Assembly: GCF_000013225.1 (NCBI RefSeq)
Contig: NC_007776.1
Location: 62,001-126,000 of the forward strand
Origin: Synechococcus sp. JA-2-3B'a(2-13)
Lineage (GTDB): Bacteria; Cyanobacteriota; Cyanobacteriia; Thermostichales; Thermostichaceae
DNA: 64,000 nt
Reading direction: 5' to 3'
The notes beneath the pieces are model-generated. The model made no database searches. It worked only from the letters and a program-made list of their open reading frames with translations, and was not told the origin of the DNA. The position numbers and the translations under genes are program-made. Shown here one piece after another: positions 1-64,000 of this stretch. Position 1 is the stretch's first letter. Each line of letters starts with the position of its first letter.

Positions 1-222
1 CACCTTAGCCCGACCGGCTACGGCATCTCGCACCACGCGGAACAGCTCATACTCCTCTTGCCAGGTTAGGGTGGGAGATTCGCCTGTGGTGCCACAGACC
101 ACCAAGCCGTCACTGCCGTGGGTTGCCAAGTAATCGGCCAAACGAGCGGCCTCATCGTAGTTAAGCTCCCCCTCATCAGTAAAGGGGGTAACCATGGCCG
201 TCAGCACTCGACCGAAGTTCAC
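1..222 (-). CDS. dapA: 4-hydroxy-tetrahydrodipicolinate synthase, N-terminal part
   Basis: The enzyme condenses pyruvate with aspartate semialdehyde in the lysine/diaminopimelate pathway. The window edge removes the C-terminal three quarters. The visible N-terminus reads [12 protein letters not shown], then the family hallmark GTTGESPTL (phosphate- and pyruvate-site loop) about 40 residues later. I place the start at the GTG at 222, which puts only two residues before FGRVLTA as in relatives. A GTG 24 bases upstream is in frame and possible. No stop interrupts the frame to position 1. The family call is firm; the exact start is not. Confidence 0.85.
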
Positions 223-497
223 CGATTGCTTCTCCCCATCAACCACACCAATCCAACAATCGACCGGGCGACCCAGATGAGACCAGTTTGTTTTTCCATC
301 ATACCTGCCTTTGCGTTAGGGATCCCGCTTGCCTGCCCTGCCAAGGCCCAGTTTGTGCCTCACCCGGTTGCCACAGGCTGGATAAAAGGGAGATAACAAA
401 GAAGACAGACCGTTTGAACACGGAATGTATAGCCATTTGCCAATCCTGCCCCTACCTTTGGGGGGAGCAGCCTTTCTACCGACACTTGAGGATCCCT

Positions 498-1124
498 ATG
501 GACGCCCTAACTGCCCTGAAAGAGCGCATTTCCGCCGACAAATTGGATCCCAGCCGCCGTTTATCGGAAGCGGAGATCCGAGAGCTGGTGGCTTATGCTA
601 CGGAAGCTCCTTCTTCCTTCAACATTCAGCACTGGCGGTTTGTTGCGGTCACCGACCCGGAAGACAAAGAGCGCCTCAAATCTCTGGCCTACAACCAACA
701 GAAGGTGGCGGATGCATCGGTGGTGTTTATCATCCTGGGGGATCTGCGGGGGTATGAGAAACTGCCTGAAATTGTGCAAAGAAGCGTTGCTGCCGGGATC
801 CTCCCCCCCGAAAAAGCGGAAGGCTGGGTGAACATGGCCCAGGCAACCTATCTCCACAATCCCACCTTGGCGCGGGATGAAGCGATTCGCTCTGGGGCGA
901 TGGCTGCCATGGCGCTGATGATCGCGGCTCAGGCCAAGGGTTTGGTGAGCGGGCCGATGATCGGCTTTGATCCGGAAGGGGTAAAGCGGGAGTTCGGCAT
1001 TGCCGACCGCTACGTGCCGGTGATGCTGCTGGCGGTTGGATATGCGGCAGCGGGTAACCTGCCGCGCAAGCCTCGCTTGGGGGTGGATGAAGTTCTGGCC
1101 TTTGGGCGAGGGCGGGAGTTTTAG
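498..1124 (+). CDS. nitroreductase family protein
   Basis: 208 residues of the nitroreductase/FMN-dependent oxidoreductase fold. The N-terminal segment [13 protein letters not shown] matches the family's FMN-phosphate motif (A-P-S-S-x-N-x-Q-x-W). The later stretch [19 protein letters not shown] is the dimer-interface helix followed by the second FMN contact. Such proteins reduce nitro, quinone or flavin substrates with NAD(P)H; the substrate cannot be read from sequence. An in-frame extension upstream to 288 is open but does not resemble the family, so I start at ATG 498. It stands alone, convergent with trpD downstream. Confidence 0.8.
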
Positions 1125-1175
1125 CCCTAGGCTCAGGTGGGATCCCTGTCGCCCTCTCCTGGGCTCCTACCGGCA

Positions 1176-2207
1176 TCAAGCCTTGAGAAAATGAACCAGC
1201 TGTTGCAAGCGATCCCAAGCGGCACCCCTGGCGAGAATCTCGCGAGCTTGGGCGATCCCGGCTCTCCAATCGGGGGCCACTCCGGCCACCTGCAGGGCCA
1301 AAGCAGCATTCAAGGCCACCACATCCTGCTGGGCAGGCGTCCCGGATCCCTGGAGAACTTGGGTGAGGATGGCGGCATTTTCCGCCACATCCCCCCCCTT
1401 GAGAGCTTGGGTGGGTGCCAGGGTTAGCTCGTAATCTGCAGGGTTCAAGACTTCCGTCCGTACCAGCCCACCGGACAGGATGCCCAGATCGGTGGGTTGA
1501 TCCAGACCGGCCTCGTCGAGACCTTCGCGGCTGTGCAACACAATGGCCCCTTCCCGTCCCAACAGGCGCAGGGCCTCTGCCATTACCGGCACCAGCTCCT
1601 GGGCGTAAACCCCGATCACCTGGCGGTTGGGATAGAGGGGGTTGACCAAGGGCCCCAACAGGTTGAAAATGGTGCGAACCTTGAGGGCCCGCCGATAGGG
1701 GATCACCGCCCGCATGGCCGGGTGCCACTGGGGAGCAAACAAAAAGGTGATGCCCACTTCCGCCACAGCCGCCCGCACCCGCTCTGGCTCAGCCCCCAAG
1801 TTCACCCCCAGGGCCTCCAGCACATCCGCCGAGCCGACCTTGCCAGAGGCGGAACGGTTGCCATGTTTGACCACCGGGATCCCGGCTGCACTGACCACAA
1901 AGGCCACCGCCGTGGAAATGTTAAAAGTGCCGGCCCCATCGCCGCCGGTGCCACAGGTATCCACCAGGAGAGACAAGTCCAGCGGGGATCCCAGCGAAGC
2001 CCGCTGTAGCACTCGTGCCATGCCGGCCAGTTCACCGGCGCTCACACCCTTGGCTTGCAGGGCCGCCAGAATCGCCCCCGACACCACATCTGGCACTTGG
2101 TTCTGGAGCCAACCGTTCATCAACTGTTCAGCTTGGGCTTCGCTGAGAGATTGCCGATCCAGCAACTGCCCCAAAAGCTGTGGCCAAAGGTCAGCCGTTT
2201 CCGTCAT
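1176..2207 (-). CDS. trpD: anthranilate phosphoribosyltransferase
   Basis: 343 residues, the normal length. It joins anthranilate to PRPP in tryptophan synthesis. Visible motifs are the PRPP/diphosphate loop CGTGGDG at residues 85-91, FNIST just after it, and [21 protein letters not shown]-type anthranilate/PRPP contacts near residues 114-135. No other trp gene is adjacent, as is usual in cyanobacteria where the pathway is scattered. It is convergent with the nitroreductase gene and divergent from trmFO. Confidence 0.96.
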
Positions 2208-2390
2208 GGGTCGGGATCCTGGGTGTCAGCGGGTACTTATAGTAGCGTATCTAGTAGCGTATCCCGCCTCTGGGTCACTTGCCTCGTGCAGGTCGGGCCA
2301 TGCTGATGGTTGGTATAGTGGGTCTGACCTGGGCCGTTTCCGGCCTCGGCAGGGTGCGTTCTATTCTTCTCTTCCCTCCCGGAGGTTGTG

Positions 2391-3770
2391 ATGAACCCTC
2401 CAACTAACCCAAGGGCTTGCAGCCCGCTTGCACGAGCGGGATCCTTTGCCCCCATCCATGTTGTGGGCGGGGGGTTGGCGGGGACAGAAGCTGCTTGGCA
2501 AATTGCCCAGGCAGGGTTGCCTGTCATCCTTTCGGAGATGCGCCCCGTGCGTCAGAGCCCGGCCCATCACACCGATCAGTTGGGGGAGCTGGTGTGCAGC
2601 AACTCCTTTGGGGCTGCAGCCAGCGATCGGGCGGCAGGGCTACTCAAGGAAGAACTGCGACAACTGGGATCCCTGGTGATCGCGACGGCGGATTGCCATG
2701 CAGTGCCGGCAGGAGGGGCATTGGCAGTGGATCGGGCCCGCTTCAGCCAGGCTCTCACGGAAGCCATTCAAAACCATCCCCGCATCACCCTGCGTCGGGA
2801 GGAGGTGACGGAGATCCCGGAGGGCATTGCCGTCCTCTGTACCGGCCCTCTGACCAGCGATCCCCTGGCCAAGGCACTGCAAGCCTTTACGGGCCTGGAG
2901 TACCTGAGCTTTTTCGATGCTTCTAGCCCCATTGTTACCGGGGATTCGTTGAACCGAGCGGTGGTGTTTCAGGCTTCCCGCTACGACAAGGGGGAAGCAG
3001 CCTATCTCAACTGCCCCATGACGGAAGCGGAGTACGAACGGTTTTGGCGGGCGCTGGTGGAGGCAGAGCAGGCGCCCCTCAAGGATTTTGAACGGGAGGA
3101 GCGCAAGTTTTTCGAGGGCTGCTTGCCGATTGAAGAAATGGCGCGCCGGGGCAAAGACACCCTCTGTTTCGGCCCCTTGAAGCCGGTGGGGCTGGTGGAT
3201 CCGCGCACGGGATCCCGTCCTTACGCGGTGGTGCAGTTGCGGCAAGAGGACAAAGCAGGGCAGCTGTGGAACTTGGTGGGCTTTCAAACCAACTTGAAAT
3301 GGGGAGAACAGCAGCGGGTCTTTCGCCTCATCCCCGGCCTGGAACAGGCGGAGTTTGTCCGCTTTGGGGTGATGCACCGCAATACATTTTTGAATTCGCC
3401 CCAGCTTCTGTGGCCGACCTTGCAATTCCGTCGCCGACCCACGCTGTTTGCCGCCGGCCAGTTGGTGGGCACCGAGGGCTATGCCTGCGCGGTGGCAGGG
3501 GGATGGTTGGCCGGACAGAACGCCGCCCGCCTGGCTCTGGGGTTGCCCTTGATCACGCTGCCCCCCGAAACGATGATGGGATCCCTGTTTCAGTTCATCA
3601 GCAGCGCGGATCCCAGGCACTTTCAGCCGATGCCGGCCAATTTTGGGCTGTTGCCGGATTTGGAGGGGCGCAAGCTTCGCAACAAGCAGGAGCGCTATGG
3701 CCGTTACCGGGATCGCGCTTTGGCTGCTCTGAAAACGACTGGGTTGGTGCGCCAAGTGCAAACCGCCTAG
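2391..3770 (+). CDS. trmFO: methylenetetrahydrofolate-tRNA (uracil-5-)-methyltransferase
   Basis: FAD- and folate-dependent enzyme that makes 5-methyluridine at position 54 of tRNA. The dinucleotide-binding motif GGGLAGTE lies near residues 26-33, followed by LSEMRPV and the conserved cysteine-containing VCSNSFGA segment. A second conserved cysteine sits in YLNCPMT. A GGAGG at 2381-2385 is five bases from ATG 2391, so I prefer this to the GTG three bases earlier. About 20 residues precede the usual start of the fold. The C-terminus contains the GCACA-like [12 protein letters not shown] family signature. Confidence 0.95.
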
Positions 3771-3861
3771 GGGAGCTTGGAGCGTGTTCCCGACCATTGC
3801 GATCCAAGTCAAAGTCGAGATTGAGCGTTATCGTCATTTGAAACTAGGTTGTGTTGATCTT

Positions 3862-4269
3862 TCATTTGAGCCAAAAGAGAGCACTGACGAGATAGAGAAA
3901 ACTCAAGAAGTTCCTGGCCAATTTGTCAAAACGAGAACATAGATGCCGGTACTGCTTTAACTTATGAAAAAAGCATTCGATTAAATGCCTCTCTTGATAC
4001 AGATGCTTGTCATAATGCCGCTGCGTCTTTCTATTCCTTTTAGGCGGAATAACCGCTTGAGCTTCCCCTATCTTCTCAATCAACTTATCCGCATCATATC
4101 CTTTATCCCCAATTACTTTGGTATCCTTTCTCTGCCAGCCCTCTATCAATTCTTCCCCTTGAGTAATATCGCTCTTTTCTCCGCCAGTTATTCTCAATTC
4201 CAGCGGATTTCCCAACCCATCTACACTCACATGAATCTTGGTGCTGTATCCCCCTCGGCTTCTCCCCAA
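3862..4269 (-). CDS. IS5-family transposase, second reading frame
   Basis: Carries the rest of the DDE domain: GRSRGGYSTKIH, the second aspartate in VIGDKGYDAD, and the catalytic glutamate in RHLIECFFHKLKQYR. It lacks a proper start of its own (the first plausible codon is TTG). It becomes continuous with the first frame if the ribosome slips -1 at A-AAA-AAG (4287-4281), giving KKGEQALGRSRGGYS, which is how intact IS5 transposases read. The protein appears undamaged, so the element may be active. Confidence 0.85.
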   Translation of the reverse strand: MGRSRGGYSTKIHVSVDGLGNPLELRITGGEKSDITQGEELIEGWQRKDTKVIGDKGYDADKLIEKIGEAQAVIPPKRNRKTQRHYDKHLYQERHLIECFFHKLKQYRHLCSRFDKLARNFLSFLYLVSALFWLK

Positions 4270-4604
4270 AGCTTGCTCCCCTTTTTTCCGGCAGCACAGG
4301 AGTGCGCTCGAACCATGGTTGAATCAATAATGAGATGCTCTAAATCAGGGTCGTCAATAAAATACTTGAACATCCGTTCCCACACTCCAAAACGACTCCA
4401 CCGGTGGAATCTTTGATAGATGGTGTACCATTTGCCATATCCTTCTGGGAGGTAGCGCCAAGGAGCACCGGAACGGGCTATCCAAAGAACTGCTTCAATA
4501 AACTGTTTGCAGTTTGCTTCTTTCCCAATGTTAACTCTCTCTTCTGTCTGTAAAAAAGCCAATATCTTCTGCCATTTGTTTTCATCTAAAAAAACCAACT
4601 TCAT
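4227..4604 (-). CDS. IS5-family transposase, first reading frame
   Basis: Encodes the N-terminal half of the transposase: the helix-turn-helix-containing DUF4096-like region (IARSGAPWRYLPEGYGKW, then a WxxxGVWE segment) and the first catalytic aspartate in IIDSTMVRAH. ATG 4604 is preceded by GAGGA about six bases away; an upstream in-frame start at 4625 is weaker. Translation in this frame alone ends at 4227 in non-family sequence, and the catalytic core continues in the -1 frame. Confidence 0.85.
   Translation of the reverse strand: MKLVFLDENKWQKILAFLQTEERVNIGKEANCKQFIEAVLWIARSGAPWRYLPEGYGKWYTIYQRFHRWSRFGVWERMFKYFIDDPDLEHLIIDSTMVRAHSCAAGKKGSKLWGEAEGDTAPRFM
4281..4287 (-). promoter_or_regulatory. 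programmed -1 frameshift site in IS5 transposase
   Basis: The minus strand reads A-AAA-AAG with the zero frame of the first transposase ORF placed exactly as in canonical -1 slippery heptamers (X-XXY-YYZ). It falls inside the overlap of the two frames, and slipping there restores the conserved family sequence. I did not identify a clear stimulatory stem-loop downstream. Confidence 0.75.
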
Positions 4605-4822
4605 CCTCTTTCCTCTATAAATCATTCTCTCTATCCTAACATAAGATCAACACGACCTAGATTGAGACACTTCCTAGGCGTTTCGCGACCGCCCCCAGCC
4701 CCTCTCCCTCTGGGGGAGGAGAGTCGGGAAGCAATGCCACAGAAATATTTAGAAATGTTTCATTCCTATGCCGCGGTAGCAGATCCCAAAACGAGCTGTC
4801 AAAAGCTGGGCAAACCTGTTGG

Positions 4823-5839
4823 CTACCTTCCCTCTTTCCGCTGCTCACAAGACAAAAGGGCGCGCATGGACTCCAACAGTTGGGGTGCCCTCTGGGTGAG
4901 GTCTTGATAGAGGCAAATTTGCTGTTGGCAGCGGGCCAGGTTATGGGCTTTGCGGCTGGGGTAGCGCTGGGGATCCCAATTCCAGTAGGCGTCTTCAAAC
5001 CAATCCTGCAAAAAGCGCATCCCCAATTCCAGGGTAATCAGTTGGATCCCTTGGAGAAGGAGTTCCGGTTGTAGGGCGTGCAAGTTCCCGGTTTGGGCAT
5101 AGCCCCGCAACCCGGCCAGGATCGCCTCTGGCTGAAGGGTATTTCCTCGTTTGCCCCAGGAGCGCAGGGCATCCCCCAATTCAACATAGAGATTGTGATA
5201 CATGAAGGTGTCCAGATCCACCAGGCCCACAAATCGCCCCTGCTCATCGAACAAAAAGTTGTTGAACTTGAGATCGGCGTGGATGATTTGAGTTGGGATC
5301 CCCGAGGGCAGCAGAAGATTGGGCACAGTTTCGATTAAAAACTGCCATTCTGCCTGCACTTCTGGGGCCGGCTCATACTGGCGTAGCTGTTGCCAAAGGT
5401 GAGCCGTATCGTGAAAATGCGGGATCTGGAAGCGAAAACGATAGTCCATCTGGGCCAAGAGTCGATGCAGGCGTCCAACGGCTGCCCCCGCCTCTTCCAG
5501 ATAGCCCCAATTGGGAGGAGTTGGGTGACAGGATCCCGGCAGACAATCCATGACCCGCCACAGCCCTTCTGCCCAGGACAAGTGCAGGGATCCATCGCGA
5601 GCGCGGCGGAATTGGGGGACGGGGAAGCCGTGTTGTCTCAGCCATTGGCCGATGGCTTGACCATCTTCAGTGACAGCAGGATCAAATCGGGGGTGAAGGC
5701 GCTGGACGATGAAGGATCCCTCAGAGGTGTTGAGTTTCCAAGTTTGGTGAATGAGGCCCACTCGGATGGCTTCGGGTGGCTCTGGATCCCCCAGTTGAAA
5801 GTGCTGGACAAGGGGATCCAGCCAAGTCAGGTCAAGCAT
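4823..5839 (-). CDS. aminoglycoside phosphotransferase-fold kinase
   Basis: About 338 residues of the APH/choline-kinase-like fold (NahK/HomSerK-like subgroup possible). Visible are the nucleotide-loop region VGLIHQTWKL with the ATP-contacting FIVQRLHP strand, the Brenner-type catalytic loop HADLKFNNFLFD near residues 187-198, and the metal-binding VDLDTF near residues 207-212. The small-molecule substrate is not evident; sugars, homoserine or choline are all phosphorylated by relatives. I choose ATG 5839 over a TTG two codons earlier. The start region has no strong ribosome site. Confidence 0.75.
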   Translation of the reverse strand: MLDLTWLDPLVQHFQLGDPEPPEAIRVGLIHQTWKLNTSEGSFIVQRLHPRFDPAVTEDGQAIGQWLRQHGFPVPQFRRARDGSLHLSWAEGLWRVMDCLPGSCHPTPPNWGYLEEAGAAVGRLHRLLAQMDYRFRFQIPHFHDTAHLWQQLRQYEPAPEVQAEWQFLIETVPNLLLPSGIPTQIIHADLKFNNFLFDEQGRFVGLVDLDTFMYHNLYVELGDALRSWGKRGNTLQPEAILAGLRGYAQTGNLHALQPELLLQGIQLITLELGMRFLQDWFEDAYWNWDPQRYPSRKAHNLARCQQQICLYQDLTQRAPQLLESMRALLSCEQRKEGR

Positions 5840-6198
5840 AGGCAAGGAAGAAATCTATTCAAGCTTGGGGTGCTGGGTCGATCTTTTCGTTTTCAGAGCT
5901 GCCTCAAACTGCTTACCACAGCGGCGGCCTTTGAGGCTTACAGTTCAAGTTCTATTGAAGTGGCTTCATGTTGACGATTTTACCGTCCTCGATAAACAGG
6001 GCAAGTTGTTTGGGAGGGTGCAGCTTGTTATGCAACCACAGCCTTTTTGCGGCTCACCCGAACGGGACTTGTCGCCAGAACTCACTGCCCAATTGGCCGA
6101 GAACTCAGGTGTCGTTGTGGCAAACCCGCGAAAGAGCCCCATTTGCTACCTTAATGAAGGTTGCTGGCCGGACAACCGTTAGGTTCCCTCATCACCCC
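5840..6198. other. intergenic region, no gene recognised
   Basis: Between two divergent genes. Open frames cross it but none resembles a protein and none has a credible start. It presumably holds the promoters of the kinase-fold gene and of the remA-like gene. I see no clear operator, terminator or repeat. Confidence 0.4.
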
Positions 6199-6468
6199 AT
6201 GGATACCCGCCTAATCAACATTGGCTTTGGCAACATCGTCGCCGCTGGGCGTGTGGTCGCCATTGTCAGTCCCGAGTCAGCTCCCATCAAACGCATCATC
6301 AGCGATGCCCGCGAGAGGGGCCAGTTGATAGATGCCACCTATGGTCGTCGTACCCGCGCTGTCATTATCACCGATTCCGGGCACGTTATCCTCTCCGCCA
6401 TCCAACCCGAAACCGTTGCCAACCGCTTCCTCACGGCCAAGCCCGGTTTGTCAGAGGAGACCGAGTGA
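6199..6468 (+). CDS. RemA/DUF370 family DNA-binding regulator
   Basis: 89 residues, full length. The sequence [32 protein letters not shown], followed by [17 protein letters not shown], is the RemA (DUF370) signature. RemA of Bacillus is a DNA-binding activator of matrix and osmoprotection genes. Cyanobacteria commonly carry this family next to guanylate kinase, as here, where it lies about 100 bases upstream of gmk and is probably co-transcribed. What it controls in this organism cannot be said. Confidence 0.88.
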
Positions 6469-6568
6469 AAGCCCATCGCTGTGAGCCGTTTGAGAAACCA
6501 GAAGTGAGATATCCTAAAACCAACCCAAACAAGTCAATTGCCCAGCCGTCTTGCGTCGGTCTCTGTCT

Positions 6569-7216
6569 ATGCCAACCTCTCCTACCCCGGTTTCCTCTGA
6601 GTGTACGCAGCAGCAGGGATCCCTTCCGGCTCCTACCCCGCGCGGTCGCTTGGTGGTTTTGACAGGGCCCAGCGGAGTGGGTAAGGGTACGCTGGTCAAC
6701 CAGTTGCGCCAGCGCCACCCCGAGCTGTATCTCTCGGTTTCGGTCACCACCCGCCCCCCCCGCCCCAGCGAACAGGAAGGTGTCAACTACTACTTTCGCA
6801 GCCGGGAGGAATTTCTCAACTTGATTGAAGCCAACGAGCTGTTGGAATGGGCACAGTATGCGGGCAACTTTTACGGCACTCCCCGCGAGATCGTGTTCCA
6901 AAAACTTAACCAGGGTCAGGATGTGCTGCTGGAAATTGAGCTGGCGGGGGCCCGTCAGGTGAGGCAGCAGTACCCAGATGCCATTCGCATCTTTCTTTGT
7001 CCCCCTTCTCTGGAAGAGCTGGAACGTCGCATCCGCGAGCGCGGACAAGACTCAGAGGCCAGCATCGAGCGCCGCCTGGAGCAGGCCCGCAAGGAATTGG
7101 ATGCCCAAGACGAATTTGACTACGTGATTGTCAACGACAACCTGGAGCAAGCGCTGCAGGAGCTGGAAGCCCTGCTCTATCCCCCCTCTCCCTCTTCAAA
7201 GGAGCAGCAGCCCTAG
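6569..7216 (+). CDS. gmk: guanylate kinase
   Basis: Phosphorylates GMP to GDP with ATP. The P-loop GPSGVGKGT lies about 35 residues into the protein, followed by [21 protein letters not shown] (GMP-binding) and [14 protein letters not shown]. About 28 extra residues precede the core. ATG 6569 is preferred to the TTG at 6551. The length of 215 residues fits the family. It follows the remA-like gene in the same orientation, an arrangement also common outside cyanobacteria. Confidence 0.95.
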
Positions 7217-7319
7217 CTTCTCCAGCCCCTTCCCGGAACGCTGGTGTCGGTGGTGCAGTGGCTCCAGATTGGGCCTAGGGTTAACTTTCGGTTAAGAAAA
7301 AAGCTGCTGGGGAGGGTAG

Positions 7320-7475
7320 TTTGGCTTTACCAAAAAACTGGGTCTGAAGCTCCGCCCTAGGGCCTACGGCCCGCTGCCGCGATGAGCGCCGCTGCCGTGG
7401 AGGGGCAACCTGACACGGTAAGTGCTGTCGCAGAACCAGGAACCAGAATCCCCTGCCTTTAGGCAGGGGAGTATG
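7320..7475 (+). mobile_element. probable right-end remnant of an IS605/IS1341-type element
   Basis: No gene remains, but a perfect hairpin (CCCCTGCC, loop TTTA, GGCAGGGG) at 7449-7468 is followed at once by AGTATGACA. The end of the broken tnpB element near 25565 has the similar string GGGAGTATGTCA. A hairpin directly before the terminus is typical of IS200/IS605 right ends. A copy of the 24-bp two-hairpin repeat sits at 7361-7382. I infer a decayed element whose tnpB has been lost. Confidence 0.45.
7361..7382 (-). repeat. two-hairpin small dispersed repeat (GGCC/GGCC variant)
   Basis: Read on the minus strand: stem CGC/GCG around GGCA, then stem GGCC/GGCC around GTA. Both stems pair perfectly although the second differs from the commonest GGAC/GTCC form, so the change is compensatory. 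Confidence 0.7.
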
Positions 7476-7534
7476 ACAATTGTGAGACAATGGTAAAGCT
7501 GCGCTTTCTGTGCAGCCTCTGGTTCTAATCAGTT

Positions 7535-7593
7535 CTATCTGGCCAATTAGGGGATAGTATGCTGCACACACTATCTGGCCAATTAGGGGATAG
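7535..7593 (+). repeat. tandem repeat across the speD start
   Basis: A 23-base unit beginning CTATCTGGCCAATTAG occurs at 7535-7557 and again, identically, at 7571-7593 (period 36). The first copy supplies the AGGGG ribosome site for ATG 7559; the second lies inside the reading frame as codons 5-12. Confidence 0.85.
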
Positions 7594-8017
7594 GTCTCCA
7601 GCTCTGATCGGGATCCACTGTATCCTGGAGCTTTACGACTGCCCGGCCAAACTTTTGGATGATGCCTCTCTGGTGCAACAGGCTTTGCGAGAGGCAGCCA
7701 GACGCTCCAACTCCACCTTTTTGGGAGAGCTGTGCCATCGATTTGAGCCACAGGGGATTACAGCCCTCGCTCTTTTGGGGGAATCCCACATCTCCATTCA
7801 CACCTGGCCCGAAGCGGGCTACGCGGCGGTGGATGTGTTCACCTGTGGTCGCCACACCCGACCGGAAGCGGCCTGTGAATATCTGATCGACGTGTTTCAA
7901 GCGCGACGATATTCCCTGCGCAAGGTGCCCCGCCGCACCGCGCAACCGACACTCCTGGAAGAGGCCCCAGACTCGGCTGAGGTGCTCACCTGTGAAGCGA
8001 CCCGACGAAGGCGCTGA
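7559..8017 (+). CDS. speD: S-adenosylmethionine decarboxylase proenzyme
   Basis: 152 residues of the prokaryotic (class 1B) pyruvoyl enzyme that makes decarboxylated AdoMet for polyamine synthesis. The self-cleavage motif is GESHISIHTWPE at residues 74-85: cleavage falls between Glu75 and Ser76, and Ser76 becomes the pyruvoyl group. His81 and Cys96 (in FTCG) are the expected helper residues. The start is unusual because a duplicated segment encodes residues 5-12; conserved sequence begins only around IGIHCILELYDC (residue 17). The C-terminal tail after about residue 125 is longer than in minimal family members. speE follows. Confidence 0.93.
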   Translation: MLHTLSGQLGDRSPALIGIHCILELYDCPAKLLDDASLVQQALREAARRSNSTFLGELCHRFEPQGITALALLGESHISIHTWPEAGYAAVDVFTCGRHTRPEAACEYLIDVFQARRYSLRKVPRRTAQPTLLEEAPDSAEVLTCEATRRRR

Positions 8018-8136
8018 GATCTTCGCCAATCGCAGCTTTTTCCAAACTGTCATGGGGGCCATCTGTAGGCTGGGTGGGATCCGATTCACCCCAGAGGTCA
8101 GTCTATGTTGCTGGAAAAAGCTGTAGCGAGGTGCTT

Positions 8137-9075
8137 ATGAGCAGCCCGAGAAGTTTCTTCTGGGTTCAGGAGTACTTTACCCCTTGGGACTACACCGCCC
8201 GTGCCGTCACGCGCATCTTGGCCTACCGAAAAACCCCTTTCCAGGAGATGCTGATCGCCGAGACGGGGGCCTTCGGCAAGGGTCTGATGCTGGATGGGCA
8301 TTGGCAGTCCACTACGGTGGATGAATTTCTGTACCACGAGGCTTTGGTTCATCCGGCTATGGTGCAGGTTGTCCAAGCGGGCGGGATCCCCCGGCGGGTA
8401 CTGGTGTTGGGGGGGGCAGAAGGGGCAACGCTGCGGGAGGTGCTGCGTTGGCGCTCGGTGGAGCAGGTGGTGATGGTGGATATCGATGGGGAGGTGGTGG
8501 CCGCCTGTCGAGAGCACCTGCCGGAAATGCACCAGGGATCCTTTGAAGATCCGCGGGTGGAGGTGGTGATTGCCGATGCCTTGGATTTTCTCCAAGAAAC
8601 AGGCCCCATTTGGGATGTGATCCTTTCCGATCTCTCCGATCCCATTGAGTCCGGCCCTGCCTACCGCCTCTTCACCCAGGAGTTTTTCCGCCAGATCCGC
8701 TCCAAGTTGCAGCCAGATGGGGCTTTCACCATCCAAGCCGGGCCGACGGGGCCGGTTGAGCTTCATCAACACACCCGCATTGTTCGCACCCTGAAAACGG
8801 TGTTTGCCGCCGTGCAGCCCTACGCCATCTATGCCCCCACCTACGGTGGCCCACTGGGTTTTGCCCTGGCAGCTCAGGATCCCATCTCCCCCAGGCCAGA
8901 ACCGGAGCAGATCGACCAGATTCTGAGCCAACAGTTGGATCCCGAGCGAGGGGCACTGCAATTCATCGATGGCATCACCCTTCTGGGCCTCTACCAAGTC
9001 CCAGCTCACCTGCGCCGTGCCATTGCCGCCGAGACTGTGGTTTATACCCTGGATAACCCGCCTCGCATTGAATGA
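8137..9075 (+). CDS. speE: spermidine synthase (polyamine aminopropyltransferase)
   Basis: Transfers the aminopropyl group of decarboxylated AdoMet to putrescine (or a longer amine). Visible are WVQEYFTPWD, the LDGHWQSTTVDEFLYHEALVHPA substrate segment, the AdoMet motif VLVLGGAEGATLREVLR, and the catalytic DLSDPIESGPAYRLFTQEF loop. The length is about 312 residues from ATG 8137; an upstream in-frame start at 8074 adds non-family residues. GAGGTG lies just upstream. It lies 119 bases after speD on the same strand, so the pair forms a spermidine-synthesis unit. Confidence 0.93.
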   Translation: MSSPRSFFWVQEYFTPWDYTARAVTRILAYRKTPFQEMLIAETGAFGKGLMLDGHWQSTTVDEFLYHEALVHPAMVQVVQAGGIPRRVLVLGGAEGATLREVLRWRSVEQVVMVDIDGEVVAACREHLPEMHQGSFEDPRVEVVIADALDFLQETGPIWDVILSDLSDPIESGPAYRLFTQEFFRQIRSKLQPDGAFTIQAGPTGPVELHQHTRIVRTLKTVFAAVQPYAIYAPTYGGPLGFALAAQDPISPRPEPEQIDQILSQQLDPERGALQFIDGITLLGLYQVPAHLRRAIAAETVVYTLDNPPRIE

Positions 9076-9137
9076 GGAGCCATGCAGCGCTCAAAGGGAT
9101 CCCAGGAGAGTTTGTCTTTGGTGCCATAACTTGGTAG

Positions 9138-11227
<2,090 letters not shown>

Positions 11228-11284
11228 GGGCAGAGGCAACAAGCTAAGGCAACGCCTTTGCAGTGTAGCTTAAGCCCGCCCCCT

Positions 11285-11605
11285 CTATCCGTAGAAGACC
11301 TCTGACATGGATCCCGCATAGGGGTCAAGGCCAAAAGAGGCTTGTTGGAGTTTTTGATTGACCACATCCCGCACTACCGACCGCAGCAATTCCAGCTCAG
11401 AGGAATTGAGTTGATCGCGGCTGGGACACTCATCGGCAGCCAGCCACATGTAGATGGCGGGGACCCGGTTTAGGATCTGCTGCATCATCGCTTCCCGCTC
11501 CCTAGCGTCATAAAACACCTGTTGATGGGGGTGCTCAGTGGAGAGGATAGTTTCCAGTTCTCCCAATGCCAGGTACTCGACGATATTAACCAACATCTTT
11601 TCCAT
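11285..11605 (-). CDS. late competence ComFB-like protein
   Basis: 106 residues. The pattern MLVNIVEYLALGELE, then HPHQQVFYDARER and LNRVPAIYMW, matches the ComFB family seen in many cyanobacteria, where members are linked to cyclic-dinucleotide and motility signalling. Strong ribosome site AGGAGGGACATT lies upstream of ATG 11605. It is followed by the deacetylase-fold gene on the same strand, 57 bases apart. The exact role here is unknown. Confidence 0.75.
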   Translation of the reverse strand: MEKMLVNIVEYLALGELETILSTEHPHQQVFYDAREREAMMQQILNRVPAIYMWLAADECPSRDQLNSSELELLRSVVRDVVNQKLQQASFGLDPYAGSMSEVFYG

Positions 11606-12201
11606 GATGAATGTCCCTCCTAAAAATCCCTGTCGCTCTTAAAAACAGACATTAAACAAAAAACGCTGCTTCCCCATCTTCCTCCGCTGCTTTTGGCACC
11701 GGATTTTGCCTACAGGCCGACCATTTAAGCCGGTTGCAGTTAAGTCTGCCGTCGGGAAGAAGTTGCGGTTTCGTTCGTAAGATCCTCTTGTGCAGCCAAT
11801 CCTTGCCTCCTCTATTCGCCTCGTTTGCCTTTCCACTTGCCGCTGAAAGCAGCCAATAGGAGCCATCAGCAGCTGGAAAATCTTTTTGCTGGTATTCAGT
11901 ACCAACGAAGAATTATCAGCGTTCAAGAGAAACAAGGTAGAGCGTTTAACAAAGACTATAGAAACTCGACTGCAAAAGGCAGGAAGATCTTACTCAGCTA
12001 TTTGTCATTCACTACCCTAACACGTGACTGTGTAAGAAATTGCGGGAATATTAAGAAACTTACATATTTCTTGACAATTGACTAAAACTTCTGTCTGTCA
12101 AGGAGGCCCTGGAAGGCAGTTAAAGAGTTGTAAAGAGCAACTCTTCCCTTGGCTCCAAGACCTGAAGAACTGCCAAATCCAGGGATCCAAAACAAATAGA
12201 T
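11606..12201. other. intergenic region, no gene recognised
   Basis: Nearly 600 bases, more A/T-rich than its surroundings. Short open frames cross it but show neither family resemblance nor the GGATCC-rich style of the real genes. It lies upstream of the ComFB-like gene and downstream of rsfS. A small regulatory RNA is possible but nothing specific was seen. Confidence 0.4.
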
Positions 12202-12585
12202 TTAGCCTGCTATGGGCAGATCGACTCGCTGAGCCTGGATCCAGAAAGACTCTAGGTCATAGTAGTCCCTTTCCTGTTGCATAATCACATGGACAATGAG
12301 ATCGGCATAGTCGATCAGTATCCAAGAGGCCGATTCCTGCCCTTCGATGCGGCGCGGAGTTTGTTTCCACTCGTCCCAAACCTTTTCCTCAATTGCTCGG
12401 GCAATGGCGCGGACTTGCGTAAGCGAGTAGCCGCTGACCAGAAGAAAGTAATCTGCCAAAGTGGAGACTTGGGATACATCCAGCAGAACGATATCGCCAC
12501 CTTTTTTCTCTTCTGCCGCGCGAGCTGCACTCAGCGCCATGCAATAGATGGGATCCCCAGCAGGGGCAGGCATGAGATGTAGCAA
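12202..12585 (-). CDS. rsfS: ribosomal silencing factor
   Basis: 127 residues of the RsfS (DUF143/Iojap) family, which binds ribosomal protein L14 and blocks subunit joining in poor nutrient conditions. Family sequence: GGDIVLLDVSQVSTLADYFLLVSG, then QVRAIARAIEE and SWILIDYADLIVHV. It follows yqeK by 30 bases on the same strand, the conserved yqeK-rsfS order. Start choice among several close ATGs (12585, 12573) is uncertain. Confidence 0.93.
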   Translation of the reverse strand: MLHLMPAPAGDPIYCMALSAARAAEEKKGGDIVLLDVSQVSTLADYFLLVSGYSLTQVRAIARAIEEKVWDEWKQTPRRIEGQESASWILIDYADLIVHVIMQQERDYYDLESFWIQAQRVDLPIAG

Positions 12586-12615
12586 CTAAAACCCTCCTGA
12601 AACGACTGAGCTAAC

Positions 12616-13221
12616 CTAGGACACCGCTTTTTCTAAAGGATGTAACAAAAAATGATTCCGAGTCATGAGCGTGCGCGGATGAACCACCTGATTCCGGTCT
12701 AGCAAAAATTTTAGGCTCAAGTCACATACTCCCACTACGGTTTTAGACAAATCTACAAAAGCCATCTGCCGCAACCGCTCCAATTCTGGGTTGCTGCCCC
12801 GATTCGGCTCCAGGGCATCGGCCACGAAAACCACGCAACTGAGGGGATCCATGCCGGGCTGCCCTAGCGTGTGGTTGGCAATGGCCGCCAAAATCTCCGG
12901 ATCCTGTACCTGAAACTGCTCCCGCGCCACCAGGGATCCCACCTCAGCGTGCAGGATGTGAGGTTCGGCCCGCTCAATTTCATCCAGCTCCCGTTCCTGA
13001 GCCACCCTTTGCAACAGTTGCTCCGGCGGGAAAGCCTTGGCCAAGTCGTGCATCAGCCCTGCCCAAGCAGCTTTCTGCTCATCCAGCCCGTAGTGGGCCG
13101 CCAGCTGTCGGGCCATCCCCTCTACCCCCAAGATATGGCGGAGGCGAGGAGGAGACACCCGCTCCTGTAGCCAGGCCAACACCTCTTCCCGCCCCAGTTG
13201 AGTGCCCATCGCCCTAGTCAT
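12616..13221 (-). CDS. yqeK: YqeK-type HD-domain diadenosine tetraphosphate hydrolase
   Basis: 201 residues. The HD metal-binding pattern is clear: [23 protein letters not shown] (the HD pair), HILHAEVGS and AIANHTLG. YqeK hydrolyses Ap4A symmetrically to ADP. The frame overlaps the end of lepA by eight bases, so translation is probably coupled; ATG 13209 is an alternative start just after the overlap. rsfS follows. Confidence 0.88.
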
Positions 13222-15025
13222 TCTGCAGCTTCAGCACGGCCATAAACGCTTCTTGGGGCACATCCACCGTTCCCACCGCCTTCATGCGTTTTTTCCCCTC
13301 TTTTTGTTTTTCCAAAAGCTTGCGTTTGCGGGTCACATCTCCTCCGTAGCATTTGGCCAAGACGTTTTTGCGCAGGGCTGGTATGGTTTCACGAGCAATC
13401 ACCTTAGAGCCAATTGCCGCCTGAATGGGCACTTCAAATTGATGGCGTGGGATCAGCTCTCGTAACTTGGCAACTAGGGAACGGCCTACATAAAAAGCTT
13501 TGTCCCGATGCACAATTGTGGATAGAGAATCCACCACATCGCCGTTGATCAAAATGTCCAAACGCACCAAATCATCGGCGCGATAGCCAATCATTTGGTA
13601 GTCCATGCTGGCATAACCGCGGGTGCGTGATTTCAATTGGTCGAAAAAGTCGGTGACCACTTCCGCCAGGGGCAGCTCATACACCAGCGTAGTCCGACCC
13701 TGCGCCAGATATTTCATGTCTTTAAAAGTGCCGCGTTTGGTCTCACACAGCTCCATCACGGTACCGACAAATTCCTCAGGAAGAATCACCTCTACCCTGA
13801 CAATCGGCTCCTCAATGCTGGTGCGCTCGTTGGGGGGAGGCAGCTTGCTGGGATTGTCCACCCGAATCACAGAGCCGTTGTTGAGGGTAACTTGGTACAC
13901 CACCGTCGGAGCTGTGATCACCAGATCGAGATTGTACTCCCGCTCTAGGCGTTCCTGCACCACCTCCATGTGCAGCAGGCCCAGAAAACCACAGCGGAAG
14001 CCGAAGCCCATGGCGCTGGAAATTTCTGGCTCAAAGTACAGGGCAGCATCGTTGAGCTTGAGCTTTTCCAGAGCCTCTTTGAGTTCGGCGTACTGATCGG
14101 AGCTGCTGGGGAACAGGCCACAAAACACCATCGGCTTGGCTTCTTTGTAGCCGGGCAGGGGCTCAGGAGCTTTGCGATTCACCAGTGTGATGGTATCCCC
14201 AACACGGGCGTGTTCCACGCTCTTGATGGCGGCGGCCATGTAGCCCACCTCGCCCGCATGTAGGGCATCCACCGGCTCTTGGTTGGGACGCATCACCCCC
14301 AGCTCGGTAATCTCGTATTCTCGGCCAGAGGCCATAAAGCAGATCTTGTCCCCCGTCTTCACCTCCCCATCCATGATGCGCACATAGACGATCACGCCGC
14401 GATAGGCGTCGTAGTAGCTATCGAAAATCAAGGCCCGCAGGGGCTCCGCCACCGTATCCCGTGGGGGCGGCACCCGCTGGACAACGGCCTCCAGAATCTC
14501 TTGAATGCCAATACCCACCTTGGCAGAGGCGAGGATTGCCCCGCTGCAGTCGAGGCCGATTACCTGCTCAATCTCGGCAATGACCCGCTCCGGCTCGGCG
14601 CCCGGCAGGTCGATTTTGTTGATCACCGGAATAATTTCCAGGTTGTTCTCCAGGGCCAGGTAGACGTTGGCCAGGGTTTGGGCCTCCACCCCTTGAGAGG
14701 CATCCACCACCAGCAGCGCCCCTTCACAGGCGGCCAGGGAGCGGGAGACTTCGTAGGTGAAGTCCACATGCCCCGGCGTGTCGATCAGGTTCAAAACATA
14801 GTCTTGGCCGTCTTGGGCACGGTAGTTCATGCGGGCCGCTTGCAGCTTGATGGTAATGCCCCGTTCCCGCTCCAGTTCCATGCTGTCCAGCAGTTGTGGC
14901 CTCATCTCGCGGGCTGAAACGGTGCCCGTTTCCTGCAGGAGGCGATCGGCGAGGGTGGATTTGCCGTGGTCGATGTGGGCGATGATGGAAAAGTTGCGAA
15001 TACGGGAGACAGGAACGCCGGTCAT
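13214..15025 (-). CDS. lepA: elongation factor 4 (LepA) GTPase
   Basis: 603 residues from ATG 15025, the family length. GTPase motifs: [14 protein letters not shown] (P-loop), DTPGHVD and [11 protein letters not shown]. The LepA-specific C-terminal domain is recognisable from [22 protein letters not shown]-type sequence and an ending in basic residues ([16 protein letters not shown]). LepA promotes back-translocation or initiation-stage ribosome assembly. An open extension upstream to 15352 does not look like LepA and I exclude it. It is first in the lepA-yqeK-rsfS run. Confidence 0.96.
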
Positions 15026-15356
15026 AAAAACCTGATCAGGGCAAAGATTTTTTACAATGCTAGCCTCTCTGCTCCCCTGCCTGAACTGAGGTTGCCCAGA
15101 AGTTGGCTGCCAAGGGGAGAAGACACAGCCCTTCTGCCGGACACCAGAGCACCCTACTGGAATTGGCCGGGACAGCTCCTTTCCGGCAGCGCTGACTAGA
15201 GCCGGTACAACAGACGTGCCGCTTGTGTGGCAGGGATGGGATCCGTGAAGATGGAAAAAGCCAGAACGAACTCGGGCGGTGTTGTCGCCAGCTCGCCAGG
15301 AGGCTATGGGTCTGACCCGACGGCAGAGGAAGCAGTCCAGAACCCTGCCCAAAGCA
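15026..15356. other. intergenic region, no gene recognised
   Basis: Lies upstream of lepA and downstream of the NYN gene, both on the minus strand. A frame continuous with lepA stays open but has no family similarity. Probably holds the lepA promoter; no clear terminator was seen. Confidence 0.4.
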
Positions 15357-15884
15357 CTACTTGTCTAACTTCTCAATGTAGGGGCGAATGTCATTGAGGT
15401 CGATGTAGCGGTCGGTGGCGTTGCGCAGCTCGCGGGCGATCATCCCTTCGGTGGAGACAACTGTAATCAGCGTGTTTTTGGAACGCAACAACTCGACAGC
15501 CCGCTCAAAATCTCCATCACCGCTAAACAAAATGATCCTATCGTACTGCCCAACGGTGTTGAACATATCGATTACTATTTCGATATCCAGATTTGCTTTT
15601 TGGGAGTACCGACCGGAGTCTTCATCTCGATATTCTTTGAGGATCTTGGTGCGCACAGTGAAGCCCATGCTGATCAGAGCGTCTCGAAAGGCCCTCTGAT
15701 CATGGGGATCCTTGATGCCGGTGTACCAAAAGGCGTTGACCAATTCAACATTTGGCTGTGATCTAACAAAATAATCCAGCACCCGGCGTGGGTCAAAAAA
15801 CCAGCCATTTTTCTGTTGAGCATAAAACATATTATTGCCATCAATAAAGATGGAAACCCGAGTGACGGGATGATGGTAAAACAT
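15357..15884 (-). CDS. NYN-domain (LabA/DUF88) protein
   Basis: 175 residues of the NYN fold, a PIN-like predicted ribonuclease. Acidic active-site residues are in [22 protein letters not shown] and LFSGDGDF. Relatives include LabA of Synechococcus elongatus, which affects negative feedback by the clock protein KaiC. Whether this is the LabA orthologue or a paralogue cannot be decided here. It stands alone on the minus strand. Confidence 0.85.
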
Positions 15885-16034
15885 AAAGCTTTTCCGAAAA
15901 AAGTAAGGTGAACTGGTCAGAAAAAGAGGATGAAAACGAGGTCACTGACTTTCCACAAGAGCCATTTGGGCAGCCAGCACCTTGCTGACACCAATCTCTC
16001 ATCATAGCCAAAGGTGGGATCCCTTTCTCAAGAA

Positions 16035-17021
16035 TTAACTCTGGGGAGAGGCACCCCTGTAAACCAAAGCGGGTTCCGGTTGCCGCAGGGCATAGCTGGA
16101 TCCCGGTCGATCGGCTTGGCTAACGTACAGCTCCGCCAATTGTCGAGCCAGGTTACGGATGCGCCCAATGTAGAGGGTGCGCTCGGCTACAGCAATGACA
16201 CCACGAGCGTCGAGCAGGTTAAAGGTGTGGGAGCACTTGAGCACATAGTCGTAGGCGGGCAGGAGCAGAGACACGGCCAACCGATCCGGCAACACCTGTT
16301 TCTGCAGTTTCTGTTGGGTGGTTTCGATCAAACGCTTGGCCTCGGCTTCGTAGAGCCGGAACAATTCCAGTAGCATCTCCGGATCGGAATACTCGAAGTT
16401 GTAATAAGATTGCTCGACCTCATTTTGGAAATAGATTTGTCCATAGGTAATCCGTCCCAGAGAAGGATGCTCATTCCAGCAGAGATCGAAAACCGAATCC
16501 ACCCCCTGCAGATACATGGCCAGGCGCTCTAGCCCATAGGTAATTTCTACAGAAACCGGGCGACAATCTTGTCCGCCCACCTGCTGAAAGTAGGTGAACT
16601 GGGTTACTTCCATGCCGTCCAGCCACACTTCCCAGCCCACGCCCCAAGCCCCCAAGGTGGGAGATTCCCAGTCATCTTCCACAAAGCGAACATCGTGTTC
16701 TGCCGGGTTCACGCCCAAAGCTTGCAGGCTATCCAGGTAGACATCTTGAATGTCATCGGGGGAGGGCTTGATCAACACTTGGTATTGAAAATAGTGCTGC
16801 AGGCGATTGGGGTTTTGACCGTAGCGTCCATCGGTGGGGCGGCGACAGGGTTCGACATAGGCTACTCGCCAGGGATCCGGCCCTAAGGCGCGCAAAAACG
16901 TGTGGGGGCTCATGGTGCCGGCGCCTTTTTCCAGGTCGTAGGGTTGTAGGATCAAGCAGCCCTGCTCCCCCCAAAACTGTTGCAGGCGAAAGATCAAGTC
17001 TTGAAAGGTGTGGGCTGACAT
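16035..17021 (-). CDS. glyQ: glycyl-tRNA synthetase alpha subunit
   Basis: 328 residues, slightly long at the C-terminus. It is the catalytic subunit of the bacterial alpha2-beta2 enzyme: [42 protein letters not shown] and [14 protein letters not shown] are classic. glyS, encoding the beta subunit, is not adjacent, as is usual in cyanobacteria. Confidence 0.97.
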
Positions 17022-17073
17022 GGCAGGGGTTGGGCAGAGATGGATTAACCCCTATCCTACCAATCTCCTCCTC

Positions 17074-17838
17074 TCAGTCGAGCAGCTCTTCCCGATCAGC
17101 TGGATCCGAGTAGTCCCACTCGATGGGGGGCATTTGGTCGAAGGCTTGTTTGAGGGCGCTCTCCCACAGTTTGCGCATCTTGGCCAGGTAGGGATCCCCG
17201 GTGCGCAGGCGCAGACGGTGGGTGACCTTGAACTGATCCGCTTGCACCATCACCAAATCGATGGGGGGGCCGACGGAGATGTTGGATTTCATGGTGGAGT
17301 CAATGGAGAGGAGAGCGCATTTGGCCGCATCTGCTAGCGAGGTTTCGTAGGAGAGGGTGCGATCCAAGATTGGCTTGCCGTATTTGGTTTCCCCCACCTG
17401 CAAAAAAGGGGTTTCCGGGGTGGCCTGGATGCAGTTGCCCTGGCTGTAGATCAAAAAGAGGGCCGGCTCCTCGCCTCGGATCTGTCCCCCCAACAACAGG
17501 CTGCACTGGGCGTCGATACCGTCCTTTTCCAGCCAGGGTCGGTCTTGCTCCTGGATGTAACGAATTTTGGATCCCAGGTAGCGGGCCACGTCGTAGAGGT
17601 GGGGAAAGGTGTGGAGATTGGAACTTTCCTGTTGGCGCAGATCCCGCTGCACTTCGGTCAAAACGCCCTGGGTGATGGACAGGTTGCCGGAGGTGCAGAT
17701 CAAGATCACCCGCTCTTCGGGCACGGAAAAATCGAACAGCTTTTGGTAGGTGGAGACGTAGTCCACCCCGGCGTTGGTGCGGGAATCTGCCGCCATCACC
17801 AAGCCAAAGCGGGTGATGATGCCAAGGCAGTAGGTCAT
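17074..17838 (-). CDS. Anbu-type proteasome-like Ntn hydrolase
   Basis: 254 residues. The second residue is threonine in MTYCLGI, the expected N-terminal nucleophile after methionine removal, followed by GLVMAADSRTNAGVDYVSTYQKL. This matches Anbu (bacterial proteasome homologue) rather than HslV or the 20S subunits. Anbu forms helical or ring-like assemblies and its substrates are unsettled. In many bacteria it sits with an ATP-grasp protein, a transglutaminase-like protein and an alpha-E protein; none is adjacent here. Downstream of it is glyQ, upstream is a GTPase gene. Confidence 0.85.
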   Translation of the reverse strand: MTYCLGIITRFGLVMAADSRTNAGVDYVSTYQKLFDFSVPEERVILICTSGNLSITQGVLTEVQRDLRQQESSNLHTFPHLYDVARYLGSKIRYIQEQDRPWLEKDGIDAQCSLLLGGQIRGEEPALFLIYSQGNCIQATPETPFLQVGETKYGKPILDRTLSYETSLADAAKCALLSIDSTMKSNISVGPPIDLVMVQADQFKVTHRLRLRTGDPYLAKMRKLWESALKQAFDQMPPIEWDYSDPADREELLD

Positions 17839-17886
17839 GCGAACGATGCGGCTCGGCTCTCTGATTGTAGAGGCGATTGTAGAGGT

Positions 17887-19296
17887 TCAGGGGAAAGCAA
17901 ATCCGATTTTGTGGCGGATTTCCTCCCGCAGGCGGGCGGTGATCGAGGCTTCGTCCAAATCGGCCAAAATCTGGGCTATGGCGGCTTTGGGGCCCTCTGG
18001 CCCCCAACTGGCTCCCTGGGCCAGGTAGCGGCGGGCGGACTCGCCGATGGCATAGCAGGAAAACCCGGCCAACACCGCCTGCGTCAGGGCCACGGAACCG
18101 TAGGCTCCCAGAGAGAATCCCCCCAGCAAGGTTTTCAGGGATCCCAGGCCCAACAGCGCCACCCACTCGCCGGCGCCCAGGCTGAGCATGCTGAGGATGA
18201 TCTTCTGCAGCAGTTGTGTGGCTCCCGCAGTGCTCATGGGCCAGCCGTACAGGCGGGCCAGGCGCAGGATCAGGGTGACATCGATGGCCAGCCCTCCCAA
18301 GGTATCGAGCAGGGTGATGGGGTTGAGGGCAACCGCCAGCGCTTTAGTGCGGGCGGCTGAGGCGATCAGATCTTGGGCTTGCTGGGCACGGGTTTGCAGC
18401 TTGCGCTCAATTACCTGCTGGTTAACCCGATCGGCAAACAGGAGGGCATTCAAGGCCAGCAGCGAACGCCCCTCCCGATGCAGGACTTCCAGGATTTTCA
18501 GGCGCAGCTCATCCACCTGCGGGGATCCCACTTCCATCTGGGCAGCAAAGCTCCCATCCGGCCTTTGCACCAGGCGGGGCACGCGAGGGGAGGCCGCCAC
18601 CATGACGATCTCGTTGGGAGAAAGGAGCTGCCGCACCCGTTCGTTGCGGATCTTGTCGTAGATGGCCTGGCGATCTGCCTCTGGGTACTGGTCGATCTTG
18701 TTGAACACCAGCAGCATAGGCTTGCCCGCCTCCCGCAGGGTGGCCAGAGCCTCAAACTCCACCCGCGTCAGATCCCCGCAGACGACAAACAGGATCAGAT
18801 CCGCTCGCTGGGCCACTTCTCGGGCCAGCCGCGCCCGCTCTTCGCCGTCTACTTCATCCAGGCCGGGAGTGTCGATCAGCTCCAGACGGGATCCCTGCCA
18901 ATGGGCGACCTGTACCGACTGCACCGAGGAAGGGGGGAGGCGGGATCCCTTCAGGGATGTGCCAGAGAAGGAGGACTGGGGGCGGGTTTCCCAGCTGATG
19001 TTCCAAGTTGCCGCTTGCTGGGTACGGGTGATGCCATGGGTGGGCCCCGTCTCAAAGACTGGCTCGCCCAGCAGGGCATTGAGCAGGGAAGACTTGCCTC
19101 GCCCCACCAGACCAAAGGCGGCGATGTGGATGACCTCGGTTTCCAGCTTGTCCAAGAGCGCTTGCAAGCTCTCCAACTCCCCTTCTAAGCCCGCGACCTC
19201 TTGGGGGCGCAGATCCAGTTGGGCCACCCACTGGCGCAGGCTGCGCTTGGCTTGTTGGTAGTTGAGGTCATCTTGTAGGGTGTTGCGGCGAGCCAT
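17887..19296 (-). CDS. Era-like GTPase with C-terminal DUF697-type membrane region
   Basis: About 469 residues from ATG 19296. GTPase motifs: P-loop FGLVGRGKSSLLNALLG, DTPGLDEVDG and FNKIDQYPEAD. The C-terminal half has hydrophobic stretches (ALNPITLLDTLGGLAIDVTLILRLARLYG, then LGLGSLKTLLGG) typical of the DUF697 GTPases of cyanobacteria and plastids. It is likely membrane-associated; the job is unknown. The gene ends 49 bases before the Anbu gene on the same strand. Confidence 0.82.
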   Translation of the reverse strand: MARRNTLQDDLNYQQAKRSLRQWVAQLDLRPQEVAGLEGELESLQALLDKLETEVIHIAAFGLVGRGKSSLLNALLGEPVFETGPTHGITRTQQAATWNISWETRPQSSFSGTSLKGSRLPPSSVQSVQVAHWQGSRLELIDTPGLDEVDGEERARLAREVAQRADLILFVVCGDLTRVEFEALATLREAGKPMLLVFNKIDQYPEADRQAIYDKIRNERVRQLLSPNEIVMVAASPRVPRLVQRPDGSFAAQMEVGSPQVDELRLKILEVLHREGRSLLALNALLFADRVNQQVIERKLQTRAQQAQDLIASAARTKALAVALNPITLLDTLGGLAIDVTLILRLARLYGWPMSTAGATQLLQKIILSMLSLGAGEWVALLGLGSLKTLLGGFSLGAYGSVALTQAVLAGFSCYAIGESARRYLAQGASWGPEGPKAAIAQILADLDEASITARLREEIRHKIGFAFP

Positions 19297-19527
19297 AGCC
19301 GTAGCGCTCAATAGCGGTAGGAAGCAGCCCTTAAAAGACTCCACTTTGCTCTCGGGATCGGCAGGCTTCCCCACCGGACAGAGAGCTTCTCATCGGACAA
19401 TACAAGGGACAATACAAGACGATCATAAGAGGAAGGGAAGAGTTAAGCTCAAAGCAAGGCGGCCTCAGCCGCCGGGATCCGCAACTCAAAAATCCGATAT
19501 CCAAAACTTGGCAAGAGGAGGTTTTCC

Positions 19528-19812
19528 ATGCCCAGGGCTATCTGGAATGGGGTAGTGGTGGCGGAGACAGAGCGCTACGAAACCGTAGAAGGCAACATCT
19601 ATTTTCCGCCGGAATCTCTGCGCCGGGAATACTTCCAGCCCAGCTCTACCCACACCACCTGCCCCTGGAAGGGGGAGGCCAGCTACTACACCCTCGTGGT
19701 CAACGGCCAGGAGAACAAAGATGCCGCCTGGTACTACCCGGATCCCAAACCCGCTGCGGCCAACATCCGGGGCTATGTGGCCTTCTGGAAGGGTGTCAAG
19801 GTGGAGCCCTAG
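19528..19812 (+). CDS. DUF427 family protein
   Basis: 94 residues covering the whole DUF427 domain: VVVAETERYETVEGNIYFPPESL, HTTCPWKGEASYYTL and KDAAWYYPDP. The fold is a small beta barrel with a conserved Cys-Pro-Trp-Lys. The role is unknown; a few fungal and bacterial relatives are linked to redox or nucleotide functions, which I do not extend to this one. AAGAGGAGG about eight bases upstream of ATG is a strong ribosome site. Confidence 0.88.
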   Translation: MPRAIWNGVVVAETERYETVEGNIYFPPESLRREYFQPSSTHTTCPWKGEASYYTLVVNGQENKDAAWYYPDPKPAAANIRGYVAFWKGVKVEP

Positions 19813-19870
19813 CCGGAGCCGAGTTTGTCAACCGGGTATGATGGGAAGAGTGGGTTGGAGAGGCGATGCC

Positions 19871-20455
19871 ATGCTGACCAATGGCCGGATCCTGTTTGGC
19901 GCGGCCCGGTGGGCGAGAAAGCTGGGCCTGGCCGGATTGAGCTTGGTGCTGTTGGGCTGCAGCCCCGCAGGTTTTCGCACCCCGCGTCCCAGCCTGACCA
20001 ACAGTGGCCTCAACAGCATCTTCCCCGATGGGGAGCCTGCTTTCAACGGAGATGGCCGCTACCTGGTGTTTTCCTCGGCCCGCAGCGGCAGCCAGGATAT
20101 TTTTCTCTACGACACGGTGGAACGTCGCTTGGTGGATCTGCCCGGCCTCAACTCCAGCGACGTGGCGGCCACCTCGCCCGACATCAGCGCCGATGGTCGC
20201 TACATCGTCTACGTGTCCAATGCTCTGGGCAAGTCTGAGATTTTTCTCTACGACCGCGAAACCCGCAGGATAGAAAACATCAGCAGCCGGGTGCCGGGAG
20301 ATGTGCGCAACCCCACCATCAGCGGCGATGGCCGGTTTATCGCCTTCGAGAGCAACGGCCAAGGGCAGTGGCACATCGAGATTTTCGACCGGGGGCCGGC
20401 AGCCAGCACGCGCCCAACCTCACTCTCTTCCCCCACTTCTGGCGACAATCCCTGA
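19871..20455 (+). CDS. TolB-like beta-propeller lipoprotein
   Basis: 194 residues. The N-terminus is a lipoprotein signal peptide (basic start, hydrophobic LGLAGLSLVLLGC with the lipobox LLGC). Then three repeats of the WD40/TolB PD40 type follow, each with the pattern GRYLVFSSARSGSQDIFLYD, so about half a propeller. It is probably anchored at the outer face of the cytoplasmic membrane or the periplasm. Partners are unknown. It follows DUF427 by 58 bases. Confidence 0.75.
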   Translation: MLTNGRILFGAARWARKLGLAGLSLVLLGCSPAGFRTPRPSLTNSGLNSIFPDGEPAFNGDGRYLVFSSARSGSQDIFLYDTVERRLVDLPGLNSSDVAATSPDISADGRYIVYVSNALGKSEIFLYDRETRRIENISSRVPGDVRNPTISGDGRFIAFESNGQGQWHIEIFDRGPAASTRPTSLSSPTSGDNP

Positions 20456-20504
20456 GGGGATCCTCAAGCTAGGATAGACCCCCCTGCTTTGCAAGAGTTG
20501 TTGC

Positions 20505-21689
20505 ATGTCGATTCCCCTCGCCCAGCGACTTCAGCCCCTCGGCGGCAATGTGTTTGACCAAATGGATCAAGCCAAGCGAGAGGCTCGTCGCTCTGGCCTG
20601 GATGTGATCGATCTGTCTCTGGGATCCTCCGATCTGCCCCCACCTTCAGACTCCTTGGCGGCCATCCAATCGGCTCTGTCGGATCCCTCTACCTATGGCT
20701 ACACGCTGTTTCACGACACGGCGGACTTTCGCTCTGCCTGCGCCAAGTGGTACAGGGGCAAGTTCGGCCTGGAGATCGATCCGGAAACAGAGGTGCTGCC
20801 GTTGATCGGATCCCAGCAGGGAACGGCCCTCTTGCCCCTGGCCCTGCTCAACCCCGGCGATGTTGCTTTGGTTGCGGATCCGGCCTATCCCTCTCACGTG
20901 GGCGGGATCCATCTGGCGGGCGGGATCCCCTACTACCTGCCCCTGCGGGCGGAAAACCGCTTCTTGCCCCAGTGGGATCGGATCCCGGAGGCAATCTGCC
21001 GGCAGGCGCGGCTGCTGGTGTTGAACTACCCCCACAACCCCACCACTGCCACCGTCACCCCGGAGTTTTGGCAAGAAACCCTGCAGTTTTGTCAGCAGTA
21101 CGACATCGTTCTGGCCCACGATTTTCCCTATGTGGACTGGCGTTTCGACGGCCAGGTAGCCCCTTCCGCGCTGCAGGCGGATCCCGATAAAACCCGCACC
21201 ATCGAGTTTTTTTCTCTTTCCAAGTCCTATCACATGGGAGGGTTCCGGGTGGCCTACGCCATTGGCAGCCGAGAGCTGATCCGAGCCCTGCGATGGGTGA
21301 AATCCACCATCGACTTCCACCAATACCAGGGCATTCTGCGGGGGGCAGCAGCAGCTTTGACAGTTCCCGATAGCTTTTTGCAGCGCTGGCGGCAGGTGTA
21401 CCGCGAGCGACGGGATATAGCCGTGGCGGCTCTGCACCGCATGGGTTGGCCTGTGCCTTTGCCGGAGGCCACCATGTATCTGTGGGCGCCTTTGCCGGAG
21501 TTTTATCGCGGCTCTTCTGCCCAGTTTTGTTTGGACTTGGTGAGAGCCACAGGGGTTGCCCTGTCTCCGGGTTCTGGCTTTGGCCCCAGTGGGGAAGGCT
21601 ATGTCCGCTTTGCTTTGGTGGTCGAGGGATCCCGTCTGGAGGAGGCGGTGGGACGGATCGAGGCGTTTTTGTCCCGGTGCATTTCCTAA
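20505..21689 (+). CDS. PLP-dependent class I aminotransferase
   Basis: 394 residues, similar in style to LL-diaminopimelate and succinyldiaminopimelate aminotransferases. The PLP lysine is Lys240 in SLSKSYHMGGFR. Other cofactor contacts are Asn178 in NYPHNPT, Asp206 in AHDFPYVDW and the aromatic Tyr in GYTLFHD. The substrate cannot be fixed from sequence; a second DapL-like enzyme or an aromatic/alanine aminotransferase are both possible. It is single on the plus strand. Confidence 0.85.
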   Translation: MSIPLAQRLQPLGGNVFDQMDQAKREARRSGLDVIDLSLGSSDLPPPSDSLAAIQSALSDPSTYGYTLFHDTADFRSACAKWYRGKFGLEIDPETEVLPLIGSQQGTALLPLALLNPGDVALVADPAYPSHVGGIHLAGGIPYYLPLRAENRFLPQWDRIPEAICRQARLLVLNYPHNPTTATVTPEFWQETLQFCQQYDIVLAHDFPYVDWRFDGQVAPSALQADPDKTRTIEFFSLSKSYHMGGFRVAYAIGSRELIRALRWVKSTIDFHQYQGILRGAAAALTVPDSFLQRWRQVYRERRDIAVAALHRMGWPVPLPEATMYLWAPLPEFYRGSSAQFCLDLVRATGVALSPGSGFGPSGEGYVRFALVVEGSRLEEAVGRIEAFLSRCIS

Positions 21690-21804
21690 ATCCCAAACAT
21701 CAATCCCAAACATCGAGCATCCAGCTCTCGGTTGGTTGTGCTCGCCCACCGTCGGGCAATCTAAGTCAGGATAAGAGTAAGAGTGTTATCCAAGTTGAGT
21801 GGGC

Positions 21805-22548
21805 ATGGAGAAGGAAACGCTCGACAGTTTTTTGTCCATCCGTGGGGTGATGGGGGTGGCGCTCTTGAGTCGGGCAGGTCGCCCTTTCTTCTACCGCTCT
21901 TTTCAGGATTTGGATAGCCGACAGCAACAGGCCCTCACCGAAGGGCTGTTTCAAGTTTTGCAGACCATGCCCCCAGGACTTGACTATTTTGATTTTCAGT
22001 TTGCCGAGCAGCGGGTCTTCGTTTACCCCCTCGGGCCGGAATGGGCGTTGCTGGTGGCGGTGAATGACGAGCTGGTGATGCCGGTTTACACCTTGGCCGT
22101 GAACCGCCTGCGAGCCGAGCTGCAGCAGGATACGCCAAAGGGCTTGGCCACCTTTCGTCTATTTACCAGCCAGGCGGAGGCAGGCCGGAACGCTACCCAG
22201 CCCAGTTCCGCTCCTGCGGCGGGCCCGCGCATGGAGATGGATGTCTTCGTGCAATCTCTGAACCGTCTCTGCCAGATTACAACCGGCTATTTGGGCAAGG
22301 CGGTGATCGTCAACTATTGGAAGGCAGCACGGCAGGAAGTGGTGGAACGCCAGGGATCCAAAGCAGAATGGCTGAACCAGTTCGAGATCGAGCGCAGTGG
22401 CCAGATCCACTACCGGGGATCCCTCAAGGAACTGGACGAATCTCAGCAAAGGGTGCTACGGGATTGGGTGCTGGCTTTTTTCCGTCGCTGTGAAGAGGTA
22501 ATCCACGATTTTCGCAACTTGATCAAATCGACAGAACTGGGCCTATGA
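21805..22548 (+). CDS. conserved cyanobacterial protein of unknown function
   Basis: About 247 residues from ATG 21805. The N-terminal 100 residues (GVMGVALLSRAGRPFFY, then VFVYPLGPEWALLVAV) have the alternating strands of a Roadblock/LC7-like domain, a suggestion only. A Pro/Ala/Ser linker near residues 125-140 leads to a second helical domain with FVQSLNRLCQITTGYLGKAVI. No catalytic motif is evident. A weak AT-rich hairpin (GAAAAAG/CTTTTTC) directly follows the stop. I do not recognise a named family. Confidence 0.65.
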   Translation: MEKETLDSFLSIRGVMGVALLSRAGRPFFYRSFQDLDSRQQQALTEGLFQVLQTMPPGLDYFDFQFAEQRVFVYPLGPEWALLVAVNDELVMPVYTLAVNRLRAELQQDTPKGLATFRLFTSQAEAGRNATQPSSAPAAGPRMEMDVFVQSLNRLCQITTGYLGKAVIVNYWKAARQEVVERQGSKAEWLNQFEIERSGQIHYRGSLKELDESQQRVLRDWVLAFFRRCEEVIHDFRNLIKSTELGL

Positions 22549-22795
22549 AAAAGGGGCAGGCTTTTTCCTAAGTAGGGCTATCGGCGAACTCTACCCGGCT
22601 CTTGGTCGAGGAAAATCCAGGCTAAGCTATGACCATGATCAACCCGGATCGCGCCAGGTGCAGACAAGATCCCTGCCTGGGGATGTCCCTTCTTGTCGCC
22701 GCAAGCCGACCCAGCGAAAGATCCGCTTTGCTACCGCGATGCCGCCGGATCCCTCGTTACTATGGGGTTGCGGCACTCTACGCGAAGGAGTCGCT

Positions 22796-24109
22796 ATGCT
22801 GAGAATCGTCACCCAGCTAGCCGAGGCTGAAGCCGAGCTCAGACGGATCTCGGAGCGCACTCAGGCTGACCAGAACCTGCACCGCGAAGCAACTGTGCGG
22901 GAGATCCTGCAAGCGGTACGCCGTCAGGGGGATCGGGCCCTGCTGACCTATACGGCTGAGTTCGACCAGGTGGAGCTGAGCGTTGCCGAGCTGAAGGTGT
23001 CTGGGGCCGAGCTAGAGGCAGCTTACCAGGCGGTATCTCCGCAATTGCTTTCAGCCCTACGGCTGGCCAAGCAGCGCATTGAAGCTTTTCACCGGCAGCG
23101 GGTGCCCAGCAGTTGGGTAAGCTTTCCCGGCCCTGAGATCGTCTTGGGCAAGCAATACCGCCCTGTGGATCGCGCCGGCCTCTACATTCCGGGAGGGCGA
23201 GCCGCCTATCCCAGCACGGTGTTGATGAACGCCATCCCGGCCCAGGTGGCAGGGGTGCCCGAGATTGTGATGGTGACGCCACCGGGATCTGACGGGTTGG
23301 GGGGCAAGGGGATTAGCCCGGCCATTTTGGTGGCCGCCCAAGAAGTAGGCATCCACACCATCTATCGCGTTGGGGGGGCTCAGGCAATAGGGGCTTTGGC
23401 CTACGGCACCGAGACCATCCCCAAGGTGGACGTGATCACCGGCCCCGGCAACATCTACGTAACTTTGGCCAAAAAGCTGGTGTACGGCACGGTGGGGATC
23501 GACTCGCTGGCCGGGCCATCGGAGGTGTTGATCATCGCCGACGAGAGCGCCAACCCCCTTTATGTGGCTGCCGATTTGCTGGCCCAAGCCGAGCACGATC
23601 CCTTGGCGGCGGCCATCCTTCTGACCACCGATCTCCAGCTGGCCCAGCAGGTGCAGCAGGCGGTGGCCACCCAGATGGAGGCCCATCCCAACCGTCTGAT
23701 GGTGGAAAAGTCGGTGGTGAATTACGGGCTGATTGCGGTGGTGCCGGATCTGACGGCGGCGGTGGCTTTGTCCAACCTGTTTGCGCCAGAGCATTTGGAA
23801 CTGCAGGTGGCAGATCCCTGGGCTTTGCTGGATCCCATTCGCCATGCGGGGGCCATTTTCTTGGGCCACCATACTCCGGAGGCGGTAGGAGATTACCTGG
23901 CCGGCCCCAACCATACCTTGCCCACCGCCGGTGCGGCCCGCTATGCCTCGGCTTTGGGGGTGGAAACTTTCCTAAAGCATTCCAGTCTGATTCAATACAG
24001 CTCAGCGGCTTTGCGGGAGGTGGCCAGCGCCATTCAGGCTCTCACACAAGCGGAAGGGTTGCCCGCCCACGGCCAGTCGGTACAGGTGCGGTTGGCGGAG
24101 GAGCGCTAA
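22796..24109 (+). CDS. hisD: histidinol dehydrogenase
   Basis: 437 residues from ATG 22796, the family size. It oxidises L-histidinol to histidine with two NAD+ and a zinc. Characteristic segments: YIPGGRAAYPSTVLMNAIPAQVAGV, VGGAQAIGALAYGTETIPKVD, ITGPGNIYVTLAKKLVYG, AEHDPLA and ANHTLPTAG-like PNHTLPTAGAARY. No other his gene is nearby. An in-frame open stretch upstream to 22658 is excluded. Confidence 0.96.
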   Translation: MLRIVTQLAEAEAELRRISERTQADQNLHREATVREILQAVRRQGDRALLTYTAEFDQVELSVAELKVSGAELEAAYQAVSPQLLSALRLAKQRIEAFHRQRVPSSWVSFPGPEIVLGKQYRPVDRAGLYIPGGRAAYPSTVLMNAIPAQVAGVPEIVMVTPPGSDGLGGKGISPAILVAAQEVGIHTIYRVGGAQAIGALAYGTETIPKVDVITGPGNIYVTLAKKLVYGTVGIDSLAGPSEVLIIADESANPLYVAADLLAQAEHDPLAAAILLTTDLQLAQQVQQAVATQMEAHPNRLMVEKSVVNYGLIAVVPDLTAAVALSNLFAPEHLELQVADPWALLDPIRHAGAIFLGHHTPEAVGDYLAGPNHTLPTAGAARYASALGVETFLKHSSLIQYSSAALREVASAIQALTQAEGLPAHGQSVQVRLAEER

Positions 24110-24159
24110 TCAAGCCCTGGTCGCAGTTAGCTAGACCGCCGGGAAGCCCCACCCTCTGT

Positions 24160-24199
24160 TAGTGACTAGTGGCTAGTCACTATCCACTCACCACTATCC
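24160..24199. repeat. heptanucleotide repeat cluster, copy 1
   Basis: Units AGTGACT, AGTGGCT, AGTCACT, ATCCACT, CACCACT: two on one strand then their complements, so the cluster is palindromic overall. It lies 50 bases past hisD and upstream of the broken tnpB. A longer relative is inside that gene at 25041-25118. Confidence 0.75.
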
Positions 24200-25040
24200 A
24201 GGGTGAGGGTCGGGATAAAAGGCGAGGACACGATGCTTCGTCCTTACTGGTGCTATGACCGGCGTAGCAGGATTTTATACCCTCATCATGAGAACTGCTT
24301 ACCAGTATCGCTTACGCCCTACTTCTAGCCAAGTTGCTCTGATGGACCAATGGCTAGACTTGTTACGCAAGCAGTACAACTACCGCTTGGCAGAGCGCTT
24401 TGCGTGGTGGCAACACAATCGCTGTGATAGCAATGCTTGTCCCTTAATCTGTCACTTGCCTGAGTTAAAAGACAATCCCGATTTCTACTCCCAGAAACGG
24501 GATTTGGTGAAGATGAAAGCCCTGTTTCCGCAGTACAGAGCAGTCCATTCGCAAGTCCTCCAGAACTGCATAGAGCGAGTGCACAAAGCATTCGACCGCT
24601 GGCTGAAGGGTGACGGTAGCGGCAAGCGGGCAGGGAAACCCAGATTCAAGGGAGTTGGGCGGTATCGCTCCTTCAGTTTCCCCCAGATGAAACAAGACTG
24701 CATTTGCGGGCAGTTTATCCATCTGCCCAAAATCGGTGCTGTTCGGATAATTCAGCACCGTCCTTTGCCTGAGGGCTTTGTGATTAAGACCGCTGCCATC
24801 AGCCGCAAGGCAGACGGGTGGTATGTGACCTTGAGCCTGCAAGATTCATCTGTCCCCGTATTTACCCCTGACCCGCCAACACTGGAGAACACGATGGGGA
24901 TCGACGTGGGGCTGGACTCCTTTTTGGTGACCGATGCGGGGGAGTCTGTTCCAGTTCCCCAGTACTATCGCAAGGCAGAGCTCAGGCTCAAGAGGTTGCA
25001 GCGAGCCTTGTCTCGCGAGAAGAAGGGGTCAAACCGCCTA

Positions 25041-25118
25041 TGGCTAGTGACTAGTGGATAGTGACCAGTAGATAGTGACCAGTGGATAGTGAATAGTGAC
25101 TATCCACTAACCACTATC
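25041..25118. repeat. heptanucleotide repeat cluster inside tnpB
   Basis: About ten 7-base units: AGTGACT, AGTGGAT, AGTGACC, AGTAGAT, AGTGACC, AGTGGAT, AGTGAAT, AGTGACT, then the complements ATCCACT and AACCACT. It resembles cyanobacterial short tandem repeated repetitive (STRR) sequences in unit length. It replaces a short stretch of tnpB and shifts the frame. Confidence 0.85.
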
Positions 25119-25476
25119 TCAGCGCAAAGATTTTCATGACAAAACAGCGAACTGGCTGGTAAGCAAGGGCAAGCATATTGGGTACGAAGCCCTGAATATC
25201 AAAGGTATTGCGAGGACGAAGCTAGCAAAATCCACCTATGATGCTGGGTGGGGACAATTTCTGCAAATGCTGGCAGTCAAGGCTGAAAGAGCTGGGCTGA
25301 GGGCGATTGCAGTGAACCCCAACGGCAGCAGTCAAAACTGCTCTCGGTGCGGTCAAAGAGTACCGAAAGCGGTTCAAGACAGGTGGCATTCTTGTTCCCA
25401 TTGTGGGCTAGAACTAGAGCGCGACCACCATGCGGCCATCAACATCAAGCACAGGGCGGTGGGGCATCCCGTTCTT

Positions 25477-25499
25477 TTCGCGTCAGCGGGACGTAGTCC
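25477..25499 (+). repeat. two-hairpin small dispersed repeat
   Basis: Stem CGC/GCG around GTCA, then GGAC/GTCC around GTA. It lies in the 3-prime tail of the broken tnpB, where it encodes residues of an unconserved tail. Confidence 0.75.
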
Positions 25500-25520
25500 T
25501 CAAGCGCAGGAAACGTCCTT

Positions 25521-25543
25521 TTCGCGTTAGCGGCGCGGAGCGC
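25521..25543 (+). repeat. two-hairpin small dispersed repeat (GCGC variant)
   Basis: Stem CGC/GCG around GTTA, then GCGC/GCGC around GGA. Compared with the neighbouring copy at 25477 the second stem changed on both sides and still pairs. It overlaps the stop of the broken tnpB. Confidence 0.75.
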
Positions 25544-25776
25544 TTTGCGTCAGCATGAGTGCGGGAGTATGTCACACTCCAAAATAAGCCCTATTTCTCA
25601 ACCTGGACAAGCAACGGGATCCCTCGCCTGCCCTAGCGCCGCCTGGGGATTTCCCCCTTCCACTGGCAGGGATCCTCACCAACATCATTGTTGAATTGAA
25701 TAATGTTGAATGGTCTGGGCGGGTGCAGGTTCATATCCGCGCTCCTGACGGATGGTCTTCAAAGAAAGGAGATCCA

Positions 25777-28329
25777 ATGCTGTTGGCGGTTCGGTTCCCC
25801 AGTCCTTTGGCGGGACGGAGTCCTCAAGCAGGCTGGTCTGGGATGGTGAGGGATCGTTTCTGGGGCTTCATCTTAAGATCCTTCAAGCCCCTGGCAGTTT
25901 GTCTGGGTTTCCTCTGGGTGGGTCTGCTGGTTTGGACGGGATCCCCGGTTGCCCACGGCCAAAGCGCTGTCCCCGCTGCGGAGCACTTTCTGACGGTGGT
26001 ACGCTTGCCAGGGCAGAACTGGGCCAATATCGAGCGGCAACTGCAGCAGAGCGGCCTCAGCTACCAGGTGATCGACGGGATCGAGCCAGCAGGTTTGCGG
26101 GGGCGCAGCACAGTCTTTTTGCCAAACGTGAATCGCCTAACCGTTGCTCAAGCCCATGCTCTCGCCGAATGGATGCAACAGGAAGGGGGTCAGTTGATCG
26201 TCAGCGGCCCGCTGGAAATCCCTGCTGAGGCACGGGATCCCTTACGCAGCCTGATTGGCGCCTACTGGAGCGGAGATATTCCTCTGGCCAGTACGGTGCG
26301 CCTGACAGAGTTTGCTGAAGCATGGGCCCGCAGCGTTCAGGCGGCCGATCGCGCCAGCGGTGCGGAGCACTTTGTGGTTGCCGGGGGAGCCCTCTTGCCC
26401 ACCGGCCCGGAAAGTCGTCTGGTGGCCGTCTGGGAAGAGGTGGACATGGGGGACAATGCCTATGCGGTGATTGCCAGCCGCCAGAGTGTGTACCTGGGTT
26501 GGCGTTGGGGGGAGTTTCCCGAGGAGACGGCGCAGTTGGATCGGGAGTGGTTGCAAGCGGCTCTGCGCCGGGCCCAAGGCCGTTTCGCTGCCCTCAGACA
26601 GGCTGCTGCCACCCCATCCCCTTTGCCAGCGGTGCGGAGCACCATCAACACCCTGGAGTTGCTGGCCATGCGCCAAGAGCTGGGGAGCTTGCTGGGTCGG
26701 GTAGAGGGATCCCTGTTGCTGGCTCGGGCCACTCAAGGGGGGGTAGAAGCAGCCGAGTACAAGCCCATTTTGGAGCAAGCCCGCAGCGTGTTGCAACAGC
26801 TACCGGCCTGGGTGGAGGCAGGGCAATACGAGCAGGCGCGGCAGGCTTTTGAACAGGCACGGGCGGATCTGTGGGCCCACTACCCGGTGGATCGGTTGAC
26901 GGCTTTGTCTGAGGTACGGGCCATTTGGCTGGATCGGAGCACCATTGTCGAGGCAGGCTCTGAGGCAGGGCTGGCTCAGATTTTCGATCGCCTGGCTCAG
27001 GCTGGCCTCAACACCGTCTTTTTCGAGACGATGAATGCTGGCTTTGCCATTCATCCCAGCCGCGTCGCCCCCCAACAGAACCCCCTCACCCGTGGCCGGG
27101 ATCCCTTGCGGGCGGCGGTGCGCTTGGCTCATGAGCGGGGCCTCGAATTGCACGCTTGGATTTGGACTCTTGCGGTGGGCAACACCCGCCACAATCTGCT
27201 GCCGGAGATCAACTTGCCCCAAGACTACATCGGCCCGGTGCTGACGGCTCACCCCGATTGGGCCAATCTGGACAATCGTGGCCGTCTGTTCCCGCGCGGG
27301 CAGCCGGAAACCTGGCTAGACCCAGCCAATCCGCAGGTGCGCAGCTATCTCCTGGCTCTTACCCGCGAGCTAGTGCAAGACTACCAGGTAGACGGGATCC
27401 ACCTGGACTACATCCGCTATCCCTTCCAAAACGCTGCCAGCCGCCAGGTGTTTGGCTTCGGTCGGGCCGCTCGTCAGGGGTTTCAGCAGTTGTCCGGCGT
27501 CGATCCGCTGGAGTTGGATCCCTTGAGGGATCGCTCCCTCTGGCAGTTGTGGACCCGCTACCGCACCCAGCAGGTGAACGAGGTGGTGGAGGCCATTGCC
27601 CGCACCGCCCGCTCCCTCAACCCGCGCGTGATCCTCTCGGCAGCTGTCTATGCTCTGCCCAAGCAGGAGCGCCTGCAAAGGCTGCAGCAGAACTGGGAAG
27701 AGTGGATCCAGGCAGGGGAGCTGGATTTGTTGATCCCCCTCACCTATGCGGGCAATACACGGCGTTTGGCGCAACTGGTGCAGCCCAATTTGGAAATTGT
27801 CAGCCGCTTCTCCACCCTCTTCGTCCCCAGCCTTAATTTGTTGAACTTGCCGCCCGTCGAGTTCTTGGATCAACTGCAGGTGGTGCGGGATTTGCCCACC
27901 GGGGGGTTTGCTTTATTCTCGGTGCGGCAGCTTACCCCAGAGCTGGAAGCCATCCTCAGGTCCTCCGCCATTGCCTCGACTCGCATTCCCTATCGGGATC
28001 CCTTTGGGGCTGTTCGGGATCGCTTCCAGGCGCTGCGGCAGGAGTGGATGTTTTTGCTCGAGCAGAAACGGTTGGGGTTGTGGGAGCACAGCCAATGGAT
28101 GGAGCAAATAGAGCGGGTGCAGGGATCCCTGGCGGCCTTGGCAGCGGATCCCACCCCGGAAGCCCTGGAACAAGCCCGTCAGCAACTGGGCAACTTGAAA
28201 ACCAATCTTGCCACTTGGATGCGGCTGGAATCTCTGCGCAACCCCTATCGAGTTCAAGTTTGGGGCAACCGTCTCGCGGCTTTGGAGATGATGCTGCGCT
28301 ACGGAGAGCAAACCCTGATGAGGGCATGA
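25777..28329 (+). CDS. GHL10-type (DUF187) family 10-like glycoside hydrolase, exported
   Basis: About 850 residues from ATG 25777, preceded by AGGAGATCC at good spacing. An uncleaved or long signal segment (PLAVCLGFLWVGLLVWTG, then AHGQS) directs export. The catalytic-type TIM barrel starts near residue 380: VRAIWLDRSTIVEA, GLNTVFFETMN, GLELHAWIWTL, VDGIHLDYIRYPFQN and RVILSAAVYALPKQ. These are GHL10 hallmarks; relatives act on cell-wall or exopolysaccharide. An N-terminal gatase-like region precedes it and a coiled tail follows. Two in-frame copies of the 24-bp repeat (26349-26370, 26622-26642) and a degenerate one near 25806 lie inside. Confidence 0.82.
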   Translation: MLLAVRFPSPLAGRSPQAGWSGMVRDRFWGFILRSFKPLAVCLGFLWVGLLVWTGSPVAHGQSAVPAAEHFLTVVRLPGQNWANIERQLQQSGLSYQVIDGIEPAGLRGRSTVFLPNVNRLTVAQAHALAEWMQQEGGQLIVSGPLEIPAEARDPLRSLIGAYWSGDIPLASTVRLTEFAEAWARSVQAADRASGAEHFVVAGGALLPTGPESRLVAVWEEVDMGDNAYAVIASRQSVYLGWRWGEFPEETAQLDREWLQAALRRAQGRFAALRQAAATPSPLPAVRSTINTLELLAMRQELGSLLGRVEGSLLLARATQGGVEAAEYKPILEQARSVLQQLPAWVEAGQYEQARQAFEQARADLWAHYPVDRLTALSEVRAIWLDRSTIVEAGSEAGLAQIFDRLAQAGLNTVFFETMNAGFAIHPSRVAPQQNPLTRGRDPLRAAVRLAHERGLELHAWIWTLAVGNTRHNLLPEINLPQDYIGPVLTAHPDWANLDNRGRLFPRGQPETWLDPANPQVRSYLLALTRELVQDYQVDGIHLDYIRYPFQNAASRQVFGFGRAARQGFQQLSGVDPLELDPLRDRSLWQLWTRYRTQQVNEVVEAIARTARSLNPRVILSAAVYALPKQERLQRLQQNWEEWIQAGELDLLIPLTYAGNTRRLAQLVQPNLEIVSRFSTLFVPSLNLLNLPPVEFLDQLQVVRDLPTGGFALFSVRQLTPELEAILRSSAIASTRIPYRDPFGAVRDRFQALRQEWMFLLEQKRLGLWEHSQWMEQIERVQGSLAALAADPTPEALEQARQQLGNLKTNLATWMRLESLRNPYRVQVWGNRLAALEMMLRYGEQTLMRA
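26349..26370 (+). repeat. two-hairpin small dispersed repeat inside a gene (GTGC/GCAC variant)
   Basis: Stem CGC/GCG around GCCA, then GTGC/GCAC around GGA, both perfect. It encodes part of DRASGAEHF in the GHL10 gene without breaking its frame. A shortened relative with the same second stem is at 26622-26642. Confidence 0.6.
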
Positions 28330-28395
28330 AGCTCCCCTCTTGCGGGATGGGGATCCCATCTATCCCCAGAACTTCCCCAGAACCGAAAAAAACTG

Positions 28396-28809
28396 TTATG
28401 GGGTATCTTTCGGCATTTCCTCTGCGGGGTCAGGCCCTGTATCCGGCTCCTTGGGGAGAGCAGAGTCCTCAGGGCTGGGCAAGGACTCTGTCCTGCTGGC
28501 GCGAACCGCTTCCGGGGAGGTTTCTGGCTCCTCGTCATCGCTACGCGACGCTTCTGGGAACCCGTCAGCAGTGTGTGGCGCTGAAGCGGGCTGAGCAGCA
28601 ACAGGTTCAGGAGCAGAAGGAGGAGGTGCAGCTGGGATCCCGGCTTCTTCTGCAGGAACAACCGCAGGTGGCTGAGCAGCTTCTTTTTCCTTTTGCTGTT
28701 CGTAGCGGCGACGTTTGTTGCCCTCATCCACCAGCACGTACACCAGGCTGAGGAGAGAGAGCCCTGCTGTTCCAACCAAAACCCAGAGTAAGTTGTTGTC
28801 TATGGTCAT
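28396..28809 (-). CDS. small single-pass membrane protein, unknown function
   Basis: 137 residues. One membrane span at the N-terminus (LLWVLVGTAGLSLLSLVYVLV) is followed by a short basic stretch NKRRRYEQQKEKE and a long Pro/Ala/Glu-rich, low-complexity tail, probably disordered in the cytoplasm. A copy of the 24-bp repeat encodes VRASRTES in the tail. No family was recognised. It is convergent with the glycosidase gene and divergent from the pseudouridine synthase. Confidence 0.6.
   Translation of the reverse strand: MTIDNNLLWVLVGTAGLSLLSLVYVLVDEGNKRRRYEQQKEKEAAQPPAVVPAEEAGIPAAPPPSAPEPVAAQPASAPHTADGFPEASRSDDEEPETSPEAVRASRTESLPSPEDSALPKEPDTGPDPAEEMPKDTP
28483..28505 (-). repeat. two-hairpin small dispersed repeat inside a gene
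   Basis: Read on the minus strand: CGC/GCA around GCCA (one mismatch), then GGAC/GTCC around AGA. It is in frame in the small membrane protein, supplying RASRTES. Confidence 0.65.
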
Positions 28810-28956
28810 GGGTTGAGCTCCGTCAAACGCTGCTGGCGATGGAGGGATATTGCTCCTTAAGGCTTGATCTTACCGTTGAAGCCGCTCTGCCAAATCTTTC
28901 TGCCAAATCTTAAAGATTGGAAAGGTTGGGTTCACAGTTTTGTTGTTTTGTGTGTC

Positions 28957-29556
28957 ATGCGCTATCTCAAGTTCTACAAGCCCTATGGCGTGCTCACCCA
29001 ATTCACCGATCGAGAGGGACGGCCCACCCTCCAGTCTTTTATCCCGGTGCCCAGGGTTTATCCGGTGGGGCGACTGGATCGCGACAGCGAAGGGCTGCTC
29101 CTGCTGACCGATGATGGTCGCCTCAATGCCCGCTTGATCGACCCCAAGTTCGGCCATGAGCGCATCTACTGGGTTCAGGTGGAAGGGATCCCCACCCCCC
29201 AAGCCCTGCAACAGCTGCAACAGGGGCTGATCATCCAAGGGCGAAAAACGCGCCCGGCCCAGGTCAAAGTCTTGGCTGAGGAACCCACCCTGCCGCCACG
29301 GGATCCCCCCATCCGCTTTCGCCGCTCCATCCCCACCACCTGGCTGGAACTGACGCTGCGGGAGGGTCGCAATCGCCAGGTGCGCCGCATGACTGCCGCT
29401 GTTGGGATCCCAACTTTGCGGTTGGTTCGGGTTGGACTGGGGCCCCTCTCTCTGGCGGGGCTTGCTCCTGGCCAGTGGCAAGATCTCAGTGAGGTAGAAC
29501 TGGCCCAACTGCGGCAATATTGTTTTTCTCAAACCATTAGAGTCATTTCAAGTTAG
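28957..29556 (+). CDS. rRNA pseudouridine synthase, RsuA/RluE type
   Basis: 199 residues. [21 protein letters not shown] opens the domain; the catalytic aspartate is in [18 protein letters not shown], and [10 protein letters not shown] is the usual RNA-binding signature. It has no S4 domain, so it is closest to RluE (23S U2457) or RluF-like minimal enzymes. The final four residues and the stop codon are contributed by dispersed repeat B, which begins at 29540. Confidence 0.9.
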
Positions 29557-29630
29557 ATTAAGACGCTTCCTATTCGCTCGGCAGTGAGGAGCTGGGAAGC
29601 AAGACAACGGAACAGTTTTATTCCCTCTTA
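29540..29630 (+). repeat. dispersed repeat family B, copy 2
   Basis: Begins AGTCATTTCAAGTTAGATT, then AAGACGCTTCC; GGGAAGCAA matches the later part of copy 1. It is shorter and more diverged. It supplies the end of the pseudouridine synthase gene and runs straight into repeat family A. Confidence 0.65.
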
Positions 29631-29742
29631 AATGACTATAAACTAGGACACTGCATCCACACCTAAGACGTTGAACGCACAGGGCCGGAAGGCTTTTCTC
29701 CGTAGCTTAGGCGTTTCACCCTAACCTGAAATGACCATAACT
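29630..29742 (+). repeat. dispersed repeat family A, copy 2 (without 24-bp insert)
   Basis: AAACTAGGACACTGCATCC, CCTAAGACGTTGAACGCAC and GCCGGAAGGC match the copy at 58293-58446. It ends CCTGAAATGACCATAA, the inverted form of the start TTATGGTCATTTC of the other copy, so the family has terminal inverted repeats and could be a MITE. It is 24 bp shorter than the other copy in the middle. Confidence 0.7.
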
Positions 29743-29834
29743 TAACTCACATTGATCATTACTGAGCATTTGATCACTACATTGTTAATGATTGCCCTAT
29801 GATTGCCCTTGTTCCCAATTGTTCTTGAGCCCAC

Positions 29835-31184
29835 TCAGTCGGGCATGAGGGCGTGGGCGCGCTTGCCACCATTGGGGTAGAGAAGGGCCCGCTTGGGGCC
29901 GTGGATGGGATCTTCGACAATGATCGTCTGGTCGCGGCTGGCCCCCAGAGAAACAATGGCAATCGGCACCTGCATCAACTGTGCCAAAAACTTCAGGTAA
30001 TCATGGGCTTCGGGGGGCAAGTCTTGGATGGAGCGGCAATCTTTGGTGGAACATTTCCAGCCCGGCAGGGTTTCGTAGATGGGTTTGCACTGGGCGAAAA
30101 CCCGGGCATCGCTGGGAAAGTGACGAATTTCCCGCCCCTGGTACTCGTAGGCCACGCACACCTTGATCTCATCCAAGCCATCCAGCACATCCAGTTTGGT
30201 GATGGCCAGGCAGTCTAGGCCATTGATTCGCACCGCGTAGCGCCCAATTACCCCGTCAAACCAGCCGCAGCGCCGTTGTCGCCCTGTGGTGGTGCCAAAT
30301 TCAGCACCGGTTGCCCCCAGGTACGCCCCGATCTCATCTTTGAGCTCGGTGGGGAAAGGGCCTTCGCCAACGCGGGTGGTGTAGGCTTTGGCCACCCCGA
30401 TCACCCGGTCAATGCTGGTGGGGCCGATCCCAGCGCCAATACAAGCGCCACCGGCAATGGGATGGGAGGAGGTGACGTAGGGGTAGGTGCCGTAGTCGAG
30501 ATCCAACAGGGTGCCTTGAGCCCCTTCAAACAGGATGTTCTCCCGATCTTCGATGGCTTGGGTGAGAAGCAGAGCAGCGTCGGTAACATAGGGGCGCAGC
30601 CGCTCGGCATAGGCCAGGTATTGCTCGATAATTGGCTCGGGATCCAAGGGCGGCAAGTTATAGATCTTTTCCAGCAAGACATTTTTGTAGGGAATGGCCC
30701 AACTGAGGCGCTCCCGCAGCTGGTCAGGGTACATCAAGTCCACGACGCGAATGCCCATGCGCTCGGCCTTGTCGGCATAGGTGGGGCCAATGCCCCGACC
30801 GGTGGTGCCCAGCCGGTAAATGCCACGCCGCTCCTCTTCTGCGATGTCAATGACCCGGTGGTAGGGCAGGGTAACGTGGGCCGTTTCGGCAATGAACAGG
30901 TTGTCGGTGGAAATGCCCAATTGATGCAGTTGGTCGATCTCGGCCAGCAGAACCTCGGGATCGATCACCGTGCCGCTGGCGATGATGCAGCGTTTGTCGG
31001 GGTAGAGAATGCCAGAGGGGATCAAGTGTAGCTTGAAGGTTTGGCCCCCCACCACCAGGGTATGCCCTGCATTCACCCCACCTTGATAGCGGACGACCAC
31101 ATGGGCCTTTTCACTGAGGAGGTCGGTGATCTTCCCTTTTCCTTCATCGCCCCACTGGGCACCGACAACCACGACGTTTGCCAA
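29835..31184 (-). CDS. purA: adenylosuccinate synthetase
   Basis: 449 residues. Converts IMP and aspartate to adenylosuccinate with GTP. The signature QWGDEGKGK at residues 10-18 is intact, as are [38 protein letters not shown] and the [11 protein letters not shown] segment. The C-terminus is normal for the family. A terminator-like hairpin on the same strand lies just upstream and separates it from the Ctp-like gene. Confidence 0.97.
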
Positions 31185-31211
31185 GAGCTTCTCCTACAGT
31201 CCGTAGATGGC

Positions 31212-31236
31212 ACAAAAAATCCCCTTTGCGGGGGTT
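31212..31236 (-). terminator. Rho-independent terminator of the Ctp-like gene
   Basis: Read on the minus strand: CCCC, loop CGCAAA, GGGG, then ATTTTTT. It is correctly placed to end the minus-strand transcript of the gene at 31396-32895 before purA begins. A second small hairpin (CATCGC/GCGATG) is at about 31253-31270. Confidence 0.7.
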
Positions 31237-31395
31237 GCTGCACTAATCTACCGCATCGCTCCGGGCGATGTTGAGAGATCAGGACAAAAAGATTAACAAT
31301 CGATTAACTTTTCTCCGGCAGGGGACAACGTGGAGATGGGCGGGATCCCCGAACCCTCTGGCAAGCCAACAGAGATTCCCCAGTTGCCCTCGCCT

Positions 31396-32895
31396 TCAGC
31401 TCCCCGGCTTGAACAGGCCAATGGCCGTGACCTGGTTGGATCCCACCTCAAAGGCAAAGGCCAGGCCCAGGGCATCGTAGTTGACGTAGTAGCGGTCGTC
31501 GCGCAGATACTCTCGGCTCCCCTTGGGATAGGGCACCACCTCGTTGTAGCCGTTCTCGCCGGGCCCACCGTAAACGGCGATCACTTCCGAGTAGGTGGAG
31601 CCGATGCGGATCCCTTCGCCGGTCATGGCTTCCGGGTGGGTGGTGTAGATGCGGTTGGCGAAAAAGCTATCCACAATGCCCGGATGACGGTAGGTGAAGA
31701 GGATGTAGTCCTGCAGGTAAAAGATCTTCAAGTCGCTGTTGGGCTGAAACACATTAGCTCCGGAGGCCGCTGGGATCTGATCGACATTGCCCAGCAGGTG
31801 GGTATCCACGTTGCGGGTATCCATGCCCAGCTCAAAGCGACCGACTCGACCCTCTTGCACCAGCACTGTAGGCCGTGGGGGCAGGGTGGGTCGCCGGGGG
31901 GGCAAGGCCAGCGCTTGCAGGCCGGCATTCAGCCAAGCATTGTCATCTCCTTCCACGGTCTGCAAGGGCACCAGACCCCGCTCCAAAGAGCGACCATCTC
32001 CTGTCTTCCAGGTGGCCACGGCCAGTTCCACCGCCGCGCCGGAGGGGAGAGCAAAGAAGCGGGTTTGTCGCTCGCTGCCTTGGGTGGGCTGTCCCAAGAT
32101 AAGGGTGCTACCGCTGGATCCCAACTGGGCAGCCAAGAGGGTGGCCCCCTGGCGGGTGTTACCATCCACGAGAACGGCCAACGGGATCCCGGCGGCAATG
32201 GGCAGATTTTCGCTGTTCCAGAGGGTGGGCTGCCCGAATCGGTCTTCGGTAATCAGCAGCGGCTGGACGGAGCGGGGCAGAAATAGGCGCGCCACATCGG
32301 CCACCACTTGGGGGTTGTAGCCCACCGAGCCGCGCAGGTCGAGGACAATGCCCTGGCTGTAGTCTTGGGTGTAGAGGGTTTGGCGGATTTGCTGAGCTGT
32401 GGCCGGGGTGAGATCCGGCACAGCCAAGTAAACCTGGCGCGGGCCGATCCCGCGGGCTTGTACGGGAGGACGAGGACGGTTGAGCAAGTCCTTAAAAGCT
32501 TGCGGATCCCAGAAACGATCGGCGGGATCCCCATACTCCCGCAGGATCTCTTGAATGAACTCGTACTCCACCTCAATGGGGGGGCGGGGATCCCCGTAGC
32601 TTCGGGCCAACAGGCGGGTGTAGAGGTCGTTGTAACTGACTGCGGCAGCTTGGTTGCCTGCACCCAAGGACTCGTTGATGAACAATCCCACTAGATGGCG
32701 GAGATCCAGCCCGACCGGCTCACGGGGAGGGGAAGGGGCTGCCGGGATCCCTGGATCGGGAAACGAACCTTGGGGATCCGAGGGCATGATGGGCACAGGA
32801 GGCAAGGCCGATTGGCCCACAGCGCTGCCGGGCGAGATCCCGGCGATCAGGGTGAGGATCCCCCAAGCCCCAAGTACGCGCGCAAATCCCTTCAT
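31396..32895 (-). CDS. Ctp (S41)-like protein, apparently without catalytic residues
   Basis: 499 residues with a signal peptide (LGAWGILTLIAGISPGSAVGQS) and a proline-rich linker. The S41 core is recognisable: YSQGIVLDLRGSVGYN (residues 179-194) and PLAVLVDGNTRQGATLLAAQL (238-258). In true C-terminal processing proteases the latter reads like TASASEILAGAL with the catalytic serine. Here that place is alanine (251), and the partner lysine segment GEKTFGKG is GQPTQGSE. No PDZ domain is obvious. An extra beta-rich C-terminal domain (about 350-499) follows. I infer a non-enzymatic periplasmic or lumenal relative. Confidence 0.7.
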   Translation of the reverse strand: MKGFARVLGAWGILTLIAGISPGSAVGQSALPPVPIMPSDPQGSFPDPGIPAAPSPPREPVGLDLRHLVGLFINESLGAGNQAAAVSYNDLYTRLLARSYGDPRPPIEVEYEFIQEILREYGDPADRFWDPQAFKDLLNRPRPPVQARGIGPRQVYLAVPDLTPATAQQIRQTLYTQDYSQGIVLDLRGSVGYNPQVVADVARLFLPRSVQPLLITEDRFGQPTLWNSENLPIAAGIPLAVLVDGNTRQGATLLAAQLGSSGSTLILGQPTQGSERQTRFFALPSGAAVELAVATWKTGDGRSLERGLVPLQTVEGDDNAWLNAGLQALALPPRRPTLPPRPTVLVQEGRVGRFELGMDTRNVDTHLLGNVDQIPAASGANVFQPNSDLKIFYLQDYILFTYRHPGIVDSFFANRIYTTHPEAMTGEGIRIGSTYSEVIAVYGGPGENGYNEVVPYPKGSREYLRDDRYYVNYDALGLAFAFEVGSNQVTAIGLFKPGS

Positions 32896-33071
32896 GGCAG
32901 CCTGCCCTCTCGCAGATGTTGCGAATAGGATAAACCCTAAACGCTCCCCTTTGCCACTGCCAGCAGTGGTAGATATCTATTTTTTGCGACTTGGAACACT
33001 AGGGGCTGCGCCCCCTTGCTTTTGAAGGAAATGCCCTCAGCCAGAAAATCCCCAGCGCATTCACCAAATTT

Positions 33072-34351
33072 TCGGGCTGGAGGCCCGCACCATAGCCGCA
33101 GGCTTGGTGTCGGGAGGAAAGCCCTCCTCTATATAGGTTTGCCGGTCAAAAGTCTGGATAAACTACAATAATCCCATGAGCCAGACTATCTCTGTACGTT
33201 GCAAGCTGATAGTCCCACAAGAGTTGCGTCAAGAAATTGACCGCACTTTGCAGGGCTTTGCGAATGCTTGCAACCAGATTCTCGACACCGCCAAACAAAA
33301 GAACTGCTGGAACACCGCTAAGCTGCACCACTTGGTCTATCGACCGGTAAGGGCAGCAACGGGGCTGAAAGCCAACCACGTCTGTCAGGCGCTCCGTCGG
33401 GTGATTAGCAATGCCAAGGCGGTGAAGCAAGTCCACAAGTTCCGCCCCACCAGTCTGACTTTGGACGCTCGTACTTTTAAGTACCGAGAGTCCGACCAGG
33501 CCGTGGGCGTGACCCTGATGAGCGGACGGGTTTGGCTCAAGCTCAAGATTGGCGGTTATCAAATCGCTTTGCTGCGGGGGCAAACGCCCACCAGCGCTAC
33601 TCTGTCCAAGACCAAGCAAGGGGACTACTACATCAACATTGCTGTTGAGCTGGATACTCCCCTAACCGGCAAAACTCCCAAGGTAATCGGAGTTGACTTG
33701 GGCAGGCGAGATATCGCCACCGCTAGCAATGGACGCTCTTGGAGTGGAGAACACATCCAGGCCGTCCGTGACCGGTTCAGCCGTGTACGCGCCAAGGTTC
33801 AATCCAAACGCACTCGCAGCTCTAGGAGGCTGCTGAGAAGGCTCTCTGGGAGAGAACGGCGCTACCAGACATGGCTGAACCATAACATCAGCAAAACCTT
33901 GGTCAGGGATGCCCAGGCTATTGGTGCGGCACTGGCTTTTGAAGACTTGACAGGCATCAGAGATTGCCTGAATCAGAAGTCTCGAAGTAAGGCTGAGCGG
34001 CGCAGGACTAACAACTGGGCGTTCTACCAGCTCAGGATGTTTGTAGCCTACAAGGCTGCCATTGCTGGAGTACCTGTGGTGCTGGTGCCGCCTGCCTACA
34101 CCAGTCAGACCTGCCACAAATGCCTGCACATCCACCCTGAGCGGGGTAAGTCCTACCGCAATGGTAAGTCGTTCAAGTGTGGACACTGCGGGTGGGAAGG
34201 GGATGCTGACCATAACGCTGCTCAAGTAATCTCTCTCCTTGGGGCGACTGTAAACTCGCCTGAAATTCCGAAACTTAGCTGTCCTCTGGGGCCGCTGGGG
34301 ATTGGGATAAAGCCCGCACCCTGCGCGTAGCGCGGGTGTCGGGTAGTTTAC
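33072..34351 (+). mobile_element. IS1341-type (tnpB-only) IS200/IS605-family element 1
   Basis: The left side has GGTGTCGGGAGGAA at 33106-33119 preceded by GCCCGCACC; the right side has GCCCGCACC, then GGTGTCGGGTAGTTTAC ending at 34351. Element 2 (40747-42034) has the same end motifs. The exact left boundary is uncertain. Only tnpB is encoded, so movement would need a TnpA in trans. The right end abuts and forms the stop of tig. Confidence 0.75.
33176..34330 (+). CDS. tnpB: RNA-guided endonuclease TnpB, copy 1
   Basis: 384 residues. RuvC residues are all present: Asp in VIGVDLGRRDIA, Glu in ALAFEDLTGIRD and Asp in GDADHNAAQVI, with a zinc ribbon CHKC...CGHCGWEG. TnpB is the ancestor-like relative of Cas12, cutting DNA at sites chosen by an RNA from the element's right end. 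The protein looks intact. It begins MSQTISVRCKL about 25 bases after the left-end region and is about 40% similar by eye to copy 2. Confidence 0.9.
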   Translation: MSQTISVRCKLIVPQELRQEIDRTLQGFANACNQILDTAKQKNCWNTAKLHHLVYRPVRAATGLKANHVCQALRRVISNAKAVKQVHKFRPTSLTLDARTFKYRESDQAVGVTLMSGRVWLKLKIGGYQIALLRGQTPTSATLSKTKQGDYYINIAVELDTPLTGKTPKVIGVDLGRRDIATASNGRSWSGEHIQAVRDRFSRVRAKVQSKRTRSSRRLLRRLSGRERRYQTWLNHNISKTLVRDAQAIGAALAFEDLTGIRDCLNQKSRSKAERRRTNNWAFYQLRMFVAYKAAIAGVPVVLVPPAYTSQTCHKCLHIHPERGKSYRNGKSFKCGHCGWEGDADHNAAQVISLLGATVNSPEIPKLSCPLGPLGIGIKPAPCA

Positions 34352-34367
34352 TTGCCTTTTTTGTCCT
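34230..34367 (+). ncRNA. predicted omega (reRNA) guide RNA of element 1
   Basis: By analogy with studied TnpB systems the guide RNA is read from the tnpB 3-prime end through the right end and about 16 bases beyond it. The stretch carries hairpins (GCGCGTAGCGC near 34323) and ends at TTTAC (34351). The predicted guide is the flank starting TTGCCTTTTTTG, which is the tig tail read antisense. Confidence 0.45.
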
Positions 34368-36018
34368 TTTTGCTTGGCTTGGGCTTTTCTGCTGCCGGGA
34401 TCTCTGTAGCGGTCTCTGCCGCTTTCTCCTCAACTGGGAGCGTTGCCTCTGCCGCAGAGGCTGAGACGGTTTCAGCAGGGGATGCTTCTACAGCCTTTTC
34501 TGTAGCTGGCTCGGCTTCCGCAGCTGCAGCTTCTCCATCCGTTTCCGCCCCCGTAGCCGTCTCTGATGAGGATTCAACTGCCTCAGGGATCCCAGATACC
34601 TCTGCTTCTGGCTCATCGGCCTCAAACTCGGCCTCTGGCACTTCAACCTTCTCCTCCGAGCCTGCCAAAGAAGTGGGCGCCTGGGTTGGATTCCCCTCGC
34701 TATCGACCCAGTTGACTGTGGTCTGAGACTTCAGCCAAGCCATCACCTTGTTGGTCAGCAAGCTTTCATAGACGGCTTGGCGTACTCGTTCCCGATCCAG
34801 CTTTTGGCCTTGCTGGGCATAGGCCGCCATCACCTCTTCCACCTCCACGTCCAACTCCGTGGAACCTACGGCAATTTGCTCTTGCCGAACGATGGCGCTC
34901 AGGGCCAAGGTGCGCCGCAGCCGGTCGATGGCTTCGGGTCGGTGGCGCTCTTTCAACTGGTTGAGGGTTTCGGGAGGCAACTCGGACAAGAACTTACGGA
35001 GCTCCCCCGGCTTGATGCCTTCCTGCCGCAGGGCCTGGAGACTCTGGGCCAGCAGTTGTGTCGTTTCTTGTTCGATGAGGGTTTCCGGCAAATCCACCTC
35101 AGTAGTCTCCAAGATGGCGTTGAGGATGGCGGTTTCCAGGTTCTCCTCGGATTGTCTCAGGGCATCCTGTTCGAGGCGCTTTTGCAGGTGTTCCCGCAAC
35201 TCGGCTACCGTTTGGAAGCTGCTGATCTCTTGCACAAAGGCATCATCCAATTCGGGCAGCTCTTTGGCCTTGATCTCCCTCAGGCAGACGATGAAGGTAA
35301 CCGTTTTCCCGGCCAACTCTTTTCTGAAGTAGTCGTCGGGGAAGGTGGCTGCGATCTCCTTGGTTTCGTCGAGCTGCATGCCCACGATGCCCGCCACAAA
35401 ACCGGGGATGAAGTTGTCTTCCTTGAGTTCCAGCTGGAAGTCCTGGGTGGTCATCTCGTCGAGGGGATTGCCTTCTGCATCGCGGGCTGCAAAATCGATC
35501 ACCACCACATCCCCCAACTGAGCAGGCCGATCTTCTACCGGCAAGAGGGTGGCCCGCTGATCCCGCCATCGGTCGATGAGCTGGTCAATTTGCTCAGGCT
35601 TGACGTCAACACGGGTTGCCGTAACGGTCAGCCCTTTGTATTGGCCAACGCGGGCTTCGGGGTACACCTCAACATATCCTGAGAAGCTGAAGTCTGCTTC
35701 GGGGTTGAACTGAGCCAAGAGCTGCCCCACCTCGTCATCCAGCTCGAACCGACTGATGGGGGTGAGCTGAGCTTCCTTGAAAGCCTGTTGAATGGCCTCG
35801 TTGATTAGGTCATCGACAGCACTGGCCAGGATGCGCTCGCGGCCCACCTGCCGCACAACAAGATTGCGGGGGGCCTTGCCCTTGCGGAATCCCGGAATTT
35901 GGATATTCTGCTCCAGTTGACGCAAGGTTTTTTCGTAGGAGCGCTTCACCCGGTCGGCTTCTACCACGATTTTGAGGCCAACCCGGCTGCCAGGGCGTTT
36001 TTCTTGTGTGACCTGCAT
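34348..36018 (-). CDS. tig: trigger factor
   Basis: 556 residues: ribosome-binding N-terminal domain (PGFRKGKAPRNLVVRQVG), the FKBP-like domain (VVIDFAARDAEGNPLDEMTTQDFQLELKEDNFIPGF) and the helical C-terminal domain. The tail after about residue 455 is an unusually long Glu/Ala/Thr/Ser-rich acidic extension ending in lysines (KKDKKGK), probably disordered. The stop codon is formed at the junction with the right end of the neighbouring tnpB element, so the original C-terminus may have been different. Confidence 0.93.
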   Translation of the reverse strand: MQVTQEKRPGSRVGLKIVVEADRVKRSYEKTLRQLEQNIQIPGFRKGKAPRNLVVRQVGRERILASAVDDLINEAIQQAFKEAQLTPISRFELDDEVGQLLAQFNPEADFSFSGYVEVYPEARVGQYKGLTVTATRVDVKPEQIDQLIDRWRDQRATLLPVEDRPAQLGDVVVIDFAARDAEGNPLDEMTTQDFQLELKEDNFIPGFVAGIVGMQLDETKEIAATFPDDYFRKELAGKTVTFIVCLREIKAKELPELDDAFVQEISSFQTVAELREHLQKRLEQDALRQSEENLETAILNAILETTEVDLPETLIEQETTQLLAQSLQALRQEGIKPGELRKFLSELPPETLNQLKERHRPEAIDRLRRTLALSAIVRQEQIAVGSTELDVEVEEVMAAYAQQGQKLDRERVRQAVYESLLTNKVMAWLKSQTTVNWVDSEGNPTQAPTSLAGSEEKVEVPEAEFEADEPEAEVSGIPEAVESSSETATGAETDGEAAAAEAEPATEKAVEASPAETVSASAAEATLPVEEKAAETATEIPAAEKPKPSKKDKKGK

Positions 36019-36089
36019 AGGAAGTATGAGCTAGTGGGCAAGCAGAAGTTCAATTCTACCTCAACGGCCTGTGGGTCAACCTGGAGATT

Positions 36090-36473
36090 CTAGGCAGGGG
36101 ATCCCTCAGTGGCCACTTCTTTTACGTCCTGGATGTCTTCTTGGGGTTCGGCGCGCTTGCTGGGGGGCAGTTGCTTCACTTTGGCTTCCAGCTCCACCAC
36201 CATTTCCTTGAGTTCGGTGATGGTGACCTCCTTCTCCTGCAGTTGCCGATTTTTTTCCCGGGCTTCGATGCTGAACTGTACGCGCATCCAGAGGCTATAC
36301 AGCCAGGCGAGGGCGGCCCCAATCCCGGCAGATGCCAGAAGTTCCATCACCAGAGGGCTTTCAACGCTGACGCCGGGGGCAAAAGTAACCGTGACCGGGG
36401 TGGCGTTTTGCATGGCAAAGAGGGCAATGGCCAGGAGGGCTGAAAACAAGATCAGGTAGTTGAACAGTCGCAT
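36090..36473 (-). CDS. LapA (DUF1049)-domain membrane protein
   Basis: 127 residues. Two membrane helices (LILFSALLAIALFAM, then MELLASAGIGAALAWLYSLW) flank a short loop with NATPVTVTF, the LapA pattern. A coiled-coil C-terminal segment (NRQLQEKEVTITELKEMVVELEAKV) follows. LapA proteins act in lipopolysaccharide assembly scaffolds in proteobacteria; the cyanobacterial role is not known. It lies between tig and ccsA on the same strand. Confidence 0.8.
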   Translation of the reverse strand: MRLFNYLILFSALLAIALFAMQNATPVTVTFAPGVSVESPLVMELLASAGIGAALAWLYSLWMRVQFSIEAREKNRQLQEKEVTITELKEMVVELEAKVKQLPPSKRAEPQEDIQDVKEVATEGSPA

Positions 36474-36557
36474 CGTTTTTCTCCTCGAAGGGATCCACTA
36501 CGGCTTGCCAGCACCAGAATACCCATAAACTCGGGCCGGTTTTTGAGAAAAATTCCC

Positions 36558-37610
36558 TCAGAAAAACCAGCCATAACTGTGTAAGCCTTTGCCCAGAAAG
36601 TTGACCCCCAGGTAACATACCCAAACCACTCCAAAACCCAAGCTGGCCAAGAGGGCGGGGCGTCTGCCTTGCCAGCCTTTGGTGATGCGGGCGTGCAAAT
36701 AGGCGGCAAAGACCAACCAGGTAATTAAAGCCCAGGTTTCTTTCGGATCCCAGCTCCAGTAGGTACCCCAGGCTTCGTTGGCCCAAACGGCGCCGGCAAT
36801 AATGCCGATGGTGAGCAGGGGGAACCCCAGCCCGATCAGCCGGTAGCTGGTGTTGTCCAAGATTTCTGCCAGGCTCAGCCGTTGCCAGGGGATCCCTTCG
36901 GGGGCCGGTTGGGGGGGGAGTTCAGCCGACGAGGGGGCAGGACGGGGGGAGCGGAGGCCGGCGTAGGCCAGTTCTGAAGCCGGGGAAGGCAGGGTGGCTT
37001 CCGCCCATTCGGGATGGGTTTGGGGTTGGGGAGGGCGAAATTGCAGGCCGAGGGAGTTGCCCTTGAGATGCACTTCCTGACCGCGAGTGACGATGAGAAA
37101 GCTGATGGAGAGAAGGGATCCCACCAGCAGCGCCGCGTAGGCCAGCAACATCACAGTCACGTGCATCATCAGCCAGTTGGATTGCAAAGCCGGCACGAGG
37201 GGCTGGGCTACCTGCATATCTTCCGGCAGCACCAAGGCAGCAAAGGCTACGATCCCGGTTACAACTGGGGCAGTCATGACCCCCACCCAGCGGCTGCGGC
37301 TCCAGTGGAGGGCCAGCAGGTGCAAAGCGGTGATCCCCCAGGCCAGGAAAAACAAAGACTCGTACAGATTACTCAAGGGGAAGTAGCCTGCATCGATCCA
37401 GCGGGCCGTCAACAGGGCGGCCATCGTCAAGTTTGCCCCGATCATCCCCGCTAGGCCCAATTCGGCCAAAAGCTGCATCTGGGGAAAAGCTGCCCCACCC
37501 CAGTAGAACAGCATGGCCCCCAGAGAAATGGCAAACGCCACGTTGTTGAGCAGAGCTTGCCACTGGGCCAGATCCATGCCCGCAAGAGCTGTTATCGCCA
37601 ACAGAGCCAT
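36558..37610 (-). CDS. ccsA: cytochrome c biogenesis protein CcsA (System II; CcsB of some annotations)
   Basis: About 350 residues with many membrane spans. The heme-handling [18 protein letters not shown] motif near the C-terminus is the tryptophan-rich signature of this family. It carries reduced heme across the membrane for attachment to c-type cytochromes such as cytochrome f and c6, together with Ccs1 (not in the window). A proline-rich loop near the middle is not conserved. I start at ATG 37610; an open extension upstream is not family-like. It is divergent from the PT-repeat lipoprotein. Confidence 0.9.
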
Positions 37611-37769
37611 ACACGACCTCAAAAGTGTCTCCGACCCGGCTTGAGCCAGGCCAGTTGATCCCATTCTAGGGCGGGGGAAGGGATCTTCCCCAAAGGACAC
37701 ATGCTGGTAATGTGGGGATGGCTTGTCTGCGGCTCGGCAGGATACAAAGAGCATTGGGATGTAAGGCTC

Positions 37770-39248
37770 ATGCAAGAACACGCGGGAAATGCCAGGTTGA
37801 GAAGGTGGGGGTTGTTGAGATGGTGGATCTGTCTGTTGACCGCCCTCGTTTTGGCCTCTTGTGGGGGATCCCCGCCTAAACCCCCGCAGGAACAGCTTCC
37901 CCAGCTAGAGCGCGTGCCGGTTCCCCCGGAGATTGCCAAGCTGGATGCCCATTTGCAGTATTGTCGCCCGCAAGTTCAGATCCTCAGCCCCAAGCCAGGT
38001 GAGGTGTTGCCAGAGCGGCAGGTAACCGTTCGCTTCGCGGTGCAAGGGTACCCACTTTTCAAAGATCCGCAATTGGGTCTTGGCCCTCATCTGCACGTGG
38101 TGCTGGACAACCGGCCCTACATCGCCCATTACGATGCCGATGCTCCCCTCGTTTTCAAGGATTTGGAGCCGGGATCCCATACTCTGCGGGTGTTTGCCGG
38201 CAAACCCTGGCACGAGAGCTTCAAAAACTCTGAAGCCTATGCCCAGGTTAGCTTCCACGTGCTAGCTCCCACCCCCGAGTACGTGCCACAGCCGCAACTG
38301 CCCCTGCTCACCTACAACCGCCCCACAGGCAGCTACGGGGCCGAGCCAATCTTGGTGGATTTCTGGCTGGCCAATGCCCCAGTGCGGGAGAGCCTGTTGA
38401 GTGACTTGCCACGGGACTGGCGGATCCGCTACACCCTCAACGGCCAATCTGGCCTGCTGGATCGCTGGGAGTCTTTTTATCTGAAGGGCTTCAGGCCCGG
38501 TCGCAATGTGATGGTGCTGGAACTGGTGGACAGCAAAGGGGATCCCATCCGCAATGTGTTCAACAGCGCCGCCCGCGAGATCACCTACACCCCTGGCGGC
38601 CAAGACACCCTCTCCAAGCTGGTTCGGGGGGAGCTAAAAGCCGAAGAGGCCCTGGCCATCGTCCAGCCCCAGCCCACCCCTACCCCAACTCCGACACCGG
38701 AGCCCACCCCGACTCCAGAACCCACGCCCACTCCTACTCCGACGCCCACTCCTACTCCGACGCCAACGCCAACTCCGACACCCACGCCCGCTCCTACTCC
38801 GACGCCAACACCCAGCCCGACGCCCACACCCACTCCTACTCCGACGCCAACACCCAGCCCGACGCCCACGCCCACTCCTACTCCGACGCCAACACCCAGC
38901 CCGACGCCCACGCCCACACCCACTCCGACTCCAACGCCAGAGGCGACGCCCACGCTTGCACCTCGTCGCCAGCCGCGCTTTCAACTGGGCCGCCCCCGTC
39001 CGACACCAGAGGGGATCCCGGCTGTTCCAACGCCACCGCCCGTAGTAGCCACTCCCGAACCTGAGCTTACGCCTGAGCCCAGCCCAGAGCCCTCTCCGCA
39101 AGCTGTGCCCACTTCAACTCCCCAGCCTGTGGCTACGCCTTTGCCGCGCGTGACCCCTATCCCTTTCCAGGAGCGGCGAGTGCGCCAGCAGGGGTTGCGG
39201 CTTTTCCCGCCGGGACTCCACAGTCCGGCCTTGCCAGGTGAGCAATAG
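37770..39248 (+). CDS. lipoprotein with long Thr-Pro repeat region
   Basis: About 492 residues. A signal peptide ends with lipobox LASC. The next 300 residues contain two related beta-sandwich-like segments ([21 protein letters not shown], then [16 protein letters not shown]). Residues about 300-400 are Thr-Pro repeats, then a shorter Pro-rich tail. The design resembles a surface-anchored protein with a rigid PT stalk crossing peptidoglycan. Function is unknown. It is divergent from ccsA by about 160 bases. Confidence 0.72.
38660..38945 (+). repeat. Thr-Pro coding repeat
   Basis: Nested tandem DNA repeats built on the 6-base unit coding Thr-Pro (for example ACTCCGACGCCA, CCCACGCCC) with longer 42-60 base periods visible, such as CCGACGCCAACACCCAGCC three times. 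Such tracts change length by slippage, so stalk length may vary among strains. Confidence 0.85.
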
Positions 39249-39261
39249 CGGGACGGAGTCC
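39246..39261 (+). repeat. partial two-hairpin small dispersed repeat
   Basis: Only the 3-prime hairpin is complete: GCG, GGAC, loop GGA, GTCC. It overlaps the stop of the PT-repeat lipoprotein gene; an independent copy of the family is 30 bases further on. Confidence 0.55.
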
Positions 39262-39291
39262 TTGAGTTGATAGAAAGTTGATAGAATGCCC

Positions 39292-39313
39292 TTCGCGCAG
39301 CGGGCCGTAGGTC
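39292..39313 (+). repeat. two-hairpin small dispersed repeat (GGCC/GGTC variant)
   Basis: Stem CGC/GCG around GCA, then GGCC/GGTC around GTA (one G-T pair). It lies at the edge of the tnpB relic, on the opposite strand to it. Confidence 0.65.
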
Positions 39314-39490
39314 TCACTGTTCTCCCAATGCCCCTCTGCCTGGGCGCACGGTTGCCGCTTGTTGGATTCTCGCTCGCGATAGCGGTGCGGGGCCTTTATA
39401 CCGGTCAAGTCCTTCAGGGCAAGAACCGCTTTCTGCTCTCTTGGTCGCGTAGCTAGGCTGGTGTGGCTGAGCCAAGTCAGGAGCATTGCT
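39313..39490 (-). pseudogene. tnpB relic containing the RuvC-II segment
   Basis: On the minus strand this reads TWLSHTSLATRPREQKAVLALKDLTGI, which aligns with the TnpB copies' TWLNHNISKTLV...ALAFEDLTGI. A further NKRQPCAQAE...W echoes NQQPRSKAERRRTNNW. The catalytic glutamate is lysine here, and the sequence is bounded by the permease gene end and by repeats. No start or zinc ribbon remains. I infer an old truncated element. Confidence 0.55.
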
Positions 39491-39493
39491 CCC

Positions 39494-40690
39494 TTAACCA
39501 TCTCGCACCGATTGCGGCGGCGGGATGGGATCCTGGGTGGAGCTCTGGATCCCATTCTCTCCACTTTCCAACCTGAGCAAGGGCCGCAATCGGGATCCCT
39601 GCCAGGGATCCAGGACATCCCGAATTAGCACCTCCTGAATCCACACCTGCAGGATTGCCGCCAAAGGCACGGCCAGGAACAGGCCCAGCACCCCAAAGAA
39701 AAAGGCTGAAGTAACTTGAGCTACTAGGGTTAGGGCGGGCAGGAGCGACACCTGTCGGGACATAACGATGGGGGTGAAGACGCTGCTTTCCAACTGCTGG
39801 ATCAGGATATACAGCCCCAGCACTGCCAAGGACTTCCAAGGGGCATCCGTGAGGGCTACCAGCATGGGGGCTACCACGCTTAAGGTGGGGCCGATATTGG
39901 GGATGAAGTTGAACAATCCCGCCAGCACCGCATTGGCCAAGATCAGGGGCACCCCCAAAATCCACAGCCCGATCCCACTCAGCAGCATCACCAAGGTGCT
40001 GGTGAAGAGGATCCCCATCAGCCACCCTCGCAGCGCCAGCTCACAGCGCTTGAGGATGTAGCGAATGCGGGGACGGTAAAAGGCCGGGAAAACCGAGACA
40101 AAAGCGCGACTGTAGGCTTGGGGATCCGCCAACAACAAAATGGTGAGGATGATTACAAACAATAGGTTGAGCAGGGTGCCAAAAAAGGCAGTGAAGGACT
40201 CGGAGAAAAAGTCGCGCACCTGTCGCACCAACTCGGTGGCCTGGGGCACCAAGCTATTGGCCAATTCCCGCAGCGTCGGCAGCTCAATATCCGTCGGCAA
40301 AGAGAGAATCAAGCTCTCGAACAGCCGCTGCGCTTGCACGATCCCGGCGGGCACCCCATCGGTAAACAGCCACCGCAACTGCTCCGCCAGGGGGGGCACC
40401 ACGATTAGCCCCACCAAGATCGCGGCCACCAAAACCGTCAAACTGGTGATGACAATTGAGGGGCCACGCCGAAAGCCGTAGCGCTGTGGGATCTGGGCCA
40501 AGGTATCCAATGCTACTGCCAACACAATGGCCGCGAACACCAACAGCAGGATCTGCCGGATCTGCCAAAGCAGAACTAGCAGGCCCAACAGCGCCCCTAG
40601 CCCCAGCCACTGGGCGAAGGTCACCCGCCAGCTCACCTCCTCTCTCGCCCGGTTGTCGCCTATTCTAGATGGGATCCCGACAAGTCCCAT
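39494..40690 (-). CDS. AI-2E (PerM/UPF0118) family membrane transporter
   Basis: About 398 residues from ATG 40690. Seven or eight membrane spans in the AI-2E arrangement, with the long loop after span three (ELANSLVPQATELVRQVRDFF) and the conserved NFIPNIGPTLSVVAPMLVAL and GVPLAAILQVWI regions. Family members include the sodium/proton and autoinducer exporters; the substrate is not predictable. In-frame upstream sequence to 40954 crosses the neighbouring tnpB element and is excluded. Confidence 0.85.
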   Translation of the reverse strand: MGLVGIPSRIGDNRAREEVSWRVTFAQWLGLGALLGLLVLLWQIRQILLLVFAAIVLAVALDTLAQIPQRYGFRRGPSIVITSLTVLVAAILVGLIVVPPLAEQLRWLFTDGVPAGIVQAQRLFESLILSLPTDIELPTLRELANSLVPQATELVRQVRDFFSESFTAFFGTLLNLLFVIILTILLLADPQAYSRAFVSVFPAFYRPRIRYILKRCELALRGWLMGILFTSTLVMLLSGIGLWILGVPLILANAVLAGLFNFIPNIGPTLSVVAPMLVALTDAPWKSLAVLGLYILIQQLESSVFTPIVMSRQVSLLPALTLVAQVTSAFFFGVLGLFLAVPLAAILQVWIQEVLIRDVLDPWQGSRLRPLLRLESGENGIQSSTQDPIPPPQSVRDG

Positions 40691-40811
40691 CGCTATTCGA
40701 GAACCCTGGATGCGCGATCCTGTCCCTTCAGCTAGAAATCGCAGGAGCCCCGCACTGTACCCGTAGGGTCGGTGTCGGGAGGAATGCGCTTTGATGAAGT
40801 ACAATGAACTT

Positions 40812-42029
40812 ATGAGCCAAGTCCTGACCATATCCTGTAAGCTCAAGGTGTCCCCGTCGCAAGCCGCCAAATTGGACGCGACGATGGATGCCTTTGTACA
40901 GGCATTGAACTGGGTCAACCAAAACACACCAGAAAAAGTAGTCAACGCAGTCAAACTCCAATCCCTTTGCTACTACGAGATTCGAGCCCGGTTTGGCTTG
41001 TCCAGTAACTTGGCAAGGACTACGTCCCGCTTACGCGACCAACAGGTGTGCAGACGGGTAGCGGGTTCCCGCAAAGTGGCTAAGCAGAAAAAGCGTCCCG
41101 TCAAGGAGTTTAAGAGCGGCTTTGTTACCTACGACGCTCGCATCTTTTCGTTCCGTCAAAAAGACTGGACGGTGTCGCTGACCACGGTGGAAGGGAGAGA
41201 ACGCTTTGAACTGGCCATTGGCAACTACCAGCGTGGGATGCTGGCTGGTTCCAACCCCAAATCTGCCACCCTGGTCAAGCGCAAAGATGGCTCCTACTAC
41301 ATCCAGATTTGCGTAGAGAAAAAACCACCCAAGCAACAAGATACCGACAAGGTGATCGGGGTGGATTTGGGAAGAATAGATATTGCTCATACCTCAGAGG
41401 GGAAGAACTGGAATGGACAGCAGTTAAACAAGGTACGAGACCACTACTCCCGGTTGAGGGCGGTACTCCAACGCAAAGCCAGTAAGGGCACACGCAGTTC
41501 GCGGCGCAGATGCCGTCAACTGCTGCAACGGCTGTCTGGCAAGGAAAGACGCTTTCAAACGTGGGTCAATCATCGCATCTCTAAAGCTATTGTCTCTAGG
41601 GCAAAGACCACAAACAGCGCTATTGCCCTGGAAGACCTGACAGGGATCCGGGAAAGGGTCAATCAACAGCCACGCAGCAAAGCTGAGCGCCGCAGAACCA
41701 ATAACTGGGCGTTCTACCAGCTTAGGATGTTTGTGGTCTACAAGGCTGCCATCGCCGGAGTGTCTGTAGTACTGGTCCCGCCTGCCTACACGTCGCAGAC
41801 CTGCCACCGGTGTTTGCACATCCATCCCGATCCTACGCAATCCTATCGCAGTGGGAAGCAGTTTAAGTGTGGGCACTGTGGATGGGAAGGGGATGCGGAC
41901 TGGAATGGAGCCAACATGATTGCTAAACTTGGGGCTGCCGTAAACCGGCCTAGAGGTCCGTGGTTGGCTTGCCAACTGCAGGGCTACCGAAAGCCCGCCC
42001 TGTACTGCGAAGTAGTCAGGGTCGGGTAG
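40812..42029 (+). CDS. tnpB: RNA-guided endonuclease TnpB, copy 2, with 8-residue insertion
   Basis: 405 residues from ATG 40812, where the sequence MSQVLTISCKL matches copy 1's start. RuvC positions are intact: VIGVDLGRIDIAH, SAIALEDLTGIRE, DADWNGANMI, and a zinc ribbon CHRC...CGHCGWEG. At 41016-41039 a copy of the 24-bp dispersed repeat adds exactly eight residues, RTTSRLRD, between SSNLA and QQVCRRVAG. The frame is preserved and the catalytic core lies elsewhere, so the protein may still fold. The stop is within the right-end motif. Confidence 0.9.
   Translation: MSQVLTISCKLKVSPSQAAKLDATMDAFVQALNWVNQNTPEKVVNAVKLQSLCYYEIRARFGLSSNLARTTSRLRDQQVCRRVAGSRKVAKQKKRPVKEFKSGFVTYDARIFSFRQKDWTVSLTTVEGRERFELAIGNYQRGMLAGSNPKSATLVKRKDGSYYIQICVEKKPPKQQDTDKVIGVDLGRIDIAHTSEGKNWNGQQLNKVRDHYSRLRAVLQRKASKGTRSSRRRCRQLLQRLSGKERRFQTWVNHRISKAIVSRAKTTNSAIALEDLTGIRERVNQQPRSKAERRRTNNWAFYQLRMFVVYKAAIAGVSVVLVPPAYTSQTCHRCLHIHPDPTQSYRSGKQFKCGHCGWEGDADWNGANMIAKLGAAVNRPRGPWLACQLQGYRKPALYCEVVRVG
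41016..41039 (-). repeat. two-hairpin small dispersed repeat inserted in tnpB
   Basis: Read on the minus strand: CGC/GCG around GTAA, then GGAC/GTCC around GTA. It occupies exactly eight codons of tnpB. The usual loop GTTA would put a TAA stop in this reading frame; the GTAA loop here gives TTA (Leu) instead. Confidence 0.85.
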
Positions 42030-42050
42030 TTTACAAGTGACTTTAGCCGC
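41915..42050 (+). ncRNA. predicted omega (reRNA) guide RNA of element 2
   Basis: Equivalent position to the element 1 candidate. It runs through GCCCGCCCTGTACTGCG and ends at TTTAC (42034); the predicted guide is the flank AAGTGACTTTAGCCGC. The region overlaps the xseA leader. Confidence 0.45.
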
Positions 42051-42063
42051 CCGCAGCAGTGGG

Positions 42064-43293
42064 ATGGAGTTTTTGCTCACGGATGAAGCTCCCCTGCTCT
42101 CGGTGGGGGGAGTGTCCCGTTATTTGAAATCGCTGCTGGCCGGGGATCCCTACTTGGCCAGGCTGTGGGTGAGCGGGGAAGTATCCAGTTGCCAGCGCAA
42201 CCGCAATGGCCACCTGTTCTTGACCCTGACCGATCCGGAAACCGGCGACGTTCTCAAGGGGGTGGTCTGGCAGAGCCAAACTTCCCGGCTCAGTTTCTGG
42301 CCGGAAGTGGGGCAACAGGTGCTTGCCCTTGGGCAACTTGGCATCTATAGCGGCGGCAGCCATTATCGCCTCGTCATCTGGCAATTGCTGCCTGCCGGGG
42401 AAGGGCTGTTGGCGTTGCGATTTCAACAGCTCAAGGCCCGCCTCAGTGCCGAGGGCTTGTTCGACAACCAACGACCTCTGCCTGTTCATCCCCAGTGCAT
42501 TGCCGTCGTCAGTTCCCCCCACGCTGCCGGCTGGGGAGATATTCGGCGCACCCTCAACCAGCGCTACCCCGGGCTACGGGTGCTGTTCTCCCCAGCTCAA
42601 GTGCAAGGGGAGGCGGCCCCGGAATCAATTGTGCGGGCCATTCGCCGGGTGGAACAGGATGGGCGGGCGGAAGTGCTTCTTTTGGCGCGGGGCGGTGGAG
42701 CCAGCGAAGATTTGGCCTGTTTTAACGATGAGCGGGTGGTGCGAGCCATTGCCGAATGTCGGATCCCGGTGGTCACCGGGATTGGCCACCAGCGGGATGA
42801 AACCCTGGCTGACTACGCTGCCGACTACGCCGCCCATACCCCAACGGCAGCTGCCGAGCGGATCGTGCCGGATCTGGGGGAATTGCAGCGTCAGGGATCC
42901 CAGTTGCGCCAGAAGTTGATCGAACGCACTCGCCAAGCTTTGGAAAGGGCCCAGCAGCGTTTGCAGCAGGCCCAACACCACCTGGCTTACGTGCATCCAG
43001 AGCGGCTGTTGCAACAGGCTCAGGATCGCTTGACCCAACACCAACATCGCCTGCTCCAAGCCGTGCGCCATCGCTTCCAGCAACGCCAACAGCACCAACA
43101 GGCCCTGCAAGATCGCCTCCAAGCGCTCGATCCCGAAGCCATTCTGAAACGGGGCTATGCCTTGGTGCGAGATGAAGAGGGATCCCTGATCCGCACCCAT
43201 CGCCTGCCTCCCCAAACCCGCCTGATGATACAACTGGCCTCGGGAAGCCTATGGGTACGAGTAGAGGAGAGCCATGAGCCGCCGCAAACGTGA
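42064..43293 (+). CDS. xseA: exodeoxyribonuclease VII large subunit
   Basis: About 409 residues. An OB-fold N-terminal domain (LLSVGGVSRYLKSLL, WVSGEVSSC) precedes the catalytic part with VVSSPHAAGWGDI, VLLLARGGGASEDLACFNDE and VVTGIGHQRDETLADYAADYAAHTPTAAAE, then a long coiled coil and the C-terminal ILKRGYALV. It degrades single-stranded DNA from both ends with XseB. ATG 42064 gives the usual N-terminus; GTG 42037 is an alternative immediately after the tnpB element, which may have replaced the native promoter region. Confidence 0.95.
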   Translation: MEFLLTDEAPLLSVGGVSRYLKSLLAGDPYLARLWVSGEVSSCQRNRNGHLFLTLTDPETGDVLKGVVWQSQTSRLSFWPEVGQQVLALGQLGIYSGGSHYRLVIWQLLPAGEGLLALRFQQLKARLSAEGLFDNQRPLPVHPQCIAVVSSPHAAGWGDIRRTLNQRYPGLRVLFSPAQVQGEAAPESIVRAIRRVEQDGRAEVLLLARGGGASEDLACFNDERVVRAIAECRIPVVTGIGHQRDETLADYAADYAAHTPTAAAERIVPDLGELQRQGSQLRQKLIERTRQALERAQQRLQQAQHHLAYVHPERLLQQAQDRLTQHQHRLLQAVRHRFQQRQQHQQALQDRLQALDPEAILKRGYALVRDEEGSLIRTHRLPPQTRLMIQLASGSLWVRVEESHEPPQT

Positions 43294-43510
43294 GGAGCCG
43301 TGGCGCTATGAAGCAGCCATTGCCGAGGTGGAAACTTTGATTGCCCAGATTGAATCGGGGGAACTGGATCTGGCAGAAGTGGTGGAGCGCTTTCAACAGG
43401 CCGCCCAAACCCTGAAAACCTGCGCGGACTTTTTAGAGCAAAAGCGGCAGCAGGTGGAGATCATCATCGAGCAATTGGGCCAAGAGGAAGAAGACCTGCC
43501 CGAATCATAG
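43274..43510 (+). CDS. xseB: exodeoxyribonuclease VII small subunit
   Basis: 78 residues. Helical hairpin: [33 protein letters not shown] is the family signature. It overlaps the end of xseA by 20 bases, implying coupled translation, and several copies wrap the coiled coil of XseA. Confidence 0.93.
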
Positions 43511-43602
43511 GGATCCCACCTGATCATTCCCCCTGCACTGCTGTCGCCATTCTGCTTCACTATGGATGGTCGTTGGATGGTTGTCTTTATCCTTGCGCCC
43601 CC

Positions 43603-44484
43603 ATGCCCGCAAAGATCCTCGATGGCAAAGCCTTAGCCGCCCGCTTGCAAGCGGAGATGGCCGCCCAAGTGCAAGCTTGGATACCCCAGGTGGGGCGGCC
43701 ACCGGGATTGGCAGTGCTGCGGGTTGGAGAGGATCCCGCCAGTGCGGCTTACGTGCGTGGCAAAGAGCGGGCCTGTGAGCGGTTGGGCATTGCTTCTTTT
43801 GGCCGACATTTTTCCGCCCAAGACTCCCCTGCCCATTTGCTCGACACCATCGACCAACTCAATCAGGACGAGCGGGTGGATGGCATCCTCGTCCAACTGC
43901 CCCTGCCCCCCGGCTGGGATCCCATCCCCCCCCTTCTGGCCATCAATCCCGACAAAGATGTGGATGGACTCCATCCCCTCAACCTGGGCCGGCTGTTGCG
44001 CGGCGAGCCCGGCCTACGCAGTTGTACCCCCTTGGGCGTGATGCGCCTGTTGCAAGCAGAAGGGATCCCGATTGCAGGCCGAAAGGCAGTGGTGGTTGGT
44101 CGCAGCATCTTGGTGGGCAAGCCCTTGAGCTTGATGTTGTTGGCCGCCGATGCGACGGTCACCCTAGCCCACTCCCGCACCCCCGACTTGGCAGAAGTGA
44201 CCCGCGCCGCCGACATTGTGGTGATGGCCGTGGGCCGCCCCCGCCTATTGAGGGCAGACATGGTGAAACCCGGCGCGGTGGTCATCGACGTTGGCATCAA
44301 CCGCATCGAGACCCCCACCGGAGCCGAGCAATTGGTGGGAGATGTGGACTATGAAGCGGTCAAAGAGTTGGCCGCTGCCATCACGCCCGTACCGGGAGGC
44401 GTAGGGCCGATGACGGTAACGATGCTGCTGGCCAACACCCTACAGAGCTATAAACTGCGCAGCCACTTGTGTAGTCATTATTAA
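43603..44484 (+). CDS. folD: methylenetetrahydrofolate dehydrogenase/cyclohydrolase
   Basis: 293 residues from ATG 43603, where [12 protein letters not shown] begins. Bifunctional enzyme interconverting one-carbon folates and making NADPH. Signatures: [14 protein letters not shown] (substrate lysine region), [41 protein letters not shown] and [15 protein letters not shown]. The stop lies at the junction with dispersed repeat B copy 3. Confidence 0.96.
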
Positions 44485-44487
44485 ACA

Positions 44488-44612
44488 GGAATGAAACATT
44501 TCTGTTGCATTGTTCCCTAACTTCCCTCTCTCTCTGGGAGAAGAGCTGGGGTTGGTCGCGGCAGCGGCACAGAGCGCTTGGGGAGTGTCTCAATCTAGCT
44601 TGAAATGACTAT
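44488..44612 (-). repeat. dispersed repeat family B, copy 3 (uninterrupted)
   Basis: Read on the minus strand: GTCATTTCAAGCTAGATT, GAGACACTCCCC, a middle with CCCCAGCTCTTC, then GGGAACAATG and GAAATGTTTCATTCC. It has the intact CTAG where the IS5 element lies in copy 1 and so serves as the empty-site reference. A degenerate 24-bp-repeat-like string is in its middle. Confidence 0.75.
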
Positions 44613-44652
44613 GGTTTGGAGACTGTTCTCAAAATGTTCTGTTGCTTGGATC

Positions 44653-44934
44653 CTGATACATTTACGCTGAACACTGCTGAACATCACTGTTCAACTATGC
44701 AGCGATAGCATTCTGTTTGTTTCCAAACAGAATGGCGGTATCCCGCAAAGCTTTGAGTAGAATACCCAAAGCGCAGTTTCCGTGTCGTCTTACTACCAAT
44801 TTTCTGCTTTGCTTTGGCTACCATGTTGGCAGACTCGAAAGTAAACAGAAAGATCAACTGGTAGTAATCCGTACTGAACATATTATACATTATTTTCAGT
44901 ATAGTTGAGCTTATTATTGACTAGAGTCATGCTC
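44653..44934. repeat. repeat C, copy 1 (282 bp, without 24-bp insert)
   Basis: Identical by eye to 61700-62005 except that the latter has 24 extra bases. It starts CTGATACATTTACGCTGAAC and ends CTAGAGTCATGCTC. It includes a small hairpin CTGTTTG/CAAACAG with loop TTTC at about 44712-44729. A 68-codon open frame on the minus strand is not preserved in the other copy and I do not call it a gene. No clear terminal inverted repeats. Confidence 0.85.
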
Positions 44935-45026
44935 CGCGCGCAGCTTGGACATTTGCAGCGGTCACCTCAAACTCCTCTGGGGCAACTTCTCCATTCCTCA
45001 CTCTTCTGGGCCAAAGGGGGAGCACC

Positions 45027-45731
45027 CTAAGGCTGCAAGATCATCGACCAGGAGCCGCTCTCCCCATCCCAAAACGGGGCCAGAGACTCTCCCACCACAT
45101 TGGGCCCCCAATAGCGGCGGGTTCCATCCAGGGCGAAAGCCACCACAATGTCTCCGGGGCCGATTTGCAGCGGTTCCTCTCCCAAGCTCAGCAGCAATCC
45201 CTCGCTCCCCCCCTCTCCAGGGGCAAAGTCCCAGTGGGCCGTTTCCGGATTGATCATCCGTTCGCCGCTGCGCATCAAGATCACCAGCCGAACCGGATGG
45301 GGCGTGCGATTGCCGACCCGAAAGGGTCCCGTACGGGCGGAGGTGGGGACAGCCTGGGGGGGCAAGGCAGGTTCTGAGTGCAGAACAGGGACAACATTCC
45401 CCTCAACAGAATCTTCCAAGGCTTCCAGCATCGGTTTCTCCAGAGTTTGTGCTCTCAATCCCTGCACAAGAACCCCTACCCCAACCAAAGCGACAGACAA
45501 CACTAGGGATCCCTTGCCCCTCAAAGCTCTGTTCAGCAATGGGCCGCCGGCGAAAAAAGAGGCAACAGCCTGAGCGAATGAGCAGATCAAGACGCACATC
45601 GAGACCACTGCAAGCCAAAGTGATACGTGTCGAGTTAGACAAAAGGCATCAACTGCTGCCCTACCCCTGATAGACCAGCCATACGCGTACAGAGTTCCAT
45701 CAGAGGATAACGCCCCCACCGTGCAGAACAC
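45027..45731 (-). CDS. membrane-anchored protein of unknown function
   Basis: Up to 234 residues. A hydrophobic segment near the N-terminus (SLWLAVVSMCVLICSFAQAVASFF) and another (LVLSVALVGVGVLVQG) are followed by a globular extracytoplasmic domain with FRVGNRTPHPVRLVILM and WDFAPGEGG. The first 40 or so residues may not be translated (ATG 45599 is an alternative start). No catalytic motif or named family is recognised; a beta-sandwich accessory domain is likely. It follows repeat C. Confidence 0.6.
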   Translation of the reverse strand: MFCTVGALSSDGTLYAYGWSIRGRAAVDAFCLTRHVSLWLAVVSMCVLICSFAQAVASFFAGGPLLNRALRGKGSLVLSVALVGVGVLVQGLRAQTLEKPMLEALEDSVEGNVVPVLHSEPALPPQAVPTSARTGPFRVGNRTPHPVRLVILMRSGERMINPETAHWDFAPGEGGSEGLLLSLGEEPLQIGPGDIVVAFALDGTRRYWGPNVVGESLAPFWDGESGSWSMILQP

Positions 45732-45840
45732 GATCGTTCAGCTACGTTAACACGTCCATTCCTCTATTCCCTGTGCTTTGGAGGAACAAGGAATAAGGGA
45801 TCCCCCACTCCAGACCAGGCTAAGCAAGTTTGGATCGCCT

Positions 45841-46482
45841 TCAGGGATTCACGGCCCGACGCTGCCACCCTTTGGAAGTGCGCTCGTACACCGTCCGCAA
45901 TTGGGGATAGATCTGATCCCCCTTAAGCTGTAGGTGATCCACCTCCGTTGGCTCCAGCAGTAAAGCCACAAAGGTCTGCGGAGGCAGCAGATCTTTCTCT
46001 TTGGGCAACTCCTGGATAAAAGCCTCTGGCGGGGCGAGCGGCCCTTTGGGTTCCGGCCAAAACCAGAGGAGCCGTCCTTTTTCCGATATCTGTTGCCACA
46101 ACTGCTGCCGCTGGCGCTGGGCTTGGGGATCCGGATGATCCGCGGCGATGGCCTCAAGGGTGCCAGCGATGCGGAATTGCTCGCGGGTTTTGCAGAAATA
46201 CCAGCAGATCTGGGCTTGGGGGCAGTGGGCAATTTGTCGGATCTTCTCGCTGCGACTATCCACCGCCAATTGAATGCGGTCGGTATCGCCCAAAAACCCC
46301 CGGAAAACGACCGTGCGGTTGCGCGGATGCCCCTGGGGATCCACCGTGGCCAATTGCAAATACCGCACACTGGGATCGCTACGGTTACGGTGCAGTGCCG
46401 CCTGAATCAGCGCCCGCCAAGAGGGATCCGCAGTAGAATTGCCCTTCGGGTCTTTCATCCGTTTTTCGCAAGGTGCAAGCAA
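45841..46482 (-). CDS. FMN-dependent PPOX-type flavoprotein
   Basis: 213 residues of the pyridoxamine 5-phosphate oxidase-like split barrel, resembling the cyanobacterial Npun_F5749-type subgroup. Segments RYLQLATVDPQGHPRNRTVVFRGF and DRIQLAVDSRSEKIRQIAH bind FMN; QICWYFCKTREQFRIAGTL follows. It is not a canonical PdxH because the C-terminal PLP motif is missing. The substrate is unknown. It ends 32 bases from the GNAT gene on the same strand. Confidence 0.82.
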   Translation of the reverse strand: MLAPCEKRMKDPKGNSTADPSWRALIQAALHRNRSDPSVRYLQLATVDPQGHPRNRTVVFRGFLGDTDRIQLAVDSRSEKIRQIAHCPQAQICWYFCKTREQFRIAGTLEAIAADHPDPQAQRQRQQLWQQISEKGRLLWFWPEPKGPLAPPEAFIQELPKEKDLLPPQTFVALLLEPTEVDHLQLKGDQIYPQLRTVYERTSKGWQRRAVNP

Positions 46483-46514
46483 GCCGGGATTGGGGTTTTC
46501 TCTCCCTGACGCGA

Positions 46515-47816
46515 TCAGCTAGGGGGTGGAGAAGCCTCAGATTGGGAGTCTCTGGAGAGCCCTGGTGAAGACTCCACACCGCTGATGCGACCAGAGCTGG
46601 GATCCGGCTCGGTTGGGCTGATGGGATGAAAGTGGTGCTCTACCCAGCCCTCCGGCGGCCCCTCAAACCGCTCCGGCACTGGCTGCTTCACCTGTAATCC
46701 CCGCAGCATCGCGTTGAGATAAGCACTATCCCAGGTAAAGAGGCGGCTTTCGCGGATTTTGTGCCACACCGAACGCGACATCAGCAACGTCCGCTCTACA
46801 TCCTGGGCTCCCAGCTTCAGCAAGAACTCCTCCCGTTCCGGCTGGTAATCGGTGGAGGCCAAGGCCAGAGATTGCGGCGGATGAGCCTGAGTAAGCTGGG
46901 CCATCTTGGCCATGAGTTCGGGGTAAAGCCAAGTGTAGGCAGGGTGAACCGTAAGCTTGGCCACATGAGGTTGCTGCCCGGTGCGATCCAACTTCAAGTT
47001 GAAGTAGCCGATGGCGGTTTTGCGTTCGGGCTCGTAAACACACACTTCCACCCGCTCCGTCTGGCTAATGGCGCATTTGGCCTGCTCCAAAAGCCAATCC
47101 AGTGGGCTAGTGCGAAAATCGTTCACCTCACGGTCGTACACCTGGCGCACAGTGGCCGGCATGGATCCCGTATCCAGTTGGTAGATGGCATAGGCATCCC
47201 GGTTGGTCACCGGCACCAGGTTGGGCAATTTGGGCTCGTGCTGGCTGAGAGCTGCCAGAATATCGGCTGGAATCGACCAGTAGGTGATCTGAGCCAAGGG
47301 TTGGAAGCCGTTGCGCCGGTAGAGCGCCATTGCCCCTTTGTTGTGGATGTTCACCTCCAGGATCCAGGTGCGAGCTTCCCGAAAGTGCTCCATGCAGTGC
47401 TTGAGCAGCCGGGATCCCACCCCCTGTCGCTGGGCAGAGGGCGCCACTGCGATATGATCGACCCGCCAGGTGCTGCGGGAATGGTTGAAGGGAGAAACCT
47501 GAATCACTCCCTGAATCTTGCCCTCCAGCTCCGCCACATGCACTGTAAACATGTGCTGAAAGCGATTGGGAAACAGGGTCAGGGTTTTCAGGGGCCCATA
47601 CCACTGGCGCAACCGCCGCACTTGGCGACGAATATCCACCGAGCGGCTGCTGTACTCTTCATCAAAGGCTTGCGCCAAAATCTCTTCCACAGCCTCCAGA
47701 TCCCCCAGTTGGGCGGGGCGAATGATCAGGTCAGGGGCACCAATGGGGGCTTCGGCATCCGGGTCAGGTTTTGCTGTGGTGTTGTCCATGCCAATCGCAG
47801 GCGGGAGAATATTCAA
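46515..47816 (-). CDS. GNAT-family N-acetyltransferase, large cyanobacterial type
   Basis: 433 residues. The N-terminal GNAT domain has the acetyl-CoA loop VAPSAQRQGVGSRLLKHCMEHF near residues 125-147 and LEVNIHNKGAMALYRRNGF after it. A second half (about 190-400) is another GNAT-like region with ERKTAIGYFNLKLDR and PAYTWLYPELMAKMA. A Pro/Ser-rich tail ends the protein. The acetyl acceptor is unknown. It is probably co-transcribed with the PPOX gene. Confidence 0.82.
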   Translation of the reverse strand: MNILPPAIGMDNTTAKPDPDAEAPIGAPDLIIRPAQLGDLEAVEEILAQAFDEEYSSRSVDIRRQVRRLRQWYGPLKTLTLFPNRFQHMFTVHVAELEGKIQGVIQVSPFNHSRSTWRVDHIAVAPSAQRQGVGSRLLKHCMEHFREARTWILEVNIHNKGAMALYRRNGFQPLAQITYWSIPADILAALSQHEPKLPNLVPVTNRDAYAIYQLDTGSMPATVRQVYDREVNDFRTSPLDWLLEQAKCAISQTERVEVCVYEPERKTAIGYFNLKLDRTGQQPHVAKLTVHPAYTWLYPELMAKMAQLTQAHPPQSLALASTDYQPEREEFLLKLGAQDVERTLLMSRSVWHKIRESRLFTWDSAYLNAMLRGLQVKQPVPERFEGPPEGWVEHHFHPISPTEPDPSSGRISGVESSPGLSRDSQSEASPPPS

Positions 47817-48016
47817 AGCATAGCTCAGGCTCTCTTGCTTTTTCTAACCGGGAGGATCGTTCTGCAACAAAGCTTGAAAGCCTACAGACTGGCTTTCCCG
47901 TTATCGAGAAAGGCTTGGCCGCCAAGAAGGGCGTGAACTCAGCCTCCCGGTAGCTGCCCAACAGTGACGAACGGGAGAGCTGGCCCCCTACCCTGCTGGG
48001 GTCAATGCCGGGTCGC

Positions 48017-48670
48017 TCACGCCCCAGTGTCCAGCAAGGTCAAGTTGCTGAAGGTGAAGCGCTTCTCCACAGGGCCGGTTTCCGTCTCCGTCTGGATACG
48101 CCGCTCCGAGAGGATGTAATACTTGCCCACTTTTGTATACAGATCCTCGAATTGGCTGCGCCCGCCTTTTTGCTCGCCCGTTTGGGGATCGTGATAGACG
48201 GAATCGTAGCGGTGGGAAAGATAGCCTTCGCCGGTATCGTGGCTGCTGAAGGTGTGGATGGTAACCACCACTCCGTGGATATGCCGATGCACCATGGTAA
48301 CCTGGTTATCGCGCACGTGGTAGCGATCCCCTTCGGCTTTGCCCCCCACCAGGATCTCTACTGTGCCATCGGGCAGGGTTTGGCCGTAACGGAAGGTGTT
48401 GTTCCCATGGGTCTCGTCGAAGCTGCGGCGCACCCGGTGAATGGCAATCTCCCAGAGTTGGTTGTGAATGGCTTTTCGAGCTTCCTCATCTTCTACGCCC
48501 GTAACGGTGGCCTTTAGGTCTGCCCCCACTCGCACCTGCCCAACGAATGTGCGCTCCCCATCCCAATAGGTGACCTCGGCGCTGTAGCCCGGGAAAGCGG
48601 GATCCCAGGTGTAGCGGTTTTCATAGGCGGCCCGAAACAACTCTTGGGCAGAGACTTGAGTGGCGATCAT
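48017..48670 (-). CDS. DUF3386 family protein
   Basis: About 217 residues. The sequence AQELFRAAYENRYTWDPAFPGYSAEV, then DLKATVTGVEDEEARKAIHNQLWEIAIHRVRRSF, matches the cyanobacterial DUF3386 family. It has no signal peptide or membrane span. Function is unknown. ATG 48670 is preferred to 48703. Confidence 0.78.
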   Translation of the reverse strand: MIATQVSAQELFRAAYENRYTWDPAFPGYSAEVTYWDGERTFVGQVRVGADLKATVTGVEDEEARKAIHNQLWEIAIHRVRRSFDETHGNNTFRYGQTLPDGTVEILVGGKAEGDRYHVRDNQVTMVHRHIHGVVVTIHTFSSHDTGEGYLSHRYDSVYHDPQTGEQKGGRSQFEDLYTKVGKYYILSERRIQTETETGPVEKRFTFSNLTLLDTGA

Positions 48671-49015
48671 CGGCTGTCTCCTTCCTGTTTTCCTTGCAAG
48701 CACTTCCCCTGAGCATCCATCATACCGCCCCCTGCTGTTGGGCTGCCCCCCAGTTGCCTTCGCTGAGAGCCTGCATCTGGTGAACTGGCCTAGCCGCTCC
48801 CCTGTCCGCTGCTGCAGGATAGAAGCACAGCCATGGGAACTTCTTCCTCACACCCAATTTGGCTTGCGAGTTTAGCCGCTGCTGTGATCCCCAGAGTATT
48901 CTCTGAGAAGGGTTCGCCTATTTTTTGTGGGTGAGGAGGGAGATTGAAAGGTTTTGACAATCGCGTCAGCGGGGCGGATCCCCTAGAGCCTGGCCTGACG
49001 CCGCCCCAGACCGGC
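48671..49015. other. intergenic region upstream of murA
   Basis: Holds the divergent promoters of the DUF3386 gene and murA. A strong AGGAGG at 48934-48939 precedes an in-frame TTG (48944), so murA may start there rather than at ATG 49016. A string resembling the first half of the 24-bp repeat (CGCGTCAGCGGGGCGG) is at 48961-48977. Confidence 0.45.
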
Positions 49016-50338
49016 ATGGCAACCGCGCCAGAGATGATGGGGCCAGTGCTGAAAATCATTGGCAAGCAGACCCTGAGTGGCCACATCCCTATTGGCGGGG
49101 CAAAAAACTCTGCCTTGGCGCTGATGGCCGGGGCCATCTTGGCTCCTGAGGCCTGTCGAATTCACAACGTGCCGCGTCTGCTGGACATTGAACGCATGGG
49201 GCAGATCCTGGCCACGCTGGGAGTTAAGGTTTCCCATGTTGGCAATACCCTGGACCTGGATGCCAGCTCCCTCAAAACCTCTCAAGCCCCTTATGAATTG
49301 GTCAGCCAGTTGCGGGCCAGCTTTTTCATCATAGGGCCTCTGTTGGCGCGGCTGGGGGTGGCCAGAGTTCCCCTGCCCGGTGGCTGTGCGATCGGGTCTC
49401 GTCCTGTGGATCTGCATGTGCGGGGTCTACAAGCCTTGGGGGCAACGGTCCAAATCGAGCATGGGGTGGTTCATGCCTATGCCCGTAAACTGTTGGGAAC
49501 CCGTATTTACCTGGACTATCCCAGCGTCGGTGCCACCGAGACCTTGATGATGGCCGCTACGCTGGCGGATGGAGAAACGGTGATCGAGAACGCCGCCCAA
49601 GAGCCGGAGGTGGCGGATCTAGCCCGTTTTTGTCAAGCCATGGGGGCCCGCATTCGCGGTGTCGGCACCAATACGGTTGTGGTGGTAGGGGTGCCCCGCT
49701 TGCATGGAACAGAGTACACGGTCATTCCCGACCGCATCGAGGCCAGCACCTATCTCATTGCCGGGGCCATTACCCGCTCTCACCTCACGGTTGGCCCTGT
49801 TATTCCCGATCATCTGCGGGCGGTGATCGCCAAGTTGCAAGCCATGGGTCTGCGGGTGGAAGAAGAGGGCCCAAACCGGTTGCGCATTGCCCCAGCTCAA
49901 CTGAGCTCAGGCTGGCTCTGTCAGGCAACCGATATTCAAACGCTGCCCTATCCCGGTTTCCCCACCGATGTGCAGGCGCCGATCATGGCTTTGGCCGCCT
50001 TGAGCGAGGGCAGTTGCACCATTGAGGAGACAGTGTTTGAAAACCGCATGCACCACATTCCCGAGCTGAATCGCATGGGAGCCGATATTCGCCTGAAGAA
50101 CCGAGTGGCCCTGATCCGAGGGGTGCCGTCCCTTTCCGGCGCTCCGGTGGTGGCTACCGACCTGCGGGCGGGTGCGGCCCTGGTGTTGGCCGGTCTGGCG
50201 GCTGAAGGCTGCTCCACGATCCACGGATTGCACTACATCGACCGGGGCTACGAAGCCATTGATGAAAAGCTGCGCAGTGTCGGGGCCAAGGTGTACCGCA
50301 GCGAAAGCCCGACAGGGATCCCGCAATTGGGGAAATGA
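49016..50338 (+). CDS. murA: UDP-N-acetylglucosamine 1-carboxyvinyltransferase
   Basis: 440 residues from ATG 49016; a TTG start at 48944 with a better ribosome site would give 464. It transfers enolpyruvate to UDP-GlcNAc, the first committed peptidoglycan step. Intact motifs: [35 protein letters not shown] (with the fosfomycin-target cysteine), [19 protein letters not shown] and [17 protein letters not shown]. It is followed 193 bases later by slt. Confidence 0.95.
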
Positions 50339-50531
50339 GCTGTTTCACTGCTGTCTGAAATTTGAAGATTTGAGGAAAGAACTGCTCCTCTCCCTGCTTA
50401 TCGTCTGGCCCCAATGCTCGGTGACCGCTTGCCAGGTGAGCTTTCCAGCCGTTTCGCAAGTATCGAGTTGTCTGGTGACTCAACGCAGTCAGGTTGAGTA
50501 TCGTAGGTCAGAGGTGGTGGGGAGGTAAAGC

Positions 50532-52667
50532 ATGGGGATTCTGACAAGCAGCCAACGACGCTGGACAAGATGGGCTGCCGGTGTGCTGGCAGCAGGAGCG
50601 GCTCTGGGTGGAGCTGTCTGGGGCTTCTACACCTCATCCTGGGCAGAAACCGTAGAAGTGGCCTCTGCACGAGAAGGCAGGGATCCGACGCAACTGCCCC
50701 AAACTTCCACAACGGCCTTTCTGCGGGCCTACGCAGCGCTGCAAGCCGGCCAAGCGCAATCTGCCTTGAAGGATTTGCAAGGGCTGGAAGAGAGCCTGCC
50801 GGTTTTGAGGGAAGAGATTTGGAAGCTCAGGGCCCAAGCCTATGAACAGTTGCAGGATAAGGAAACAGCCCAAGGGATCTGGTGGCCCCAGATTTTGCAG
50901 GAATATCCCCACAGTCCTGTGGCCGCCTACGCCCTCTGGGGGATGGGCCAGGTGGATCGGCTGCGGCAGCAATTTCCCACCCACCCGCTGACCGGACGTG
51001 CCCTCAAGCATTTGCTAGAGCTGAACCCCGACCGCTATGACCTGCTGCGGGATTTGGCCCAACATCACCCGCAAACCCCTGGGCTAACGCCGTTGCTGGA
51101 TCGCTGGCGGCAGGCTCAGGAGGGATCCCTCACGGCTTCCGACTGGCAGATCCTCGCCGATGCCTACTGGGAGCAACGGGAGTACGGCAAAGCTGCCCGG
51201 GCCTATGGACGTGCCCCCGCCACCTCTCAGAACCTCTACCGCTGGGGCCGCAGCCACCAGATCTCGCGGGAGTTTCCCCAGGCCAAAGCGGCTTACCAAG
51301 CGCTGCTGGCACAGTTTCCCGATGGGCCAGAGGCTTCTCTCACCCGCCGCCGTTTGGCGGAACTGAGCGACCTGCCGACGGCGATCGACTTGCTTCGACA
51401 GGTGGGATCCGGCTCAGATAAAGAAGCTCCAGAGGCGTTGCTTAGCCTCAGCCAGCTCTATGATCGCAACGCCAGCCCCCAATCGGCCCAGGCTACTCGG
51501 CAAGCCCTTTGGGATCGCTTTCCGGCCAGCGAAGCTGCGGCCAACGCCGCCTGGACGGTGGCCTGGAGCCAAGCACAAGCAGGCAATCTCAGCCAAGCCA
51601 TCGCCCTGGCCCAACAGATCGGATCTGCTCAGCGGGACACGGAAATGGGGGCACAACTGCTCTACTGGGCGGGCAAATGGCGGGAACAGCAGGGGGATGT
51701 CGCTGCAGCTCGGCAGACCTATCGGCAGGTACTGCGTCAGTTTCCCCACACCTACTACGGCTGGCGGTCGGCAGTGCAACTGGGCTGGCCGGTGGGGGAT
51801 TTCTACAGCGGGCGCAAAAGGGTTGAGGTGGATTTTCAGCCGGTGCGCCAACCGTTGCCGGGGGTCTCTGCAGTTACGCAAACCCTGCATTTGATGGGAG
51901 CCAGCCAACTGGCCTGGGAACGCTGGCAGGGCGAAACTCCCGTGCAGCGGGATCCCGGCCAGATGAGCGTTGCCGAGCGCTTTGTCACGGGCATTTTGCG
52001 CAACAGCGCCGGAGATCACCTGCGGGGCATTAACCAGGTGGCTGCTTTGCGCTTCAGCGAAGAGCCGGATCCCCTGCTGGAGACGTTGAGGCAGCGCCAA
52101 GATTTCTGGCAGGCCATCTATCCGCTGCACTACTATGCGGGCCCCGACAATTCCTGGAGCGGGGATCCCTACGCCCAACCCGGCTTGGCCCACTGGTCAC
52201 GGCAATTTAACCTCAATCCCTTGATGGTGGCGGCTTTGATCCGGCAGGAATCCCGCTTTGAGCCAGAGATCGTCTCGGCCTCGGGGGCTTTGGGCTTGAT
52301 GCAGGTGATGCCCGCTACTGGCCGCTGGATTGCCCAGCAGATCGGCCTGGCCCAGTACAGCCTCACCAACCCCGCCGACAATCTCTACCTGGGATCCTGG
52401 TACTTCGACTACACCCACCGCACTTACCAAGACAACACCTTGCTGGCCCTGGCCAGCTACAACGGTGGCCCCGGCAACGTGGCCAGATGGCTGAACCGCT
52501 TTGGCTTCGAGGATCCGGACGTGTTTGTGGAGCAGATCCCCTTCCCCGAAACCCGGGGCTATGTGAAGTCCGTGTTTGGCAACTACTGGAACTACTGGCA
52601 GCTCTACACCCAGGAGGGGCGCACTCTGGTCAGCCAGCGACTGCATAACCCCTCGTCTTCTTCATGA
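50532..52667 (+). CDS. soluble lytic transglycosylase with TPR-like stalk
   Basis: 711 residues. An uncleaved or cleaved signal (AAGVLAAGAALGGAVWGFY) is followed by about 450 residues of helical repeats similar to the Slt70 superhelix (for example LSLSQLYDRNASPQSAQATRQAL). The catalytic SLT domain is at about 560-690: ALIRQESRFEPEIVSASGALGLMQVMPATGRWIA, with the glutamate near residue 570, and LALASYNGGPGNVARW. It cleaves peptidoglycan glycan strands. Placed next to murA, both serve cell-wall turnover. Confidence 0.92.
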   Translation: MGILTSSQRRWTRWAAGVLAAGAALGGAVWGFYTSSWAETVEVASAREGRDPTQLPQTSTTAFLRAYAALQAGQAQSALKDLQGLEESLPVLREEIWKLRAQAYEQLQDKETAQGIWWPQILQEYPHSPVAAYALWGMGQVDRLRQQFPTHPLTGRALKHLLELNPDRYDLLRDLAQHHPQTPGLTPLLDRWRQAQEGSLTASDWQILADAYWEQREYGKAARAYGRAPATSQNLYRWGRSHQISREFPQAKAAYQALLAQFPDGPEASLTRRRLAELSDLPTAIDLLRQVGSGSDKEAPEALLSLSQLYDRNASPQSAQATRQALWDRFPASEAAANAAWTVAWSQAQAGNLSQAIALAQQIGSAQRDTEMGAQLLYWAGKWREQQGDVAAARQTYRQVLRQFPHTYYGWRSAVQLGWPVGDFYSGRKRVEVDFQPVRQPLPGVSAVTQTLHLMGASQLAWERWQGETPVQRDPGQMSVAERFVTGILRNSAGDHLRGINQVAALRFSEEPDPLLETLRQRQDFWQAIYPLHYYAGPDNSWSGDPYAQPGLAHWSRQFNLNPLMVAALIRQESRFEPEIVSASGALGLMQVMPATGRWIAQQIGLAQYSLTNPADNLYLGSWYFDYTHRTYQDNTLLALASYNGGPGNVARWLNRFGFEDPDVFVEQIPFPETRGYVKSVFGNYWNYWQLYTQEGRTLVSQRLHNPSSSS

Positions 52668-52810
52668 CTTCCGGTTTTGTCGCGGGAGTGCTGCCGTAGA
52701 GGGAGCGGGCTTTTCCCCCGACAGAGCACAGTATTCTGTGAGAGTTACAGTGATTCCAAGGTTTACTTAACAGTGCCGTTCGCGCCGGCAGGACAGAGTT
52801 TTGGAGTTCT

Positions 52811-53398
52811 ATGGTCTCTGGGTTTGAACAACAGGAGGGCGTTTGCGTTAGCAGCGCGGAGCACCATCAGGGGGCGGCAGAAAAGCAGACTGCCCGACAG
52901 GAATTGGCCGTGGATTTTATTCGCCATGGCATAGCCGAGGAACCCCGGCCAGAAGTCGAGGATGCCTTTCGGGCCCTTACAGACGAAGGTCGCAAGCGTT
53001 GCCGCAAGGTTGCCCGCCAGCTCAAGAACATGGGCTGGAGGTGGGATCTCCTGCTCACCAGTCCCTTGGTGAGGGCTCGACAGACCGCTGAGATCTTTTT
53101 GGACGAGAACCTGGCCGAAGCTGTGGAGGTGTTTGAGCCGCTGGCTCCGGGGGGCAGTTTTGCTGACCTGGTGCGCTGGCAAGCAGAGCGGGAACCTCTG
53201 GCGTCTTTGGCTCTGGTCGGTCACCAGCCGGATCTGAGCCTGTGGGTACAAGCGGCTGTTGGTCTAAACCCGGCCAACGCCCACGCGATCACCCTCAAAA
53301 AAGCGGGCCTAGCCCAAGTGCGCTTTGCCGAAGGCCGGATTGACTACCGCCAGGGATCCCTGACTTTGTTGCTCTCCCCCAAGGTGGTGCTGCGCTGA
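52811..53398 (+). CDS. sixA: phosphohistidine phosphatase SixA-like
   Basis: 195 residues. The histidine phosphatase RHG motif is at residues 38-40 (VDFIRHGIAEEPRP), and VGHQPDLS carries the second active-site histidine; SPLVRARQTAEIF is the third signature. The N-terminal 30 residues are not family-like and include a copy of the 24-bp repeat (52843-52864, encoding VCVSSAEH). GGAG sits well for ATG 52811; a TTG at 52904 would give a 164-residue protein of ordinary SixA length. Confidence 0.82.
   Translation: MVSGFEQQEGVCVSSAEHHQGAAEKQTARQELAVDFIRHGIAEEPRPEVEDAFRALTDEGRKRCRKVARQLKNMGWRWDLLLTSPLVRARQTAEIFLDENLAEAVEVFEPLAPGGSFADLVRWQAEREPLASLALVGHQPDLSLWVQAAVGLNPANAHAITLKKAGLAQVRFAEGRIDYRQGSLTLLLSPKVVLR
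52843..52864 (+). repeat. two-hairpin small dispersed repeat at the sixA N-terminus
   Basis: Stem TGC/GCA around GTTA (a compensated change in the first stem), then GCGC/GCAC around GGA (one mismatch). In frame in the assumed sixA N-terminal extension. Confidence 0.6.
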
Positions 53399-53466
53399 GA
53401 AGAAGCTGGCTCATCATGATAAACGCCCAACGAGTCGGCCAGAAGTTGTGCCTACAGCCCCCAGCT

Positions 53467-53760
53467 TCAGCGCCGAGAGGAGGTCAGCCGCTCGCCCAGC
53501 AATTGCAAAAAGTAGGCCGCCAGCCCCAGCCCCACCAGGGCAAACATAAACGCGATCAAGGAAACGGAACCGACCAGCAGGTAGCGCACCAGAATGCTGA
53601 TTCCGCGGGCCAACGATCCAATCTCCACCTCAATTGGCGGCAACTTGGCCAACATCGAGAGCAGCAGTTGAAAGAACCCGTAGCCCAAACTGACGGCGAT
53701 GGCGGCCCCCAAGAGGGCACTGAAAGGATGGGGGGATCCCTGGGGCGAGGCGGAAGACAT
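53467..53760 (-). CDS. DUF3082 family membrane protein
   Basis: 97 residues with two membrane spans (ALLGAAIAVSLGYGFFQLLL and LVRYLLVGSVSLIAFMFALVGLGLAAYFL) separated by a short conserved linker PPIEVEIGSLARGISIL. The pattern matches DUF3082 of cyanobacteria and plastids. The role is unknown. It lies between sixA and the DnaJ-like gene. Confidence 0.75.
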   Translation of the reverse strand: MSSASPQGSPHPFSALLGAAIAVSLGYGFFQLLLSMLAKLPPIEVEIGSLARGISILVRYLLVGSVSLIAFMFALVGLGLAAYFLQLLGERLTSSRR

Positions 53761-53839
53761 GGGGCAGCACCGGAAAACTCACCTTTATTCTAGGCTGCAG
53801 GTAGAATATGGAAGTTTCTTTCCGGCAAGCCTAGGGGTT

Positions 53840-54520
53840 ATGGAGAGCGGATCCCATTACGAAGTTTTGGGCGTTTCCGTGGCGGCGACGGCGGAGGAGA
53901 TCAAGTCCGCCTACCGTCGTTTGGTCAAGTATCACCATCCCGATAGCCTGCTGGCCAAAAAAGATCGGGCCACCTCTGAGCGCATCCGCCAGATCAACGC
54001 TGCCTACGCGGTGCTCAAGGATCCGCAATCTCGCCGCGACTACGACCGGCAATTGCATTCCAGCCGCACCTCACCCTGCCCTCAGCCGAGGGGATCTCCC
54101 CATGAAACCGTCAGCCACGAAGCCATCGCCCGCGCAGCCTGGATCCAACAGGTCTACACCCCCCTAAACCGAGTTTTGGGGCCCCTGCTGTCTTCCCTAG
54201 AGCCTCAGTTGCATGCTTTGGCGGCGGATCCCTTTGATCCCAACCTGTTGCAGTCTTTTGCTGACTATCTGGAAGAGTGTGCGCAGAAACTGGCCCAAGC
54301 CCAGCAGATCTTTGGCCGCCTCCCCAATCCCAGCAGCCTGGGGGGAGTGGCTTCTCGCCTCTACTACGCCCTCAACCACCTAGAGGACGCTCTAGAGGAG
54401 CTGCAGTATTTCCCCCTGAACTTCGACGACCGCCATCTGCACACCGGACAAGAGCTGTTTCGCCGGGCAGGGGGGCTGCGCCTGGAAGCTATGGAAGCTT
54501 ACGCCAAGAGTTCACCCTAG
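53840..54520 (+). CDS. DnaJ-domain (J-domain) protein, type III
   Basis: 226 residues. A J domain fills residues 5-70 with the HPD motif in KYHHPDSLLAKK and QINAAYAVLKDPQSRRDYDRQL. No Gly/Phe-rich or zinc domain follows; instead there is a helical C-terminal region of unknown fold. It probably recruits a particular Hsp70 to a specific task. Its end overlaps the end of the convergent protease gene by nine bases. Confidence 0.85.
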   Translation: MESGSHYEVLGVSVAATAEEIKSAYRRLVKYHHPDSLLAKKDRATSERIRQINAAYAVLKDPQSRRDYDRQLHSSRTSPCPQPRGSPHETVSHEAIARAAWIQQVYTPLNRVLGPLLSSLEPQLHALAADPFDPNLLQSFADYLEECAQKLAQAQQIFGRLPNPSSLGGVASRLYYALNHLEDALEELQYFPLNFDDRHLHTGQELFRRAGGLRLEAMEAYAKSSP

Positions 54521-55381
54521 GCCAGAGCGGGATCCCCCTCTGGGCAGAGCGGGGCGAGGATCATAGGGGATGGGGATGTACTGTACAGAAGGACGGCCTA
54601 TGGCGGCCTGTGGGTACAAGTCCATCAGGGCATAGATTTGGGGTGGCAACTCGGTAGAAATGGGCAGGCCCAACCTTTGGGCTTCTTCGGCGGTGATGGG
54701 GTAGTCGTGGGTAACTTGTCCGCTGGTTAGGTACTGGATGAGGGGCTCGATGCGTTCGGGGGCAATTTTGCGCTTGGGCACATCGTCCTTCAGGAGATCC
54801 CGCACGAAGTTCTGCACCTGTTGCATTGCTTTGCGGGCCAGATCCGCCAGGATCAGGGTTTGGTCGTCGATTTCGGCAATGGGTTTATCCGCCACCACCT
54901 GCAGAATACTGGCGGCAGCATACCCCCCCAACTGTGGATCCACCGGCCCCAGGACTGCATTGGCATCCATGACGATTTCGTCGGCGGCCAGGGCCAGCAT
55001 CGTCCCCCCCGACATGGCGTAGTGGGGCACAAACACTGTCACTTTGGCCGGATGGCGGATCAAGGCGCGGGCAATTTGCTCCGTAGCCAGCACCAGGCCA
55101 CCGGGGGTATGCAAAATCAAATCAATCGGGGTATTGGGTGGAGTGAGGCGAATCGCCCGCAATACCTGCTCGGAGTCCTCGATGCTGATGTAGCGGGAAA
55201 CCGGGATCCCCAAAAAACTAATCGACTCCTGGCGGTGAATGAGCAGAATCACCCGGCTGCCCCGCTTTTGCTCCAACTCCCGAATGGCCATCAAGCGCCG
55301 GAACTCTTGGGCACGACGGTTCAGCAGAGGTTGCAAAGAGCTGAAGATCAGGAAAATCCAGAACAGGCTGCCCCAGTCCAC
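54512..55381 (-). CDS. membrane-anchored SDH-family (ClpP/SppA-like) serine protease
   Basis: 289 residues. An N-terminal membrane helix (LFWIFLIFSSLQPLL) leads to a crotonase/ClpP-fold domain of the SDH_protease family. The oxyanion and nucleophile region is LILHTPGGLVLATEQIARAL, with the active-site serine in PHYAMSGGTMLALAADEIVMD; ANAVLGPVDPQLG follows. Related to signal-peptide peptidases. Substrates are unknown. Confidence 0.85.
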   Translation of the reverse strand: MDWGSLFWIFLIFSSLQPLLNRRAQEFRRLMAIRELEQKRGSRVILLIHRQESISFLGIPVSRYISIEDSEQVLRAIRLTPPNTPIDLILHTPGGLVLATEQIARALIRHPAKVTVFVPHYAMSGGTMLALAADEIVMDANAVLGPVDPQLGGYAAASILQVVADKPIAEIDDQTLILADLARKAMQQVQNFVRDLLKDDVPKRKIAPERIEPLIQYLTSGQVTHDYPITAEEAQRLGLPISTELPPQIYALMDLYPQAAIGRPSVQYIPIPYDPRPALPRGGSRSGLG

Positions 55382-55451
55382 TTTCGCACCTCAAGTGGGA
55401 TCCCTTTGCTTCCAGGATAGGGGATCCAAAATCTTCGGCGATCCCTGAGCC

Positions 55452-56342
55452 TCATGAGTTGGGTTCAGACGCCGCAAAAAGGCGATCCAAAGCCTGCAGC
55501 AAATCCGGTACGGAAGCTTGGTCAATCCAGGATCGAATATAAGCCTGCTGCTCCGCCAAGTTTTCAATGCGGCCCAACTTTTGCATGGCCAAGTAGCGGG
55601 TTTCTGCCTCGGCGCGATTGGTTTGCAAGTCCAGCCGCTGCTCCGGGGTCAGCGGATACTCTGTTTGGGCCAACAGGTGATCGGCCACCATCATGAACAG
55701 CAGAGGCCCCGCCAATTCCACCTGGGGCTCGGCTTCTGGCTCAGAATCAGCAACAGCGAGATCTTGGAGATCTTGAAAAAGATCCTGACCCAGTTGCAGC
55801 AGCTCCTCTGCTGAAGCCGCCCGCAGCACCGTCTCGGCAGCAGCCTGCAGCGGCTCTGGGGAAACCCTGTGGTGGATGGCCAATTCCGCCAGGGCCTGTT
55901 CCCATTGATCCCGTTGGGCTTGCACCACAGCCCGCTCTTCTGGGGAAAAGTCCAACCGCTCCAGCACCACCTCCAGAGCCACAGCCCCCACCAACAGGGG
56001 GGGGAAGCGCAGCACCGTAGAGGCAGATCCCGCCTGCTCCAAAAAGGCTTCCAAATCCGGGCCAGATCCCCTGTCCAGCAAGTCCTGCAAGTAGGCCAGC
56101 ACCTCTTGGGGCGAGGTCAACCTGAGGATCCCTCGCACCTGTGCCCGCAAGTCTGCGGGGATCCCAAGGAGCTGCACCTGGGCTTCGGCCCGCGCCTGTG
56201 CTTCTGCGATCAACTCCGGCAAATCCGCCGTTGCCCGACCGGCCTGCAACAAAACCTGGCTAGAGTCCTGCAACAGGCTGGCCGCCTCCACAAACAGCAG
56301 CACCTGCGGGACTTGCAGCGTTGGCCAAACCATGCTAGCCAA
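55452..56342 (-). CDS. helical protein of unknown function
   Basis: 296 residues, almost wholly predicted helix, rich in Ala, Leu, Glu and Gln (for example AEAQARAEAQVQLLGIP, then RFPPLLVGAVALEVVLERL). No signal peptide, motif or family is recognised. It overlaps the 3-prime end of crtR by eight bases and is probably co-transcribed with it, downstream. Confidence 0.65.
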   Translation of the reverse strand: MASMVWPTLQVPQVLLFVEAASLLQDSSQVLLQAGRATADLPELIAEAQARAEAQVQLLGIPADLRAQVRGILRLTSPQEVLAYLQDLLDRGSGPDLEAFLEQAGSASTVLRFPPLLVGAVALEVVLERLDFSPEERAVVQAQRDQWEQALAELAIHHRVSPEPLQAAAETVLRAASAEELLQLGQDLFQDLQDLAVADSEPEAEPQVELAGPLLFMMVADHLLAQTEYPLTPEQRLDLQTNRAEAETRYLAMQKLGRIENLAEQQAYIRSWIDQASVPDLLQALDRLFAASEPNS

Positions 56343-57306
56343 GCTGTGGATCCGCAGGGGATCCCTCCGATTCTGGATTGGCTGGCGCAGCGGGGTGAGC
56401 TGAAGTGGGCTTGTGCCAGTGCAGACCGATCAGAGCATCGTACAAAAAGCCCCAAAACTCTCCCTTCTCCCAGATCCCCAGCGTTTGCTGGCAGTTGCGC
56501 GCGTCCAGCTCAGGTTTGGCTGCCCAGTAGGCTGCTTGGTATTTGTACCAGGGAACAGAAGGCCAGAGATGGTGGATCAGGTGATAGTTTTGCCCCAACA
56601 GCAGAATGTTGGTCAGCCATCCGGGATAGACGCGGGCATTGTACCACCGCTCTTGGGATTGAAAAGGGCGATGGGGCAGGTAGTCAAAAAACAAGCCCAG
56701 CAAGAACCCCATGATAAAGGCAGGGGGTAGCCAATAGTTCATGATGTAGTCGGTGTAGCCGAAGTAGCTGGCCAGACCAAAGGTCAGGATAACCACCAGC
56801 CGACTCAAGCCCCACTCCAGCAGATCCCAGCGACCTTTCCGCCAGAGCTGCCGCTTAAAGAAAAACACCTCATGGTAGAAAAACCGCGGCGCGATCAGCC
56901 ACAGCGGCCCTCCCGTTGAGACATAGTGATCGGGATCGTCTTCAGGATGGTTGACGTGGGCGTGGTGCTGCATGTGTACCCGCTTAAAGACGGGATAGAC
57001 AAAACCCTGCAACAGGGCAGAGCCGTGTCCGAGTGCCTCGTTCAGAAAGCGGTTGCGGTGGGCCGAGCCATGGGAAGCATCGTGAATCACCGTGCCCAGA
57101 ACATAGAGGGCCACAAAATTGAGCCAGAACACCATCCATTTGGGCCAGTGCCAAAAGGCGTACCCGCCAAAGCAAGAGGCCGAAAGCACCACCGCAGCCA
57201 AAAACATCAGCAAGGTGGGATTCCAAAATTCCGAGGGTGGCCCCAACAGCTCACGAGGCAATGCGAAAGGTTTTTGGGCTGGTTCAGCAGTAGCAGCAAC
57301 AGTCAT
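56335..57306 (-). CDS. crtR: beta-carotene hydroxylase (di-iron, desaturase-like)
   Basis: 323 residues. Three histidine clusters of the membrane fatty-acid-desaturase/CrtR type are present: HDASH at 75-79, HMQHHAHVNH at 111-120 and HLIHH at 242-246, with extra PHRP at 211-213. Four or more hydrophobic spans lie between. CrtR hydroxylates beta-carotene or deoxymyxol at C3 to give zeaxanthin or myxol-type carotenoids. The related BCH/CrtZ type is shorter and less similar. It is followed by an eight-base overlapping gene of unknown function. Confidence 0.88.
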   Translation of the reverse strand: MTVAATAEPAQKPFALPRELLGPPSEFWNPTLLMFLAAVVLSASCFGGYAFWHWPKWMVFWLNFVALYVLGTVIHDASHGSAHRNRFLNEALGHGSALLQGFVYPVFKRVHMQHHAHVNHPEDDPDHYVSTGGPLWLIAPRFFYHEVFFFKRQLWRKGRWDLLEWGLSRLVVILTFGLASYFGYTDYIMNYWLPPAFIMGFLLGLFFDYLPHRPFQSQERWYNARVYPGWLTNILLLGQNYHLIHHLWPSVPWYKYQAAYWAAKPELDARNCQQTLGIWEKGEFWGFLYDALIGLHWHKPTSAHPAAPANPESEGSPADPQLG

Positions 57307-57654
57307 CGGCAGCCATCCTTAGGTGCGCACAGTGCAGACAGAGAGGATGGGTCGAGGCAGCGCGTCCCAGTCATCACACCGAAAAGAGATCGAAGAGATA
57401 AGTTTGTTAACTTTCGTTAGTATACGGCAGAGACCTGCCCAGCTTCTCAGCCCAAGCCTTATTTTCCTCACAACCCCAGCCATGGGGGCACCTTCCTCTC
57501 CTGGCCAAGGATTCCTGAAGGATCCCGGCAACGGCAAACTGCCCCTGAAGCCAGAGAAAAGCCGTAGTGTGAGGTTTTGTTGCAATTCATGTGCAGATTG
57601 CGAGGGGATCCCAGCAGGAGGGGTAATCTAAGGGTCGGTTAACCTGAGCTGAGG
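57307..57654. other. intergenic region between crtR and psaK
   Basis: Must hold the promoters of the divergent crtR and psaK genes. No open frame resembles a protein. I do not see a confident HLR1 or other light-response motif here. Confidence 0.4.
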
Positions 57655-57909
57655 ATGGAAACCATGATGCCTGTTGTTGCGCTGTTGGCTCTGACCGCTC
57701 AAACCAGCCCCTGGTCCCCCCTGAACGCCGTGATCATTCTGCTCTGCACAGGGCTGGCTTACTTGAGCTTCAAATCCTCCTCTGGAGTGGCCTCAGAGAC
57801 TGGGCCGGTACTGGGAATGACCTGGCCAGAAGTCATCGGGGTTGCCAGCTTTGGCCATTTGTTGGGAGTGGGGGTCGTTTTGGGCCTCTCTAACATTGGC
57901 GTTCTCTAG
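57655..57909 (+). CDS. psaK: photosystem I subunit PsaK
   Basis: 84 residues (81 or 80 if it begins at the ATGs at 57664 or 57667, which are better spaced from the GAGG at 57651-57654). Two membrane helices (AVIILLCTGLAYLSF and VIGVASFGHLLGVGVVLGL) with the short stromal loop between them match PsaK. It sits at the edge of the PSI core and helps bind antenna. It is followed 121 bases later by psbK. Confidence 0.88.
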   Translation: METMMPVVALLALTAQTSPWSPLNAVIILLCTGLAYLSFKSSSGVASETGPVLGMTWPEVIGVASFGHLLGVGVVLGLSNIGVL

Positions 57910-58030
57910 GTCGCCACTTCCTTTACATTTCTTGAACTTAGTCCGGATCCCTGCTGGATGATGTTAAGCTCTATTTTAATTCTGAAAGAAGCAGTTTCTT
58001 CAGCCGCATTTTCCCCTGAGGTTTGTTGCT

Positions 58031-58168
58031 ATGTCAGCGATGGTGTTCCTGGCCAGTTTGCCGGAAGGCTATGAATTGTTTGACCCGCTGATCGACATTT
58101 TGCCGATCATCCCTGTTCTGTTTTTCCTGCTGGCTTTTGTCTGGCAAGCGGCAGTGGGCTTTAAGTAA
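58031..58168 (+). CDS. psbK: photosystem II protein PsbK
   Basis: 45 residues, so short that ordinary ORF filters miss it. The sequence ends [16 protein letters not shown], then [20 protein letters not shown], the strongly conserved PsbK C-terminal helix with LFxPLxDxLPxxP. The precursor N-terminus SAMVFLAS is removed in relatives. PsbK stabilises PSII near CP43 and PsbZ. A terminator-like hairpin follows at 58249-58285. Confidence 0.93.
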
Positions 58169-58248
58169 AGCCATTGCTTTTACTGAGGTCGCAAAGGTCT
58201 CAAAGGCCTGGGTGGTCTGGAGAAAACTCAAGCAAACCTAAAGGGCTT

Positions 58249-58285
58249 CCCCCAGCTTATCTCCCAAGTTGGGGGCTCTTTGCTT
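58249..58285 (+). terminator. probable terminator after psbK
   Basis: Stem CCCCCA/TGGGGG with a loop of about 15 bases, followed by CTCTTTGCTTTG. The T-run is imperfect. It is correctly placed for the psaK-psbK direction. Confidence 0.55.
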
Positions 58286-58292
58286 TGCCCAT

Positions 58293-58446
58293 TTATGGTC
58301 ATTTCGATTCAAACTAGGACACTGCACCCACGCCTAAAACGTTAAATGCACCGTGCCAGAAGGCCTTTCAAAGACTCCGTCCCGCTAGCGCGAACAGTAG
58401 CTCAGGTGTCTTGCCCTGAACTGGAACGACTGTAAACGACTATAAA
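58293..58446 (+). repeat. dispersed repeat family A, copy 1 (with 24-bp insert)
   Basis: TTATGGTCATTTC starts it, then AAACTAGGACACTGCACCC and GTGCCAGAAGGC as in 29630-29742. At 58372-58394 it contains a minus-oriented copy of the two-hairpin repeat that the other A copy lacks; the extra length is 24 bases. The right end GGAACGACTGTAAA is a degenerate inverted form of the left end. Confidence 0.7.
58372..58394 (-). repeat. two-hairpin small dispersed repeat inside repeat A
   Basis: Read on the minus strand: CGC/GCG around GCTA, then GGAC/GTCT around GGA (one G-T pair). Absent from the corresponding place in the other copy of repeat A. Confidence 0.75.
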
Positions 58447-58506
58447 AACAACAAGCCGTCTCGCCACTGTCCACATGACTCCCAAAGGTGGGCCAGGGAT
58501 CCGGCG

Positions 58507-59046
58507 CTAGGGTTCGCGGTCGAGGACACCGGTAATCCAGAGAACCCCTGCCAAGCAGACGAAGTGGGCAAACGTCACGTTGATGTTGGCGGCCAGCAGC
58601 AGCACTCCTGTCACCTGGTTGGCCTGGGTGCGGGAAAACATGCGCGCCAACAGCTCGCCCACTTGGGCTTCCATACCAATCAGAGCGAGGAAGGCCCCAA
58701 TGAGGCTGATATAGGTGACCAACTGCAACTGCTTGGGCAGATCCAATTGGCTTAAGGCATCGGCAGAAGCTGAGCGGCGCTCCGCGTGGAGCAAGTAGCG
58801 CCAGTTGAAAAATAGACCGGCTGCCAGGGTGAGCAACGTAAACAAGGTGAACCAGAAGGCGATGATAGCCCCCAGCGAGTCATCTCGATAGACGGTATTC
58901 TGGCCAATTAAAAAGCCGAACCACAGCAGCAGCGCCGTCGCCCCCAAGATCGCCTGGAACCAAAACCCGAAGCGACGAGTCAGGCGCAAGCGAGACTTCA
59001 TCCGCTCGACAGCCGCCCGCACTGACGGCGACATGGGCTCGTTCAT
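58507..59046 (-). CDS. DUF3611 family membrane protein
   Basis: 179 residues with four membrane spans (ILGATALLLWFGFLI, AFWFTLFTLLTLAAGLFF, LISLIGAFLALIGM-like, ANINVTFAHFVCLAGVLWITG). The order and the conserved LRLTRRFGFWFQ start match the cyanobacterial/plant DUF3611 proteins (plastid homologues are known). The role is unknown. Confidence 0.78.
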   Translation of the reverse strand: MNEPMSPSVRAAVERMKSRLRLTRRFGFWFQAILGATALLLWFGFLIGQNTVYRDDSLGAIIAFWFTLFTLLTLAAGLFFNWRYLLHAERRSASADALSQLDLPKQLQLVTYISLIGAFLALIGMEAQVGELLARMFSRTQANQVTGVLLLAANINVTFAHFVCLAGVLWITGVLDREP

Positions 59047-59121
59047 CTTTTTCCCCCGCTCGACTGGATGAACAGCAACTTCCGCTTCCAGCCTATCTTT
59101 ATCCTCTGGCCCCAGTCACTT

Positions 59122-59637
59122 TTATCGGGCTGGCGGTTGGGGATCCTCGCTTTGCAGGCGGAGAATTTCGGCCTCAATGCGCTGTTGCAAAGCTTTGCCC
59201 TCTTCGGAGCGGATCAAGAGTGTAATGCGGTTGTAGTCGGGCACAGTCATACCGTGGCGAGTGATGATCTCGGTCGCGGTGCGGATGAATTCTCGCCGGA
59301 TTTGATCTTTGCTGGCTGGGTCGTTTGTGGCTTGGGAGCGCTTTTGGGCCTCTTGCCGGTGGGGCTCCATCTCCAAGACGATACGGGCGTACATTGTTAC
59401 CTGCTCATCGCTCAACACCACAGAGGTGGTGGGGGTTTGAGCCACGGCCAGAGAGACAGTGAGCACAGGGATCCAAGTGCAAACCCAGATCAAACCCACC
59501 AGCCCTTTTTGGACCACGCTTTGGATTGGAAATGCCGTCCACCATCTCCGACTTGCTTTGCCTGACACCGCTGATGTCTCCCCACCCGCCAACTGTTGCT
59601 CAGGTTGCCTAGGGTTTTTGTGAGCTTTCGGCCCCAC
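59122..59637 (-). CDS. DUF4168-like exported protein
   Basis: About 171 residues from the longest start. A hydrophobic signal-like stretch (LVGLIWVCTWIPVLTVSLAVAQT) is followed by a helical domain of about 95 residues (DEQVTMYARIVLEMEPHRQEA, then RREFIRTATEIITRHGMTVPDYNRITLL) that matches DUF4168. The N-terminal part before the signal segment may not be translated. Probably periplasmic; function unknown. Confidence 0.65.
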   Translation of the reverse strand: MGPKAHKNPRQPEQQLAGGETSAVSGKASRRWWTAFPIQSVVQKGLVGLIWVCTWIPVLTVSLAVAQTPTTSVVLSDEQVTMYARIVLEMEPHRQEAQKRSQATNDPASKDQIRREFIRTATEIITRHGMTVPDYNRITLLIRSEEGKALQQRIEAEILRLQSEDPQPPAR

Positions 59638-59854
59638 GCCGGTTCAACACTCTGATGAACCCCGCGGGCTTCGATCCTATCTGCTCCTCTCTGTGAAAGC
59701 CCAGGGCGTCGTCCACGCTGACAACTGAGCTTGCTTTTCCATTTGACCGAAAACTGGTCTTTAGGTTCCAGTTCCAGTCCCTTTCCAGCCTATCTGACCC
59801 CCAGAAGGGAGTGGCCTCTGGGATAATGGGGATGAATTGTTGGTTATTGCCCCT

Positions 59855-60913
59855 ATGCATTTGGAACGTCGCCCGGTTTTCCCGTTTACGGCCATCGTCG
59901 GCCAAGAGGAGATGAAATTGGCCTTGCTCCTCAACGTGATCGACCCGCGCATTGGCGGGGTGCTGATCATGGGGGATCGCGGCACGGGCAAATCCACCAC
60001 CATCCGCGCTTTGGCCGACCTGCTGCCCCAGATCGAGGTGGTGAAAGGGGATCCCTTCAACAGCCACCCGCGGCAGCGGGACTTGATGAGCGATCAAGTG
60101 TGGGAGCGCCTGCAGGCGGGAGAAACGCTGGAAAGCACTTGGATCCAGGTGCCGATGGTGGATCTGCCCTTGGGGGCAACAGAAGACCGGGTGTGTGGCA
60201 CTCTCGACATTGAGCGGGCCTTGGCTCAGGGGGTGAAGGCTTTTGAGCCAGGGCTACTAGCCAAGGCCAATCGAGGCATCCTTTACGTGGATGAAGTCAA
60301 TTTGCTGGATGACCACTTAGTGGATGTGTTGCTGGACGCGGCGGCCTCAGGCTGGAACACCGTGGAACGGGAGGGCATTTCCATTCGTCATCCGGCTCGG
60401 TTTGTGCTGGTGGGATCCGGCAACCCGGAAGAGGGGGAATTGCGGCCTCAACTGCTGGATCGCTTTGGCATGTTTGTCCAGATCGAAACGGTGCGAGATG
60501 CTGCCCTGCGGGTGCGGATCGTGGAGGAGCGCAGCCAGTTCGACGCCGATCCCCAGGCTTTTTTGGCCAAGTATGCCGATTCCCAGCAGCGCCTGCGGGA
60601 GCGCATCGAAAAAGCCCAACATCTTTTGCCCAACGTGGCAGTGGATCCCGACTTGCGCTTGAAGATCTCCGGAGTATGTGCGGCTTTGGAGGTGGATGGG
60701 CTGCGCGGAGACATTGTCACCAACCGGGCTGCCAAGGCCCTGGCAGCTCTAGAGGGGCGCAGTGAGGTCACCGTCGCCGATATCCGTCGGGTGATCAGCC
60801 TGTGTTTGCGTCACCGCCTGCGCAAGGATCCCTTGGAAACCATCGACTCGGGCTACAAGGTGGAAAAAGCCTTCAGCGAAGTGTTCCAGGTGAGCCTAGA
60901 GAGCGCCGCCTAG
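59855..60913 (+). CDS. chlI: magnesium chelatase ATPase subunit I
   Basis: 352 residues. The AAA+ motor that drives ChlH/ChlD to insert Mg2+ into protoporphyrin IX. Walker A is GDRGTGKSTTIRALADLLP; Walker B is NRGILYVDEVNLLDDHLVD; GSGNPEEGELRPQLLDRFGM carries sensor 1 and the arginine finger. Cysteines in VCGTLD and SGVCAAL may be redox-sensitive, as in plants, but that is not tested here. ATG 59855 is the family start. Confidence 0.96.
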   Translation: MHLERRPVFPFTAIVGQEEMKLALLLNVIDPRIGGVLIMGDRGTGKSTTIRALADLLPQIEVVKGDPFNSHPRQRDLMSDQVWERLQAGETLESTWIQVPMVDLPLGATEDRVCGTLDIERALAQGVKAFEPGLLAKANRGILYVDEVNLLDDHLVDVLLDAAASGWNTVEREGISIRHPARFVLVGSGNPEEGELRPQLLDRFGMFVQIETVRDAALRVRIVEERSQFDADPQAFLAKYADSQQRLRERIEKAQHLLPNVAVDPDLRLKISGVCAALEVDGLRGDIVTNRAAKALAALEGRSEVTVADIRRVISLCLRHRLRKDPLETIDSGYKVEKAFSEVFQVSLESAA

Positions 60914-60914
60914 C

Positions 60915-60986
60915 CCTCACCCCCCAGCCCCTCTCCCAGGGGGAGTGTGCCCTCACCCCCCAGCCCCTCTCCCAGGGGGAGAGGGG
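60915..60986. repeat. tandem CCCTCACCCCCCAGCC repeat
   Basis: Two adjacent units of about 32 bases: CCCTCACCCCCCAGCC followed by CCTCTCCCAGGGGGAG, the second within a longer GAGAGGGGAG. The units are self-complementary (CCCCTCTCCC/GGGGAGAGGGG). It resembles a repeat common across cyanobacteria, and similar text is in repeat B copy 1 (4690-4720). It contributes the C-terminal residues of the gene on the other strand. Confidence 0.75.
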
Positions 60987-61651
60987 AGTAGGGTGGCTGC
61001 TAGCTTGTCGGCAATGGCCGCAATCCAGGTTTGCTCCTGCCGGCTGAAGCTGCGTGGGGTATCGCTCCCCAAAATCAAGCACCCTTTCTGGCCGATGGGC
61101 TGGCACAGCACGGCTTGGGATCCGGGGGGCAACAGATCATTGAACTCGGCGCGGGCCGGGAACAGCTTGAGATCCACCAGATAGACGGGTCGCCCCGTTT
61201 GCAAAACCCGCTGCAAAACGCTCTTGGGCTGAATGGAGGGCATCTGGCCGGGGTTGGCCAGGAGCCCCCGTTGTAGGAGGGTTCGCCCACCCACCCAGAT
61301 CACCACAGTGCGGGCGGCAGTGGTGCTGAGCAGGGTATGGGAGGCCCAAGCCAGCTCCAGTTTCTCACTTTCAGAAAGATCGGGATGCCAATCACAGCCG
61401 GGGATCCCCTGCAGGGGGGCCGTTTGGGGTGGAAGAGGCTGGATCTGCTGCCACAGCAGGCCGGTCAGGATCAAAACGGCGCTGAGGAGGATCCCCAAGG
61501 CATCTGAGCGGGACTGGCTGGTGAGCAATTCCGGCGTAAAGGCCAGTCGATTGATGACCAAGAGGGCGCTGCCCAAAAGGCCGGTCACCAGAGGCAGCCG
61601 CCTCAACCAGCGATTGGGATCCCTGGGGGCTGGAGTGGGTTCAACCGTCAA
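60953..61651 (-). CDS. CCB2/CCB4-like cofactor assembly of complex C protein
   Basis: 232 residues. Two hydrophobic helices near the N-terminus (LVTGLLGSALLVINRLAF and LGILLSAVLILTGLLW) and a GAF-like C-terminal domain match the CCB2/CCB4 proteins that help attach heme c(n) (heme ci) to cytochrome b6. In the last 10 or so residues (SPPGRGAGG) the frame runs through the C-rich tandem repeat before it stops, so the true C-terminus may have been replaced. chlI is convergent with it. Confidence 0.78.
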   Translation of the reverse strand: MTVEPTPAPRDPNRWLRRLPLVTGLLGSALLVINRLAFTPELLTSQSRSDALGILLSAVLILTGLLWQQIQPLPPQTAPLQGIPGCDWHPDLSESEKLELAWASHTLLSTTAARTVVIWVGGRTLLQRGLLANPGQMPSIQPKSVLQRVLQTGRPVYLVDLKLFPARAEFNDLLPPGSQAVLCQPIGQKGCLILGSDTPRSFSRQEQTWIAAIADKLAATLLPSPPGRGAGG

Positions 61652-61699
61652 GGCAGGCTAGGCATAACCTAGAGGAAGTAACGGGAGAGAAGGGAGAAG

Positions 61700-62005
61700 C
61701 TGATACATTTACGCTGAACACTGCTGAACATCACTGTTCAACTATGCAGCGATAGCATTCTGTTTGTTTCCATTCGCGTTAGCGGGACGGAGTCCAAACA
61801 GAATGGCGGTATCCCGCAAAGCTTTGAGTAGAATACCCAAAGCGCAGTTTCCGTGTCGTCTTACTACCAATTTTCTGCTTTGCTTTGGCTACCATGTTGG
61901 CAGACTCGAAAGTAAACAGAAAGATCAACTGGTAGTAATCCGTACTGAACATATTATACATTATTTTCAGTATAGTTGAGCTTATTATTGACTAGAGTCA
62001 TGCTC
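61700..62005. repeat. repeat C, copy 2 (306 bp, with 24-bp insert)
   Basis: Same sequence as 44653-44934 outside the insertion; I see no other difference. The extra 24 bases (61772-61795) are a copy of the two-hairpin small dispersed repeat. The insertion lies in the loop of the CTGTTTG/CAAACAG hairpin. Near-identity over 280 bases at 17 kb distance implies recent copying or conversion. Confidence 0.85.
61772..61795 (+). repeat. two-hairpin small dispersed repeat inside repeat C
   Basis: Stem CGC/GCG around GTTA, then GGAC/GTCC around GGA; the full insertion is 24 bases with CC on both sides. The matching site in copy 1 reads straight through from GTTTCC to AAACAG. Confidence 0.9.
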
Positions 62006-62059
62006 TTTCCTCTCTGCTCCCTTGAAGATTAAAGAACTGAAGTTCAGTATAAAGCCAAC

Positions 62060-62593
62060 TCAGAGACGGCTCCAAATGCCAAGGCGCTCCTGCTGGGCTT
62101 TTTCTTGTAGGCCACCGTAGTAGCTGTCGTACTTGATGTTGTGGCTGTAGGGGATGATGCGGGCCAGGCCATTGCGCACCAACATGGCGTTCATCTGATG
62201 GCCTTCTAACCAGACATAGGCCTCCACCAAGCCCGTAGCATCTACGTTGCGCAGCAACTTATCCCCTTCCAGCTTGACGGTGCGGTAGAGGATGCGCTCC
62301 CGCATCAGTTCAATGGCTTGCTGGTAATAGGGGTTTTCTTCCGGGCTGAGACCCTCGATCCCGGCCAACCGGATCAGGCGCATCTTCTGTTCCCCTTCGA
62401 TTTGCACCACTAGGGTGTCGCCGTTGACCACCCGCACCACAACCGCATCTGGGTAGCGATCGAAGCGGTGGTTGTCGAAGTAGAACGGGGTATCGGGAAC
62501 GACCCGGGGCTCTCCAAACCCGTGGCTGGGAAGGACGGGTATGGCCAGAAGCAATCCCAATGCAGCAGAGCCGAGAGCAATACGCTGGAACAT
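62060..62593 (-). CDS. thermonuclease-family (SNase-like) exported nuclease
   Basis: About 177 residues from ATG 62593, starting with a signal peptide (IALGSAALGLLLAIPVLPSHGFG). Staphylococcal-nuclease-fold features: VVVRVVNGDTLVVQ (active-site Asp), MRLIRLAGIEGLSPEE with the Arg and Glu, and MLVNGLARIIPYS-like MLVRNGLARIIPYS. Family enzymes degrade DNA and RNA with Ca2+. The open frame upstream to 62659 is not family-like. Confidence 0.8.
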   Translation of the reverse strand: MFQRIALGSAALGLLLAIPVLPSHGFGEPRVVPDTPFYFDNHRFDRYPDAVVVRVVNGDTLVVQIEGEQKMRLIRLAGIEGLSPEENPYYQQAIELMRERILYRTVKLEGDKLLRNVDATGLVEAYVWLEGHQMNAMLVRNGLARIIPYSHNIKYDSYYGGLQEKAQQERLGIWSRL

Positions 62594-62795
62594 GACCTTA
62601 ATTCCCCACTTTGGACGCAGCCCCCTCTTCTTTTCCCGCCGGGGAGTTTCCGGTGGCAACGCTCAAAGTGTAATGGTAGCGGCAACTCTCCAGAAAACAA
62701 TCCCACCGCAGATTTGAATTGGCCAGCAGTAGATCCGCCGTTGGTTGGGTTGCCCAAGGCTCCCAGGCGACTGAGCCATTCCTGCTCGCTTTTCT

Positions 62796-62996
62796 TCAGT
62801 TCCCCGACTCTCCCCGCAGTTGCTGGGCAAATTTGTCGGCGAACTTGTCGCTGTCGAAGCGAGCCTGCGCGTTTTGAATGGCTTGGTGAATGCGCCGCTC
62901 GGTCGCGTCCGTGGTGCGGAGCACTTTGCACCCATCTCGGGTGTGGGTATTTGGGGTATAGCCGGGCTGAGGGTAAAAGCTTGGAAGCCCTTCTCT
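62796..62996 (-). other. possible coding remnant
   Basis: An open frame of about 66 codons with no clear start, reading FYPQPGYTPNTHTRDG, a copy of the 24-bp repeat (62902-62924) and AIQNAQARFDSDKFADKFAQQL. The composition looks protein-like but no family is recognised. The repeat keeps the frame. It could be the tail of an old gene. Confidence 0.3.
62902..62924 (+). repeat. two-hairpin small dispersed repeat (GTGC/GCAC variant)
   Basis: Stem CGC/GTG around GTCC (one G-T pair), then GTGC/GCAC around GGA. Confidence 0.55.
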
Positions 62997-63416
62997 ACTC
63001 TAAGCCTTGAATCACGTTTTTCTTTCTGCTTCTCCCAAGGCGGCTCCGGCGGTCGTTGCCAAGGTATTAAAAGTTCCACGGCTCCTGCTCTCTTTGGGAG
63101 ACATTCTGAACTCAAAAAGAGGCTCTGGGGTGGTTATTTGTAGAACCCAAGCTACTACGCGGGTACAGCGGGGCAAGTTTCCGGAGAGGTTATCAAGCGC
63201 TACACAGAGGCTCAGAAGACAGAGCAAGGGGGCGATTGAGTCCCTTTGGTCACACTCAAGGCTCATATCCATGCTGGCTTACAAGCTGAGGCAGTTTTGA
63301 GGGACGCTCTGTAGCTGCTGTCAACCTGCCGTGAACCTAGGACCGCTGAGATAAACGATGATAAAAACAGCAGCTGCTGTTAACCCTCCGGAGTTCGAAG
63401 CCTAGGGATCCCCTCC

Positions 63417-64000
63417 ATGACTTCCCAGATTCAGCCCTGCACACGCGAACAGATCTTGAATGGAATGGGCATCACCACCCTGTTTTCGGCTCTCATTGTG
63501 GGTCTCTGGATCTGGCTGGGATCCTCCTTTCCCGTGCCGTTTCGCTGGGATCCCCTAGCCTTGGCGTGGGGGGCAGGGCTGGGACTGGGGGTGGCTCTGC
63601 TCAGCGGCGGGGTTTACCGGCTCTGGCCAGCCTATCGTCGGGCAGCCACTGCCTACTTACACTGGGTGGCGGATCCCTTGCAGTGGGGAGACATCCTTTG
63701 GGTGGGCCTGCTGCCGGGCTGGAGCGAGGAATGGCTGTTTCGCGGCGTGTTGATGTCCCTGCTGGTGGCCAGCCCCTTAGGGTGGACAGGCGGGATCCTG
63801 CTGAGCGGCCTCTTGTTTGGCGCCTTGCATTGGCTGGGATGGCAAGGCTGGCCTTATGCCGTCTGGGCCGGTGGGGTTGGTATCCTCATGGGGATTGGCT
63901 TGTGGCTGTCGGGAAACCTGTTGGTCACCATTGTCGCCCACACCCTTGTCAACTGGATTGGGGTTTGTGCCTGGAAATGCTTTTTCTCTCAAGCGGAGCC
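63417..64000 (+). CDS. CPBP-family intramembrane glutamic protease, partial
   Basis: The first 194 residues; the window edge cuts the C-terminus. Four or more membrane spans. The CPBP motifs are present: Glu104-Glu105 with Arg109 in SEEWLFRG, His138 in FGALHW, and His175/Asn179 in VAHTLVNW. Relatives process prenylated or signal proteins, including bacteriocin and regulatory precursors. The substrate here is unknown. Confidence 0.85.
   Translation, partial: MTSQIQPCTREQILNGMGITTLFSALIVGLWIWLGSSFPVPFRWDPLALAWGAGLGLGVALLSGGVYRLWPAYRRAATAYLHWVADPLQWGDILWVGLLPGWSEEWLFRGVLMSLLVASPLGWTGGILLSGLLFGALHWLGWQGWPYAVWAGGVGILMGIGLWLSGNLLVTIVAHTLVNWIGVCAWKCFFSQAE

Follow-up and report, generated by a model that had tools for sequence, protein, structure and literature searches.

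A dispersed 24-nucleotide two-hairpin repeat with lineage-specific gains in Synechococcus sp. JA-2-3B'a(2-13) and its congeners

The small dispersed repeats of Nostoc punctiforme, SDR1 to SDR8, were reportedly described by Elhai and colleagues in 2008 as elements of 21-27 nt; the hairpins of SDR4-6 are said to be kept by compensatory changes, and the SDRs are said to reside in minitransposons, to insert into each other's copies and to have been mobile recently. An RNA intermediate has been proposed for some of the Nostoc SDRs. The palindromic elements of Rickettsia, several times longer than 24 nt, are short palindromes that lie in frame within protein genes as insertions. MITEs of thermophilic Synechococcus, reportedly IS derivatives of hundreds of nucleotides, are said to have been described by Nelson, Bhaya and Heidelberg in 2012. 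The SDRs of Elhai and colleagues are cited in passages of three other papers (PMC4390886, PMC3116915, PMC2884548), and a passage of the first places SDR5 in HIP1 (PMC4390886). The IS200/IS605 elements have end hairpins of 20-25 nt and a flanking tetranucleotide target, and produce no target duplication (PMC6006769).

The window analyzed here is a stretch of 64,000 nt of the Synechococcus sp. JA-2-3B'a(2-13) genome, in which a sequence-only reading had pointed to two copies of a repeat, at 58293-58446 and 29630-29742, that have alignable flanks and differ by a 24-base step between AAGGC and TAGCT. Direct reading bears this out, with 33 nt (CTTTCAAAGACTCCGTCCCGCTAGCGCGAACAG) separating the two motifs in the first copy and 9 nt (TTTTCTCCG) in the second. 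The two stretches are homologous (85% over 59 nt), and a search of the whole genome, a single contig of 3,046,682 bp, yielded about 20 copies of the repeat, denoted here MITE A, a TIR-bearing, MITE-like miniature element of ~115 nt when empty, with the ends TATRGTCRTTTC.../...GAAACGACTATA. The coordinates can be refined to ~58294-58434 for MITE A proper; compared with the copy at ~29641-29739, the length difference is exactly 24 nt, at 58370-58393. The features of the pair are the following:

58294-58434, plus strand: MITE A (repeat A), filled copy, 3' of psbK (alignment; psbK by Pfam; a MITE at the same site in the closest relative, G004)
58370-58393, plus strand: inserted unit AA AGAC-TCC-GTCC CGC-TAGC-GCG A, with one mismatch in the first stem (exact 24-nt difference from empty copies; structure)
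58394-58397, plus strand: ACAG, a target tetranucleotide of the WCRG type directly 3' of the unit (flank table of 108 terminal units)
29641-29739, plus strand: MITE A, empty copy that has lost the normal left terminal repeat (direct read; alignment)

G004 shares the first of these loci, with other units in its MITE.

The general anatomy of the 24-nt unit is AA + GGAC-TCC-GTCC + CGC-TNNC-GCG + A, that is, a first hairpin of 4 bp with a TCC or TAC loop and a second one of 3 bp with a TNNC loop; the two-hairpin form proposed earlier is supported by stem covariation, chiefly that of the first stem. The core GGACTCCGTCCCGCTNGCGCGA has 313 matches in the 3.05-Mb genome at up to 3 mismatches (165 forward and 148 reverse), and the reversed pattern, run as a control on the same genome, has none. 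A structural descriptor in which only the loop letters and the final A were fixed and stem complementarity was required recovered 99 units in 550 kb, compared with zero in the same 550 kb when the stems were mirrored rather than complementary. The first stem is fully paired in 98 of the 111 units selected by tail and loop alone and comes in seven types (GGAC, GTGC, GGCC, TTGC, GCGC, TCGC and GGAG). The second stem is CGC/GCG in 98 of 99 units, with a single CCC/GGG, and hence carries little covariation information. The folding energy of single units is ordinary compared with shuffles (z from -0.6 to -1.3), so that the structure rests on covariation. The sampled stretches were picked partly from forward matches, and counts beyond the fetched stretches are those of pattern searches. 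Units also form head-to-tail tandem arrays with a period of exactly 24 nt, and they are under-represented in long ORFs, which hold 55% of the units vs 76% of random positions. The unit has no match in Rfam, and no exact copy was found in viral contigs. Further units in the window include:

28481-28504, plus strand: stand-alone unit
25478-25501, minus strand: unit with a TAC loop
25522-25545, minus strand: unit, GCGC stem variant
26349-26372, minus strand: unit, GTGC stem variant
7359-7382, plus strand: unit, GGCC stem variant
41015-41038, plus strand: unit (GGACTACGTCCCGCTTACGCGA), in frame in a tnpB-like ORF (40791-42029)

The GGACTACGTCCCGCTTACGCGA variant is found again at several places in the genome, and this ORF, like the other tnpB-like ORF of the window (33176-34330), has OrfB_IS605/Cas12f1-like TNB domains. 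Clusters of units adjoin a repeated GACATACTCCCGCACTCAT... (L020, 1477-1575; L022, 1433-1575; window, 25478-25545) that looks like the end of an IS200/IS605 element. Related repeats with a different second half (L085, L093 and relatives) have the form TGCC-TCC-GGCA + CCC-TNNC-GGG, or GGACTCCGTCCGAGTAGCGCGA; one of them is a 21-nt insertion in G004, and their existence suggests that there may be several subfamilies of the unit.

Alignment of 19 MITE A copies from this genome shows a clean step in place of gradual length variation: the insert is present in 11 copies and absent in 8, its length is 24 nt in ten of the 11 and 25 nt in L011, and intermediate lengths occur at the main site in none of the 19. 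The insertion point is identical in all 11 filled copies (GGCTTTTC|TCAGTAGCC). A second site in MITE A holds a different unit, with a TTGC-TCC-GCAA stem and in the opposite orientation, and also has compound inserts; counted on the alignment, the extra length there is 24 nt in L008 and L018, 32 nt in L009 and 40 nt in L010. All four combinations of filled and empty states of the two sites are seen. One orthologous MITE A with the same host junctions is empty here (L012) and filled in G004 (L313), so that this site has changed at least once in recent times; a second orthologous copy (L005) acquired an additional unit, in the opposite orientation, in G004 (L323), and this unit is present neither here nor in G001 (L302).

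Pairwise divergence among the filled copies is 3.0% for the insert and 17% for the MITE body; the 24 consecutive body columns with the strongest conservation differ by 11.8%. Had a lone old insertion been a mere passenger, it would have diverged together with MITE A unless constrained or converted; the lower divergence of the insert therefore calls for constraint, for homogenization at a later time or for more than one insertion at a preferred site. Some or most of the filled copies may represent one insertion amplified with the MITE, and a single insertion followed by homogenization may likewise account for the family. The MITE A tree, in which the rows included ~8 nt of non-homologous flank per side, resolved no deep branch and therefore gives no count of the insertion events in family A. 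The sequence-only reading had proposed an independent insertion of a discrete mobile unit. The mobile unit stands, with ~300 dispersed copies, clean empty orthologous sites and two unrelated MITE families that host it; the 11 filled family-A copies, given their one common site, may not be 11 separate insertions.

The second host family, unrelated to MITE A, is a 282-nt MITE represented in the window by both forms:

44653-44934, no strand assigned: 282-nt MITE, empty copy (alignment; 28 empty copies in the genome)
61700-62005, no strand assigned: filled form of this MITE, 306 nt long (alignment; 12 filled copies in the genome)
61773-61796, minus strand: 24-nt unit inside the 306-nt MITE, with up to 4 nt of uncertainty in its position (alignment)

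The ~40 copies (12 filled, 28 empty) are 99-100% alike outside the unit, and all 12 filled ones carry it at one site, a pattern that a single insertion and its later amplification suffice to explain. Both forms are also found in G001 at 99-100% identity, against a divergence of ~15-20% between the two genomes, suggesting that this MITE has been active or exchanged recently. It may be among the MITEs of Nelson, Bhaya and Heidelberg; those belong to the same host group, and elements of this sort carry the 24-nt unit as a passenger. With 12 filled 282-nt MITEs and 11 filled family-A copies, each family using one site, passenger spread is clear, and the unit might be regarded as not self-moving, carried only by MITEs, IS elements, recombination or gene conversion between copies; the four site combinations in family A could reflect recombination. 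This explanation seems quite improbable because many units stand alone, both within genes and between them; their empty sites differ by a clean 24 nt and no MITE sequence surrounds them, as in the trpB case described below.

A search of 39 genomes at up to 2 mismatches, with both loop bases free, found the unit in all six genomes of the genus, in 30 to 294 copies; outside the genus there are 4 matches in one other family member and 2 in one distant cyanobacterium, and 31 of the 39 genomes have none at this threshold. Exact 23-mers occur in Geitlerinema sp. BBD 1991-9 (within a longer repeat), a Gloeomargaritales genome, Baaleninema simplex and a few MAGs, and several of those beyond the genus have the same flanks, CTAA...ACGG. 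In 52.5 kb aligned with G004 (85-95% identical), where gaps of at least 16 nt with good flanks were counted, the gap lengths are 24 (14 gaps), 48 (two), 72 (one), 21 (two), and 30, 82 and 120 (one each). All but one of the 14 24-nt gaps are units or stem variants, some being extra in this genome and some in G004. Across orthologous sites compared with five congeneric genomes, filled and empty states alternate in 24/48-nt steps, and filled sites private to this genome, to G001 and to G004 were found: L073:7752 is filled here and empty in G001, G003, G004 and G005, L190:2458 is filled in G001 only, and L076:6005 is filled in G004 and empty here and in G001. A further site, L070:16899, is filled in this genome, G001 and G004. 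The unit is an independent dispersed element whose gains at orthologous sites are lineage-specific. Precise loss is required at no compared site; at sites where only two genomes were compared, precise loss rather than gain may have occurred. Replication slippage within tandem repeats could alter the copy number in the period-24 arrays that do exist, but as the source of the 24-nt steps it is hardly credible because the steps go from zero copies to one with neither a prior partial unit nor a flanking direct repeat. The ORF at L073:7752 has a PALP domain and reads as trpB; it encodes LAPQ-QGLRPANAI-GPQQ in this genome vs LAPQ-L-GPQQ in G001. The unit has thus added 8 residues to TrpB in frame, which shows that proteins are changed by it.

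The flanks of the unit are also defined. Among 108 terminal units, the 3' flank follows WCRG (C in 71%, R in 91% and G in 77%), and G is found at position -3 in none, giving the layout H-WW-unit-WCRG, which reads CYGW on the complementary strand. The orthologous empty sites already contain a WCRG-like target, and no target duplication was found at the compared filled/empty sites. In three cases (L070:9050, L070:4432 and the 282-nt MITE), a single flanking W is matched on the left and not on the right, which leaves an uncertainty of one nucleotide in the position of the junction.

The unit resembles the Nostoc SDRs, as these are reported, in size and copy number (24 nt; 313 matches, none in the control), in compensatory hairpin changes (seven paired first-stem types), in its presence in minitransposons (MITE A and the 282-nt MITE, with nested or adjacent second units in G004) and in recent mobility, as judged from the lineage-private sites and gap lengths. 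It differs from them in host lineage and in its exact 24-nt head-to-tail arrays, and, unlike SDR5, it has H-WW-unit-WCRG flanks rather than a location in HIP1 (GCGATCGC). Sites of the GGGATCCC type (PMC4390886) are abundant in the genome. Of the known kinds, the Nostoc repeats are the closest. In the literature searched on repeats of this genus we found no description of the unit, which, judged by these sequence features, would be an SDR-like element in a lineage where, as far as that literature extends, none had been described. In residing in frame in protein genes it can also be likened, by description, to the Rickettsia palindromic elements.

We consider it likely that the unit is a non-autonomous 24-nt mobile repeat that inserts 5' of WCRG, the least certain step of this proposal being a single-stranded DNA route of the HUH type. 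The unit would spread to new places directly 5' of WCRG, after a non-G base and with no target duplication, and would sometimes be laid down as head-to-tail arrays of period 24; in family A it would have entered a preferred site, and filled MITEs would also have carried it as a passenger. The moving form would most likely be single-stranded DNA with two hairpins, on which an enzyme acts in trans; one of the HUH/Y1 (IS200/IS605-like) sort is a tentative candidate since hairpin recognition, a short flanking target and the lack of duplication match how such enzymes work. Y1 transposase matches are present in all six genomes of the genus, and their number does not track that of the units (19 matches and 84 units in G001; 4 matches, the full-length ones carrying a stop, and 248 units in G004). 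The genome analyzed here has two, an intact one with the IS200-type motif YIESQ beside a tnpB-like ORF and a stop-bearing fragment, seen in the window at 63060-63215 as what is left of the C-terminal half of an IS200-type Y1 transposase. Like IS200/IS605 elements and their non-autonomous derivatives, the unit has hairpins and a short flanking target and lacks target duplication; unlike them, it is only 24 nt long. No IS200/IS605 guide sequence was recognized next to its hairpins. Units found in the 3' zone of the resident tnpA, the gene at 544340-544702 of the contig, appear to be insertions there.

Short dispersed hairpins at high copy number with a tetranucleotide at the foot also recall REP/REPIN elements, which are moved by TnpA-REP (RAYT). 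We regard such an identity as very unlikely because the flank is CYGW and not the GT[AG]G that defines these elements (PMC6006769), long ORFs hold about half of the units, in contrast to the mostly intergenic REPs, and no RAYT was found in this genome, its intact Y1 being of the IS200 type and the other a stop-bearing fragment. An RNA intermediate, with reverse transcription or with reverse splicing followed by reverse transcription, would fit a small, structured, dispersed unit whose structure is kept by covariation and which makes no target duplication. However, a search of all six congeneric genomes returned no RVT_1 domain, although the control search found RVT_1 elsewhere, which weakens a route through a resident enzyme and makes this explanation improbable; a reverse transcriptase of a type invisible to the RVT_1 profile, or one since lost, is possible. 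The fuller version of the preferred DNA-level reading, in which an unrecognized enzyme of cyanobacteria distant from Nostoc moves a 24-nt DNA unit 5' of WCRG, without reverse transcription and also into genes in frame, is a possibility that we hold with considerable doubt; if true, the unit would be among the smallest mobile elements known. Elements of ~24 nt mark the lower limit of what counts as mobile, and the choice between RNA and DNA becomes testable here: the unit is present ~300 times, at least three lineages have gains of their own, the target motif is defined, the search for a reverse transcriptase domain in these genomes detected none, and the group can be cultured and has many sequenced strains.

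Two other repeats were observed in the window. Direct and inverted repeats of the TAGTGACTAGTGG type, at 24158-24200 and 25041-25111, flank an ORF of 268 aa (24255-25061). An array with 12/12/18-nt spacing at 38655-38977, within the ORF at 37701-39248, is likely a repeat within the protein.
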